Shown: positions 1-64,000 of the stretch, piece after piece | How the letters are laid out: each line of letters opens with the position of its first letter | Position numbering within the stretch: the stretch's first letter is position 1 | Source: Actinomucor elegans | Taxonomy: Eukaryota > Mucoromycota > Mucoromycetes > Mucorales > Mucoraceae | Length of the DNA: 64,000 bases | NCBI GenBank assembly: GCA_026027325.1 | Contig: JAMSLZ010000022.1 | Span: 1 to 64,000 of the forward strand | Reading direction: 5' to 3' | Made by a program: the position numbers and the translations under genes | The notes under the pieces: model-generated | Databases searched by the model: none | What the model was told of the DNA's origin: nothing | Seen by the model: only the letters and a program-made list of their open reading frames with translations

Positions 1-40
1 ACACCCTACCCTAACCCTAACCCTAACCCTAACCCTAACC

Positions 41-81
<41 letters not shown>

Positions 82-135
82 CCTAACCCTAACCCTAATC
101 CTAACCTTAACCTTAACCTTGACCCTGACGCTGTT
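1..135. repeat. Telomere repeat array (CCCTAA)n, chromosome left end
   Basis: The window begins with near-perfect CCCTAA hexamers, running 5'->3' on the + strand, which is the orientation expected at a left chromosome end (TTAGGG toward the terminus). The array is perfect to about position 60, shows one extra A, then drifts to CCTAAT, CCTTAA and CTTGACC variants by about 115-135. The telomere type is directly visible and is the vertebrate/most-fungi hexamer. Confidence 0.97.
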
Positions 136-1440
136 TAACTCTAACCCTATGTTTATCCTAATCTTAACCCTATTCCTTGTTCGTTATATATCCCTGTCTT
201 AATATTTATATTAACCCTATCTTTATTCTTAATCTTAACTTTGTCCATAGTCTAATCATAGCACTATTCTTATCATATCCCTATTCTTATTTATTGCTAA
301 TCTCTAAGTCTCCTTCTTATATTAAACTTGATATCGATCTTATTCCTACTATCTAATCTTCTTCTTGATCTTAATTCTGATTCTATCCTTAATTTTTTAC
401 CCTAACTGTAAATCCTATATTATCCCTTGATCCTGATTTTATCCTCGATCCTAATCCTAATTTTATTCTTATGCCTAATTATAATCCTAATCCTAACCTA
501 TTCCTATCCCTGCTCAAATCTTAATTCTTATCTTTATCCTGATTCTAATTCTAATCTTCAATATGTGCATATTTCCTAACTATCAATTTTTATCATAATC
601 CTAAATCTTATTCTATTTATTATCCTAATTCTATTCTTCGTTATGTTCCTGCTCTTAATTTTAAGCATACCTCTATTTTGTTTTTTAACCCGAATATTTT
701 CTCATTTTAATCCTAATCTTATGTTTATCTCATATTTCAAATCCTATGTCTATCTCTTAATTCAAACTCTAACACTCTTTTTCATACCTTTAATCCTATT
801 CCTTATCCTAAGTCTACCCATATCGTTGATGTTAAGTCTGATCCCAAGTTTAATGCTAATTATTATCTACTGCTCATTTTTGAATTCTAACTTTATTCCT
901 TTTCTGTCCCTAACTGTCATTGTATCCTGTCCTTATTCCCTCTTAAATATTATCTTTATTCTTAATCTTCATTCTTTTCTTGTTTTATCAATGCTCTTAA
1001 TTCATCTCTATTCTTTTTTCTTTATTTTTCATCTTATTCCTATGTTATCTTAATTTTAGTCCTAAATTTACTATTATTCGTCTCACTGTGTATATCTCTA
1101 AACCTCATCTTAATTTTAAATTATTTCCTAATTCTTTCCTCATATTATCTATAATATTCTTCCTATTTCTATTTAATGTTAACGTAATTTTATTCTTATC
1201 CATAATCTTATTCACAATCTTATCCAATTTCTGATTTGTGTCTTCTTCTTTTTTTAATTTAATTCTTAGCCTATTATTATTATTATTATTATATCTTTAT
1301 TTATAATTTACTCTTCATTTAACTTTCTATCTAATGAGTATCTATCTATATCCTTATATTGTTTATACCATCTTTTAGATACTCCCATTATATTATTTTT
1401 ATAAATATATATATAAAGCGTATCCTTAATTAATTAATTG
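113..1440. repeat. Degenerate telomere-derived pyrimidine-rich tract
   Basis: The + strand is almost free of G and is built from hexamer-like words such as TCCTAA, TTCTAA, CTCTAA and TTTTAA, each one or more C-to-T changes away from CCCTAA. Similar words go on for over 1.3 kb and fade toward 1440 into plain AT-rich sequence with a short ATT run near 1273-1290. No gene is supported; the open frame at 643-1053 is Leu/Ile/Ser/Phe-only and results from the biased composition. Origin from mutated telomere repeats is inference from the word pattern. Confidence 0.8.
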
Positions 1441-1633
1441 TATCAATAACTATTAAAAACGGTCAGTGGGGGTGTCTGACATAGGAACTTAAGCAAATTG
1501 TAACCTTCTGGACTGTGGGTGTTGTATCTTGATTTTCTTGGGTTGTGAAAATCCATGGTGCATTGTAGTGGAGTAGTTTGTTCCTCAAAGATAATATTGT
1601 TAATGCTTAATTTATTGTTTATACAATAGCCTC
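1441..1633. other. Short segment of ordinary base composition, unidentified
   Basis: About 190 bp with balanced composition sits between the decayed telomere tract and the first long direct repeat. A 65-codon frame on the - strand (1443-1640) crosses it, but I recognise no domain and it runs into the repeat. It could be a relic of a mobile element. No function can be assigned. Confidence 0.4.
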
Positions 1634-2030
1634 TGAGCAACGTTAAAAATAAAAAATTAAAATTATTTTTTAAATTAAACAGTGTTTTTTGTAATTATAA
1701 TTTTTTTTGTTATAACACTTTTTTATTGTAATTTTTGAAAGTTTGGTAATTAACGTAAAAATAAGAAATTGCAATAATTATGCAAAACTTATAACGATTA
1801 AACTTTTATATTACTTTTCAATACAATTAAACTTTTTTTTTCATAATATTTCACACCATATCGAAACCCTATTGTGCGACAATGTTTTTCTTTTAAAATT
1901 GATTAAAAAGCACGTCGTAAGTTTTTTAGCAACTTACAACTTGATAAATAAAGAAAACTATATAATTTTTATTTAATAATATGAAACTAATTATAATATA
2001 TATATTAATTACTAATGATATGTAATGTAG
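1634..2030 (+). repeat. Long direct repeat, copy 1 (about 397 bp)
   Basis: The stretch from TGAGCAACGTT to TATGTAATGTAG is repeated almost base for base at 5204-5602 in the same orientation. It is very AT-rich and has a small inverted repeat, GTAAGT at 1917-1922 and ACTTAC at 1932-1937. A 77-codon frame (1743-1976) is open in both copies but differs at about eight residues. The repeat is probably a subtelomeric duplication or a non-autonomous element; no terminal inverted repeats or target duplication are evident. Confidence 0.85.
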
Positions 2031-2803
2031 GTCTCTATTCTATAAGAGATGCGCTCTTCTTGAACTCCTAATGCGAGCACAAGTGAATAACTATTAGCCA
2101 CAATCCAACAAGTAAAAATACAACTTCGAAACAAAAGTTAGTATGAACCAATTGAAGTCAAGTTGAATAAACTTTTTAACCAAGGTGTAGTAGATTTTTT
2201 CTATGTTTTCCTATATTTTTACCACAGTAACATCAATGAATTCACCGCCTGTACAAAACTTGTCGCTATTTTTCAGTCCTTCATTACCAGGTTAGTGTTC
2301 TGTTGATTCTAAATAGGTTACTAACGCATTGGTACACCGTCATGTATACTATCCAATTCCTCGGTCCCCAAGCAAACCCATGGGTAGCATTTTCTACCAA
2401 CAATGTAGTAATGCTTCTGTTGTCGTATTCCATAATTAGTTTTTTTTTTAATAATCCAAGCAATGTTAACTTCAGATAGGGTGTTTCTTCTGCCGGTTGC
2501 CTTATTGCTACTACCAACATCGTTTGTAGCATTCATCCTTGGATCCGAGCCATGGTGCTACCAAAAGTAAGCTTTTGCCATATTGCAGGTCCAACTCTTC
2601 AAGGCTAATCAAAATACGCGATTTTAATTTAATAAGCATGTTATATTTTAGGCCAATATTTTTGAGAAACATTTTAATTCACAAGATTTTTTTACAAAAT
2701 AAAAAAATGTTAAAAGTATATTATTTAATACAATTAATACTATTTTCATAAATACAAGTATATAACCTTCAGCCACAATTCAACGAGTATAAATACAAGC
2801 TAG
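2031..2803. other. Unidentified subtelomeric segment flanked by a short direct repeat
   Basis: No gene is supported. Similar ~35-bp stretches near 2089-2125 and 2767-2801 (both with AGCCACAAT.CAAC.AGTA and AAATACAA) flank the segment, as would the ends of a small duplicated or mobile unit. Overlapping 71- and 82-codon - strand frames at 2284-2536 run through a region of ordinary composition, but neither matches a family I know. A decayed transposon is the simplest reading. Confidence 0.35.
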
Positions 2804-3013
2804 GACGGATGTCTATAATTACTTTAATATTTATTTACTTTTGGGATAGACTATTTTATTATGGATATGTTAAAAATAATAAAATGTTAGAAAACTTTTA
2901 TATTTTTATGATATCCTCAAGAAGTCCACATTACATTTAGGAATGAAAAACAACATCATATTTATGTTTCTCCCGATATATATACATATTTAGTAAGTTA
3001 TAATATATCCGTC
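2804..3013. mobile_element. MITE copy 1 (210 bp), TSD TAG
   Basis: The segment begins GACGGATGTC and ends ATATATCCGTC, giving a terminal inverted repeat of about 9 bp. TAG flanks both sides (2801-2803 and 3014-3016). The interior shares recognisable blocks with 4222-4451 and with the reverse complement of 14392-14623, including CAAGAAG followed by a long AT-rich part with ATGAAAAACAACAT. It contains no coding capacity, so it must be moved in trans. The superfamily is not determined; a 3-bp duplication fits CACTA or Harbinger-like elements. Confidence 0.7.
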
Positions 3014-3016
3014 TAG

Positions 3017-3430
3017 AAGAACTAGTTAGAAAGAATTAATAAATTTAAGTTGAATGAACTATAACCAAGTTATAATCGACTTACTACCTGCTTTTATCTT
3101 AATTTTACCGCACGACTTATCTTCGATGATAGATAGTTTATGAAGGTTAGTTGCACTAAGCATTGATTTCCATATATATCTTTTAACCGACGTTACAAAG
3201 CTGTCAAAGCGCAAGCTGAGTATAAGCATTGTCGAACGTTGACCTGATTGGAGACGGAAACTGAACAAGTCATGTTTACAACACTATAGCCTTAAGTAAT
3301 TCTGGAGTGTCTTTTTCATTACCTCTAGCTTTAGGCTTAATATTGCTTATTTTACATCATTCCCAAGCCAAATATATTTCAACTTTAAGGTATCCCTGTT
3401 TCTAGCCCTAACCCTATCTCTGAAGGTAAA
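3017..3430. other. No gene seen
   Basis: About 410 bp of ordinary AT-rich sequence. A 69-codon - strand frame (3059-3268) has no recognisable motif. The last 60 bp return to telomere-like words (AGCCCTAACCCTATC) leading into the tandem repeat. Confidence 0.5.
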
Positions 3431-3822
3431 CCCTTTCTCATGTGGTGTGATTAGCTCTCTCAGCTTACGAGTGTTATAAACCTGAGGTATGCCTTGTGCA
3501 AACCCTAGCCCTAGCCCTCAGGGTACTACCCTTTCTCATGTGGTGTGATTAGCTCTCTCAGCTTACGAGTGTTATAAACCTGAGGTATGCCTTGTGCAAA
3601 CCCTAGCCCTAGCCCTCAGGGTACTACCCTTTCTCATGTGGTGTGATTAGCTCTCTCAGCTTACGAGTGTTATAAACCTGAGGTATGCCTTGTGCAAACC
3701 CTAGCCCTAGCCCTCAGGGTACTACCCTTTCTCATGTGGTGTGATTAGCTCTCTCAGCTTACGAGTGTTATAAACCTGAGGTATGCCTTGTGCAAACCCT
3801 AGCCCTAGCCCTCAGGGTACTA
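3431..3822. repeat. Four tandem copies of a 98-bp subtelomeric unit
   Basis: Units start at 3431, 3529, 3627 and 3725, each with CCCTTTCTCATG, and I see no difference between them. Each unit carries AAACCTGAGGTATG and ends in CCCTAGCCCTAGCCCTCAGG plus GTACTA. The end of the unit is thus telomere-like, and the array passes straight into degenerate CCCTAATCCTAA on its right. Perfect identity implies recent amplification or continuing homogenisation. Confidence 0.95.
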
Positions 3823-4221
3823 CCCTAATCCTAATTTTAATTGTAACCTTAATCTATCCTTAATTCTAATCCTATTCCTGATCTTAATCCTAATCCTATT
3901 CCTAATTCTATTCCTAAATTGATTAAGCCTTAAGTCTGTTCTTATTTTTAGCATTAATCCTAACCTAATTCTATTCATAATTTTAACGCTATTCTTGATT
4001 CTGTTCCTATTCTTAATCATAACTCTGTTCTTATTCTTAATCCTAACCTTATTTCTGACTCTATATCTGTCCCTCTCCTGTGTCTAATTTGTTCAAATCC
4101 TAAATCTAATTTTAATTTTAACCTTAATTCTATTCTAATCTCTAATCTTTATTCTATTCCTAACCCTTATTTTTTCCTTTCCCTAATCATGCTTCTAATT
4201 TATAATCTTAGGTTAATTCTA
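3823..4221. repeat. Degenerate telomere-derived tract, second block
   Basis: CCCTAATCCTAATTTTAATTG-type words like those of 113-1440 continue for about 400 bp with G nearly absent from the + strand. The 66-codon - strand frame here (Arg/Lys/Ile/Asn-rich) only reflects the repeat. No gene is present. Confidence 0.75.
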
Positions 4222-4451
4222 TATTGATATCTACAATTAATATATCTTTTAAATCTATTTTATATGTCCTATTTTTTTAATATATCCATATATTTTGTAA
4301 TTTATACCTTTTTTTCATGAACTAAAATTATTATTAAGTATAATAAACATTGTCAAGAAGGCAACTGTTCCATTTTGCATGAAAAAGCAATATTATATTT
4401 ATGCTTTCTCCTATTATACGTACCAAATTTATATGAAACTAGATGTCCGTC
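4222..4451. mobile_element. MITE copy 2 (230 bp), TSD CTA
   Basis: The right end ATGTCCGTC followed by CTA matches copy 1 and copy 3; the left end TATTGATATC is degraded but is preceded by CTA (4219-4221), giving a 3-bp duplication. The interior block AATAAACATTGTCAAGAAGG and GCAACTGTTCCATTTTGCATG is nearly identical to the reverse complement of 14461-14506. It sits inside decayed telomeric sequence. Left boundary is the less certain one. Confidence 0.7.
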
Positions 4452-4479
4452 CTACTCTATTTTTTTATTTTTTATTTTT

Positions 4480-5160
4480 ATTTTTTTTTTTTCTTTCTAA
4501 TCCTGGCCTTGATCTTGTCCTTATCCCTAATCCTCATTTTACTCGTACTTTAATCTTTATCTTATCCTAACCCTTTCTTGAACTATTCTTACTTCTAACT
4601 CTATTCTAAGCCTAATGTTGTTTCTTATTTTAACACTATTCCTATTTCCTATTCCTCTTTATTCTTGTATTACCCCCAACAATATCCCTATTTTATTTTA
4701 ATATTAGTCATAATTCTAATCTTATTCCTATTCATATTCTAATTCTAATTTGCCTTTGTCTTTAATCCTATTCTTTGTCTTAATTTAATTCTAATCTTAC
4801 TCATTATCTTAATTTTACCTTAATTTTAATATTAATACTAATCTTATTCTGTCCTTAAGCATCTCCTTGATCCTAAAATTATCTTAATTTTAATATTAAT
4901 ATATTCTTTTTTTTTGTTCTTCTTCATCATCTTAATCTTGTTCTTATTCCTAATCTTGATTTAGCTTTAACCCTAATTCATATTTTAAATATATGCCTAA
5001 TTCTATTCTTAATCCTACCATTAAGCTTATCCTTAATTCTTCTATTCTTATCTCTGTCCCTTCTCTTATCTATGTTCCTATTTTTCTCGTTTACTATTAT
5101 AACCTCAAGTCTATCCCTGATTTTATATTTATTCTCATCATATCTTAATCCTGTCAATAT
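4480..5160. repeat. Degenerate telomere-derived tract, third block
   Basis: After a T-rich stretch, words such as TTATCCCTAATCC, CCTAACCC and TTAATCCTA continue for about 680 bp, again with few G on the + strand. There is no gene. The tract ends at a T homopolymer. Confidence 0.75.
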
Positions 5161-5161
5161 T

Positions 5162-5163
<2 letters not shown>

Positions 5164-5192
<29 letters not shown>
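5164..5192. repeat. Poly(T) tract, 29 nt
   Basis: An uninterrupted T run lies about 10 bp left of direct-repeat copy 2. Similar 26-30 nt A or T runs occur at 35724-35751, 48427-48454, 50408-50433 and 56904-56933. Confidence 0.95.
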
Positions 5193-5203
5193 CTTCTTCC
5201 TAA

Positions 5204-5602
5204 TGAGCAACGTTAAAAATAAAAAAATAAAAATTAGTTTTTAAATTAAATAGTGATTTTTGTAATTATAATTTTTTTTTGCTATAATACTTTTTTATTG
5301 TAATTTTTGAAAGTTTGGTAATTAACGTAAGAATAAGAAATTGCAATAATTATGCAAAACTTATAAAGATTAAAGTTTTATATTACTTTTCAGTACAATT
5401 AAACTTTTTTTTTCATAATATTTCACACCAGTTTGAAACCCTGTTGTGCGACAATTTTTTTCTTTTAAAATTGATTAAAAAGCACGTCGTAAGTTTTTTA
5501 GCAACTTACAACTTGATAAATAAAGAAAACTATATAATTTTAATTTAATAATATGAAAATAATTATAATATATATATTAATTACTAATGATATGTAATGT
5601 AG
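5204..5602 (+). repeat. Long direct repeat, copy 2 (about 399 bp)
   Basis: Same orientation and almost the same sequence as 1634-2030, with scattered single-base differences. The two copies share both end points (TGAGCAACGTT and TATGTAATGTAG) but have unrelated flanks, so this is a discrete duplicated unit rather than part of a longer block. The GTAAGT/ACTTAC hairpin is kept. Confidence 0.85.
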
Positions 5603-6580
5603 CTCAATCATAGGAGGATATTTGTTTTTTTTTAGGAATTAAATGTTGCATACGTATATATATGAATGGTAAAAAATGGTAGGAGAATAAATTGTTTAAA
5701 TATTGGATATATTAGCATTGAAATATATTAGCAATACTATAATAAGAATAAAAATATTTATCAGTTTACAAAAAATGTATTAATGATATATATGAACAAA
5801 GACATATTAAAAAATAAGCCAAGTGACCGAAATAATTTCTAATATACTGTAATCGATTTTGATCAAAATTAGAGGATGAAACAGGTTTTCTGGAAATTAA
5901 ATATCCGCCATATTAATATTTCTCTCCTTGTCATTAACCTTGTTTCCTAATTCAGTTCTTTATTTTATTCTTGTGTTAATCCTGTATCTAACCCTTTCAT
6001 TCTTCCTAATCATAGAGTAATGATACAGAATTAAATTATAATAATATTATAACCTAATTTATATACTTTCAATTTTTAATATAACTATGGAAATAGCTTA
6101 TTGTTTTAAATACCTTAATAAATTTATATACTGTATAAAATATTTTATATATCGTTTTATTTTTAATTAATATTATTTTTGTAAATAATTATAAATTTAT
6201 AAATAGCATTAATTATATTTTAATAATTTTATATGTATGAGTGAAATTTTTATTTTTCAAAACAAATTTCATAATTTTTTTTCTTTAAAAAATCAATTAA
6301 AAAAGCACGTAGTAAGTTATTTTTGTACCTTACAACTACAATATACTAATAAACGTGACTCATACCCTTATCACTATAATTTTTCTTATTTTTTTTTTAC
6401 TTTATGTCTATATTTTTCTTAATTCTATTCGTGTTCCTATTCTAATAATAATATTATTCCTGATCTTCTTCCTTATTTATTTTTTTTATTCTATATTTGT
6501 TATAGAATAGAGATTATTGTATGAGTAATAACTTATCCATTAATATTCTCATCTCTACGGAAGTACTCATGAGTTGATAT
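5603..6580. repeat. AT-rich subtelomeric DNA with a diverged third repeat fragment
   Basis: No gene is visible in nearly 1 kb. Between about 6237 and 6345 the sequence again has AAAAAGCACGT.GTAAGTT, a pyrimidine-rich spacer and CTTACAACT, so it is a diverged partial relative of the 397-bp repeat. Short telomere-like words recur near 5940-6000. The segment ends where the retrotransposon LTR begins. Confidence 0.5.
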
Positions 6581-7086
6581 TGTTGTAAAGGTGGTAGATA
6601 AAGATTTTGGAAGATAGAAATACTTTTAAAACTGTGGATAGTTTTTTATTAGAGATCAAGAATTGATTAACTGGTCAAAAGGTGATAAAACGCATCTCTT
6701 ATATACTTTTTCTCGGTCGGTACTTGATTCTAAATTCATATTACGATTTGCCAGGAACAAGGTTGGACTGCGTATAAAGAAGACCAGGGATAATAACCAA
6801 ATGAGCGGACCAAGATTAGCGGCGAGGAGTGTCGGGATCAATATATCCAAAGGTAATAGTATTGAATGTAATATTTGGTGTGAGAGATAGTATTTATCAA
6901 TTAGCGTCTACTTGCTCAGAGTGATATATAAATAAAGATATTTTAACATAATCAAATACAGTCATTTACATTCTGGTTCTTGGTAATAATGCTTTATACA
7001 CTTCTGCAGCTATATATAAGGATATCTATACGATTTTCTATCTGTACAGTATTCTCTTATTAATATAATTATGAGCGTTTACAACA
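6581..7086 (-). repeat. LTR (3' LTR of the - strand element)
   Basis: 506 bp, TGTTGT...ACAACA, matching 12241-12746 without a visible difference. Read on the - strand it lies downstream of the polyprotein and is preceded by a purine-rich stretch. The open frames inside it (6656-6890) occur in both LTRs and are not genes. Confidence 0.95.
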
Positions 7087-7102
7087 TTATCCTCCACCAG
7101 AA
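7087..7102 (-). other. Polypurine tract next to the 3' LTR
   Basis: On the - strand the bases just before the 3' LTR read TCTGGTGGAGGATAA, which is purine-rich and adjacent to the LTR as expected for the plus-strand DNA primer site of an LTR retrotransposon. Assignment rests on position and composition. Confidence 0.6.
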
Positions 7103-7269
7103 TCAAACAAACTTGTATTGATTCGGCAAGTGCGTCAGTTCCACCAAATAGTACATTCATGCGGCTGAGTTTTGATTAACACGCTCAGGTATACCTCCTT
7201 TTACGCACCAATTCAGGGTCTTTTCTTGCATCGTGGCTTTTCTTGGTTCTTGTTTCATAACTTGCCTAC

Positions 7270-10200
7270 TTATTCTATCTTTCTTTTCTTGTTTGAACGT
7301 CTATTCAGTATTCTCTCTTCTCTACTCGTAGTGGCTGCAATATTTGCTCTTTTGTTTTTCGACATCTCGATCGCTACATTTGACATCTCATTCCCATTGC
7401 ATTTAGGAATCTTGGAAGTTCCAACTTTTTTGCGTCTGTTAGGTTCAGAGTTTTGAATTGACTGTTCGACTCTAGTTTGCTCTAAACGTCGTAATTCTCT
7501 TTGCTTATTCCAGTACCGTTGAATGATAGTTGGATCGGTGAAATCACTTGCTTTTTGCCAAGTATTTTCTTTCTCAGAATAACCTTTCCACTTAATCAAG
7601 TATTCTCGATGACCTTCTTCACCTCGATGATCACGGATACCTTCGACTTCGTAGTATTCTTCTTCGATACTAGACTCATCCAGGGTAACTACTTTCAATT
7701 CCGACGGTACATAGTTTCGGGATAATAATTCATTCTGTTCATCCTTTAGTTCATACGATCCACCAGTATTTCTTCGAACAACAGTGTAAGGTCCCTCATA
7801 AATCGGAGCTAACTTACTAGATCGATTCTGTAATCTGATCATGACATGCGTTCCAACTGGAATGTCGACAAGAACACTCTTTTGATTGAACTTTTTGTTA
7901 TATTCCTCATTTATCTTCTGAGTTCTTTCGAGGATGGCTGGGAATACGATCTTATCCATGTAATCTACGCGTTCTTCCAACTCTCGCATGGTCATAGACT
8001 CAATGGGTAGTTTGAACTTCTTCTCGTTCCCGTAGTCATCAGGTAAGTTGACTCTACGTGCAAACATCAAGGAGAAGGGAGAACTCATAGTTTTTGCTTT
8101 AATGTGTCGGTTCATGCAGAGCTGTATGATAGGAAGATAATACGCCCAACTATGACTGTCTGACTTCATCATTTTTCTTAACGTGTTAGTTGCGGTACGA
8201 ACTGCATTTTCCGCTGCTCCATTTGCTCGAGGATGATATGGCGTAGTGTATCTTCTATCAATTCCTAGGTTCTTCGAAATACTGTTCATCACAGCATTCT
8301 TGAACTCTAGACCATTATCAGACTGGCAAATACGTGGAACACCAAAATCACCATAGACTTTGACCAACTCTTTTGCAACAGTATCGGATTGTTTGTTCTT
8401 CAGAGGTCTGAGAATAACGAATTTCGAACAAATATCTGTTATAACCAACATGTAAACATATCCTTCTTCAGTTACGTCAAAAGGTCCAGCCAAGTCGATA
8501 GCAATATGATCAAATGGTCGGTTGGCTACAACATTAGATAATGGGTGATAACCTCTCTTACTGATGTTGTGCTTTTGACATTCAACACACGAACTAACAA
8601 TGTCTTTTGCTTCTGCGTAGATATTCGCCCAATGGAGACCTTGTGAATGTAAATCTCGCACAATTGCTTGCGATCCAAAGTGTCCAAATGCATGCGCTTC
8701 TTTCAACAGAGCATCTCTCTCTTCTTCAGGAGGAGTCATATAGTCAGTCAGCTCATCTTTTCTTTCAACTAGTTTAGTCGCGAGTACGTTAATCGTTTTA
8801 TCTCGGCTAAATCGCTTTTTTCTAATGATGGCTTTCTTTTTAGGGCTTCGTCTGATGATTTTGCTCGTAACACTATCCTCCACCAGTTTGTTTTCATCTT
8901 CTAAAGGTGAATACAAACGGCTCAGAATATCAGGCAATTTGTTCAATATACCGGGGATGTGCACTACATCAAAATCAAAATCCAGAAGAGTCTCGATCCA
9001 TCCAATTAACATGGGATTTGCGATCTTTTGCGTATGTAAGTATACTAGTGCCTTGTGATCTGTAAATACAGTGAACTTTTTGCCCCATATATACTTGCGA
9101 AACTTCAGTAATGCTAACACGACTGCATACAATTCTCTTTTAGTAGTGCTCCAACGGCGTTGTGAAGGTGACAAGGAGCTCGATACAAATCCTATGTAAA
9201 GATCTTGGCCGGCCTCATTCTTTTGAAACAACACTGCCGCGACACCATAAAGTGATGCGTCTGTAGCTACGTAAAACTGTTTTGACAAATCCGGATAATG
9301 CAGCATCATCTTCGACTGCAAAATCTCTTTGATAGTTTCAAAGCTCTTAGTGTGACGATCGGTCCACAGCTCTTCCACATTCTCTGCATTCACTAAACTG
9401 GTGAGTGGTTCTGCTACTCTGGAAATCATCGGAACGAATTCTCTCAGGTAATTGACCAAACCCATAAATTGCTGGATGTGTTTCTTATTTTTATTTGGAA
9501 GTGGCCACTTTGAAACATTGGTAAGTTTTGATTGATCCACACGAACTCCTGAAGCGTCCACTACAAATCCCAACATACGAACTGAATGTTGAAACCATGA
9601 ACACTTGGATTCTTTCAGGATTAAATTTGCGGAATTTAATCTGTCAATCACAAACTTTACATCTTTTGCATGCTGTTCGATACTTTCACTGGCAACAATA
9701 CAGTCATCCACGAAGTTCTGAACGCAATCAATACCTTCAAACAAGGTTGCCATGACCTTTTGAAATTGCGAGGTTAGCATTTTCACTCCAAAGCACGCTT
9801 TTTGAAAGGAAAAGCCATTGCCATTATAAGTAAACGATAACTTGTGTACATCCTCGGGTGCCACTTTGAATCGATGATATGCATTCGACAAATCCAAAGT
9901 TGTAAACACTTTTTTACCGGCCAAGTTATCAAAGATATCCTTAACCAAAGGTACGGGAAAATTGAATGTTGGAGGTAGAATTTGATTCAACGATCTCACA
10001 TCTAAACACGCTCTATGGCTCACAATCTCACCATCTTTGTTACGTTTAGGAACAAGCAGTAATGGACTGTTGAATGACGTGTTTACTCGGGATCGAATGA
10101 TTGTACCTGTTTCCAACCATTCTTTTATTTGCTTATCGAGAACTGGTCTTAATGCATAAGGGATGGGGTATTGACGTCTATACGCCGTTGCACCCTCTTT

Positions 10201-12195
10201 CGTAGGTAATCGAACAATGGATTCAGGCAAAGGACATGAAGATGTTATGGGTATGCTCTGACTAATCTCTAGTGATTCTTTAATTATACTCATGAACTCT
10301 GCTCTTTGCTCAGGCGTACCAGCAGGCGAATTGTCAGGTTCATGTTTTCTTTCACGTTCAATGTTCAAGTTTTCAAAAATAGCTTCATCACTCAAGGCAG
10401 CGTCAGAATGTGCATGATCATCTTTGATGCGAAAAGCCACTCCAGTTAATCCGATATTCATTTTGGGAAGAATATCTGTGCCAAGAAGAATATCAAACTC
10501 GAATCCGTCGTTAAAGTTCATTACTTCAAATGAGTGTTTGAACTTAATGCCATTTGCATACTTTATTTCCAAAGGATCGGTGATACCAATTCTCTTTGCA
10601 GTATTTTGATGAGACAAGAAATTATAAGAACCAGGTAATTTATGTACTTTATTTATATGAAGTTTATTCTTCAAAGAAGACAAACTAACAAAGCTACAAC
10701 TACTTCCTGTATCTACGCGTCCCAGGAGACGTTCAGACTCTACAATCAACGGTGTACATAAATTAAATGCGTCATTAGCCTTTAATTTGTCACTCTTCTT
10801 GTTCTCATTCAGGTACTTACATTGATAGCTCTGATTCTCAATCTCGGAGTCGGCCATCTCCAAGTCCTCTTGAACTTGCTGCTCAATTGACTTCTCACTC
10901 GAGGAAGCCGCAGGCATCACAGCCAAGACAGTACTGCTACTACTGCTTTCAGCAGCACCACAACGATGACCAGGACGCCATGGAGACACACCACAAGTCC
11001 AACACTCTTTACCCTTCGCCTTCTTCACAGAAGGAGGGCGTTCAGCTCTTCTCTTAGCGAGAAAACAATCCTTGGTGTCATGGGTCGCATTGTTACCATG
11101 ATGGATGCACGAAAAGGGTTTCGCCACCTTACTCGCCTTTTGCACCCGACGAGCTGCATTCTTGTGATGATGGTGATAGGGGGCCTTTTCTTTGCGTCGC
11201 TCAACAACAGGCGCACCAGGAAGAAGAGAAACAGCCTCATTATACGACGTATGGTCGTCACCAAGAATATCACGACCAATCTGTGCGATTTGATCGACAG
11301 TGTATTCAGCATTCTCACCAGAAGATCCAGCCTTCACTGAATTCATTGCAACTCTGATCAGCGTCTGAACAGGTTTAGTCAGCGAGGCCAAAAAACGATC
11401 AGCTACTCTAGGACACTCTCTAGGTAGGCCTGCATCAAACATTGCTGTTTGAAAACGCTTAGCATAGTCGCCCACCGACTCATTGTTTTCCATTACCATG
11501 GTAAACACAAGGTCAGTATATCTTCTCAACACAAGGGAAGAACCGTGCTGCTTCTTAAACTCTCTACGAGCATCTGCCCATAGGGTACAACCTCTACTCA
11601 GCTCATCTTTCACCCATGCTTTATCGCCATGGGGAAGGCAAAGGGGTAAGAAGTTCTTCCACACCTCATCAATGGACATGGAAGAAGACTCAACTACATC
11701 CTCAAATTCTCTCAAAAAATGCTCAACAGACTCGAAGGCTTCGTAACCTGGAAAAGGTTTGACAGCCGAGGTCAAGAGTTGGAACTTGGGCAAGTCGCGA
11801 CGATTCAATGTCAAACCAGTAGGTGGCTTAACACGATCAACCTCACCGATCAATGAACTGCACTCTTGGATCTCACGGAGCATCCTCTTGGAGCGTTCAA
11901 GGGCCAACAAGGCTTCATCAGCCGCTACGTCATCTCTGACTACACGAGCACGACTAAACGCTTGAAGGTATCGGGTAATATCTGCACGGAGCCCGGCGAT
12001 ATTTGTGTCAATCAGTTGTGGGTCAGTCATGTCAGCAACAGCATGCTCAGCCGACTCAGACAACAAAGAACTAGCACCAGGAGACTTGATAAACTCATCA
12101 AGGTTGCTTGACAAGGTCGATTCATCAAACATGGGGGTGTCAGGGTTAACACCACAGTTGGCAGAAGAAGAACCAGAAACGTTGTTGGAAGCCAT
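7270..12195 (-). CDS. Gag-Pol polyprotein with C-terminal chromodomain (1641 aa)
   Basis: This single frame encodes all retrotransposon functions. In order: a Gag region; a zinc knuckle CWTCGVSPWRPGHRC near residue 400; an aspartic protease with DTGSS near 495; reverse transcriptase with the catalytic FVDD near 830; RNase H (TDASLYG near 980, FTDHKAL); an integrase with an H2C2 zinc region near 1165-1195 and the catalytic triad in DHIAIDLAGP (~1233), QSDNGLEF (~1293) and NGAAENAVRT (~1329); and a chromodomain (YLIKWKGYSEKENTW) near 1500-1545. Integrase after RNase H defines Ty3/gypsy, and the chromodomain defines a chromovirus, which as known for the group may target histone marks. All catalytic residues are present and there is no stop, so the element may be active. 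Start is ATG 45 nt inside the 5' LTR. Confidence 0.95.
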   Translation of the reverse strand: MASNNVSGSSSANCGVNPDTPMFDESTLSSNLDEFIKSPGASSLLSESAEHAVADMTDPQLIDTNIAGLRADITRYLQAFSRARVVRDDVAADEALLALERSKRMLREIQECSSLIGEVDRVKPPTGLTLNRRDLPKFQLLTSAVKPFPGYEAFESVEHFLREFEDVVESSSMSIDEVWKNFLPLCLPHGDKAWVKDELSRGCTLWADARREFKKQHGSSLVLRRYTDLVFTMVMENNESVGDYAKRFQTAMFDAGLPRECPRVADRFLASLTKPVQTLIRVAMNSVKAGSSGENAEYTVDQIAQIGRDILGDDHTSYNEAVSLLPGAPVVERRKEKAPYHHHHKNAARRVQKASKVAKPFSCIHHGNNATHDTKDCFLAKRRAERPPSVKKAKGKECWTCGVSPWRPGHRCGAAESSSSSTVLAVMPAASSSEKSIEQQVQEDLEMADSEIENQSYQCKYLNENKKSDKLKANDAFNLCTPLIVESERLLGRVDTGSSCSFVSLSSLKNKLHINKVHKLPGSYNFLSHQNTAKRIGITDPLEIKYANGIKFKHSFEVMNFNDGFEFDILLGTDILPKMNIGLTGVAFRIKDDHAHSDAALSDEAIFENLNIERERKHEPDNSPAGTPEQRAEFMSIIKESLEISQSIPITSSCPLPESIVRLPTKEGATAYRRQYPIPYALRPVLDKQIKEWLETGTIIRSRVNTSFNSPLLLVPKRNKDGEIVSHRACLDVRSLNQILPPTFNFPVPLVKDIFDNLAGKKVFTTLDLSNAYHRFKVAPEDVHKLSFTYNGNGFSFQKACFGVKMLTSQFQKVMATLFEGIDCVQNFVDDCIVASESIEQHAKDVKFVIDRLNSANLILKESKCSWFQHSVRMLGFVVDASGVRVDQSKLTNVSKWPLPNKNKKHIQQFMGLVNYLREFVPMISRVAEPLTSLVNAENVEELWTDRHTKSFETIKEILQSKMMLHYPDLSKQFYVATDASLYGVAAVLFQKNEAGQDLYIGFVSSSLSPSQRRWSTTKRELYAVVLALLKFRKYIWGKKFTVFTDHKALVYLHTQKIANPMLIGWIETLLDFDFDVVHIPGILNKLPDILSRLYSPLEDENKLVEDSVTSKIIRRSPKKKAIIRKKRFSRDKTINVLATKLVERKDELTDYMTPPEEERDALLKEAHAFGHFGSQAIVRDLHSQGLHWANIYAEAKDIVSSCVECQKHNISKRGYHPLSNVVANRPFDHIAIDLAGPFDVTEEGYVYMLVITDICSKFVILRPLKNKQSDTVAKELVKVYGDFGVPRICQSDNGLEFKNAVMNSISKNLGIDRRYTTPYHPRANGAAENAVRTATNTLRKMMKSDSHSWAYYLPIIQLCMNRHIKAKTMSSPFSLMFARRVNLPDDYGNEKKFKLPIESMTMRELEERVDYMDKIVFPAILERTQKINEEYNKKFNQKSVLVDIPVGTHVMIRLQNRSSKLAPIYEGPYTVVRRNTGGSYELKDEQNELLSRNYVPSELKVVTLDESSIEEEYYEVEGIRDHRGEEGHREYLIKWKGYSEKENTWQKASDFTDPTIIQRYWNKQRELRRLEQTRVEQSIQNSEPNRRKKVGTSKIPKCNGNEMSNVAIEMSKNKRANIAATTSREERILNRRSNKKRKIE

Positions 12196-12240
12196 ATCGA
12201 TAAAAGTAAGGAAAATAGGACAGTAATTAAAAGTAAAAAA

Positions 12241-12746
12241 TGTTGTAAAGGTGGTAGATAAAGATTTTGGAAGATAGAAATACTTTTAAAACTGTGGATA
12301 GTTTTTTATTAGAGATCAAGAATTGATTAACTGGTCAAAAGGTGATAAAACGCATCTCTTATATACTTTTTCTCGGTCGGTACTTGATTCTAAATTCATA
12401 TTACGATTTGCCAGGAACAAGGTTGGACTGCGTATAAAGAAGACCAGGGATAATAACCAAATGAGCGGACCAAGATTAGCGGCGAGGAGTGTCGGGATCA
12501 ATATATCCAAAGGTAATAGTATTGAATGTAATATTTGGTGTGAGAGATAGTATTTATCAATTAGCGTCTACTTGCTCAGAGTGATATATAAATAAAGATA
12601 TTTTAACATAATCAAATACAGTCATTTACATTCTGGTTCTTGGTAATAATGCTTTATACACTTCTGCAGCTATATATAAGGATATCTATACGATTTTCTA
12701 TCTGTACAGTATTCTCTTATTAATATAATTATGAGCGTTTACAACA
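12241..12746 (-). repeat. LTR (5' LTR of the - strand element)
   Basis: 506 bp copy of 6581-7086. In the - strand direction it is followed by TTTTTTACTTTTAATTACTG (12221-12240), which does not resemble the 3' end of a common tRNA, so no primer-binding site can be named. Some chromoviruses prime on their own transcript, but I could not find a matching complement in the LTR. Confidence 0.95.
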
Positions 12747-13744
12747 TTGGTGATCTCTACACCACCAACAACCCAAATACCATCAACTCGGTGGCCTCGA
12801 TTATATTTTCGTTTACCAAATTTGGATTCGTCAATTTGGACGATAATGGGATTTCTATTATCGTCCAGACCTCCTAAGGAGTTAATTTAATGTAAGTAAC
12901 GTAAATTTATCTCGCTTCCTTAGCTGGTACACTTACCAATTTTAAGATCTTCTTCCGTTTGATTACCAGATAAAAAGTCCTCTTGCATTATCTGGTAAAA
13001 ATCATCTATTACGCCTCTAATGGTGTCAGGATGGATACCAGTAGATAGAGTAATTGTATTACGAGGAGCCTTACAGCATAGCCAGTAATACAAAACAATA
13101 AACTGATCACGGAGAGTGCTTTTACGTTCAGCAAAGAACGATTGAAAAAGAACCGAACATCTACTTTTGTTGCAGCATTTGCTCTTGTGACAACGCCAAA
13201 CATAGCCGCGATCGCTATTAAAGGTTAGTTTCATGGTGATACCATTAGGACACTTTATTCCTGTGTGAGTATAGTCATAAAGTATTTTTTGTTCCATGAG
13301 ATAACTAAATAAAATGAATTCAGTTAATTATACTTTATGCTAGGTGAATGTATATACGTACCGCACTGTACTATTGTCGTCTTTTAACTGATTTCCAATA
13401 AGTTCAAAGATAGTGATCATTTTAGTGGTAGGTTTTCTAGACCAAAGCTCTATTTCACCAAGCTGACTAAGAGGCAAAGCCGTTGGGAGAGAAACGCCAC
13501 TAAATGTACTTGGTTCAACTTGCTGAGGTTGAAGACTATCCAAATAAGCCAAATAAGCATCACCATCATCCTCCTCGTCGCCAGAGGATCTGGTTGAAGT
13601 CACAGTATTCTGCTCCAGACTTAGGTCATCCAATAATTGAGGACTAGTCGAGCGAACTTCAATAGAAGAAGTAGGAATAGGAGTTGAGAGAGAACCAGAA
13701 GCGTTGGTAGAACTGGAATCAAAAGCATGGAATGAGGAGAACAT
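12747..13744 (-). pseudogene. Merlin (IS1016/ISXO2-like) transposase, spliced, 3' part lost
   Basis: Three exons can be joined on the - strand: 13744-13362, 13305-12937 (less the intron 13306-13361) and 12873-12747, with GT-AG introns and consistent phase. The N-terminus is Ser/Thr/Asp-rich and not diagnostic. Exon 2 has the zinc-ribbon-like part with CHKSKCCNKSRCSVLFQSFF and the YYWLC segment. Exon 3 has the Merlin signature VQIDESKFGKRKYNRGH followed by WVVGGVEIT, which holds the first catalytic Asp. The frame is cut at 12746 by the LTR of the chromovirus and its C-terminus, with the remaining catalytic residues, is not found on the other side. It belongs to the DDE transposases that move DNA by cut and paste. 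It is therefore a dead, truncated copy. Confidence 0.85.
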
Positions 13745-14230
13745 CTTGACAAGAAGCTTAGATAAAATGAAGATAGTAAATACTTGATAAAAGAGATAAA
13801 GAAAGGGGAGAAGGTGGAAAAAGGCACCTTTTTATTACTTTTTTTCTACAACTAGCAGTCACAATGAGTCATAATATGTCATACTGAGCTATATAAGCCA
13901 GCCAATTACTAACTACAAAAGAAAATGAGTCATTAAGACTCAAAATTGATGAGTAAGCCAGATAAAAGACTACATACACTACAGAGCAATGGAAAAATAA
14001 TAATGTTGACTACTAGTATTGAACTCCCAACCGTTTCAATATAACTGAACCGAGCCTACACCTAGGCCAAATGCGCACTCTTTTACAAATAAAAAAATGG
14101 TAACAGCCCAACAAGGACATATATTAATCACGTGACCATCACGTGGTCTCATCCGAATTAGGTAACCCCCTTATGGTCTCAATTCGTCCAAATCCACCTG
14201 GTGTCCTTATATTAGCACTGATCCCTACCT
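13745..14230. other. Upstream of Merlin gene; no gene seen
   Basis: About 490 bp with several ATGAGTCATA / TGAGTCATTAAGACTCA motifs near 13860-13960, partly in inverted orientation, which could be subterminal transposase sites of the Merlin element. Around 14018-14090 the - strand has TTGGCCTAGGTG and GAGTTCAATACT, faintly like RNA polymerase III boxes A and B, but no tRNA can be folded. No terminal inverted repeat was identified. Confidence 0.35.
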
Positions 14231-14236
14231 ACAGAT

Positions 14237-14800
14237 CATAAACTTTTCTTGGGGTTTATTGAAGATGAAAGCAAGGTCTGTTCAGCCAGAAGTAGTACGG
14301 TAGCAAATTGGGTAAAAGAGACCATGAAAAACGCTGGTGTGGATACTAAGCTGTATGGACCACACAGTATACGGTCCGCCTCCAGCACCAAGAGGGATAT
14401 CTTTTTTTATATGAATTTAATATATATATTAGTAGAAAACATAAATATAATGTTGTTTTTTCATGCATAATGGAACAGTTGCCTTCTTGATAATGTTTAT
14501 TATACAGAATAATCATTTTAATTTATAAAAAAGGTTATAAAGATATAAAAACTATGGATATATTAAAAAGTTTAAATATATATAGAAAAGATAAAAATGA
14601 TGTAATGTCTGTATATATCCGTCCAAGGCTGTTGAACGTGGTCACACAATTGAAGAAGTTAAAGAGCATGCCAATTGGAGTAGGAATACATGTTGTATTC
14701 CACCTACTATTTTGCATCGACATAATAGTAAGGAATCAACTGTTCATTTATGTCATACACGGACTCTATCTGATAACCCAATCGGATTAACGAGGCCTGC
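14237..14800 (+). pseudogene. Tyrosine recombinase fragment (DIRS-like), split by a MITE
   Basis: The + strand reads KLFLGFIEDE, then STVANWVKETMKNAGVDTK and GPHSIRSASSTK up to 14391. After removal of the insert at 14392-14623 plus one CAA duplication, the frame resumes directly as AVERGHTIEEVKEHANWSRN. This is the C-terminal half of a tyrosine recombinase: the HxxR pair is in PHSIR and the second conserved His is in KEHANW. The frame is lost shortly after, and the tail with the catalytic Tyr is not recognisable. The N-terminal half is missing. Such recombinases take the place of integrase in DIRS retroelements, and a DIRS-like gag lies nearby, but I cannot show they come from one element. 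A Crypton source is also possible. Confidence 0.75.
14392..14623. mobile_element. MITE copy 3 (232 bp, inverted), TSD CAA, inside recombinase gene
   Basis: The element begins GAGGGATATC and ends ATATATCCGTC (TIR of about 9 bp with one mismatch to copy 1), flanked by CAA at 14389-14391 and 14624-14626. Removing it with one CAA restores an uninterrupted recombinase frame (S-T-K-A-V-E), which fixes the boundaries. The interior is the reverse complement of 4222-4451. It has no coding capacity. Confidence 0.88.
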
Positions 14801-15754
14801 ATAAATACAAGCGATGTGTCATCCTTAGAACTATTAGCCAATAATCATTACAAGAAACACGCAGCATCATACTATCGAGTAGTATCGAGTGTATCTCAAG
14901 ATAAGACCTGAATATCGAATAACGCGTGGGTTATACAATTACAACAATGCGTGGTTGAAAGGCTTATTAGTGGCTGCTGGGATTGGACTCCGTTGTACGG
15001 CCATGCGTGCTGATAGATATTGAATGCTACACTATTAAGCTCTGATGAAATGTATATAAAGAAGACTTGATTTTGAATTGTGAATAAACAGGAGAATAAC
15101 TTTTACTATCAGGATAGCTGATTCCATTTACTGTCTATTCTTTTATTATTGTATTTTAAATTATATCCTTCGTCTTTAGCACCGGATATAACAATACACA
15201 AACATTTGAAAGATTCTACTACTAACCTACTACAAGTTCATCCTTGGTGTTGAATCTGAAGTAGCTAAAGACCAAAGATTCACGTAATAATAATAAGACT
15301 TGTATATGTAATCAGATTACTGATTGGTAATAAGATAGTTATTAATTGTTCTTTATTTCAATCATAAAATGAAGGTGTATTTATATTAGTTAAAGGTCTT
15401 ATGTTTAACCGATTGACAGGTACTGCTGAGAATGAATGAATGAAATAATAATTCATGTTTAGCCGATTACTTGCAAGTTACGGTAGAATTAGTTTATACA
15501 AGTAAACGTACTGTGTTCTTGTATTGGTTCTTGTATTATTACTGATGAGTAATGTTAATGACAAGTGATGATGAATCGATCTAGAAGCTTAATTGATTAT
15601 GCGTGATTGCTTGATTGGTGAAACATATTTGACGGGACAATCAGTTACGCAGTTAGATAGCTTTAATTGAGACATGTCGTATGTATAACCTGTGAATATA
15701 AGCGTGTATACGACACTTGGGATCTCGAATTACCAATTCAATTTTTTCAACGGC
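14801..15754. other. No gene seen between recombinase fragment and DIRS-like end
   Basis: AT-rich sequence with no convincing frame, motif or RNA gene. It may be decayed element sequence. Confidence 0.4.
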
Positions 15755-16252
15755 AAACCTTACCACATTAGAAGCCGGAGCGGATGCAACTGAGATTGTT
15801 ATAGGAACGCCCAACAATCAAAATGTTGCCAAAGCGAAGGCTTCTAATGTGGTAAATACCCACCCAACTTCCTGGTTTTCACAACTCAAAAACCTTTTTT
15901 AACTTACAACACCCTCCCTAAAAAAAAAAATTGAAATATATTTATCCTTTGAAAGATATAGGGAAGAAAAGGGTTTCAAACTTTTATTTATATTTATATA
16001 TGAAAATAAAGCGTGGCTCTGAGAGCATTTACCACAATTTCAGCCTTCGCTTCGGCAACATTTTGATTTTGTATCCCTGTTTCACAATGGAGAGTAGCCA
16101 TTAATGAGGAGTTGTTTGTGTCCAATATTTGTAAAACTGTGTCAGGAGACCTCCAGGTAAAATGCCGTCCTGAGGAGTTATGTAATGTTGGTTCGATTTG
16201 TTTTTGTTGGTTTTCTGTATGGTCACTTTTTGGGTTGGTTGTGAAGATAGAG
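15755..16252 (-). repeat. Terminal region of DIRS-like element with nested inverted repeats
   Basis: Two inverted-repeat pairs are visible. TACCACATTAGAAGCC at 15761-15776 pairs perfectly with 15839-15854, and 15816-15857 pairs with 16027-16068 over about 42 bp with a few mismatches. In addition 15949-16036 (GAAAGATATAGGGAAGAAA ... GCGTGGCTCTGAGAGCAT) is repeated in the same orientation at 24551-24640. Combined inverted and direct terminal repeats are typical of tyrosine-recombinase retroelements. The - strand at 16101-16180 reads DGILPGGLLTQFYKYW, which resembles the start of a DIRS reverse transcriptase, so most of pol appears deleted between this point and the terminus. Confidence 0.65.
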
Positions 16253-17108
16253 TTATTTGCTGTCGTTGGATGTCGAATCTGTTGACTGTTGAGAGGTGTA
16301 ACTTCGTTGATTGGAGGAATGAGAACCTCGACCTCTTCCTCCGAATTGAAAAGGTTGTTGACCGCGTGACCAGTTTCCACGCCAAAATCCACCTCTTGAG
16401 TTCCCTTTTCCTCGAGGTCCATAGTTGAAACTTCTGTTGTTGTGATACTGTCCTCTACCCAACGATGCTGCATCCCTGATGACTTTGTCTTCAAACCGAG
16501 CTCTTTGAAGTTGTTCAACAAAGTCTCTATCGAAAGAATTCGTCTTTCCATCATCCTCTGTTGAGTATTCCAGGTATTTAACACTTGTTGGTAGTTTAAG
16601 CGTTTTGATTGCCACATCTTTTGTTTCTTTTTCTTGGAATTTTACTGAACCAAATCCAAACACTGCAAGTCGTTGAGCTTGTTCGATTGAGTTAATGAAA
16701 ATTTCTCTGTCCTTTGCGGAGGTAAATTCTGCTTTATTTTGTAGGTATTGAAGTTGTTCGTAGAACTCGGCGCTGGCTCTAGCTTGCAGTCGTGTTGTTT
16801 CTGTGATCTTATAATGGTACTGATGAGCTGATAGGCATCTACCTTCCAGTTTTTGAGATCTGGGATGAATTCTTTGTTGAGCTATTCAGCTTTTGTCTAG
16901 GAATCATGATTGTAACGTTGGATAGTTCTTTTGTATTGTTTAAATTTGTCCTTAAGTTGTGCTGGAGATGCATTGTCCAAGGTTTCGCTAATCGCCAAAG
17001 GGAGTTCTGTTCCGTTGACTTGAAGTTCTTTTTCACGAGCTCGTTGTTCTTCGAGTTCTCTAAATAATTCCTCAACTTCTGCTCGTGTGAGGGTGGTTTG
17101 TTGGTTAC
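16253..17108 (-). pseudogene. DIRS-like Gag, main part, interrupted by CACTA insertion
   Basis: The - strand encodes a Gag-like protein that starts at ATG 24526 (MEHINLNNGQNSN, 24526-24489), jumps over the CACTA transposon and continues here in the same frame as QQTTLTRAEVEELFRELEE. Downstream are two in-frame TAG codons (about 16895 and 16880), then LNKEFIPDLKNWKVDAYQ, a frame change, then FYEQLQYLQNKAEFTSAKD, QRLAVFGFGSVKFQEK and finally a Gly/Arg-rich tail (GRGQYHNNRSFNYGPRGKG; FGGRGRGSHSSNQRS). The Gly/Arg-rich tail is characteristic of DIRS Gag proteins of this fungal group. Stops and the frameshift show that it is dead independently of the insertion. Assignment to DIRS is by resemblance. 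Confidence 0.72.
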
Positions 17109-17128
17109 CACTATGGCGAAAATATTGT
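17109..17128 (+). repeat. CACTA left terminal inverted repeat
   Basis: CACTATGGCGAAAATATTGT, preceded by the duplicated TTAC. Pairs perfectly with 24469-24488. Confidence 0.97.
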
Positions 17129-17859
17129 GTGCTACCCATAATATTATGTGGTAAAACGACGATTTTATTATCATTTACCTACTAATACTATAGATTTACC
17201 TACTAATAATAATCTGCGAACCAATGAAATTAGAGCAATTATTTTCTATGGCTGCGCAATTAACAGTGCTTTGCTCATTTATTAGTGGTTACTCCTAATA
17301 TTAGTGGAAAGCAGACAATAATGTTATGGGTTTAGTCAATATTATAACATAAATTGACAATAAGAAAGAAAAGCCTGAACTCCATTTTATTTGCAAACAA
17401 TTTTTATGTATTCTTGTCTTTTGCCGATGAAAGCCAAATCTTGCAAACTTCTTATAAATGAGTACATGAAATTCTGATGCTTGTACGCAACAACATAATC
17501 CTCGTTTATTTTATTTACTAAAATGAACTCTGCTTTTCGTTTCAACGATCTTTTATGTAAATTCCTAGAAACGTTTAATTTCAACGTTTGTCAAAAATAA
17601 TGTTGAACAATTGTCTTTCAAATGCGTTTATTATTCGTTGAAAAGTCTCTTATACAGGTCAGGTTGCAAAAAATTCTCTTGTAAATTACTCTTTTGGAAA
17701 CAAGAACGAATCGCTAGTTCCATTTAATAAGCTGAGCACTTTCATTGCCGTGATTTAGCCTTTGGCTAATAGCTGTGTATTTAAAATGCTGAATGACATT
17801 AAGAATGAGCTGCCATTAAGTGTCTAATTTACTCAATTTTATGTTTAGTAAAATTATAG

Positions 17860-17985
17860 AATAAAGAAAGAAAGAAAGAAAAAAAGAAAATACATTGCGT
17901 TAAAAAAAAAAGAAATACATTGCGTAAAAAAAAAGAAATATATTGCGTAAAAAAAGAGATAAATTATTGTGTAAAAAAAAAAATA
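17860..17985. repeat. A-rich minisatellite inside the CACTA element
   Basis: Four imperfect units of about 22-25 bp share A-run + GAAATACATTGCGTAAAA, after a short (GAAA)n run. It lies in the left non-coding arm of the transposon. Role unknown. Confidence 0.8.
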
Positions 17986-18724
17986 GGTCAAGTAGCGATT
18001 ATTAATTGCCAGTAATCTTAGTCATTATTGCTAGGCGGTTATTTAACTAGATGATTTATTGTCAAAATCATATATCCACTTCTCAAACTACAAAAAAACG
18101 CGTTCGTTTTTGGACTTTCGAGTAATTGATGATTATGATAGAATTCTTAATGACGATCGAAAGCTTCAAAAACATGCACGTTTTTTTAGGTGCTAGAAAA
18201 CTACAATCGATGAACATTTTTGCTGTCTGTTGGAAAATTAATCCGCATTGCTTGATAATAAACTAATTTTACTATAAAGATAAACAAGAGCATTAATCAT
18301 ATTTTACATTTGGTTTTAAAGATTAACTGGAGCAACTAAATAGTCAATTAACATTATTGAATGATGAATATAGAACTGTATAACTTGGGTTATCCTGGTT
18401 CTATATTTCTGATATTATGAAATAATTTCTTAAACATCAGGGAAATGGGTTAAATTTTTGATTAAGAAATGTTTTTACATTCTGTTGCAAGATTGCTAAT
18501 ACCTTTCTCTCGAATTAATAACATGATATATAAAAACGAGTTAAATTATCTATAGTTTATATCTACTACAGAAAGTGTAAATACCTATTTTACTTTTGCT
18601 ATATTATGATGAAGTCCTTTTGGAGGGAAGCTTTATATTATTTTCGGTGGTTTAAATACATAATCAATTCAGAGAACAATTTTATTTCAAAATAAAACGC
18701 TTTTTGCTCTTGTCTTCATGCTAT

Positions 18725-21697
18725 TTACAAACGACTTAATATGCCAGCATTTTGCTCTAGATCTTGTTTAAATATATGATGAGAGATGATCTTGAACTCT
18801 TTCTCATTAGATTCACTTGAACGCACAAGACCTACACTGGCAACAATATCTTCAAACCGACAGACAGCGTAACTGTGTGCACCGCTACTGTGCAGCTCAA
18901 CCAAAGCAATAGTCTTGTCATATTTGGTAGTTGCATTCTTTTTCGCTAAATCAACCAAAGCCAAATACTGTGGTCTACCATTGAATGAATGCTCGAAAAA
19001 GAAAACGATAGAACCAATGAACCAGCTTTCACGAATGGAATTATTTCGACTATTAACAAAGGTTGGTTAATCAAAGAGGTTTTTGTTCTTGAGCTAATTA
19101 CTTACTTCAAGTAGCTGGCAGTGATCATCACGTAATTGTTTCCTCGACGATATTCATTTATATGGCTTTTATACATGGTAGACGTATATACATTGCCATA
19201 TGCCCAGGCACGACCAGCGATGGAAATACTATTCAACGAATCAATTTCAGCAATATTTACACCATTTGCTTCAGTACGGCGATAGTAATGCAATAGCGCC
19301 TTCAAAAAAGTTTGAGTGGAGACACCAAAGGGAAGAGTATCCACTGAAATATTACTAAAGGGAGCCCATAATTGTGGATCACTAGCATCACCAGAAGGGT
19401 TATTCCTGAAAGTGGATTCGCTGTATTTTCGAGGAGTGATCAGGTCAAGCTCAGTATGAACATCCCAAGTCTGGCTGTTTATATGATTACGCGTTATGAG
19501 TCTTTCCAAGATATTACCAGCGTTTGCGCCAGCATCAACCTTTGACTTGATGAGCTTTTTGTATTTTCCGATGCTTCTTTCCATTGATCGGGCGGAATAT
19601 GCTCTCAACACACCTTGTTGTTTGATCATATAGACTATATGCGAAAGGTAGTGTTGAACAGGCTTGAATACACCGGAATGAATACGCTTTGCCTTGATTT
19701 CTGCCAACAAAAATTCTTGCCATTCTTTGATATATCTTTGGAAAGTATGTAAGTAAACTAGATTTATGAGTACAAAAAAAATATATTTACCTTTCCATCA
19801 GAATAAGGTCTTCAATAGAAAGTTCCCATTTAAGAGCCAATGCGACAGCTTTTGTCAGATGAATCAATGGTTTCTTAGCGGATTCTTGAATCAATTCAGG
19901 AACGAACAAGGTGGGAATCATATATAAGAAAATATCAATCCAGTCAACAGCACGTTTGCCACCACTCTTGATAATTGGATCTTCCCATTTGGATGAAAAG
20001 GATGTCGGTACAGTGGCTCTAGAAGCTTCAACAAGTTTACCAATTTTGATGAGCGATAATTTTGGAATATAGAAAGTATACGGCCATTCATCAGCAGACT
20101 TCAATCGGGCATCACTCAATTCATCTTCATTGGGCTTATATCGAGTTTTTCTTGCTGCATTGTACTCTTTACCCATGTCGACTGTCAGCATATTGAATAC
20201 GTGTTGAGCGATACCTTGTCCGAGAAGATGCATTTCGTCTAAACCAAAAAAAGTAGCGCCAGTAAAACTGGGAAGTATTGCAAATGGTGTTGCAGACTTG
20301 ATACTGTAGCTCTATGAGGTAAAAAGAAAAAGAAATGTTAAAAACTTGTAAAGATTAATGCTGATTATAGTACTTACATTCGCTGCATCTGGGGAAATGA
20401 AATCGTTTCTGCTTCTGATCTCATTGTCGATCGTTAAAAAACAATTATGATAATCATGACGTTCAGCTTGGACACGACAAATACGGCAACCAAACGTAGC
20501 CATATGACCAATATGATTTGCAAGCTCAGCTGCAGCAGGAAGATCACCAGTAGCCATCACCAAGTTGACTTTAGCTTGACAAACAATTACACCATCCTTT
20601 TGTACAAGCATGCCTTTGGTAGACAGAGCATGAAACTCATCAATAATAGGCTTTAAAAAGGTATGCATGTACTTTGGGTAGTTTGGACCTGGCAAGATCG
20701 CCAATTGAAGCATGTATTCGTCTTGGTAGCGGTATTCTGGGGGAATGTTCATATTCAAGAGATGGATGATTGTTAACTTGTCCCCTTTATGATTCTTGCT
20801 AGTACAGAAACCATCGACAAAAAGAACCATTGCGACATCATCTTCACCGGAAAACAGAATGCTATTATCCTTAAAGTACTTGTATGCTGCACCATCAAAG
20901 TAATCTTTATATTCACCGTCAGTTGATTTATAGTTGTAGCGGTATTTCATCAAGTCTCTTGTCTTTGCATTCGCAAGCATTTGAGCGACTTGTTCACCAA
21001 TAGGAAGCATCTTCATAGAGCGACGAGGTTTACCATGATCATCAAAGCGATTTTCTTTACAAGCAGGGTTTTTACATTGAATAGTCTCTATATCTTCCTT
21101 TTCAAACAGCATGCAACCATTGACGCAGACATCATGAAAATGACATTGAATATTGGTTTTTGCTTTAAGAGTACGATCCAAGGTATCAGGGAACATGAGA
21201 GTGGATGGTAGGTAACCTATATATAATGGGAATAAAAGCTGATAAGTACTTTTTTTTTAACTCTATTTGAATAGATACATACCCAATCCATCGGTTTTAC
21301 GGCTCTCTTCATTGTTTTTGATTATGGTACGCATTAGATAGACAAGTTCTCTTTGAGCCTCTCGAGGAATACCATACGTGTCGCAAATATCTCTCAATTG
21401 GATGCTATTTAATTCCGTATTGGTGAAAAGGTTTTGATCCGAGGATTTGACGTTGTAAGCAATTGGAGTAGGCTCTATTTCAAACAAGGTATATTGTTAA
21501 ATTAAAAGCTTTAGTAATATATCTGTTAACTCACCTTGGACAGGAATGCTAGCTTCTTGCGTTTGGACGACCCTTTGTTTTCTATGATCACGATTATGGC
21601 TATAGTGATTACTCCTAGCTTTAACAGTTTTGAATGGCCTCAAACAAGTAGCGCAAGTATATTTATATGGTGTAGCAGAAGAGGAAACTTTGCCCAT
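18725..21697 (-). CDS. CACTA transposase, tnp2-like (889 aa, six exons)
   Basis: Exons on the - strand: 21697-21535, 21474-21283, 21216-20378, 20311-19791, 19735-19106 and 19049-18725, joined at GT-AG introns of 56-86 nt; the total of 2670 nt keeps frame to the stop. The N-terminus has a C2H2-like zinc finger (CATCLRPF...HYSH). Exon 3 holds the transposase core as known for the tnp2/Transposase_21 family: paired cysteines (CHFHDVCVNGC, CKNPACKENRF), VDGFCTSKN (~253), LPGPNYPK (~292), GDLPAAAEL (~342) and the metal-binding FGCRICRVQ. Later exons carry GLDEMHLLGQG and LRAYSARSMER. It should catalyse excision and insertion of the element by recognising its ends and subterminal repeats. No stop or frameshift is present. 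Confidence 0.9.
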
Positions 21698-22102
21698 TTA
21701 AAGATAAGTAAAAACAAGTAAATATATCGAATTAATGAATAGCGGTTTTGTTGTTTAGAAAAAGCAGGTCTTAAATACGTTTGCTTGGTCTACAATTGAC
21801 AGAGTTCTCAATGGTAATTCATTGTTTTAGGCTGTTGAATCCTTTGAACTAATCAGCTTTTCATATTACTCAGCCTTCCAGATTATTCAGATATCGAATA
21901 CATTTTAATGGATCCTTATGATTTCTAATCAAGCTAATTCCTTTCCAAGTCAGTCATACCTGTCAGTAAGCTTACTTTCCAGAAAGCTCTTTGGACATTA
22001 GTAAGGATTACTAATGGATAAATGGTAAAGTACGCTTATAAAACAGTTAAATAGCTCAAATCATTCAATCACTTTTCTTTATAATATATTTACTTTATAG
22101 CT
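21698..22102. promoter_or_regulatory. Divergent promoter region of the two CACTA genes
   Basis: Only 405 bp separate the two divergent start codons, so both genes must be driven from here. The region is AT-rich and has repeated CAGTAAG / TTACTTT-like words. No single TATA box is compelling. Confidence 0.5.
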
Positions 22103-23185
22103 ATGTCAAACAACAACAACAATAATTGGAGCGTCTACTTTGAGAAGATTGAACAAGAAATCTTAATCAACCGTCGTTTAATTCAAGATTTGATCCAAAT
22201 ATTAGCACCTCTATTTCCTCGAGAAGCTTCGAGGGTTTCATCTAACGAAGAAATTGAACAAGCACTTGACGATGGTACAATCATATCTGAAGCATGTTAC
22301 TACATTCAGTTTTATTAACCTCTTAGCTTGTCATATATAGCTGAACGAGAAGCAATTGCAAATGCTTTGAATCCTAATTTACGTAGTAAACGGTCAATCC
22401 CAAAAGTGCTAGAAGAAGCAAAAGTGCGTTATCAACAAAAGGCAACCAAGACAAATGTCACCCCTTCTGCACCATTAAGGTTATATGCCCTCTTGAAACA
22501 CCTCAAGTATATAAAAGGCCAACAAAATGAACTGACCGATGATGATGTTCAACCGCAATACAATACGTTGAAATACTTGGCAAGAGATGTCTTGAAAGAC
22601 ATGGAAAGGGCAAATATAAATATTGTTGGTAAAACTTGGAGTGAAATTGGCGAAGAGGATACCAGCATTCAAGAACGTTATGCTTTGCTTTTAGAGAAAC
22701 GTGCTTTAGATGTGGGCTTGCATCTGCATCTCTGTGTAGAGATGTGGGCTGCCAAGTTACTTTTATCTGAAGCACTCAAAAACAAGAAGACTGTACGTAC
22801 CAGAAGTAATTCTGCTGAAGAAGGTGAAAGTCAACAAAATCAAGAATCTGTTGAAGACAATGAGATTGAATCGTTCTTCAGGTTAGATGCTTTTTTATTT
22901 CTGTTTTTATATCTTTATTAATATGCTTGTTATGCAAATAGTGTGGATAATCAGCATATCCTTGTTGATCGTCTAGCTACTTCTGTTGCTCCAGTTGGTC
23001 TTGCATCTCCAATTGCTAGCTTGTTGGATCTACATTCTGCTCGCTCATCAACGAAAAGAAAAGCCATTACGGTTCAACCTGACGTTGGTGAAGATGAGGA
23101 GGCTGGATCTGACAATCGTTCCAAAGAAGCGGATTCCAATAAGCGTAAACCACGCTCTAAGAAAAATACAAAAAAAACGAAATAA
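22103..23185 (+). CDS. Accessory protein of the CACTA element (325 aa, three exons)
   Basis: Exons 22103-22295, 22341-22881 and 22942-23185 join with GT-AG introns of 45 and 60 nt; the sum of 978 nt stays in frame. The protein starts MSNNNNNNWSVYFEKIEQ, has a predicted helical middle (LYALLKHLKYIKGQQNE; VLKDMERANINIVGKTWSEI), an acidic stretch and a C-terminus rich in Lys/Arg (NKRKPRSKKNTKKTK) that could be a nuclear-localisation or DNA-binding tail. I recognise no domain. Plant CACTA elements encode a second protein that binds subterminal repeats (TnpA); by position this gene could serve such a role, but that is inference. It lies inside the TIRs, divergent from the transposase. Confidence 0.75.
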
Positions 23186-24468
23186 ATATAGACGTTTTTT
23201 TATTGGTTTAAGTAGCTGACGTAGCATTTTTCTGCGGCTTTTCAGTATTAAGAAAAACTTTTTTACACCAATCTTGAGTTTCTTTCTTTTTTTTCGTTTG
23301 CTAAATTGGCACATTAAACGTAAGGTTTCTTGACATTTGTCACTCTTATTGCGCACAACACTTTAACTGAAGCTTCTGTATAATAGGAATTAACCTCAAT
23401 GTCAGCTTGTAATTGTGTTTTTTTTTCCAAGCTTTCGAATATTTCCCTCGTTCTTAATGTCGTAATTATCTATAAATACGTCGTCATTCATACTGCTTAT
23501 ATTCTTATACTGACTTGTATTCTTAAATACTTATACCACTTCAGTAATACTTATAGCCAGTAATGCCATATAGCTTTTGAACCTTTACTATTAGTTTTAA
23601 AGCTAATAACCATTAAGTAAGTGCAATGATTACTAATCCATTAATTTCTTTGTATATTAATCTAATACTGTTATAATAGATTTAGTTGTGTATATATACA
23701 AGACGAAGACTATTAAAACTGTAGCCCAGTGAATTATAATTGATTGTGTCTGATATAGTGTTGGTAAGTCTGTAGCAATAGCGAGTTTCATTCAAGAATC
23801 TAATCATTACTTACTTTAGGAAAAGATGATTAAAATATGCTATTATACAAGCGTGGGCCATTCTTCTAAAGGTTAGTTCAAATATACTCTTAAAATATTG
23901 TTTCATCAACGATAACTGACATTATTTATACAGTTATTTGCTTAATTCATTTACCTGTTACTTGCCAGTGGGACATAAATTCTTTTATACTTGTATGACA
24001 ATAAGGTAAGTTAAATACTGTTCGTGTGTGATAGAAAGCTGGTTATTGTATATTCAGCTATTGAAGGCTAGTGTGTATTAGAGTAATATCTGTTGAAGTT
24101 ATATATTATATAAATAAAAAAAATAGCAATTAAATTATTATCTGAATAACCAAAATGACTATAATATTATTAGTAGTGTATTGTGAATATATGATAGAAA
24201 ACTAATAATAATATTGATTATAAATCATCAATATGGAGGGATTAATCCATACTATTATTGACTGGAAACCACTACTATTATACAATTTACCCATAATAAT
24301 ATTGAAGGAAAACCCTTAATATTATAGTATTTACCCATAATATTATCGAATAAGAGTCACTAATATTATCAACCGCCGAAAAAACACTGCCTAGAAATTG
24401 ACAATAATTATTAGCAGAACTATAGTCGATTTTACCCCTAATATTATCAACTTTTGGGCAAAAAACCG
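23186..24468. other. Right non-coding arm of CACTA element with subterminal repeats
   Basis: No gene. Between 24285 and 24450 the words ACCCATAATAATATTG, ACCCATAATATTATCG, CACTAATATTATCAAC and ACCCCTAATATTATCAAC recur at 30-70 bp spacing; related words in the left arm (for example TACCCATAATATTATG at 17134) suggest transposase-binding arrays at both ends. Confidence 0.65.
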
Positions 24469-24488
24469 ACAATATTTTCGCCATAGTG
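24469..24488 (-). repeat. CACTA right terminal inverted repeat
   Basis: Reverse complement of the left TIR, followed by the duplicated TTAC. Confidence 0.97.
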
Positions 24489-24700
24489 TTACTATTCTGC
24501 CCATTGTTTAAGTTGATATGTTCCATAGTTAATCCCACGATGCGCGGTTTTGAAAGATATAGGGAAGAAAGGGAAAATTATTATTATTATTACAAAAGGA
24601 AAATAAAGCGTGGCTCTGAGAGCATCTATCACATTAGAGGACGGAGTGGAGCCAACTGAGGTTGTTTTAGGAACAACAAACAATTGATTTTGATAGATAA
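24489..24700 (-). pseudogene. 5' end of the DIRS-like element: Gag start and terminal repeat
   Basis: The - strand ATG at 24526 opens the Gag frame (MEHINLNNGQNSN) that is cut by the CACTA insertion and continues at 17108. Right of it, 24551-24640 repeats 15949-16036 in the same orientation (GAAAGATATAGGGAAGAAA, then AAAATAAAGCGTGGCTCTGA), and 24630-24690 resembles 15768-15830. The terminal repeat therefore flanks the whole DIRS-like element on both sides. Confidence 0.7.
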
Positions 24701-25164
24701 TCTTTCTAATTTGCGTCCAATGCTCCATTCAAATGGACATTCCTTCCTCTTAGACCTTCCATTTCGTATACGTTCCGTGATATGCTTAGCTACTGCTTTC
24801 GTAACTGCAGGGATCCTTTGTCTATCACAATTGTACGTGACATAGCGAAAAGAACCTTTTCCATCTTCATTAGATCTACGCTTTACTATTTCAAATAAAT
24901 GGCTTCTGGCAAAGGCTTTAGCGTATTCTTCGACTTCTGAAAATGTATCAAACCATTCAAGTTTTTCAAGATTTCCGACTTTATAATACTCTTCGTTTTA
25001 TCAGATTCCTTTGTAAACACTTCTTCGCCAAAAATATCGACCAGATTACTAGTATCTCTCTTGGCATTGTATGCATTTCGAATGTAAGATCTTTCAAAAC
25101 CACGATTAATTTCAACCATAACATCAGCATTCTGTTGTGCTGAATTTGATTGATTGTCCTCCAA
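24701..25164 (-). pseudogene. FAR1-type zinc-finger protein relic
   Basis: From 24950 leftwards the - strand reads EWFDTFSEVEEYAKAFARSH, then LFEIVKRRSNEDGKGSFRYV and TYNCDRQR, and after a basic stretch SKRKECPFEW. The order of a Cys in YNC, a basic linker and CPF is that of the FAR1/WRKY-GCM1 DNA-binding region found at the N-terminus of MULE transposases and their domesticated relatives. A frameshift near 24955 separates it from an upstream frame (INRGFERSYIRNAYNAKRDT). After CPFEWTQIRK the frame runs into the DIRS-like terminal repeat, so the rest is missing. It is a truncated, shifted relic. Confidence 0.6.
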
Positions 25165-28141
25165 TATTCTAGTTCATGCTTTACGCTAGTAAGATCACTA
25201 TACAGAATAAGTTTTCTGTATCTGACATTGTCCCTAGTCAAAATAATAGTATAAAGAAAGTACATAATAATTAAAAACCAAACAATTGTAGCACAAGTAT
25301 ATTTTGTATTAAACGAGTGCTTTATTATAATATGAAAGCTTAGAGTTATTTAATTCTGAGGAATATTTCTTGCTATAGAAAAGTTGAATCTTTAAGCACT
25401 TCTTTTTTTCGTTTCAAATCGAACGACTTAGCTATAGAAAGATGAATCTTTTTTTTTTTACTTCCAAATGTATTATATTTTGTCAATATAGTAGAGAGTA
25501 TCAGCCAAACTCAATTTGGTTCGAAATCCCCCTAATTTAATTTTGCAGTCCAAATAGCACCACTCTTCATTCTATCTGTCTTAGATCTAGATGTAGAAGA
25601 AGTAATTCATGTGTCAGGTCTGGCGTCCTAGAGTTTACCGGAGTAGGAAATCCGTTTATTAATAACAGTTTCACTATTATCGTTAACTTCAAAATAAGTA
25701 CGTTTTTCTGAGATATATGCTTCTTCGATAATCATGGCTTCATCTTGAGGTTAAAGGTTAATTTATTAGGCAGTTGCAACGTGATTGCAAGGCTTGGACA
25801 ATATTGCTATCTAAACCAACATGCATTGTTCTGCATATGCTTTAAAAACCAAATGTATATCTCAGTGTATAGACCCAGGTACAATTGTTTGACTTTAACG
25901 ATTTTGTCTAATTCCATCCCAAAGAGAGGTAAAGTCGTATGCTTATCAACTGGGATTGAATACAAACTTGGTATATAGATACAATTGAATACAGACAGTA
26001 GTAAAGGGACATTCTCTGCCACCTTTGAATACATTGGAATACGTTGATATAGACTTTCATCACTTGTTTTTATACAATAGAAAGAAATATAAATCATAAA
26101 TGCTCAATACCAGAAAAGAATTACAGCTATTGCAATTTGGTATAATCCCTAACATTTTACATATTTGCTACGAGTTCTTCATATCCTTTGCAAATTTCTT
26201 GTCTCGTCCAGCGTTACAAAATAGGGTCGGTTTACGCAATGCTTACGCTTCAATAAAACGCAAACTACCTACTACCCTAAATTAATACAGTATATGTGAT
26301 TTTATAGGATGCTTGATGTGTTAATTTAACAAGAGTCAATAAATTGTATTCTAGTATAGTATGATCTTTTATTCATAAAATTCTGATTGATATTTATATT
26401 ATTGCCAAGCTATTCATAAGTGATAATATAATAAAAGTAGCTACAAAGATATTCATATAATATTAAAAAGTATAATTGATGTTGGAACTCCTAGCCTAGC
26501 CAAGACGTCCTTGATTTGTTGGATGCCAAAGCATTACAACTAAAAATCCGCAACACCGCATCACCTCATCACCTCATCAATTCAAATAAATAATTCCTAA
26601 AAAAAAAAACAAAAAAACAGACCGTTGTTTGCAATAAAGAAATGACCAACTAGAGTACTTTATTTCACAAAGCTACAACGTTAGTAATGTGTGCAAGATT
26701 GAGCCCAAGAACTTATTCCGTATAAAATATGCTAAACTCAAATTAGGATTAAAATTCATTCCTTGTTGATGATTATAAAGAAAGAAAACGGTCTCCTTTA
26801 CTTTATGCTTCTATATAAGTTGACATTAGTTGGTATACATATTAGATCGATAATAAATAACTGAAAGTGTAAAAATATGAATTTGTAAATAATGATTCCT
26901 TCAGCGATCTCTTGCAATTTTGGATCAGTACCAAGAATTCATGGAAAGATCTATCGTTGATCACAAATACATATATAGAAATATACATTTGTTTCAAGAC
27001 AAGCACAGTAAATATTGGATGTCAATAAATCAAAAGCACTACTCGGTTCAAAATTTGCTGCAAGGTCTAGTAAACTAATCTGATCTATGATTTGTTCCGA
27101 GAATGATAGAGAGATTTATTACTGAACGCAAATTATATAGAAACACACATTTATCTTAGGGCGAATACAATAAACACTGAAACCCGATAAGTCATAAGCG
27201 TTTCCTGTTGTTTGCTTATGTACTAATTTTATTATTTATACATACAGTGTAAGTGTAGTAAATATGCGCGTGCATTTTCTTCGTATATGCTATTTATAAA
27301 AGACTTGGTTGGTTATTAAAATACGAATCAACATCAAATCAAAGAAGGCTACTTAATTTAGTTTCTCAAGACAGCTTTTTCTAGCCAGACCTATCGATTA
27401 TTGGCTTGGCGAGGTTAATAGCACTATCTAACACGGTTAATCATCGTGACACCCTATTCCAGGTCTTTATTTAGTATAAACCGATCAAAGTGATAGGTAT
27501 CACAATCAGCTTTGTCTTTCGTAATATACATTGTTACTATCTAGTTGTACATTAGCGTCCTCTTGTCCCATTGTAACCATCTAATAAAGGTTCGAACTAG
27601 GGTATGCTATGCAGAAAAGTGTGACAAACACTCCAACTGGTAGTATGCTAAGCATAATCCATTGCTAAATTTAATCCACCATGTGTTACTATAAACCAAT
27701 TGATCTACAAACGAACTGCAACTAATTATATAATAATTAATCTTGCGCTACATGCTAACCCATAATTCACACAAAAAGAAAATCCTCCTCAAGAACAGGA
27801 GTAAATTCCTCGATCTTCAGGAAGACACATATATCAATAACAGTGAAAATATTTGTAAAATAATCTTGGAAAGGCAAAATCAAATGGGCGATCCTAGGCC
27901 TTTATGCAAGACCATTTGTATTGTCATGGTAACATATCGCGCAGCAAAACATTACGTGTACTTCACGTGAAGCAAGTCTAGCCGAATTGTCCATCTAATC
28001 CGTCGCATGTATCACTCAGGTATGTGTACCCTTTCTCTACACTAATATCCGAATCTCCCCAAGCCGCTGTCACCATGTCCGATTTGATATAAATACTTCC
28101 ATCAGTACAAATCCCATTTTTTTTATAATCATCAAATCTAA
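25165..28141. other. Gene-poor stretch with decayed element sequence
   Basis: About 3 kb with no gene I can support. Around 25490-25580 the words TTTTGCAGTCCAAATAGCACCAC resemble the end of the inverted-repeat element at 31173-31645, so a relic of that family may lie here. On the - strand 25600-25740 is open (QDEAMIIEEAYISEKRTYFE) and 25807-26097 has an open frame with no known motif; both may be fragments of a dead gene. The remainder is AT-rich and featureless. Confidence 0.4.
28086..28096 (+). promoter_or_regulatory. TATA-like box of the secreted-protein gene
   Basis: GATATAAATAC lies about 50 nt upstream of the ATG at 28142, followed by a T run and a CA-rich leader. Confidence 0.5.
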
Positions 28142-28495
28142 ATGAAGTTCACTGCCCTTCTTATTACTCTTTCTGCCATCTCCAGTGTATACGGATCTTC
28201 TGTCAAGTTATACAAGAGCAAAAACTACAAGGATAAGTGTGGTGAAGTCAGTGGGGGTTGGGTCTCTGGTCATGAATACCACAACGTTCCATCTGCATGT
28301 AGAGGCAAAGTCCAAAGTTTCCAAGTTTCTGTCAGTGCCATTGATCACGGTGTTCGCTTATGGTCTGCTGTCAAAGGCAAGGGAGATGTCCATTGCGGTG
28401 GCAAAGAAGCTGGTTATACAACCGAAGACTGGTCAAGACCCAGTATTTCTTCTACTTGGAATAAAAAGATCAATTGTATCGAATTTATTGGTTAA
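28142..28495 (+). CDS. Small secreted four-cysteine protein (117 aa)
   Basis: The first 18 residues (MKFTALLITLSAISSVYG) form a clear signal peptide with cleavage after Tyr-Gly, so the product is probably secreted. The mature ~99 residues contain exactly four cysteines (DKCGE, SACRG, VHCGG, INCIE), enough for two disulfides, and many Gly, Ser and aromatic residues. The start VKLYKSKNYKDKCGE and the repeated aromatic/Gly pattern recall beta/gamma-crystallin-type folds seen in small secreted microbial proteins, but this is only resemblance. No intron. The reading frame has good coding character, in contrast to the shadow frame. Its place at the edge of the subtelomere fits fast-evolving secreted proteins. 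Confidence 0.85.
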   Translation: MKFTALLITLSAISSVYGSSVKLYKSKNYKDKCGEVSGGWVSGHEYHNVPSACRGKVQSFQVSVSAIDHGVRLWSAVKGKGDVHCGGKEAGYTTEDWSRPSISSTWNKKINCIEFIG

Positions 28496-28521
28496 ATAAA
28501 ACGAGAGCTTTATCTTTAATA

Positions 28522-30333
28522 TCAAATTTTATTATTACTATTATGCGTTTCTCCCCACCATTTAGAAAACATATTTTCATAATTAAACCATCCACTTCCA
28601 GAAGAAGAGACTGGCTGCTGCGGCGGCAGTGCTTCATCTAATGAGCTCGTAGGCTCTACTTGTTCTGATCCTTCCTTGGGCGCTTCTTCCATCATGGCAT
28701 GATCCGGAGGTTGTATATAGTATATGTAATAAACTGCTACAAAGCATACAATGATAAATACCCATCCTCCTACAATGATATAAATCACTGCCATTGGACC
28801 TAAACTCTGTGCTGCATTCGTATCACTCAAAATAGCCACCAAAGCCGAAGTCCACAAAATGCAAGTAAACGATGCAGTTCTAAAGAAATTGATTTTGTCC
28901 ACATAGCAGGGCCTCGTTTTGATGTTGTAACAAATCATAGTTAACAAGATGGTAATAGATAGGATAGCACGCATTCGATTGACATTGGTAGTCGATTCTA
29001 CCAATAGAAATACAATGGCCAATAGCAGGCCCATGTTCTTTATGAATGCCACGCCAATGGATTTGTAAGCGATCTCGTTTTTGGTAGGGACGCGTTCATA
29101 ACTGGTTAAGAAGATGGTCATGAGGAAATAGGCTACAAAATAACCTACTAGTGATAACCAAAAGTAGAGTTGACGCATGATACTAGACGAATGGCAGCGC
29201 AAAGTAGGGCTCAGTTCAGAACCGGGTATATTGAGTGATTGACAGGCGGCTGAACTGACAAAAGTCGTCAAGATGGGTATATAAAGTAAAGTCTGCCATA
29301 GTAGAAAGTTTAGCTTGGAATATTATGTACTATATGACTATTAAAAACTTACAGCTACAGGAATACACCATCTCACCCACCTCGTAGATACTTTGTACGG
29401 GTGTTTGTAATTAATAACATGTATCACTAGTCCCAGCACCAAGCTACAGCAAGTTGTAGCGAACACTGTCCATAATGAATATGTATACCAAGTAGGTGTC
29501 CGCATATCAGGCATTAGACCACCTGCGTTCAGAATAAACGAGGCTAGCTGAGACGTAGATGACGTTTGTGGGTTAGTGAATGATGTTACTGTAATCAAAT
29601 CCCGTAAAGGAAACGTCATGAGCTGAAAAAACTCGATAATGAGAATGGTGATTTGCACCCAGTTCGACCATATGGATGTATCCCAATCGCTGAACCGCGT
29701 ATCATAGATGGCATTCATGTGTTCGTCATTATTGCCAAAAAGTTGGCGACGTTCTTTGTAATAGCAGCGTTGGCGGGTGATGAGATAGAGATTGATAGAA
29801 AGTACAAAGACAAAGAGAGCAGCTTGTAGCAAGAATGGTGAGCTACTGTTATTAATGGTACCAATGAGAATGGCCAGTGTGATAACAAAACTAGTGATGA
29901 ATAACAAGGAAAAGAGATGATAAAGACGTGTATTGTAAACACGTTGGTGTTCATGCAACGCAAGTGGAGGAGTATTAATATTAGCAGTTGTAGATGTTGT
30001 AAAAGGTGAGCGCTTGTCAAAGAACCGCTTCCATAGTACAATGGTCAGTGTAAAAATGGGTATTTTGAAAGTAGTCTTTACTTGATTGGATATATTATCG
30101 ACTAGCAAGTAGATCTCTTGTTCTTGACCTACCGCTTGGTTTCCTCTTTGGTTTTTGGGTATTTTGTGTCTTTCCGTATACCAAAAATAGAGTATAAACG
30201 ATAATAGCAGTAGTGCGATGATAGAAAAGAAAAGCACTATAGATATCGTATCATTGGTTTGATATGAAGAATTTGAGCTGGAGGTTGCATTATACTGCTG
30301 CTGATAGGATGCATAACCTATAGAATCATTCAT
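28522..30333 (-). CDS. Multi-pass membrane protein, unknown (583 aa, two exons)
   Basis: Exon 1 is 30333-29353 and exon 2 29292-28522, joined in phase 0 across a 61-nt GT-AG intron; the join gives CIPVATLLYIPILTTFVSSA. The N-terminus is Ser/Asn/Gln-rich and probably outside or lumenal (NATSSSNSS has N-glycosylation sequons). I count about ten hydrophobic segments: ISIVLFFSIIALLLLSFILY near residue 35, others between 110 and 330, and five more in exon 2. The C-terminal ~65 residues are hydrophilic and acidic. I do not recognise the family; a transporter or receptor is possible. The 3' end lies only 26 bp from the convergent secreted-protein gene. Confidence 0.85.
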
Positions 30334-31172
30334 AACAGAATTAAATTGCCGGCTTATATATTAATATAAAGGAAAGAAAGATTTTTAATAGTAAAGATAG
30401 CAAACTAAAAGTATTGCAATTATGACGCTCTCTATTATTTTGTTATTGTAGCAATTACCGAGAAAGGAAGCTTGTTGTTTTTTTTTCAGACCATATCTAC
30501 CAAATAGAAACTTGTCTGCTATAAAACTTTCTCGGTTTATTTCGGACGTAAGCCAAACAAAGGGCATTTGCAGTGCACCAATGCAATAAAAATTCATTGT
30601 ATATTCATAATGCTTGAAACCTCTTGCATAGAGAATTCATGGTTTTTTTGATTGGGCAGCGGCAGCTAAAACGATTTCTAATAAGCAAACAATTTAACCT
30701 GATCCCTGTCGTTATGGGCAATGTAGGCAAGCTATGCTCGCAACACATTGAACTTCTCTTACTAAAATTAAATTCTGGCATGAGGAAGAGATGAAGCATC
30801 TTTTGTTACTAGTAAAACATGGTAAATGACCTAGATCAGTCAACTGATCTGGAAATTAATAATTAATTCGCTACCATTCGCAAATCAGCTAATCATTGTG
30901 TCTCAACAAACAAAAGCTTTAATAAATACGACAACTTTTATTGAACTCGAATAAACTATTCAGATGTGATATTTGATACAATTTAGTGGAGAGATCTAGA
31001 GATAATTGGACATTATGGAATATACAATTTATTACTGCCCATGGATACTATAGTAATCACTGGGCTTCAGCAAAAGGTAAAATTTAATGAATGCAGTAGT
31101 CCATTCTGAGTATGCACTATTAATCAAATTTGACATTTGTCCGAGATCTGTCAAGCGATTTAATACTGAAAA
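30334..31172. other. Intergenic, no gene seen
   Basis: Upstream of the membrane-protein gene. Two short - strand frames (30385-30799) show no motif. Confidence 0.5.
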
Positions 31173-31645
31173 GGGCGGCATTATCTAGACTGCAAAACCT
31201 GATTGTGGAGGGATTCCAACTAAATCGAGTTTAAATATTGCTGTTTACTATATTGTCGAAATGTAATACTTGTAAAAAAAAAAAAGCCCAACAATATAAC
31301 TCTTCTATGACAAGAAATATGCTTCAGGATTAAGTAATTTTGAGTTCTTGTTTGTAATTCAAAGTAACAAGTATGATAATATTCACTTTTTTAACATTTC
31401 AATTCAATAGGACTCAACCCTTTCTCACATTCTTATTAAACTTTCTTTTGCTATCTTTTTTACATCAAATTACTGTTATCTTTTTATGCCAAAGATTGAA
31501 TAGCCTGATCATAAAAAAGCTGAAATCTTAGGCATTTATTTTTACGCTTACAAGTGTTATACTTCAACAATATAGTAAACAGCAATATTTAAACTCGATT
31601 TAGTTGGAACCTCTCACAATCAGATTTTGTAGTCCAAACAGCCCC
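31173..31645. mobile_element. 473-bp element with ~90-bp terminal inverted repeats
   Basis: The left arm, from GGGCGGCATT through CAACTAAATCGAGTTTAAAT and ATTGCTGTTTACTATATTGT to TACTTGTA (31173-31275), is found inverted at about 31552-31645. About 40 bp around the AAATCGAGTTTAAATATTGC core match exactly; the rest is diverged. The outer ends read GGGCGG and, on the other strand, GGGGCTG. The ~280-bp centre is AT-rich and non-coding. This fits a foldback or MITE-like element; no target duplication is clear. Confidence 0.75.
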
Positions 31646-32740
31646 ATCCTATTGAAAAAGCTGGAAATGGGATAATCTCTAAAAGCCCAAATTTTCAAGT
31701 TATTAGCTTTTTTTTTTGTAAAGTGTGGAAATGCTACTTCCAATTTATAGCTTGCATATAAAATAGATTCTATACTTTTGAGACTATATCTATGTATATG
31801 GATTTTTGCTTATACTTTTAGTTTACAAATGTTGGAGTTACAATCATATTTTTAAATTGACTATTCGACAGAGAACTCCATTAATTGAGGCACAATTATT
31901 TTATGTGGTGGTGATATGGAATTAAAATATTGGCGACCAATAAAATCCAGAATCTTTTATCAAGTGGTGCGTAACGAATTGAAATTATGCCTTATAAAGA
32001 CACAACAGCCGATGACGTCTAACTGTAGTATACTTTATTACTGGTATTTTACGTATAGTGCAGCTTTATTACTTGTCGTTCAGAGTATCCGTTGGCACAT
32101 TGAGTCTTGTAAAAAAAAAATTAATCGCAAGTAAAATAGAGGAGGTATAGATCCTCATTGACCAACCATATCATAATAATCTTTTATACCTCTTCATTTA
32201 TCGAGCTGATGATGATTTTTAGTTACGTTTATATTATCGTAATGAGGTTTCTAATTGTTCATAGTGGGTCAACGGTCAACTACTTGTCTCAGTTGCCCTT
32301 CCTAGACTGAATATCAAGACTTAACAGACAAAAATAAGATAATCTATCAAGGTTGGCGCATATAATTGTACAAAATAGCTATGCCAATGAACAATAATAA
32401 TAAATATAAAGGGTTAAATCAAAAGAGGATTAATAAAAGAGGATATGACAGATATACAGAGTAAATAAAGCTTGGGATTTGCATGTAAGAGTATACTATA
32501 TCTAGAAAGCGCTGCTACATTTGGTTACATGGAAACAATCAAGAACCTTCAGAATACTTGAATTGATAAATCATAATATTCATAAGAAACTTGATTTCAA
32601 GTTTTGCTTTGTTCTTATAAACTAGAACTCTCGTACTATATCACAAATATATATATACACTTTACCAAGATATCATAGGGTAAACCTCGCAAAGCGGCCA
32701 TTCTATCATCAGTACCAGTGACACGCTTTTTTATAGGGCA
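31646..32740. other. Intergenic, no gene seen
   Basis: About 1.1 kb of AT-rich DNA before the condensin gene. The 72-codon frame at 31916-32134 has no recognisable feature. Confidence 0.5.
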
Positions 32741-32764
32741 CGCGAAACCTGGATTTGGGCGCGT
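32741..32764 (+). promoter_or_regulatory. Possible cell-cycle boxes upstream of condensin gene
   Basis: CGCGAAA (32741-32747) and GGGCGCGTTT (32757-32766) lie 30-50 nt upstream of the start codon, in otherwise AT-rich DNA. They resemble SCB (CNCGAAA) and MCB/E2F sites that drive G1/S genes in fungi. A TTTTTTATA stretch precedes them. Function is inference. Confidence 0.4.
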
Positions 32765-32791
32765 TTCTTGTCTTCTTTTATAATTACAGCT

Positions 32792-35456
32792 ATGCAAAGA
32801 GAATCTCTTTCCACTTCAATAAATCAAATGAATAACCGTGACAATAATAGGTTATCGAAGCGATCCAACCAATCCAATGCCAGCTCTTCATTGGCTGTTC
32901 AGGCCACAGTACCGTCCCTAACACCAGCACAAATGTATTCCAACTTTGAAGAATGGATCAAAATGTGTACTGATAATGTATGTCATTCTCAATCAACAGC
33001 ACATTGTATTAACATTTTGATTTAATTAACAGAAAGTTAATGCAACCAATACCTGGAATTTTGCCTTGATCGATTATTTTCATGAAATGACCTTTATTCG
33101 TGAGGGGGATTCTATCAATTTCCAGAAAGCTTCGTGCACCTTGGACGGTTGTATCAAAATCTATACTTCGCGTGTCGATTCCGTCGCAAACGAGACAGGA
33201 AAATTACTAAGTGGTCTTGCTGATAGTAAACGTAAGTTATAGCTATTACAAGACACAACAGATTATTTATATCCCCTGCTTTAGATGATGGCGATGATGA
33301 AAACAAACCAGAGAGAAAAACGCGCAGAAAGGTAACCGATAAAAATAAAGAATAAACTATCTTGTAATGTTCATTTTTAACCTTCCTGGGGTAGACTAAT
33401 CGATCTGAAGCAACTTTGTTAAAAGATTTTTCATCGATTTCTTTAAAAAAGTTTGATTTGGACTTTACAGTTGATCCATTATTCAAAAAGACTTCGGCTG
33501 ATTTTGATGAAGGTGGTGCTAGAGGTTTGCTGTTGAACCATCTTGGAATTGATCGACACTGCAAGATCATTTTTGATGCCTCAGATGCTACTGTAGACTG
33601 TGATATGGAAGATTTGGATGGGCAAACTGTTACGATAGACCATATTGAAACTCATCAAGAGTCAGAACCCGAGCAAGAAGACGCTTCATCCGATAGTAGC
33701 GACACAGATGATGATCCAATGGAACAGGATGACCAAGAAGTAATAGATACTCAAGTAGGTAATTTAGTAGCGGAAATAGCACCTGAAGGGACCAAGGAAG
33801 GTTCACCCATTGCTGAGGCCCCAACCAAGGAAGAGGCGTTAAAGGAGGAGTCCCGGGTTGAGATCTTTCGTTTAAAGTGTATGTACATACTGTTCATCTT
33901 GATCAAGGTCACTCACTTGTAATACCGTAGCCAAGTTGCCTAGCTTTCAATCGCTGCCAAATTACCATATTGTACCTTTTCTCAAAGGTTATGATTTCTT
34001 TACCGACAATGATGATGACCTCGCCTTTCCAGATTTGGACCTAGATCAGGATAATGCAATGGATAATGCTTTATCAGAAACACCTGTCGAGAACGAGGAA
34101 GAAGGATTCCAGTTTGACGACTATGATGTTGATTTTAGCGGCGATGTGGATGTAGATCCCTTTCAATTTGATAATAACGAGCAAGGATTTGATAATGATA
34201 ACCCGCAAGATTTTGATCAAGAAACTGAAGAGCAAAAGGGCTTACCAGAACACGACTTTTTATCTGCCATGATTCATAATAATCTCGGTGAATATGACAT
34301 GTTCAGCTATTTCGATGATACTTTGATCAAGGATTGGGCAGGTCCTGAACATTGGAAACTGCGAAGACCAGCGCTAGAAAGGTTCAGTAACACAATTGCA
34401 AAGACAGGTAAAAAGAAAACAAATGATATGGGTCATGTACTGAAATATGTTCCAGGTGGAAAAAAAGAAACAGCAGATAAAGCTATCAGTACAAAAAAGA
34501 AAACCAAGGTAGCTGATTTTTGTTTACCTTTTGACCAAGAGCAGCAAGATCCTTCACCTGTCTTTGAACCAGCAATTAGAAAACCAGCGCTTAGCAAAGA
34601 CGTAATGTCCAAGTTGTCTGATAATCTGTTGCCAGATGATATTCACTTCTCATCCAAGTTACTATTGGAATACTCTTTGAAATCAACCTTCCTTGTAAGT
34701 TTCAGTATCAAGATCACGTCTAGATGCTTACAGTTTGATATAGTATAATTCTATAAAAAGAAAGGCTTCAAAAAAAGCATCAGAAAAAGATGCGCCGATA
34801 GAGAATGATGATACAAATGCAGATATAGATTTCTGGGCTGATCAAACCGCACAAGATTTTGGAGCTGATGATATGGCGATGGATGATTTGGTGATGATAT
34901 GCCAGCCTCCAATTTTGATGATGATACAGGACTTGATCAGAGTAGGTCATTTACTTGGGAAAAAAAAAAGCTTTTGACTCATAGCTAACCATCCATAGCC
35001 ATGCTGACTGCATTTGAAGACACTTCATACTATCATGACACATATGATGACCCAGAGACTTCTGTGCTCTATGGCGATGAACTCATTACAAATCACACTC
35101 TTAAAAAGACCAAGCCATTGTATGTGAGTTACGCAAGAACCGCTAAACGAGTGGATGTCAAGAAACTCAAAGATAATCTATGGAAAGCTTTAACTGAACA
35201 AGAAGAAGACAAGGTGCATGGTACGCAAAAATTTACAGATATTGTGAATAGCTTGAAAAAGATGTATCCACCCACAACCATGCGGGATATCTCAGTGCCT
35301 TTCTGCTTTATTGTTCTACTGCATTTAGCCAATGAAAAGGATCTATCAATCCAAGGCATGGGACCAGAAGTGGATCAAGATGATTTTGTGCTTGGTGAAA
35401 GTGATTGGATGAATAATGAAGATGTCTTGAACGAAGTGACTATCACTCAGAATTGA
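32792..35456 (+). CDS. BRN1: Condensin complex subunit 2 (CAP-H/Barren kleisin), ~778 aa, apparent 1-nt frameshift
   Basis: CAP-H is the kleisin that bridges the SMC2-SMC4 heads in condensin and compacts mitotic chromosomes. Seven exons: 32792-32977, 33033-33231, 33285-33331, 33395-33878, 33931-34694, 34744-34941 and 34999-35456. Family motifs include NTWNFALIDYF and FQKASCTLDGCIKIYTSRVD near residues 65-105, the acidic middle, FWADQ and the C-terminal winged-helix part (YVSYARTAKRVDVKKLKDNL; TMRDISVPFCFIVLLHLANE). The start is the first ATG in frame after a stop-rich leader. In exon 6, near 34880-34890, the acidic frame slips by one base: one more T after GATGATTT would read DDFGDDMPASNFDDD and use donor GTAGGT at 34942. 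As written, only a weaker donor (GTCATT) keeps the frame. A sequencing error or a recent mutation is likely. Confidence 0.92.
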
Positions 35457-36246
35457 TCTTTGATAATATACCTTTAAGGTTCATTCACTGCTTGTGAGAC
35501 CTATATATATAATAATAAAGTACTTGATCTAGCCATGCAGGATGTCAACATATCTTGACATTATTTCATAATCCAAATTGGTGGATTTTGGGATAACAAA
35601 CTTGATTGAATGTAACCAATAGGGTCTCAGGATGCACTTGTGTATACATAAGCTTTATCCGTATGCTTAACAAACAAAACAACGCGGTTTCTTGTGTAAT
35701 CTTCTTAATAGGCCCTACTCATCTTTTTTTTTTTTTTTTTTTTTTTTTTTTCCTGAGGCTATTGCCTGCAGGTGACTGTAAAGAGTGATTTCTATTTTCT
35801 AGAACATGAAGCCGAACTGGAGCTAACGCATAAATATACTTGCTTCCTTGGATAAAGTTTTATCTTAGGTTTTGTTGTCTCGGGTGTGTTTATGAGGTAA
35901 TATGAAGCATGAGCACGCACTTTAAGCTTCAAGTAATTTGATAGGATGTGAAAGAAAAATGGGTTTCTCTAAGGTTACATTGTTTTCGCAAGCTTTTATG
36001 CAGATGGCGCAATAAGTGCACCTTATTATTTAACATTCGAGTAATACAAACTGGTTTTTTTTTCTTTAATAGTTAGGTATTATTTGAAACTTTCCAAGTG
36101 AGCTTGGCATTTCAATATCTTGCTTAGTTGGGTAATTAGATGAATTTGTTGTTGGTGCGGCATTTAGACACAATAGCTAATAGAGATTAAATAACGATTC
36201 ACTTTATTATAACGAACAAAAAAAAAAAAACAAATAGGACAGATGA
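35457..36246. other. Intergenic with 28-nt poly(T)
   Basis: Convergent 3' ends of the condensin and bZIP genes. A T run fills 35724-35751. No gene is visible. Confidence 0.6.
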
Positions 36247-37444
36247 TTAGCATGCGGCCTTTTTCATTCTAAACTTTTCACATATAGGCAAATAAGTTCT
36301 ACAAGGTTTATCCAACTGTGGATATTTGACTACAACATAGAACAAGATGAATTTACAAAACTGCTTCTGTACCCACATCATTGGACAGTGCCTGGTCATA
36401 TAATCTTGCATCTCATTTAGTTGACTATTTGGTTCAGTTTTTTCTTGCTCTTCAGTTATAGAAGGTGGATTAGTAATCTGCTTCCATAAGATAGTATCAG
36501 ACAAAGCATTCACAAATTTATCTTCTGGTTGATAAGTGAACGCAGGTAAAGACGGATCTGTCAACTGAGCATGTTTCATCATTTCTTCCGTAGTCATAGT
36601 CATTGTGTGTCGCAATACAATAGACATTAAAGCAGGCGCTAATAGAGGGTAGTTCTTGATCAATTCTTGACTTGAGGCTGTGGCTGTGGGCTTGGGCTTT
36701 TCAAAAAGACTTGATAAATCCCAGTTTGGTATAGAGGCATGCGCCAAATAAATATTGTCCATTGAATTAGTACTAGGATAAACCAGATCCCAGTTGGGGC
36801 TTGCTGTCGTATTACTGGAGCTAGAAGAACAAGGTGGAGGTGATACTACTGTAGCAGGGGAAGTTTCAATGCTTAAAGGCTGCTGAATGCCACCTTTACA
36901 AAGAGCTAGTTCTAATCGAAGTCGATCATTCTCTGCTTGCAGTTTTTCCATCATATCTCGAACCCATTTCACTTCCAGTTTGAGTTGGCTGTTTTCTGCT
37001 TGACATTTGTCCATTCTATCTTCCAGAGTAGCCATGTATTCTATTGTGTTGCAGTTAGTTTTATATTACTTTTTATCGAGAATGGTTACCTTTTCTTCGA
37101 TTACGAAAGTTTCGTGCTGAGATTTTGTTTCTTAGTTGTCTTCTTTCTTTGGAAGGCATTAACTTCAATTGAGCATCAGTCGGCTCATCATCCTCTTCTG
37201 AAGGTGAGCTAGTACTATGGCTACTGTGCCTTTGTTTCTTATAAGGTGGGGATTTAGGTACCGCTACTTCCTGAGTAGTAGTAGTGGGTAAAATAGGCTG
37301 TGGTGCCTGTGGAGGAGGAAACAAATTGCTATTGTCACTTAATAAAAATCCCAAAAGCTCATTGGATATGGGCTTATTGTCTTGGCTATCATTCTGCAGG
37401 ATGTAATCCAAAATAGGATCCAAGTTGTTGGTGTTGTCGTTCAT
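36247..37444 (-). CDS. bZIP transcription factor (382 aa, two exons)
   Basis: Exons 37444-37090 and 37040-36247 join across a 49-nt intron that falls inside the bZIP domain. The joined protein reads QLRNKISARNFRNRRKEY (basic region, residues about 103-121, with the N..SARNFR DNA-contact motif), then a leucine zipper with heptads in LEDRMDKCQAENSQLKLEV and MMEKLQAENDRLRLELALC. The N-terminus is acidic and Pro/Ser-rich, as an activation region would be. The C-terminal half has LLAPALMSIVLRHTMTMTTE and a WKQITNP segment of unknown role. It should bind DNA as a dimer in the nucleus; the target genes cannot be read from sequence. Without removing the intron the basic region and zipper are out of frame. 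Confidence 0.92.
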
Positions 37445-38048
37445 GGTAGTTCTAATAGTTTGTCAAGAGGAACAAGGGCGCCAGAAAATTCCAAATTTGC
37501 TGAGAGATTTTTGCTTCTCGCGAGATCACGGGCAATGTTAAGAGTTCATCCGAAACCCCAAGTCACAGTTTTACCTGGGCAAATGGAACCAATACAAATT
37601 CAATAGAATATGGTTATATTACAGTGATGTTTTTTTTGGGCTAAAATAAAGAGTACCTTTTGTTGATGCGCGTGCAGAGGCCTTTGTAACTGAAATACAA
37701 CCACATCGTTTTGAAACCACATCAATAACAACGTAACACGAAAACCAAACTAGGTAACTTTCAATGTTAGATATCCCTTTTATTAAAGAGTAAAATAACT
37801 AGAAATGTATCGTTCTATACGATGATACACATATCTGACATTCGATTTACCTTAGTTTAAGGTTATATATTTTTATATATATATATATAAAATTATCGGG
37901 TGTAAAAAGATGTAATCACTCAAGTCGATGGCGCAATACATGTTGCACTAAATGCAAGTTCAAAAGGTCATCACTTTGTTTTTGTATAAATAGAGCTAAA
38001 ACCAGATAGTCAAAAAAGCAGAAATCAGCATCTTATTTTTCTATTACA
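37445..38048. promoter_or_regulatory. Divergent promoter region, bZIP / sulfate permease
   Basis: The two genes are transcribed away from each other from this 604-bp region. TATAAATAG at 37985-37993 lies about 60 nt before the permease ATG and is a good TATA box. A (TA)n stretch is at 37868-37890. Shared regulation is possible but not shown. Confidence 0.6.
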
Positions 38049-40477
38049 ATGACTTCTCACAGTGAAAGTGATCGTCATCTTACTACTACTGCTGCTGCTG
38101 ATGGACAACGGTATCAGCATCCAGCTGATATCATTATTGATTATGAACAAGAGTCTTATAGACAGCAAACGCAAGAGTTCTTTCAAAACCTGCCTCATTA
38201 TATTACAGACTATATCATTAGTTTGTTTCCTATCGCCACTTGGATTCATCGTTACAATTTGCAATGGCTAGTTCGTGATTTGATCGCCGGTGCCACAGTC
38301 GGTGTCGTTATTGTTCCTCAAAGTATGGGTTACGCGAAAATTGCCCAACTTCCTCCTCAATATGGTCTTTAGTAAGTATCTGATATATTCATAAGGTCTT
38401 AGTTTACTCATTAGTTTTTGTGCAGTACTGCTTTTGTTGGTCTTTGTGTCTATTGTCTATTTGCTACTTCGAAAGATATCTCTATTGGTCCTACTGGTAA
38501 GTTGACACCCCAGCTTCATTGCATAAGATGTAATTAACGTGTATAATAGCTGTCATGTCCTTGCTCGTCGGTCAAACTGTCACTAGAGTTGCTGCTGAAT
38601 ATGATAATATTACTGGTCCTCAAGTTGCTGTCGCTCTTTCACTTTTAACCGGTTCCATTGCCATGTTCATCGGCCTTGTTCGTCTCGGTATCCTGGTCGA
38701 CTTCATTCCTGGTCCCGCCATTGCTGGCTTTATGTCTGGTTCAGCTATCACTATTTGTATCGGCCAATGGCCCAAGCTCTTTGGAATCAAGGGTATCAAT
38801 ACCCAAGACTCGTCTTACTTGATCTTTGGCAACTTTTTTAAAAACTTGCCCAACACCCAGCTTGATGTCGCCTTTGGTTTGAGCGGCCTCTTCTTTCTCT
38901 ATGGTGTGCGTTTTGGCTGTAACTTCTTATCCAAACGCTATCCCAAATATGCTACCCACTTTTTCTTCCTTAGTATCATGCGTAACGGTGTTTTGGTCAT
39001 ATTTGGTACTTTGATTGCTTTCCTCATGAATATTGGCAAGACTACTAGTCCCATTAGTATCTTAAAAACTGTTCCTGCTGGTTTCCAAGCTATGCATGTT
39101 CCTCAAATGAGTGGTGACCTTATCTCTGCTGTCGCTAGCTCGTTACCTTCTGGTGTTATTATCTTGATCTTGGAACACGTTGCTATTGCTAAATCTTTTG
39201 GTCGTATCAACGATTATGCTATTGATCCTAACCAAGAAATCATTGCGATTGGCTTCACCAACATCTGGGCCGCTTTCTTTGGCGCTTACCCTTCTACAGG
39301 TTCTTTCTCTCGTACAGCTATTAAAGCACGTTCTGGTGTCAAGACCCCTATTGCTGGTATCTTCTCTGGCTTGGTAGTCATTTTGGCCTTGTATGCTTTA
39401 ACACCTGCTTTCTACTTTATTCCTGATGCTACTTTGGCAGCTGTAGTTATTCATGCTGTATCTGATTTGGTTTCTGGTCCTTCCTATATCAAACGTCTTG
39501 CTAAAGTTTCCCTATGGGAACTGTTTGTCTTTGTCGCAGCTGTTGTAGTAACTTTCTTTAGCACGGTTGAGTATGGTATCTATGTTTCTCTTGGTCTCTC
39601 CATCGTCATCCTGTTATTCCGTATTGCTCGTCCTCGTTTCTGGAGTTTAGGTCGTATCCCATTGTCTACCTCGACTACCGTTGTTACATCTACTACAAAA
39701 AAACAAGAGTTTATCGATGAACAAAATTACCTGTATGTCGCCCAGAACCATCCAACCTTGGGTAAGCTTGTAGAAGATCTACCAGCTGGTATTCTCATGT
39801 GCCGTATCGATGAATCCTTCACTTACCCTAATTCTGGCTTCATCTCGGACAAAATCATCACTTACTGTAAAGAAAACACACGCCGTTTCCAAACATTTGT
39901 CAGTAAAGGTGATCGTGCTTGGAACGATGATGCTGATCCTGTACGTGATGCTGCTCGCGCCTCTTTGCCTCGTTTGCATGCTGTCATTATTGATTTTGCC
40001 TCCGTGAATCGTTTGGATTCTAGTGGTTTACAAGCCATTGTTGATGCTCAAAATGCTTTGAATCGTTATGCTGGTCAACATGTTGAATTCCATTTCAGTA
40101 ATATTTTGCATCCTGCTATTCGTAGATCCTTAATCGTGTCCGGTTTTGCGGATCAACCCACTGGTGATGAACAGGCTCATGAAAATGCTGCTCGTGAAAT
40201 CTTGCCTATTGTGCCCGCATCCAAAGATGGTCCTGCCCAACATCAACAAAGACACACAGAAGATATTGAAGAGGCTGTCCATGAAGAAAAGTATGGATTT
40301 AGTGGTGATGAAGATAGTGTCAAAACTGCAAGGTCGATTGCTCTGCCTCGGGATCGCTATCCTTTCTTCCATTGGAGTGCTGATGAAGCTGTCAGAGCTG
40401 CTACAAGATCTTTGACTTATAGACTGGATGCCAATGTCTTACCGCAATCCGCTGTGAATTCCGAGCCTCACCATTAA
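38049..40477 (+). CDS. SulP-family sulfate permease with STAS domain (773 aa, three exons)
   Basis: Exons 38049-38371, 38426-38496 and 38550-40477 give 2322 nt. The product is a plasma-membrane anion transporter of the SLC26/SulP family, most likely taking up sulfate with protons, like yeast Sul1/Sul2. The SulP signature is present as PQSMGYAKIAQLPPQYGLYT near residues 95-115 and DISIGPTAVMSLLVGQTVTR. About 12-14 membrane segments follow. The second conserved block GAYPSTGSFSRTAIKARSGV is near residue 380. The cytoplasmic STAS domain (about 540-680) contains HAVIIDFASVNRLDSSGLQA and is thought to regulate transport. The C-terminal tail is hydrophilic. Codon use is stronger than in neighbours, consistent with good expression. 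Exact substrate is inferred from the family. Confidence 0.95.
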
Positions 40478-40776
40478 ACTTATATATATTATTAACATTG
40501 TATACATATACTTTCTCTATTACCCCATTACTTCTACCATGACTACACTATACTCTTATTGTAATTCTATTTATTATCATCATTTCTTTTATTACATGCA
40601 CACGATTTGTTAACAAATAAAAAATTTTTAAAAAAGAGTTTAGGATCGATTCCCTCCAAAGTACTTCTATATATACGGACAAATCATCTTGTTTTGGTCA
40701 TAAAACAGAAAGCCTTTGAATAGATATGCTCTGAGCTTCCAACTTCTAGACAAGTTACTCTGATCAAAGTTAACCT

Positions 40777-40808
<32 letters not shown>

Positions 40809-41192
40809 TTACGTTTACAAGTATGAGCTAGAAACTTAAAGTAATAAAGACACAGAGATCAGAAATTAGTATGATATCAGATGAAGCTACTCGTTCTGAA
40901 CATGAATTGCTAATCAAATGCGGCATTTGGCCGGGATCGCCTGACAGATCTAGAAGTGGAATGTTTGATCCTTATTGGCCGAATGGTCAAACGAATGTTG
41001 ATTTTCCTAGCTCACTCCCCTTTTTTCTTTTGTATTATTTAAATTCAGAGCACCAATAAAAATCGAATTGAAAGTTCAGGTACCACACCAATCGAAGAAA
41101 TATCTAAAGTTTAGCAGTCAATTCCGGTCCCTTTTCCATTAAAAAAAAAACTACCTGGTTCTTGTGCCCATTGGATACAAATATAAAGAGCC
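40478..41192. other. Intergenic, no gene seen
   Basis: Contains interrupted T runs (40776-40810). A 62-codon frame at 40871-41059 shows no motif. Confidence 0.5.
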
Positions 41193-41886
41193 ATGTCCTC
41201 AAGAACATTGTTATGCCGATCGAAACGCCATTTCTCGAGATCTTCAGCGATTTGTCAAAATTACCATTTTGATACATTCAAATTTGTCGAAAGGTTGGAA
41301 AAAGAAAATTTTAGTCGACAACAAAGCGAGGCCATCATGGCCTCTTTACGTAAGGTCATGAACGAAAGTATGACAGAACTGACCCGGCCCATGGTAACCA
41401 AAGCCCAACAAGAAAAGGTGAGCCCCCCACCCACTCCCCCCTCCCCTCTCTTTTCTCTCACTTGACCGTGTTTGTGTGTCTTTTTGTACTCATTCTATTC
41501 ATTAGACAGTGTACATGTACAAGGTCGATTTTGCTCAACTGAAATCGGAGATCCAATTACTTGAAAAAAACGACTTTTCGTTGATGAAAGCCGAGAATGA
41601 ACGGCTACAGACGCAAGTAGAGAAGCTGCGGCAACGGTTGCGTGAGGAAATCACGCGCTCGCAGGCGACAGTGAGATTAGATTTGAATCTAGAAAAAGGA
41701 CGAGTGCGTGACGAAGCGAGTGCGCAAGAGATTAAAATGAAAGAAACTGACACTCGCATTGAAAGTGAAATAGCCGGTTTACGTACTCAAATGGAAGCAA
41801 CCAAGTTCCAAATCTTGCAGTATATGGTAGGTACAATGACAGGTGCCGGCGCATTGTTTCTGGCTTATCTCCGTATGTTTCGCTGA
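41193..41886 (+). CDS. CCDC90/MCUR1-like mitochondrial coiled-coil protein (201 aa)
   Basis: Exons 41193-41417 and 41506-41886 join in phase 0 over an 88-nt, unusually C-rich intron. The N-terminus (MSSRTLLCRSKRHFSRSSA) is basic with no acid residues and looks like a mitochondrial presequence. Then come FDTFKFVERLEKENFSRQQS, typical of the family, a long coiled coil (FAQLKSEIQLLEKNDFSLMK; RLDLNLEKGRVRDE; ETDTRIESEIAGLRTQMEAT) and one C-terminal membrane segment (GTMTGAGALFLAYLRMFR). The family (DUF1640; yeast Fmp32, human MCUR1/CCDC90B) sits in the mitochondrial inner membrane and is linked to calcium-uniporter and respiratory-chain assembly in other organisms. Only the location is inferable here. 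Confidence 0.9.
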
Positions 41887-42005
41887 AGTGCGTCATTCTC
41901 GGCCCTGAGACCTCCGATTTTGACCGAGAAACTTGTAATATATAGGCTCTGTAATATTTAGAACCTTTTTTTCTCTTTCTTTCTTGTAATTTTACTTTAT
42001 TAATA

Positions 42006-42263
42006 ATGATAATGATGATGCTATCCAATACAACAAGAGGTTTACCTTCTTTATTAAACACAAAGCCTACTGCAAGACATGTATTACATGATATATTTGA
42101 AGTAGAAGAAGAGGAAGAAGATGATAATCAGCAGCATAATGATTTCAGTAACAAATATGCTACAATGGCAACCCCAGCAAGAAGTAAAAGAAACTCGGTA
42201 TCTTCTTGCTATTCACTTATTGATCTGCTCGAAACTATTTATGAAGAAGAAGAATTGGAGTGA
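42006..42263 (+). CDS. Possible small acidic protein (85 aa)
   Basis: The frame 120 nt after the CCDC90-like gene encodes LPSLLNTKPTARHVLHDIFE, an acidic run (VEEEEEDDNQ), a basic/Ser patch (PARSKRNSVSSCYS) and a C-terminal LIDLLETIYEEEELE. The composition is unlike random AT-rich frames and the last part could be an amphipathic helix. I recognise no family. RSKRNSVSS could be a phosphorylation site. It may be a real small protein or a coincidental frame. Confidence 0.4.
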   Translation: MIMMMLSNTTRGLPSLLNTKPTARHVLHDIFEVEEEEEDDNQQHNDFSNKYATMATPARSKRNSVSSCYSLIDLLETIYEEEELE

Positions 42264-43349
42264 AAACTCTACCGTATTAGCTTGTATATCCTTGTACCTA
42301 TAATTCCATTCCTTTTGTATATATCTATATCTTAAAACTTAACTTATTCAACATACTGTCCTTATCTTTCAACTAAATAAATATATAACTAGGTACCTTG
42401 AAGGTATTTGTTCCATTGGGTAAATTACACACGATATGTCTTTTCCTTCAAATTATAGCCCAGGTTGGATCTGGGGTGGGAATCTGTAGAACCATGGGGA
42501 CGGCAGTTAAGATGGTACAGTAATTATGTGGAGCGTCTTGTCTGGATTGAATATTGTTTTAGTCTGCCTAAGCTGCTTATTGTAACATTCTCTGGATGAT
42601 AGCTCAATTGCAATCAGTAACACTTGATCATTTGTGGGTGCCACCAGTGGATAAAAATTTATTGAATTTATTCGACTGACTGATGATAAGCTTTGTATCA
42701 CACAACCGGTTGGATAGTATGGATACTTTGACTTGTTCGTCCAGTCATTTGCTCTGGGGATTTCTACGGAAAAACCTTCTTGAAAATACCGCTGGCTTCC
42801 ACCATGGTAAGTGTACTACAACGAAATTTCTGTTCAGTCTTTCTTGCCATCGTTTGAATCAATTTACCTATTCGTTCCTTATTTCATATACAAAAAAAAA
42901 GAAGTTGTTGGATAGCTGTTTATTAACTCTCATTGATTTTTCTTAAATAGAAACGATGGGTATCACATCTATAACTGTACAGATATACCTTTTACTGGAA
43001 CATATTGAAGAAGTTTGTCATATTTTTTAATTCTTACAATTTTGTTTTGTACTTTTGTTTGACTTTTGATATTTTTGCTTGCAAAGCAAGATCAATTCTT
43101 TTTTTTCAATGATTTCCTCTATCATTTTATTAAAATACTTTAATCTTTGCCCTTATAGAGCTACTCTCAATCTTAAAAAAAGCAACTAAAATAACCTGTC
43201 AATAATCAAGGATTTATGTGGAGGCTTTTCATTACCTTTTGTTCCATTACTGTACATTTCGAAGCAAATTCTCGAGCTTTGGCTTTTAACTTCTAGTAGC
43301 AAGACTTTAATTGTGCGTACATTTGCATTCATTAGCCAAACATATCATT
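42264..43349. other. Intergenic, no gene seen
   Basis: Frames near 42507-42946 lack motifs; one possible donor (GTAAGTG at 42806) has no convincing partner exons. Confidence 0.45.
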
Positions 43350-43599
43350 CTACATAAAGTGTTTTAACTGGATCCGAAATCGAATATTATATGTTCCTGA
43401 TGGAAGATTGACCTTGATGATATATTCATCCTGACGATGAATTCCCCAAGCTTTTTTGTAAGCCTTTTCAAGCATGTCCTACCAGCCAAATGCCTGAGGT
43501 TCCCTGTGGTAGAATAACGCCATCGTTTAGTTTCATTAATTTATAACTTGAAAGCTTGTCTTTTTGTTTTCTCAATGCAACAGCTTGAGGACGTATCAT
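43350..43599 (-). CDS. Possible small spliced gene, unknown (about 69 aa or longer)
   Basis: The - strand has two open blocks with protein-like character: IRPQAVALRKQKDKLSSYKL at 43599-43519 and DMLEKAYKKAWGIHRQDEYI ending KHFM-stop at 43478-43350. They join in phase 0 over a 40-nt intron GTTATT...GGTAG. Upstream of the first Met the frame continues as KKDIAFFVGGISLIVMI, a possible membrane segment, so a further 5' exon may exist. The product is unrecognised. Splice sites are weak, so this is tentative. Confidence 0.3.
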
Positions 43600-44319
43600 C
43601 ACAATTAAAGAGATTCCCCCTACAAAAAAAGCTATATCTTTCTTAGACTTTTGTATTCTTCAACCTCATTTCTTGTGTATATATATATTGAAATGAAAGG
43701 GCGGATAGCTTCAGCCAACTTCAAAAGAAACAAAAAAAAATATTACAAGTTGAAATAAAGACGAAGAATCTTTATTGCACAGCTTGTAATATACTTTATA
43801 TATCATATGGATTGCATGATGTCGGAAAGCTTAGTTGATATCATATCACTGTACTGTTGATACAGTCATGACACAAGCAACTAGCAGGATTTTTTTTTTA
43901 AAAAAAGGTTAATCAACTTTGCTCTGCACAGCGGTGTGCTCCCCTCCCATAGGACGACGGTGACTGTGTAGATAGTGTGTAGAATTTAGCTAATGGTTAC
44001 TATAAAAAAATTAATTAGACAAAATATGAAGTATATAAAGCGATACAAGAAAGTGAAATATATAGCTTGCTTCAAACTGTTAGCAAAAAAAACAAAACAA
44101 AACTTTACCTCAAAATAAAGTTTTTAATAGATGCAAAAGCCAACACCAAGCATGAATTGTTTAGTCCTAATCCAATACTAGAATACGATAGGCTTATAAA
44201 TCTATTTGTCGAAAACGTCCAATCAGATCCATGTCTAGTTGCGAGTTCAGACGTGTTATCCCCGCCCCTCAATTTTTGTCTTCTTTACCTGAAGCTTAAT
44301 CTCTTTAAATTTTACAGAC

Positions 44320-44682
44320 ATGGATAATAAAGTGTAAGGAGTCAAATGCCTGGATATTAAAAATAATTAGGCTCACAAGCACAATTTTCTTTTACAGCTT
44401 TATCGAGATTCCTTTTCCAAATGAACGTTTAGCTTCGATTGCTCAACAGGTTATGAATGTCGATAAAGAATTAAAGACAGATCAAGTGAAGCGAGTAATT
44501 ACTTATAAAGAAAATATACTTCAAATGTAAGTTTCTTACAAGCGTGCAATTAGACTATGTGACCAACTTCTTTATATAATAGTCATTTTGAATGTTATAA
44601 TACAAAAATGCTTCGTGTAGCAGTCAACTCATTTTTAGAATATTTAACCATGGTGACGCGAACAATGGATGCTTTTTCGTAA
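44320..44682 (+). CDS. PCC1: KEOPS/EKC complex subunit Pcc1 (80 aa, three exons)
   Basis: Exons 44320-44333, 44398-44526 and 44583-44682 (14, 129 and 100 nt) join to MDNKV-FIEIPFPNERLA, then QQVMNVDKELKTDQVKRVIT and MLRVAVNSFLEYLTMVTRTM, ending at a stop after DAFS. This is the full length of Pcc1/LAGE3 proteins. Pcc1 is the dimerisation subunit of KEOPS (EKC), which makes the t6A37 modification of ANN-decoding tRNAs together with Kae1, Bud32 and Cgi121, and in yeast also affects telomeres and transcription. The 14-nt first exon was chosen because it is the only ATG that keeps phase and is preceded by stops. It was easy to miss as no long frame exists. Confidence 0.9.
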
Positions 44683-44923
44683 AGATTGTACAACTAGACT
44701 CTTACTTAAATGGATATAAAGAATGGGTTTTTTAAATTAACTATAGAGTGGATCAACCCTGTTCTTTTATGTTTTTTTTTTGAGTGTGTATCATCTGTCA
44801 AGTTGATTTGGAGTTGGTGTATATGAAGGAAAGGGTAATAAAGTATAAGTAATAATAATAAGTAGTAAGTAATAGGATAATAAATTTAGATATAATATAG
44901 TATATATGTATGTATATATAAAG

Positions 44924-45578
44924 TTAAAGAATAAGACATTTAAACTTTTTCTTTGTCTTGTCTTTTGTTGGGTTTTGCTTATTGATTTGTCTAACTACAT
45001 CATAAAAGACTTCATCTACATTGATCTTGAATCGAGCAGAAGTTTCGTAAAAAGGCTTTCCGCCCCATTGTTGCGATAAAGACATGCCTTTTTCTCTTGA
45101 AACCATTCTTTCGTTTTCCAAATCGCATTTGTTACCAACTAGGACCATAGGAACCTGTCACAGAAAGTCAATAATCGATCATATACTTTTTTTGTTCAAC
45201 CCACGTTCTCTGAACCTTTCACTCGCAAGATTTGTTCTCTAATTTCATGAAGATCAGTCAAAGTAACTTGACTTGTGATTGAAAACACGAGAACGAAACC
45301 TTGTCCATTCTTCATGTATAAATCACGCATAGCGGTAAACTGTTCAGTGCCTGCTGTATCTAATATCTCGAGCATACATTGCTGTCCGTCCACTTCCACT
45401 TGCTTTCTATAAGAATCTTCAATAGTAGGATCATATTTTTCAACGAAAATAGATTGAACAAATTGAACAGTCTTTATACATGATTAGTTTCATATTTTGT
45501 TTTTAAAAAAAATATATGTACCAATGCTGATTTGCCAACACCGCCAGAACCTAAAACAACAAGCTTATATTCCTTCAT
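44924..45578 (-). CDS. RSR1: Ras-family small GTPase, Rap/Rsr1 type (184 aa, three exons)
   Basis: Exons 45578-45522, 45471-45205 and 45154-44924 give a complete GTPase. Visible are the P-loop [10 protein letters not shown] (10-19), the effector loop [11 protein letters not shown] (~32-42), DTAGTEQF (57-64), NKCDL and ETSA. Thr in DTAGT where Ras has Gln61 is the hallmark of Rap proteins. The C-terminus has a basic stretch (KDKTKKKFK) and ends CLIL, a geranylgeranylation signal, so the protein should sit on the plasma membrane. Yeast Rsr1/Bud1 uses this switch to mark the polarity site through Cdc24-Cdc42; a role in hyphal polarity here is inference. The first intron follows the P-loop. Confidence 0.95.
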
Positions 45579-47052
45579 TTGCTACGGAATGTATAGTATA
45601 GAAAAGAGAAAAAGAAGAGAGAGAGAGAAAAGGAAAAGAATAATTTTACACCACACCATCTTTATTTCAAATAGGAGTAGTTACATTACCTTTTTGAGAA
45701 ACCAAACGCTCGTTTGTGCGTAATTTGAAAAGGCTATCTGATGGGCCAATCAGATAAGAGATCAAACCTATCCTCCTACTCGTTTGATACATGTACTCAT
45801 AAGTTTTGGCAACTGTTTGATTAACAGAGATGGCTAAAACGGGCTCCTGATATGATAAGCGTAGGCCACTCAATATTTTCGATGAACGCATGTGTTTGGA
45901 AGGATGTACCGAGCACCAAAAAGGTTTCTTCTGAGCTCCAGAATAAAAACGAAAGCAAAATTATTTATCGAAATCTACCTTTTCGTCGAGGTTTTTATAG
46001 AAGAAGCGGCCCTTCATGCACGCAGGCTATAGAAAGATGGAGGCGCTTAATGGAAACCAGTCGAGAAATCTATAGATCGTTAGAAACAAGTTACACTAAT
46101 ACATGTCCTTTACTGTCAATCATTGAAATGTTATAATACATAAATACGTGTTTTGGATTCCAACTAAACAATAATTTCAGTAGATGCAATAGCTTATTTT
46201 AAACGTATACAAGTCAGCAAATGCGACATTGGAACGAAAAATTCCAAGCTATTCTCATGGGCATAGCTTTTCAAAATTTTCGCATTTTTTTTTCTATAGA
46301 GTATGAAGATAATACTTTGAAATAATAAACTATTGTAATATAGGTAGAAAATATGTGAGAGTATCCAAATGTATTTTTTTTTCTTGCAAAAAAAATAAAA
46401 AGTATATATACTCCGTGTATTTAAAGAGATACAGAATATTCCTTACATAAACCAATGTTTAATTTAGTTTCGTGAAAGTCTTAAATAAAAATTTTGTGTG
46501 TTTGATCACTTGTATAATTCAAAAGTCGATTGAGACTTTGCCTAGACTCCCAAACACCACATCAGCCAGATAAAATTGTATTACATCCGCCCAATGTGAG
46601 TTTGCAAGAGGAATTAATCAAAACGGTAATTCAAAAGTCTTACCTGCGACCGATTTTGGAACGGAAATAAAATCTCTAAATGTCCTTGAGCCGAACTTTA
46701 AATAATGCAGGTGTTCAAATACATAAAAAAAAAAAAGGTTAATCAAAACTTACACAGAATAAAGTGGCAAATCAAGTGATATAAAGAAGACCTTGTATCT
46801 CCTTAAATACAAAAAGTATATTTTTTATTATTCTTATTTTTTTTAGTACACAATATATTCTAGCTCGTGTGTTTCGTAAGGAGAAGTATACATTTGAATA
46901 TCCTTAAATAGTTCCTTCCTACATTACAATAGTTTATTTCTAAAAAGTATCATCTTCACGCTTCATAAAAGTGAAAAACTAGAAAATATAGTCCTATGAT
47001 GACACGTCAATTATGCCTGCATCAGAACCGTTGATTAAAGGCCATTGCATAT
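45579..47052. other. Intergenic, only weak coding hints
   Basis: Overlapping frames at 45667-45891 (-) and 45852-46136 (+) cannot both be genes and neither has a known motif. At about 46523-46668 (+) a short block reads PHQPDKIVLHPPNVSLQEEL then KSYLRPILERK-stop and looks like an old exon. I annotate no gene. Confidence 0.4.
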
Positions 47053-48393
47053 TTAATAAGAGTAGCACCAGTAGTTATTCATAGGGGATAGCTTTTGCCC
47101 GTCCAACAAGATCAGCTTCTTTGAATACATATACCTTGGGTCTACATCACGTCTGCTATAATAGGTTCTTCGTCCATAACTCTGTAAATTCCACTGCTGC
47201 ACTTGTAGTGGATATTTTTTCGGCGCAAACGGACTAATTTCTATTACCTTCACGTTGGTCTTTTGCGCAATTTGCTGCAACACTTGCGGTAAGCAGGTCA
47301 TCTCCATACTGAACGGTGTACGTGCTAAATTCAGATACACAACAGTGGTTGCGGTTGATAAAAATTGAATCAAAGCCTCCAAACTTACAAAACGACAGTA
47401 AGCCAGCGATAGATATTTGAGTTTTGGCATGACCATTTGACTGAGTATAATGTCATCTAAATTAGTGTGGCCACCCATATCAAGCGATTGTAAATGAGGC
47501 ATTGGTTGTCGTAGTACTTGGAAAATACAATCATGACAGAACCGTGATCCACCAATACCATTAAAGTCCATATTTAAATTCAGCTCATGCAGTTGAGATT
47601 GCTGTGTAAGAAAGGGTATCAAGGGAGAGCAGCAAGTGAGTGAATGGCATCCTTGCAAATTCAAATGTGTCAGCGTTCGAACATTAGGCAGATGCAGAAA
47701 GAGCTGACTAGTTATTTGCGTATGAGCCAAATCCAAGCGTGTAAGCTGGTTTCCATATTGTGTTAATTTATCAAAGAAGGGTATAAAGAAATGCTCTTGA
47801 GAGAGCGCCATGCACATATAGAATGAAATGTTGTTCAACCTCTGGGGAATAGACCAATCTTCTTCTATTTTCACTGCTGGAGCTGCTTTGATCATACCTT
47901 TTTTATGTTGGTGTGTAAAAAAATCTGTCATGGCAGAGGTAAAGGTTCGATCACAAAACCCAGTAAAATCCACTGTTTGCAATCGATTATCACGGTTGAA
48001 TATGGACCGAATCACCAAAGGAGAGGCAAAGACGTGTATCATTTCTTCACCTACTAGTAATGCTTGGAGTTGCTGACAACCCATAATCAGCGATGCCAAC
48101 TGGTCTGGTACCATCACAGATTTGGCTTTTTCTTCAGTCCAGCGAGAGCCACGCGTAGTATAGCTAGAGAAATCAAGACGCTGTACATAATCTGCCAACG
48201 CATGATGCTGCTCTAGTACTGTATGTTTAAAAGCTAAATAATGACGGGGTCCTGTAATCATAATGTGACGATAGAGAAGATGAATAGTAGCAGCATAACA
48301 AGATTGGCTGACTTGGCACAGGGATGCTCTGTCCTTGGCTTCAGAACAATAGCTACCGATTAATTCAATAAGTTCGCTTGAAAGGTTTTTCAT
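47053..48393 (-). CDS. F-box/leucine-rich-repeat-like protein (446 aa)
   Basis: The ATG at 48393 begins MKNLSSELIELIGSYCSEAK, followed by DRASLCQVSQSCYAATIHLL: an F-box, with the usual L.E....I shape, in the first 45 residues. The rest has irregular leucine-rich repeats, for example LTRLDLAHTQITSQLFLHLP, VRTLTHLNLQGCHSLTCCSP, LHELNLNMDF, LQSLDMGGHTNLDDIILSQM and LKYLSLAYCRFVSLEALIQF. Such proteins join Skp1-Cullin ubiquitin ligases through the F-box and bind a substrate with the LRR face; the substrate is unknown. The frame is open 88 codons further upstream, but that part is encoded by a 28-nt poly(T) (a Lys run) and is surely leader. No intron. Confidence 0.88.
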   Translation of the reverse strand: MKNLSSELIELIGSYCSEAKDRASLCQVSQSCYAATIHLLYRHIMITGPRHYLAFKHTVLEQHHALADYVQRLDFSSYTTRGSRWTEEKAKSVMVPDQLASLIMGCQQLQALLVGEEMIHVFASPLVIRSIFNRDNRLQTVDFTGFCDRTFTSAMTDFFTHQHKKGMIKAAPAVKIEEDWSIPQRLNNISFYMCMALSQEHFFIPFFDKLTQYGNQLTRLDLAHTQITSQLFLHLPNVRTLTHLNLQGCHSLTCCSPLIPFLTQQSQLHELNLNMDFNGIGGSRFCHDCIFQVLRQPMPHLQSLDMGGHTNLDDIILSQMVMPKLKYLSLAYCRFVSLEALIQFLSTATTVVYLNLARTPFSMEMTCLPQVLQQIAQKTNVKVIEISPFAPKKYPLQVQQWNLQSYGRRTYYSRRDVDPRYMYSKKLILLDGQKLSPMNNYWCYSY

Positions 48394-48423
48394 GATGGGG
48401 TTTACAAAAGAAAACAAAAAAAT

Positions 48424-48426
<3 letters not shown>

Positions 48427-48454
<28 letters not shown>
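48427..48454. repeat. Poly(T) tract, 28 nt, in the F-box gene leader
   Basis: Lies about 35 nt upstream of the F-box start codon, so it is poly(A) on the coding strand. Could be a nucleosome-free promoter element. Confidence 0.9.
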
Positions 48455-51357
48455 CCCGGAAGAACCAGGTCATGCAATAGGGTTGTGCAAAATTCACACG
48501 ATAAGAATTCTTGATAGTCGGATTTTGATTGGGTACGTTCATCAAAACCCATCAAAAAGGTCGTACGACGAGAAAAGGATATATATGATAGGTTAATCAA
48601 AGTTCCATGGTTGCTTATCGCATATATATTTACCTCGCATGGCGCCAGCCCAGTCATTCTCTTTCATTTAAAAAGTTTAAGTATTCGGTGTTGGATTGAT
48701 TGATTCATTTTGAAAAGATGAGTAAGATTATGTCATAGGATAACAGCTGCTGGCAATTATTAATCAGTACATGTATGCAGTTTGCAATCAGTCACTAAAA
48801 CCATAGTCTATGTGTAGTACTTTATCTAAGGCACAGTGGTTCATTCAAAACTAGCACTATTTAGACGCAATATTGTACTGAGATCCTTTAACATCATGCT
48901 AATTTCCGGGATTGCTGATACAGTTTTTATTAGACTGAGGATTGGCAATGAATGCTTGAGGTTCTTGATCGAAATCTGTGAAAATAATAATAAGAAAGAC
49001 CTAGTTTAAAAGCGAAAAAAGAGTTGACATCGTATCAACTATACTATTTTTAATACCAACATGTTTACGACACGGCTTGCAAAACGAATAGCCCAAAAAC
49101 ATTTATTCGATTGTTCAGGGTTGTGAAATAAGCGTCTTCGCTACAAATATTTACCGAAAGCGAATGTCGAAGCAGAACTGGATGATAGATTGATCAAGCC
49201 ACGTTGCATGAGGTAGAAATTCTTTATCTCACCTAAACCAAAGGAGATAACAAAAATATGATTAGCTAATCACTATATGCTGGAGGCGTTCTTTGAGTTT
49301 CTTGTTGATGATTAAAAAAAGAATAGAACTGCAAGCAAAACTATATTCATCGTAATATGTAGTTTGTTAACGAACGGTACTCGGTTTTCAATATTATAGA
49401 AGCTACCGTTTCTATTGCGGTTACCCTTGAGCAAAAAAACAGTTCGTCTTGGGCTATGGACTTTTCTTCATCAAATATTCTTTTGCTAAGCTTCTTTAAT
49501 GAAACATATGCAGATATTCCTTTTTTCTCAGTGTGCATAATTTCAGCCACTCTGCATGTTGAACGTCTATTCACAAAGAAATAATTATGAAAAACATCAG
49601 AGTTACATAATAAGGCTATTCAGAAAGAAAGTACTATTATAAGTATCTGAGGCTTCTACTTGTAGGGCTTCTACATGATAATGTACTCTATTATGCATGA
49701 CTAATAATATTTGCATATTTGTACAATCTTGCACCGTATTAGTTTGGTTGCTTAACCCGCCTTGGTAATAAGAAAGAAATTCAAATATACAGCCATGAAT
49801 CAAAGGCGAATCATTACTACTATTGCAACTACAATACCATTATCTCTTTTTATTAGTCAGTGACGTTGTAGCAATACAAGAAACCTTCTGAAAATCAAAG
49901 TTATCGGACCTACTTTTTAATAGACAAATAATATTTCTATATAAACAATGCGTTATAGAGCATTATGTGATATACAATGGCGTATCTAACGGTATAAAGA
50001 TCATTGAGTATTTATATAGATTCATAAAGCTAGTTTTGAAAAAAAAAATAGCGAATCTTGGATAAATTTTATCATTACGTTATAAAATTATCAAGCAGGA
50101 AAAAAAAAGTATTCTCATATACTTCTATTCATCTTATCTATGTTGCCTATAAAATAAACGCTCATAGTCAGGTAGAAAATGATTAAAATAATGATGTTGT
50201 TTGAAATAGCGCAAAAGTGAACGAATAAAGCGTAAAGGTCCATGTAGTACTCGTTATGGATGGACTACCGCGTGTATTGCAGCCTTTATTAAATAGCAAG
50301 TTTTGGCAGCTAATGAAGCTTATCACGCTCCCCAAACATCTATATAAATCATAATTAGTTGTGCCCCAAATCTTCTTTTTGCTGTATTTAATCATGCTAC
50401 CTGGATCAAAAAAAAAAAAAAAAAAAAAAAAAAGTGTATATATATGTTATTCTGGTTGGATTTAAATATAGATCGGCTCGCAGTGCTTTAACAATAAAGA
50501 AAAGAAAATCATTAAAACTCCTTATTTTTTTTTGTCTCTCTGTTTTGATGCAACTCTCTCTCTTAATATGAAAGCGCCAAATAATACGATATTTATTAGT
50601 AAAGTTCTTACAACATTTGATTCTACATCTTGTGATATGATTTTATATGAGCTAGTTGTACTATTATAGATTTAAAAGAAATTTTCTAGATAACAGTTAC
50701 TTCTAGTAGCGGCCTTTAAAAAGGCTTTACAATAAAAATAATTGGATTGCGGTAGATCAATATCCTAATTTGAACTCCACGAAACGCGTTCTTAAATTGA
50801 GGGTATATCGTGCCTGTTGAATATACCCGAAAATCTACCGAGATTTTTTGTATTCCCACACGGAATATCACGTTAGAACATTGTGATGATGTGGTAAACA
50901 CTGTAGATGCTATCTTTTTTAAGCTAGATTTTCTAGTTTGAGGCGCCGCGATCTTGATCTTAGACCACACTGACAGTGATTATGCAACTATTGAATAAGC
51001 AGTAATTCCAGGGAAAGCATTTTTGAAATTGATTCTTGTCAATTGTTATTACTATTCTATATATAAAAAGCGTACTACCAAACAAAAAGTAAGGAGATTC
51101 GCCAACAATCAACAAAAGCAAAGAAAAGCGTGCTTTTTTACAAGTCCGCGAGCTTTGCCTTTTGTATATTTCCTTTTGGTTAATCAACGACTCTCTTTCT
51201 CCTATAGTTATTTGTTTCAATTAGCTCAAGGGGAATGTATACCATTTAAAAAAAGTAATTACTAAATAGTACTAAAGAAAAAATACAAGGTATGTTGGTT
51301 GGTTCTGATATCTATTAAATGTTAAAGCTTGTTTAGTAGGTTGCCTGACTATATACC
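48455..51357. other. Long intergenic region, no gene seen
   Basis: Nearly 3 kb of AT-rich DNA. Frames such as 49347-49574 (-), 50716-50970 (-) and 51023-51265 (+) have no motif and no splice partners I trust. It contains an A26 tract at 50408-50433. Upstream promoters of the F-box and DYRK genes must lie in it. Confidence 0.5.
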
Positions 51358-52639
51358 ATGATATCTTCATACGCAGAAACAACTACCACAACAGACTATG
51401 AACTCAGTTCAAGTCCTCAGCCGACTTCTTCAACCTCATCTACTCTACTCTCTCAGGAACCTTGGAACAAGGTTCAATCTTCGTATGCAGCCAAAAGAAA
51501 AAAGATGCAAGCGGAACGAATGCGACAATTAAAAGAACTAGAAGAGCAAGTAACCGAAACTGCTAATTGGAATCAAAGAAGAAAAGAGCTCGTTACTACT
51601 TCTTCTCGACGCACATTAACTACAGACGATAGTACTATATACCCAACCACATACCCTTCCAATTCCTCGTCTTCTTCCTCTCATTCTCCAGTTGTTCGAA
51701 ACCGACAGACTTGCCCAAAGATCGATTTAGGAGATGCAACCTTGGAAGATTTAGAAGACCTCATTGCTGCCTCAGCAAAACGATTAGCAAGTTATCGTCT
51801 AAGAAATCAAAAACTCGATAACACAGATACGCAGGACAACACCAAAAAGAGCGACGATATGGAACGCTGGAAAGGGCTCTTGGAATCTAGTTCCTCGACC
51901 AACCTAAGCCGACTATCCAATACCAAACATTATGATGCTGACCCTATAGCCAACGACAACAGCTTTGTAACTGCTGTCACTTCTATATCGCCTACCTCTG
52001 CAAGTAGTAGTTCTACAACGATGCCCAGTGGAGAAAAGAGCCCTTCAGCCTCTTATTTGAGACTTCGGAACATGTTTGAGCCCAAAGACTCTGAAAATAA
52101 TAGTCGAAAAGCATCATTTTCCTTGGCCGATCTTGCTAACCCACCACTATCGCATACGCGAAGCAAAAAGAAAGATGACCTTTCTTCAACAATCACTACA
52201 ACGCGATCTACATTATCTAGTGCGACACCCAAAATTGAATCGCCTCGGTTTAGTGCGAGTACAACGCCTCGATCTGTTCATTTACGTAAAGCTACGCGAC
52301 GGGTGGTATCTCCTTCTGCTTCATCTTCATCCTTGGTAGAATCAAGCGCGCCTAAAAAGACAGAATCCATAACGCGTTCGCGAAAGCTTAGTACATTGGC
52401 TTCTTTACAGCAACGACAGAGGCAGCAGCATCTAAACAAAGAAGAAACAGCCTCAGAAGACGAACATAAGTCTGTGGATGATTATATGAATAGCATCAAG
52501 AAGACTTCATCTACTACTTCTAATCACCGTCATCGATTAGAGAAAAGCATCGAAGAAGAACCAATAACCAAACGAAAAGTCAAACTAAGTATTAATACAT
52601 CCAATATCACAGTTTCTGTTTTAAGAAAGCCCAAAGAAT

Positions 52640-52671
<32 letters not shown>

Positions 52672-54960
52672 ACAACAACAACAGCAATAAAAGGTCCAGT
52701 GATTATAAGAAGAAAAAGGGGAAAGGTAAAAGATATGTTATAGATAGGAGGCAAAGCACTTGTTAATCCCATTTGAAAAAGACTTTACCAGGTAACCTTG
52801 CTTCCCAACCTCCCATTGCGCCTTTAGCACTACCGCCAATGAAAGTTGAACCATTAAATATCCCAAGTGTACAGCAACATCACAAACCTTCAGCATCTTC
52901 TTCACGTACGGTTGCAAAGACACCGACACGTATTCCCTTACCTGCTACTGTCACCAACACAACTTCTACCGCCAATTCCACATCTACATCTACTACCACA
53001 GCCAACAAGCAACGCCTAAGACGTACTGAAAATTCAGATGAAGATATAAAGAAACATTTAACAATAAGCACTTCACGACTTAAGCAACAACAACAGCAAA
53101 GACAGTTGCGTAAACCCAAGTCGAGCTCAATCGTCTCGACTGCACCCAAGCTACAAACTAGCCGATCAAACAAAAGCGCTGACGAGAATTCACTTTTGAG
53201 AAAATCAACTACTGCCAGTACTAATATCACGCCTACATCTTCATCTACAACAACTTCAAGGACAATATCTACCTTAACTACTTCTATCTCTAACAAACCC
53301 TTGACAGGTAATTATATAAAAAAGTCAAAATGGAAAAGAAAAAAAAATAGAAAGGCCTACAGAGGAGCATAAAAGGGATAGAGTTTCTAACCTCCTATAA
53401 TATGTAGTGTCCCATAGCAAACGTAAAATATCTACCTTGCAAGAGCGCCTTCAAGGTCTAGTGGATGAAAGTCTAAGTAAATCTAACCAACAGCAGCAGC
53501 AGCAACATAAAGTAGAAGGCCAAACATCAGAGATTGTATTACGCGGTCGAGGCCTCTCACTCATGGAAGACAATCCAAGTAAATCTAAAGTCATGATGCG
53601 CGTAGCCATGACGCCTGAAGCTGCTCTCAAACTTTACCAATTTAATCTCACATCTTATGAAAAGCAAGAGATGCAAAACTACGATCCTATATGGTTTGTA
53701 GGTCACCATGCTAGAAAACGACCTTGCAGTCCTTCACACACACTTTGCAACTATGGCTATGACGATGAACGCGGTGACTATTTGATTCAGCTACGCGATC
53801 ATTTGGATTACCGGTACGAGGTCTTGGAGGTCATGGGTAAAGGCTCATTCGGCCAAGTTTTAAAGTGTTTTGATCACAAGACGGGACAGACGGTGGCTAT
53901 CAAGATGATTCGTAACAAGAAACGGTTTCACGCACAGGCATTGGTGGAAGTCAAGATATTGCAAGAGTTGATTGAGTGGGATCCAGAAGACAAGCACAAT
54001 AATGTGCGCATGTTGAGCCATTTCATGTTTCGAGGTCACCTATGTATAGCATTTGAATGTTTGAGTATCAATCTATATGAGTTTATCAAGAGTAACGGAT
54101 TCCAAGGATTCAGTATGGGCTTGATTCGAAGGTATGTTTTCAAGATATTGAGAAATGAAAGCTGACAGGATGATAGGTTTGCTACGCAGTTGCTGAACTC
54201 TTTGGTACTCTTACAAGAGCACAAGTTGATTCACTGTGACTTAAAACCAGAGGTAGGTACAAAGACACCGACTGTTGTTAGAAACGGGGGAGCCTAACTG
54301 ATACTGTAGAATATCTTGTTGAAACACCCAACAAAAAGTGTAATCAAAGTCATTGATTTCGGCAGTTCTTGTTTAGAAAGTGAAAAAGGTATGTATGAGA
54401 TAGACAACCATGCTCTTCGATTCTGATACGCCAATCTTCAGTTTACACCTATATCCAAAGTCGATTTTATCGTTCACCAGAAGTGATTATGGGCATGAGC
54501 TATAGTATGGCCATTGACATGTGGAGTGTGGGATGTATTTTAGCTGAGCTGCATACTGGATACCCACTTTTTCCTGGTGAAAATGAGCAAGAGCAATTGG
54601 CCTGTATTATGGAGATTCAAAATGTACCTGAACCTTATATCATCGAAAAGAGTACTCGAAGAAAGCTATTTTTTGGTAATATCATGGTCATAGTATGCTG
54701 ATGATAAGCAATCATTAATTCGTCTTTATCTAGATTCGCAAGGCAATCCACGTATTCAACCCAATTCCAAAGGAAGAAAACGTAGACCTGGCACCAAGAC
54801 GCTAGAGCACGCACTAAAGACCAATGATGAAAGCTTTTTGGACTTTATTAACAAGTGTTTATGTTGGGATCCAGAAGAACGTCTAAAACCCGATGAAGCC
54901 CTAAAGCATCCTTGGATGCAAAAAGCTTCTTCCGCTTTTTCTAGTAGGAAAAGATCATAG
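51358..54960 (+). CDS. DYRK-family protein kinase (1077 aa, seven exons)
   Basis: Exons 51358-52725, 52782-53307, 53408-54131, 54177-54252, 54310-54388, 54442-54675 and 54734-54960 total 3234 nt. The first ~640 residues are Ser/Thr-rich and probably disordered, with one helical stretch ([20 protein letters not shown]). Next is a DYRK-homology box ([19 protein letters not shown], about 700-720). The kinase domain (about 768-1070) has [40 protein letters not shown] and [17 protein letters not shown], the YxY loop that DYRKs phosphorylate on themselves. The DH box marks the DYRK2/Pom1/Yak-like class II group. In fungi Pom1-type kinases control cell polarity and size; the precise counterpart is not certain. 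Introns cluster in the kinase part. Confidence 0.93.
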
Positions 54961-55032
54961 TGTTATTACTCTCCCTTATTATTATTAGTACATCTTATTA
55001 TTCATATCATATATTATACTATTGTAAATATT

Positions 55033-56849
55033 TTATTGATCTAAAGACTTGCCATATTTTTTGGACATGATATTCTTTACTTGCTGATAATCGCGGTCTA
55101 ATCGCTGTTTATCGCTGATAGGCTTTCTTTCTCGGTTTCTCTTTCGACCATCACCTAGTTTTACGCCAAACTGATAAGCACTTTTGGGTTGGATTTCAAT
55201 TGTATCTTTGTAGTTTTGCCATTCATCTTCTGTATCAAAGTCCCAACGTGTCTTTTGTGCTTTTTTGTTACGGTTGGTGCCTTGATCTACCATTTGTAAA
55301 GTCGTATTATCATCCTCTTCATCGTCCGATTGATAGGCAGTAGTATGTTCTTCAAAAGAAGTAGGTAAAGTGGATGAACTGAGACCAAACATGTCGATAT
55401 CTGCAGCATCTGCATCCACCATTTCATGATATCGTCGCTTATTCGCATTATTATTATTATTATTATTATTATTAGAATCTGGTTCTTCAGGCTGTTTCTG
55501 TTGCTGTACTTGAGATAATAGAGCATTGACTTCGTCATTCTTATCCAACATATCTACATCCTCTTCTTCTTCTTCTTCTTGCACTAGGCCTTGAAAGTAA
55601 TTACTCTTTGTATTTGCATCTTCCATGGTTGCATTCGTTGAACTTTCATCTAATTGATAGTCGCGTCCTACATCAGCAAATATATCACCCATAAATCCAT
55701 CCTCTACCATAGCCACTGGTTCACTTGTCAATGCACTTGCTTGTTTTTTTGCTACTGTGGCATTGCCGCCACTACCAACACCGTTACCGCCTCGTCGAAT
55801 GACCTGAGCAATTTTATCTACCACCAAATCAGCTTCTTCTGACCAACTATTCTGCTGCCTTGCATTCATATCCGCTTTACTACGAATTACAGCAGTGGGT
55901 ATAGCAAACGCATCCGAGTAATGACCTACTTCATCAGCTAGTTCGAATACAAAGGCCATTCTTCCTGGCTCAAAATGTTCCACTTTTGTAGGCGGGTCAT
56001 TGGTGATTAGGTCATAAATGTTTTTGGCCATCAAGGTACGATACTTGGGCTTTTTTTCTTCTACAATGCTAGTGTCGTCCACGAGTTTCTCGCCACGTTC
56101 AAATCTTTCCAATGCATCATCTAGGTCTTTCTCCTCTTGTTCTTCTTCTTCTTCTTCTGCTGCTGCTGCTTCTGCTTCATTTTGCTCGTCTTCATCTATA
56201 TCCATGGGTTGTCCTTGCTGCTGCTGCTGCTGCTGCTTAGCAAGATCTGTCCTCACTTTCCTTAGTAAAGCGAAATCTAAGCCTTTCACAAGATGAGTAT
56301 GCTGTATATCGCCACCTAGATATTTGGATTGTTCATAAACTTGTTTGGCATCGAGCTCCTGATCGGCCTCGGGACCGTGAAGCATTTGTTCGGTAGTGAG
56401 ATTACTATCATTATTGGTGCCGTTATTATCTGTATCTTGACGACGTCGTTCAGCGGCACGGTCACGATAATCGGATTTACTTAATGCATCTTCATCGTCT
56501 TCATCGGTGTTCTTCTTTTTAAAACCGCTACAAAACAGAGAGTTTAGTCAATGATCAAGTATATGCGCTGGATAGCCTACTTGTTTTTTCGCATCGATCT
56601 CGGTTTAGCAAAGATAGCTCCGGTATTTCGTCTATTAACGGTGAGTAGCTTAATATTGATTAAATGTAATTCTGCTTACGGTGGTTTGGGCGCTGGCGCT
56701 TTGAATGATGCATCTTCAGAAGTAGGTCGACGAGGCGTTGCCATTAACTTGCGGAAATCTTCTTGACTTAGACTATATAATTTAAGTAATAATTAGTTAT
56801 TGTTTTGAAAAAGCGTAATGCAAAGCTTGATGTGGTACCCTTCGCTCAT
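55033..56849 (-). CDS. IK: RED/IK-like spliceosomal protein (532 aa, three exons)
   Basis: Exons 56849-56839 (11 nt), 56772-56680 and 56527-55033 give 1599 nt. The start reads MSEG-LSQEDFRKLMATPRRP, the conserved RED N-terminus, followed by KKKNTDEDDEDALSKSDYRD and RAAERRR. Then come YLGGDIQHTHLVKGLDFALL and RKVRTDL, a long acidic low-complexity middle with Gln, Glu and Asn runs, and the conserved tail RWDFDTEDEWQNYKDT plus SAYQFGVKLGDGRKRNR. RED works with SMU1 in the B complex of the spliceosome and is needed for splicing of short introns in other eukaryotes, which is apt for a genome with introns near 50 nt. The microexon start is the only ATG that fits phase. Confidence 0.92.
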
Positions 56850-56903
56850 GGTATTATGTATATATGCGTAGAAAAAAAAGAACGATATTATATAGACACA
56901 ACG

Positions 56904-56935
<32 letters not shown>

Positions 56936-57811
56936 GTTTTATCCGGCTGGGAATAGAAAGTTTGAGCCGAAGCGCTGGACACTAATTAGCACTGTTGGTT
57001 GGAACGAAAACGAAATAAACAATTAACATAACCTAACCTTCAAAAACTCTAGTAAACGCAATAGCTCATTTTTGACATGAGCTACGTGGCAGATAAAACA
57101 TCTGACCAGGATCAGTTGAGAGATCTACCAGTTATCAGTTCTATGCTATAGGGAAACAGATGATTTATTGCCAATTACAATATATATGTACTCACTATAC
57201 TTTAGTCAAATAAAAAGTTTAGTAGTGCACCAGTTTATTCTGAGCATAGATTAGCAGCCATACGCAGTACTCAATGTGGACTGGCTCAGAGATTGAGGAA
57301 TTATTAGATCTCGTTGCATGAAATCCAATAATTAAATCGAAATGTAATTAGACAATACTTTAAATAGGCATATTTGGTCTATTCTTCAATTTAATGTTCA
57401 TCAGATGTGATAGAAAAGTTATCAATTAGAATTTTATACAAAACGTATCGAGCTTACCATACATGTATATAGTACCACAAGATGCTTATGTAATACTTTG
57501 ACTTCTCGCCTCCCTCACATATCGATCAGTTTTTGAATCAAAAACTTGTTCTACTTTTCTACAAATACAATGATCGTTCATTCTTAGGGCTGAGAATTTC
57601 TTGGGTCTAGTCACTAAGGTGATTTCGAGAACGGCTCTCCATTGTCAAGGCAATATTGGGAACACTATCAAAATAATAATGTTAAGTTTCCAACTAGTGC
57701 ATTGATACCATGCGTACTATTGTTTAATAGAGTCCAGCCTATGGTGAAAAGAATATATAGTTATATTTGAAGTACTCGTGTATTGTAAAAGTTTATTATT
57801 ATTATATGACT
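56850..57811. other. Intergenic with A30 tract
   Basis: Holds the RED promoter on its left side and the 3' end of Aladin on its right. An A run occupies 56904-56933. No gene is seen. Confidence 0.6.
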
Positions 57812-59564
57812 TTACATAGTAAAGCGCTTTTTAACTTCTTCATCAGTTAAAAAACTCTGCGTAACAAAGCTAACTGTACCATTATCCCAAACAGTAGCCA
57901 GTAATGCACCGCTTTTATATGTTTCTGAGAAGCTGATATGTAGTGGTTTTGCATTTACAATAGAAGAAACTTGGATATCACCAGGATGGCTACCATATAC
58001 TGTATTTGCGCCTCGAATATAACCTCTATGTTTTACTGTTAGTGTATTCCCCCAATTAATTCAAAATAAGAACTTACACTTTATGCAACATATCTTGTTC
58101 TTTCAGTTTCAGTGGAGACACTTGCTTAATTGTATACAATGCGATTAAATCTGAATTTTCAAAGGCAATAGCTAATCGCTGACCATTTCTACTATCAATA
58201 CACATGTGACGGATAGCCAACTTTTCTTGTGCTATTCTTGATGGCATGGAAATAGGACCTATAGTGTTGATATTATCTAGCGATCCACCAGCCAAAAACA
58301 AACCATGAATGTCTGCTTTACACCACATAGAATACAACAAAGTACGGTTATCGGGAGCCCAACAGGCTGTTTGGACCCATAACCCAGCAGGCGTATTTAA
58401 CTTTTTTGAACTCCAATTGCGCGTATCCCACATACGAGAACAACCGCCACTATCAAAGCATATAAGTTTCTTGACAATAAGAATTTGAAAGGTACTTACG
58501 CTCCTCCTTCGAATAGCCATTGGCCATTTGGACTCCAACGCAACAAAACACTACCTTTACCATACCGCTTTAATGGGATGGTCCTATCCAACAATATATC
58601 GTGAATAACCAATGTTGAGGAATGAGCTGATACTACGGCTAATAAATGGCTTCCTGGCGTAGGATCCCATGCTAATGAACTAACACCTTGGCTATCTTGA
58701 TAGGTTAAATGGCGCATCGTAGCTGTAGGATGATACGTGGGTTGTTGATCTGTGGATTGAGGAAGCGCTGGTACAGTCCATACACAAACACCACCATCTG
58801 CGCAACCTACAGCTAATAACCCCACAGTTTTAGACTTCCATGCTAAACAAGTAACATCTTTCATCAACGCGTGTGCCAGCACCTTGCAAGACCACACAGT
58901 GGAATCACGTGCCTTTTCGTAAATGTAGACTTGGTTATCATCATGGGCTAGTGCTAAAATGTCGTGATGTGGGTGCCATGCCATGGCCTTGAAAGGATGA
59001 GTAATGCGATCTTTGTATGTTTCGTTGTTGGCGCTGACAGTGGGGAGGAGGTTGGTCGAAACCCAGTTGTACAGTTTCTGAGCATTTTTATACGCTGGTG
59101 TGGCTTCTATGACAGGGAATCTATATTATAGTAATGGTTAACAATGTACGGGCATTAAAGAGGAGAAAAGGATGTGTAGTTTACGTTTCGTTCCATTGCT
59201 TTTGAACCGTCAATTTGACATGAGCCAAGGTAGTTTCCAAAATGTTGGATTCATCGCTGGACATGTTGATATAATCAGGAATAGTAGGCTGTAAAGATTC
59301 AAAGCGAATGGAAGGGTATAAAGGTGTCTAAAGAAGAGGTTATCGATCAGCCTGTATCAAATGCGCTTATAAGAGCTTTCTTTACGTTATTATCAGCAAT
59401 ATGTCCCATAGCTGCACTGCTTTCATTTTCAACATGGACTATAATAAAGGAATCAGAACAGTTTTTTTTTATTCACAAGGATAAAATGAATCGATACCTA
59501 GTTCTCCATTGATTTCAGCCAAAGTGCCAAAATGGACGTCCAGTGATTTGTCTAAAGAATCCAT
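57812..59564 (-). CDS. AAAS: Aladin (AAAS) nucleoporin, WD-repeat protein (489 aa, six exons)
   Basis: Exons 59564-59498, 59438-59386, 59327-59185, 59120-58500, 58449-58078 and 58025-57812 sum to 1470 nt. The second exon (53 nt) was needed to keep phase. Aladin is a WD40 beta-propeller of the nuclear pore anchored by Ndc1. Repeats are seen as KAMAWHPHHDILALAHDDNQ, VTCLAWKSKTVGLLAVGCAD, SSLAWDPTPGSHLLAVVSAH, VLLRWSPNGQWLFEGG, CSRMWDTRNW and VQTACWAPDNRTLLYSMW. The N-terminal part (YKNAQKLYNWVSTN) matches the helical segment before the propeller. Length is a little under the animal protein. An ACGCGT element lies about 46 nt upstream of the ATG. Confidence 0.92.
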
Positions 59565-61493
59565 TTTTTAAAAAATGTTATACGAGTTAAAGACAATTTC
59601 CACGCAAAGACGCGTTTTTTTCTTGAATTTATTCAATGGCTCTTATTGGCTAAGCCTCCATATCTTTGAATGGCTTCGTGACTGAACCATTAAGCACAAG
59701 GCAGTTATTCAAAGAGAACAAGATATTATGGGGTTACTTCGTATTTTCTCGGCGGAACTGCTAGTACACTTGCTTTATCGTCAAATAACTCTTTTATTTC
59801 ATTGAAATACTGTTGTCTTGGTATCATTCAATGAAATAGAAAGTTAGAGTTGCGCAAACGCCTTTTGATTGGATAGCTACTAAGTGCCAAAATTCGTGTA
59901 GGGTAGCCTTCGGACATTCAATTCTTATCCATTGAACGCAGAATAAGGGTGTTCCGGGGTTTGAACAATCAGTAGTGCCAGAAAATTACTCTCAATTAAA
60001 CCTTGATTTTGAAAAAAATAAATCACCCAACAAACGGTTATTAGATGCAAACTTACATCTTATAATATTAACAGCAGTTATAAATATGTTAACCTTATTC
60101 AAATAGTATGCGTTGCCTTGGGATGTAATCAGTAATATTTTGCATTAATATTATCCTAAGTGTTTATTCTGTCGGAGCTTGTAATGCATTTCTTAGTGCA
60201 CTTCGTGATATGTGGGCCGATAGTTCATATATACTTACATTTTCAGAGTTCTAGGATTCGTTTATATTGTTCTGTTCTTCCTCAGGCTGTCTATTTTTGC
60301 TTTTTTCATGATACTATATATTTTTTATTACATCATCAAAGAAAACGGTTATAATGCAATGTGTACTACTTGGGCAGCCTTCTATTTACAACAGTAGAGA
60401 TAATGAACAAGAGCAGGGAAACAAGTGACATACAGCTATATATGAGAGATTGCTACTATTAAAGAACAAGTAATATAGAAGCGTATGGGCCTGTAAGATG
60501 ACTCATTTTATTAGAATATCAACAGCACTAATCCTGCTACATGTTAATCGAAGCTGCTGTCGTTTTCGGGCAGATCATACTGCTATTAATATCCATCCTC
60601 TGCAAAAATTGAGTGTAATTGGGTTATACACCACTTCAGTGCGAAGCCTCTATATAACCCTTCTTCTTCCCTATCAAATAATGATTTTCCTAGTTAGATA
60701 CTTGAAACATAATTTACATTTCAGATGAACTAGCTCTGAGCTAAGCCGGTGAAATACAATAGAACACCTCTACTGCCTCCTTTGGAATCAGTTTCTTTTC
60801 CTTCTGTAAAGGATTTATGATATAAATAGATTTTATTCTATTAGTTTTCTTGTATATGGTGATGAATAAATAATATAGTTGACGAGACCACACTAGCTAT
60901 TCTCTTTTTATAACGATCAAAGACCACTAGATAGTATGCCACACTATTATCTACATATAACAATTTGTTATGCTTTGTGATAAGCGATGCATATATAGGA
61001 TTTGACATACCGCGGTTCTTTGAAACGCTTAAAGGATATTTTGGTGATCGATCCTCAAGTTCCTTACATAATAAACTGTACACTATCACTTGATGCATCA
61101 AATCGGCTTATTTGGCCAATGAATCCTCTAAAAAATATACCTACGATCAAGCGCTAAATTATGAGCTCGAAACTGTGCTTTTTGCTGTATAATATACGTT
61201 AAAAAAACATCTGCATTTGAATGAGGCTTGAATCAATATCCAGATAGCAGTAAGTATATATATATATAATGTTATTGTATATTAGATAACGTAAAATCAC
61301 CTTCAAGTTGACTATTCTGTATAGAAGAGGCCAGATTTTTGGTTATAGTAGTTCAAGGCGTACCTTACTCATCATTGGTTGTATAAAAGCAGTCATTGTC
61401 AGTGTCAAACCAGACCGCATTTCATTTTATTGACTTTCGAAAGATAAACTAGCTTTTTATCAACATAAGTCTTCGCTTTCGATAGTATTCAGA
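59565..61493. other. Intergenic, no gene seen
   Basis: About 1.9 kb between divergently transcribed Aladin and the 691-aa gene. Short frames at 60160-60354, 60498-60728 and 60841-61101 lack motifs. A (TA)n stretch is at 61255-61269. Confidence 0.5.
61382..61389 (+). promoter_or_regulatory. TATA box of the 691-aa gene
   Basis: TATAAAAG lies about 105-112 nt upstream of the ATG at 61494, with a T/C- and CA-rich leader between. Good consensus and spacing. Confidence 0.6.
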
Positions 61494-63569
61494 ATGTCCA
61501 TTCAGCCAGAAGTACCTTACGTATCCGAAGACGAAGGATCTTCCGATGGTAACGGTGATACCTGGAGAGATCTTACTTCAAGGAATGGCAATCAACGTGT
61601 CGGTAACAGATTTACTCAATCCCAAAGACTCTTTTCCGAGGATGTGGAATCCAATGAACGAACTGCTACAGAATCACCACAGCAAGCGTTTCATTCTTAC
61701 AATGACAATACAGTAACTGCTGATACAGGCCACCGTAACGCCGATGATCACTGGGTTTTGCCTACCTATATTTCTGCTCAAAGAATATTGAGCTCTAGTA
61801 ACAAGCCGCGTATCAATGAAATCCAAAAAGCGTGCGGTTCCTTTATTGAATACAACAAAGGGCTTAACCAAGTGGATATCTGGGGTGACGAAGAAGCAGT
61901 TAACAAGACCAAATCATACTTGGATATGATTCTCTTGCATCTCACCGAAAACGATACAACTTTACAACGAAAGACGAAGAAATGGGGAAAACCTGAACGA
62001 GAATTGACAGAAAAAGAACGTCGCCGTGAAGAACGTCGCCAAGCAAGAAGAGACGAAGAAAGACGATACCATGGTCACCCCAAGGTACCTCAAGATTATA
62101 CCGCCATCTTTCCTTTACCAGACAAAACACTACCTTTACCCCGTCTAGTTGGTGACAAGGAAGCATATTTTAACCAGATCCGTGCCGATTGCAAGGCCTT
62201 TGTATGGTATGAAGAGGATAACAATTTGTTTCGTATCGGATCTGATACGGAAGAAGCTGTCAAAGAAGCAGCTGCGCGCATTCGTAACTGGTATTTAAGA
62301 TGTCAGCGCAAACCAATTGGCTGCACCTTACGGTTGATGCAGCAACCTACCAAGCATTGGGACTTGTCTTATCGAAGATTGCCTACTGGCTTTGTCACTC
62401 ATAAGTATGCTGATCCTGAACAAGAGCAAAATATGCTAGAACAACTGCGATTATTGGAAGCAGTTGCATCTGGTGTGATCCCAAGAAACACAGCACCTAT
62501 AGATCTTATCGACTTGGATGAAGAGGAGAGGCCCAGTCTATTGTCAGAAACCTCTCGTGGTCTCAACGCGCGTAATGAAAATTATATTGAAAATGCACTT
62601 GCCAACGGCCTCGAAAGCCTGCGTCTCAATGACTGGGCTATTCGTATGAAGATCAGATATGGTCAAATATGTCTCATCAATTATACCAAGTGTGAAAACC
62701 AGTTCATGGCCTTGGACGATGTCAGTGAAAAGATGTTTCGACATAAAAGGTTTATGTCTGCTTTGGCTCCTTGTATTAGCAAGACACGACAAGGCCTGCA
62801 AGGCCTATTCCAGCATTTGACGCAAAGTACCGACACTGTTGAATATTCGGATAATCCTCGCACCTCATTTGCTATTACAGCAGATCAGCACCCATTTGCA
62901 TCTCAACCTCATAAACCAGGTCAGCCTCCAGCTCAAGAAGATATGTGGCGAACAGTGATGCAAATCTCTTTTACTGATGATGGTCAACGTCGTCTCTGGA
63001 GAACGATGACTGATCTCACCGACTTGGTAGATATCAACTGTACTGAGCTTGAGAGTAAATACTCTTGGGATTTGCGTCTCCAACACGCTCGACTGTTGCC
63101 TAACGACGATATCAAATCACCACACGAAAAGTTCTCTCATGCCTTGCATGTAAGCCCTAATAATCGTCTGATTATGGTAACCTCGAAAGACTATGTACCT
63201 CAATTGGTCACGCAAAAGACTAAATGGCGCTATAGCTGGCGCGGCCATGTTATTGAAATTTGCTATGACGAAGTGTGGGATATGAAACGTATTGAACGAC
63301 CTGACCCTGAATTACCTGTAGACCTAACACCTATAGAACCCCATCGTGCATTATACAAGGTCTCGCTCTATAAAGAAAGCTGGAAAGATCGATTTGCTGA
63401 AAACTTGGGGCTTAAGATTGGTCAAGCACCTTCTTGGACTTTAAGAGATTTCTTGGTAAGCCCTGATGAGAATACAAACAAGACCATGGAAATAGCAAAG
63501 GAGTTCAGCGAGATCTTGAATAAATATGTACCATTATACTGGGAAAATACTGATAACTCGCTCGTATGA
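61494..63569 (+). CDS. Large fungal protein with KH-like and DUF7905-like regions (691 aa)
   Basis: A single intronless frame. The N-terminal ~85 residues are acidic and disordered. Two segments resemble divergent KH-type modules: VLPTYISAQRILSSSNKPRI to VDIWGDEEAVNKTKSYL (~88-140) and YFNQIRADCKAFVWYEEDN to FRIGSDTEEAVKEAAARI (~225-265), separated by a very basic Arg/Glu-rich helix (EKERRREERRQARRDEERR). The C-terminal half has DWAIRMKIRYGQICLINY, FSHALHVSPNNRLIMVTSKD and KTKWRYSWRGHVIEICYDEV, which I associate with an uncharacterised domain found in many fungal proteins (DUF7905). An RNA-binding role is suggested only by the KH-like look. No catalytic motif is visible. Confidence 0.85.
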   Translation: MSIQPEVPYVSEDEGSSDGNGDTWRDLTSRNGNQRVGNRFTQSQRLFSEDVESNERTATESPQQAFHSYNDNTVTADTGHRNADDHWVLPTYISAQRILSSSNKPRINEIQKACGSFIEYNKGLNQVDIWGDEEAVNKTKSYLDMILLHLTENDTTLQRKTKKWGKPERELTEKERRREERRQARRDEERRYHGHPKVPQDYTAIFPLPDKTLPLPRLVGDKEAYFNQIRADCKAFVWYEEDNNLFRIGSDTEEAVKEAAARIRNWYLRCQRKPIGCTLRLMQQPTKHWDLSYRRLPTGFVTHKYADPEQEQNMLEQLRLLEAVASGVIPRNTAPIDLIDLDEEERPSLLSETSRGLNARNENYIENALANGLESLRLNDWAIRMKIRYGQICLINYTKCENQFMALDDVSEKMFRHKRFMSALAPCISKTRQGLQGLFQHLTQSTDTVEYSDNPRTSFAITADQHPFASQPHKPGQPPAQEDMWRTVMQISFTDDGQRRLWRTMTDLTDLVDINCTELESKYSWDLRLQHARLLPNDDIKSPHEKFSHALHVSPNNRLIMVTSKDYVPQLVTQKTKWRYSWRGHVIEICYDEVWDMKRIERPDPELPVDLTPIEPHRALYKVSLYKESWKDRFAENLGLKIGQAPSWTLRDFLVSPDENTNKTMEIAKEFSEILNKYVPLYWENTDNSLV

Positions 63570-64000
63570 GCCAATCAGTTACTGTATCATAATAAATAAA
63601 ATGAATTTGCCGCTTGTATTCTTGATCAAATATTAAGAGCTGGTAGCTACAAGTTTATAAAGTGAAACATCTATGTCTCAATTGAATTATACCGCTTTTT
63701 TCTATCTAACAATACACTGGAGAAAATAAAATAAATAAGGTGAATTCATGGCGAATTTCGAGTGAATTGATACTTTACATGGATCTAAAGTAAAATAGCA
63801 TGAAATACAAATTAATATACGTCAAATGTTGTTTCCATAGTAATGGTAGTGTAGTATACAGGCGTAGTATGCGTAGTAGTAGTAAACCATTGAAATACCG
63901 ATACTCAATGAGAAGTATTCAAACTTGGTTTGGCCATATCTATGATTGGTTGCCAGTGATTCAGTAAATATATGCTGCCCTTGATCAGTTGTGAGAGCAC
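63570..64000. other. Intergenic to window end, no gene seen
   Basis: AT-rich 3' flank of the 691-aa gene. Possible polyadenylation words AATAAA occur shortly after the stop (near 63594). Confidence 0.5.

Follow-up and report, generated by a model that had tools for sequence, protein, structure and literature searches.

Positions 17109-24488 of the window, the 64-kb stretch of DNA at the start of contig C15 of Actinomucor elegans (genome of 36.5 Mb, 27 contigs), are occupied by a DNA transposon of 7,380 bp, which carries two predicted genes between terminal inverted repeats (TIRs) and lies between copies of a target site duplication (TSD) and the two parts of an interrupted DIRS-like gag:

16253-17104, minus strand: remainder of the interrupted gag, with in-frame stops and then a change of frame
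17105-17108: left TSD copy, TTAC, 4 bp, backed by empty paralogues
17109-17128, plus strand: left TIR, CACTATGGCGAAAATATTGT, 20 bp
17134-17331: left subterminal region with ACCCATAATATTA repeats on both strands (4 motifs, ≤2 mismatches)
about 17858-17980: A-rich tandem repeat around TACATTGCGTAAAAAA, limits set by eye
18725-21697, minus strand: transposase gene, Transposase_21 (tnp2), 889 aa by predicted splicing; six exons, 21697-21535, 21474-21283, 21216-20378, 20311-19791, 19735-19106 and 19049-18725
22103-23185, plus strand: second gene, 325 aa by predicted splicing; three exons, 22103-22295, 22341-22881 and 22942-23185
24162-24446: right subterminal region with ACCCATAATATTA repeats on both strands (6 motifs, ≤2 mismatches)
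24469-24488, minus strand: right TIR, the same 20 bp as the left
24489-24492: right TSD copy, TTAC, 4 bp, backed by empty paralogues
24493-24526, minus strand: first codons of the interrupted gag (start codon 24526-24524)

Anatomy of the element and its insertion site

This anatomy supports the first-pass annotation, which had described an apparently intact CACTA-type element inside a DIRS-like gag, with perfect 20-bp TIRs and TTAC on both sides. The left and right CACTA termini match without exception over 20 bp; a chance origin of the match was rejected on 100 shuffles (0 expected), and no further copy of the TIR was found within the window at up to three mismatches. Inside the ends, ACCCATAATATTA-like motifs (≤2 mismatches) are clustered: the leftmost 280 bases contain four and the rightmost 500 contain six, with none in the interior. 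Shuffled ends contain means of 0.05 and 0.17 against the 10 observed, a descriptive enrichment in that the motif was chosen by eye once the ends had been inspected. As for the A-rich repeat, a longer copy of the element on contig C22 (L118) carries many TACATTGCGTAAAAAA-like units.

On the right flank gag reads MEHINLNNGQNS (24526-24491, minus strand), and on the left flank it goes on QQTTLTRAEVEELFRELEEQ from 17103 downwards (QQTTLTRAEVEELFREL on that side), which restores the frame N-S-N-Q-Q across the site, as had been claimed. The element is inserted at the 5' end of a gag copy that is itself decayed, because two in-frame stops lie about 70 codons past the site and the frame is then lost. 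One paralogue (L092) has a gag open reading frame of 310 aa and a Phage_integrase match slightly under the cut-off (E 1.3e-5, 25.4 bits versus 27.1), where a DIRS element should pair gag with a tyrosine recombinase; DIRS elements are reported, in excerpts of PMC3783388, from all Mucoromycotina genomes analysed there.

The lengths of the two genes that had been read as open after splicing, 889 and 325 aa, were reproduced with predicted introns, the five of the transposase gene all being GT..AG. The transposase exceeds the Pfam cut-off for Transposase_21/tnp2 (E 1.7e-8, 34.4 bits versus 28.6), the sole family listed for it at E ≤1. By motif, a DDE triad is proposed at D253, D343 and E624, with C362/C365 and H600/H604 in between (FVDGF at 251, MATGDLP at 339, CRIC at 362, QHYLSH at 599, ARSMER at 620); these DDE, C(2)C and H(3-4)H motifs are mostly conserved in the homologues that cover the regions concerned. 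The named relatives come from Mucor, Pilobolus, Absidia and Phycomyces. Another protein of the window (47053-48657) has 96% identity to a JGI protein and, among named records, about 60% to those of Mucor lusitanicus and Parasitella parasitica, as fits a Mucoraceae-like host. A search for a solved structure related to the transposase by sequence gave none (best E 0.18); the modelled fold of the catalytic region of one homologue (P0001) matches RAG1 and Transib, at about 10% identity.

Transcribed divergently from the transposase gene, the second gene had no Pfam match over the curated cut-off in a profile scan that covered its exon reading (P0009) and two relatives. One relative (P0011) gave three weak Pfam matches and one weak NCBIfam match, and the protein model, with a mean pLDDT of 46.5, is too poor for use. 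XPG nuclease is absent from the Pfam matches of the transposase and of the second gene's relatives.

Copies in the genome and their age

When the genome was searched with the element's ends, as the first-pass annotation had suggested, the left end extended by 14 bases occurred 56 times, always mismatch-free in 34 bases, and the right end extended by 18 bases 55 times, 54 of them mismatch-free and one with 1 mismatch in 38. Three extra right ends fall outside the 38-base pattern while keeping its first 15 bases; in one of them (L112) the T-run behind the TIR is shortened. Paired by position and orientation, the ends make up 52 two-ended copies and ten partnerless ends, a number at odds with the rarity ascribed to the element at first. 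Both 20-bp TIRs are constant in 51/51 junction pairs, a partly circular result in that the ends served as the search key. In length, 45 of the 52 copies measure 7,360-7,401 bp and seven range from 6,600 to 12,236 bp. A search of the genome with the transposase returned only this main family among the matches listed; more distant relatives are possible because 51 of 518 candidates were scored.

Twenty-one copies, including that of the window, were read at full length; other interiors, among them those of six longer-than-usual copies, were left out. Against the majority base, 19 of the 21 have no substitution (about 7.4 kb each), L020 has four and L025 two. The chief difference among copies consists of one-base losses, several of them within A- or T-runs. 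With predicted splicing both genes are open in 15/21; the transposase is broken by 1- or 2-base losses in 4/21, and the second gene is broken in L020 and L025. Under predicted splicing, then, neither of the findings that the first-pass annotation had named as refuting it, deviant ends in other copies or stops in the transposase, came to light for the element. L020 lies near a contig end, and its many one-base differences may be errors.

Because 19 copies are free of substitutions over about 140 kb in total, the burst that produced them was probably very recent. Polishing or gene conversion might mimic such a burst. That the copies are old, and were homogenised by gene conversion or assembly polishing in place of recent activity, nevertheless appears improbable: copies may indeed recombine, given that 10/51 have no 3- or 4-bp TSD and at least one has apparently exchanged flanks, but the 19 substitution-free copies sit in flanks that differ from one another, and the TSD is still exact in 40/51, as would be unlikely for old insertions.

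Target site duplications

Both flanks were read in 51 of the 52 two-ended copies; C3:121280-131114 and the ten partnerless ends were left out of the counts. The longest exact duplication is 4 bp in 25 copies and 3 bp in 15, where mispaired flanks give chance expectations of 0.30 and 1.36, respectively; the remainder comprise one case of 10 bp (in a T-run and ambiguous), one of 2 bp, two of 1 bp and seven without any. The duplicated sequences vary among copies. The alternative that the element is longer, its ends unequal and its TSD always 3 bp was rejected, the base preceding CACTA being variable between copies.

Empty paralogous sites confirm 4 bp at eight places and 3 bp at two. For the site in the window, 17 of 22 paralogue rows cross without a change of length at 78-81% identity, and the four empty paralogues that were aligned are all ungapped, which indicates a 4-bp TSD. 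Fifteen of these 17 score alike and are probably close copies of each other. Seven more sites give 4 bp when compared with copies that lie either in the window or within other flanks. The 3-bp length is found at L041/042, where ten empty paralogues of 98-99% identity (three of which were aligned) cross the site over 157/157 bases, and at L043/044, where one paralogue of 85% identity is ungapped across the site, as are three more distant ones. The initial statement that the TSD is 4 bp, unlike the usual 3 bp, thus holds for this copy, with its 17 empty paralogues, and fails for the family as a whole, in which 15/51 copies have 3 bp.

We regard it as scarcely credible that the duplication is truly fixed at 4 bp and that the 3-bp cases reflect sequencing or alignment errors beside the ends. 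The one-base losses by which the copies chiefly differ, several of them in A- or T-runs, would provide for such errors; however, the base needed for a loss of this kind adjoins the end in just 3 of the 15 three-bp cases, and for the other 12 an origin by one-base loss was rejected on the neighbouring bases. L041/042 is one of the 12, and its ten near-identical empty paralogues fit the 3-bp model throughout; L043/044 is one of the three, and is ungapped under the 3-bp model against its four aligned copies. The error reading is therefore largely refuted, and the comparison of sequences supports well a mixed TSD of 4 and 3 bp in one family with invariant ends. Among the matches listed in a literature search, no titles or abstracts report a mixed 3/4-bp TSD within one CACTA family.

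A target preference appears that is weak and roughly symmetrical: the base after the TSD is G in 20/40 (p 9e-6; 8/15 in the 3-bp class, 12/25 in the 4-bp class), and the base before it is C in 14/40 (p 0.016).

The copies that have neither length are heterogeneous. The flanks of L018 are neighbours in a paralogue, so that this copy probably arose by ordinary insertion and has some bases changed. In L071/072 the last bases of the left flank are ATTA, where the empty copy of the window's site goes on ATTAGCGTCTACTTGC, and the bases ATTAGCGTCT.. come after L111, a partnerless right end of contig C3; the simplest reading of these sequences is an exchange between two copies, although the same base of a repeated sequence may instead have been hit twice independently. 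In L017 the right flank does not continue the left. When copies without a 3- or 4-bp TSD were compared as potential exchange partners, eleven pairs agreed in 3 or 4 bases, most of them within chance by estimate, and a continuous empty copy backs only the pair of L071/072 with L111.

A diverged end in one locus led to the pattern CACTATGGCGAAAAAATTGG, which marks the ends of a sibling family; it occurs 35 times in the genome at up to one mismatch, and 18 of its 20 bases are the same as in the main family. Other searches for diverged ends gave only the main family among the matches listed (looser pattern), only the main family in the 40 of 56 candidates that were scored (query of the left 180 bases), or nothing in the genome (modified pattern). 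In 12 sibling pairs joined by position, the TSD is 4 bp in seven, 3 bp in one, 2 bp in one and missing in three; two of these last three share their flanks, as if a single locus had been duplicated.

The sibling family could be a second source of transposase, and the two lengths might then come from two transposases, the family's own and the sibling's, each with one TSD length. We consider this unlikely. The sibling does exist, and its duplications do favour 4 bp (7/12 versus 1/12), but it too has a 3-bp case, its ratio of 7:1 is not clearly unlike the 25:15 of the main family (Fisher p 0.24), and the excess of G after the TSD is the same in both classes. A TSD of 4 bp with an occasional 3 bp may be a trait of the lineage, to judge from the two sets of ends, and it is likely that one transposase makes both lengths.

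Affiliation and proposed mode of insertion

On profile match, ends and motifs, the family can be filed under the CMCT clade (CACTA/EnSpm-Mirage-Chapaev-Transib), nearest to EnSpm/CACTA. All 51 pairs start CACTATGG and end CCATAGTG, the CA..TG termini of the clade (the ends having been the search key); 40/51 copies have a TSD, of 3 or 4 bp, inside its range of 2-5 bp; C(2)C and H(3-4)H sit between the second D and the E, as elsewhere in the clade; and the RAG1/Transib-like catalytic fold is found through the P0001 model. With EnSpm/CACTA it shares the Transposase_21/tnp2 match, the CACTA core in the TIRs and the clustered subterminal repeats, and it is placed as only nearest to that group because the fixed 3-bp TSD is lacking. 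The family thus belongs to a known clade, its departure being the mixed 4- and 3-bp TSD.

Plant CACTA elements also have subterminal repeats and a second gene, which in them is of TnpA type. Transib and RAG produce a 5-bp TSD, and from Transib and RAG1 the family differs by its 3 or 4 bp and by the roughly 10% identity of the fold matches, whereas the catalytic fold (in the P0001 model) and the C(2)C and H(3-4)H motifs are those of Transib, RAG1 and ProtoRAG. AcademX carries an XPG nuclease, unlike the family as judged from the Pfam matches above.

In the available excerpts of PMC12730594, the C(2)C and H(3-4)H motifs are common to the CMCT clade and the TSD is 3 bp in fungal EnSpm and 2-5 bp in the wider clade; CNIRT6 of Cryptococcus neoformans, a mobile fungal CACTA element, has CACTG ends and a 3-bp TSD (PMC12810828, in part). 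The present family is like EnSpm/CACTA, including CNIRT6, in its CAC..GTG ends and in a DDE transposase of that lineage, and unlike fungal EnSpm and CNIRT6 in that 4 bp is commoner than 3. A 2-bp duplication is given for CNEST (PMC12810828), and for SmTRC1 a 2-bp repeat in 7/14 copies (PMC1636069). Mixed lengths are shared with IS481EU, with several TSD lengths in one family, and with AcademX, with 3 or 4 bp, in the excerpts of PMC10045372; both belong by transposase to another superfamily. One survey found EnSpm in every one of its sequenced Mucorales, at one up to a hundred copies (PMC7928374, in part). In the searchable text of two Mucor RNAi papers (PMC11943222, PMC7377519) a term search found no mention of CACTA or EnSpm, and in that of a paper on drug-resistant Mucor isolates (PMC12863538) none of CACTA.

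Chapaev, a group of animal transposons, comes close in its ends and duplication, with CAC..GTG at the superfamily level and a 3- to 4-bp TSD (excerpts of PMC4079192), a likeness that would favour assigning the element to Chapaev or Plavaka in place of EnSpm/CACTA. We hold such an assignment to be very doubtful: the transposase lies over the Transposase_21/tnp2 cut-off with no other Pfam family at E ≤1, Chapaev3 has a TWA duplication (PMC4079192) where the TSDs here are varied, and Plavaka has ends TGT..ACA or CATCA..TGATG with a 2- or 3-bp TSD (PMC12730594, in part).

An affiliation with EnSpm/CACTA being preferred, the element is, with good probability, a complete and recently mobile cut-and-paste transposon of the CMCT clade, for which we propose joining at 3 or 4 bp. 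Its transposase, with a RAG1/Transib-like RNase H core, would bind the 20-bp ends with the assistance of the subterminal repeat clusters and perhaps also, by analogy with TnpA, of the second protein; it would then excise the element and attach each of its 3' ends to one target strand, the two joints lying 3 or 4 bp apart, mostly 4, and repair of the staggered joints would leave a TSD of either length. With somewhat less assurance, we favour the view that a single EnSpm-like transposase with a RAG1/Transib-type core is responsible, the same active complex choosing a 3- or a 4-bp stagger.

If this is true, TSD length within this clade would be a feature that the strand-transfer complex fixes only loosely, and no marker of superfamily. 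It would be directly measurable here, since the family is young, its identical copies number in the dozens and empty sites exist among paralogues; the family offers natural data on the spacing between the two joints made by a RAG-like transposase. TSD length serves as a hallmark for sorting DNA transposons, a use that the mixture of 4 and 3 bp calls into question. Finally, because many copies are identical and open, the family suggests that a CACTA-type element is currently mobile in an early-diverging fungus, where it may be usable as a genetic tool or as a reporter of silencing.

Repeats in and around the element

The window also carries a retrotransposon-like element whose long open frame shows, as judged by eye, reverse transcriptase and integrase motifs, and which is also recent, because its two 508-bp repeats are identical.

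6581-7088 and 12241-12748: repeats of the retrotransposon-like element, 508 bp each, 100% identical
7270-12285, minus strand: 1,671-aa open frame between these repeats
17858-17980: A-rich tandem repeat inside the CACTA element
28142-28495, plus strand: open frame of 117 aa, beginning much like a signal peptide

A paralogue of the retrotransposon-like element (6581-12748) is the insertion site of L013, a CACTA copy outside the window. Another CACTA copy, at C22:681048-688880, is ~450 bp longer, with many A-rich repeat units in one stretch. The 26-base sequence AAAATAAAGCGTGGCTCTGAGAGCAT flanks the CACTA element on both sides (16003 and 24600), and its occurrences are probably pieces of DIRS-like repeats. 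The putative product of the 117-aa frame resembles, by eye, small beta/gamma-crystallin proteins.

Other CACT-ended sequences

A sibling family has the diverged ends CACTATGGCGAAAAAATTGG, of which the genome has 35 with at most one mismatch. Its 12 pairs, formed by position and read at their ends, span ~3.9 to 11 kb, several lying near 6,763 bp.

C1:7931-14691: sibling family example
C16:144892-151654: sibling family example

At L107 (C12:41655-41900), a different sequence ending in ..CAAAGTG (inwards CACTTTG..) adjoins the same target as L041/042, a CACTA copy with a 3-bp duplication; this may be a third CACT-ended element located there.

Possible exchange between copies

The flanks of L071/072 (C22:1932359), a copy lacking a 3- or 4-bp duplication, and of L111 (C3:8063), a partnerless right end, look swapped between the two, which suggests a rearrangement between contigs via the element.
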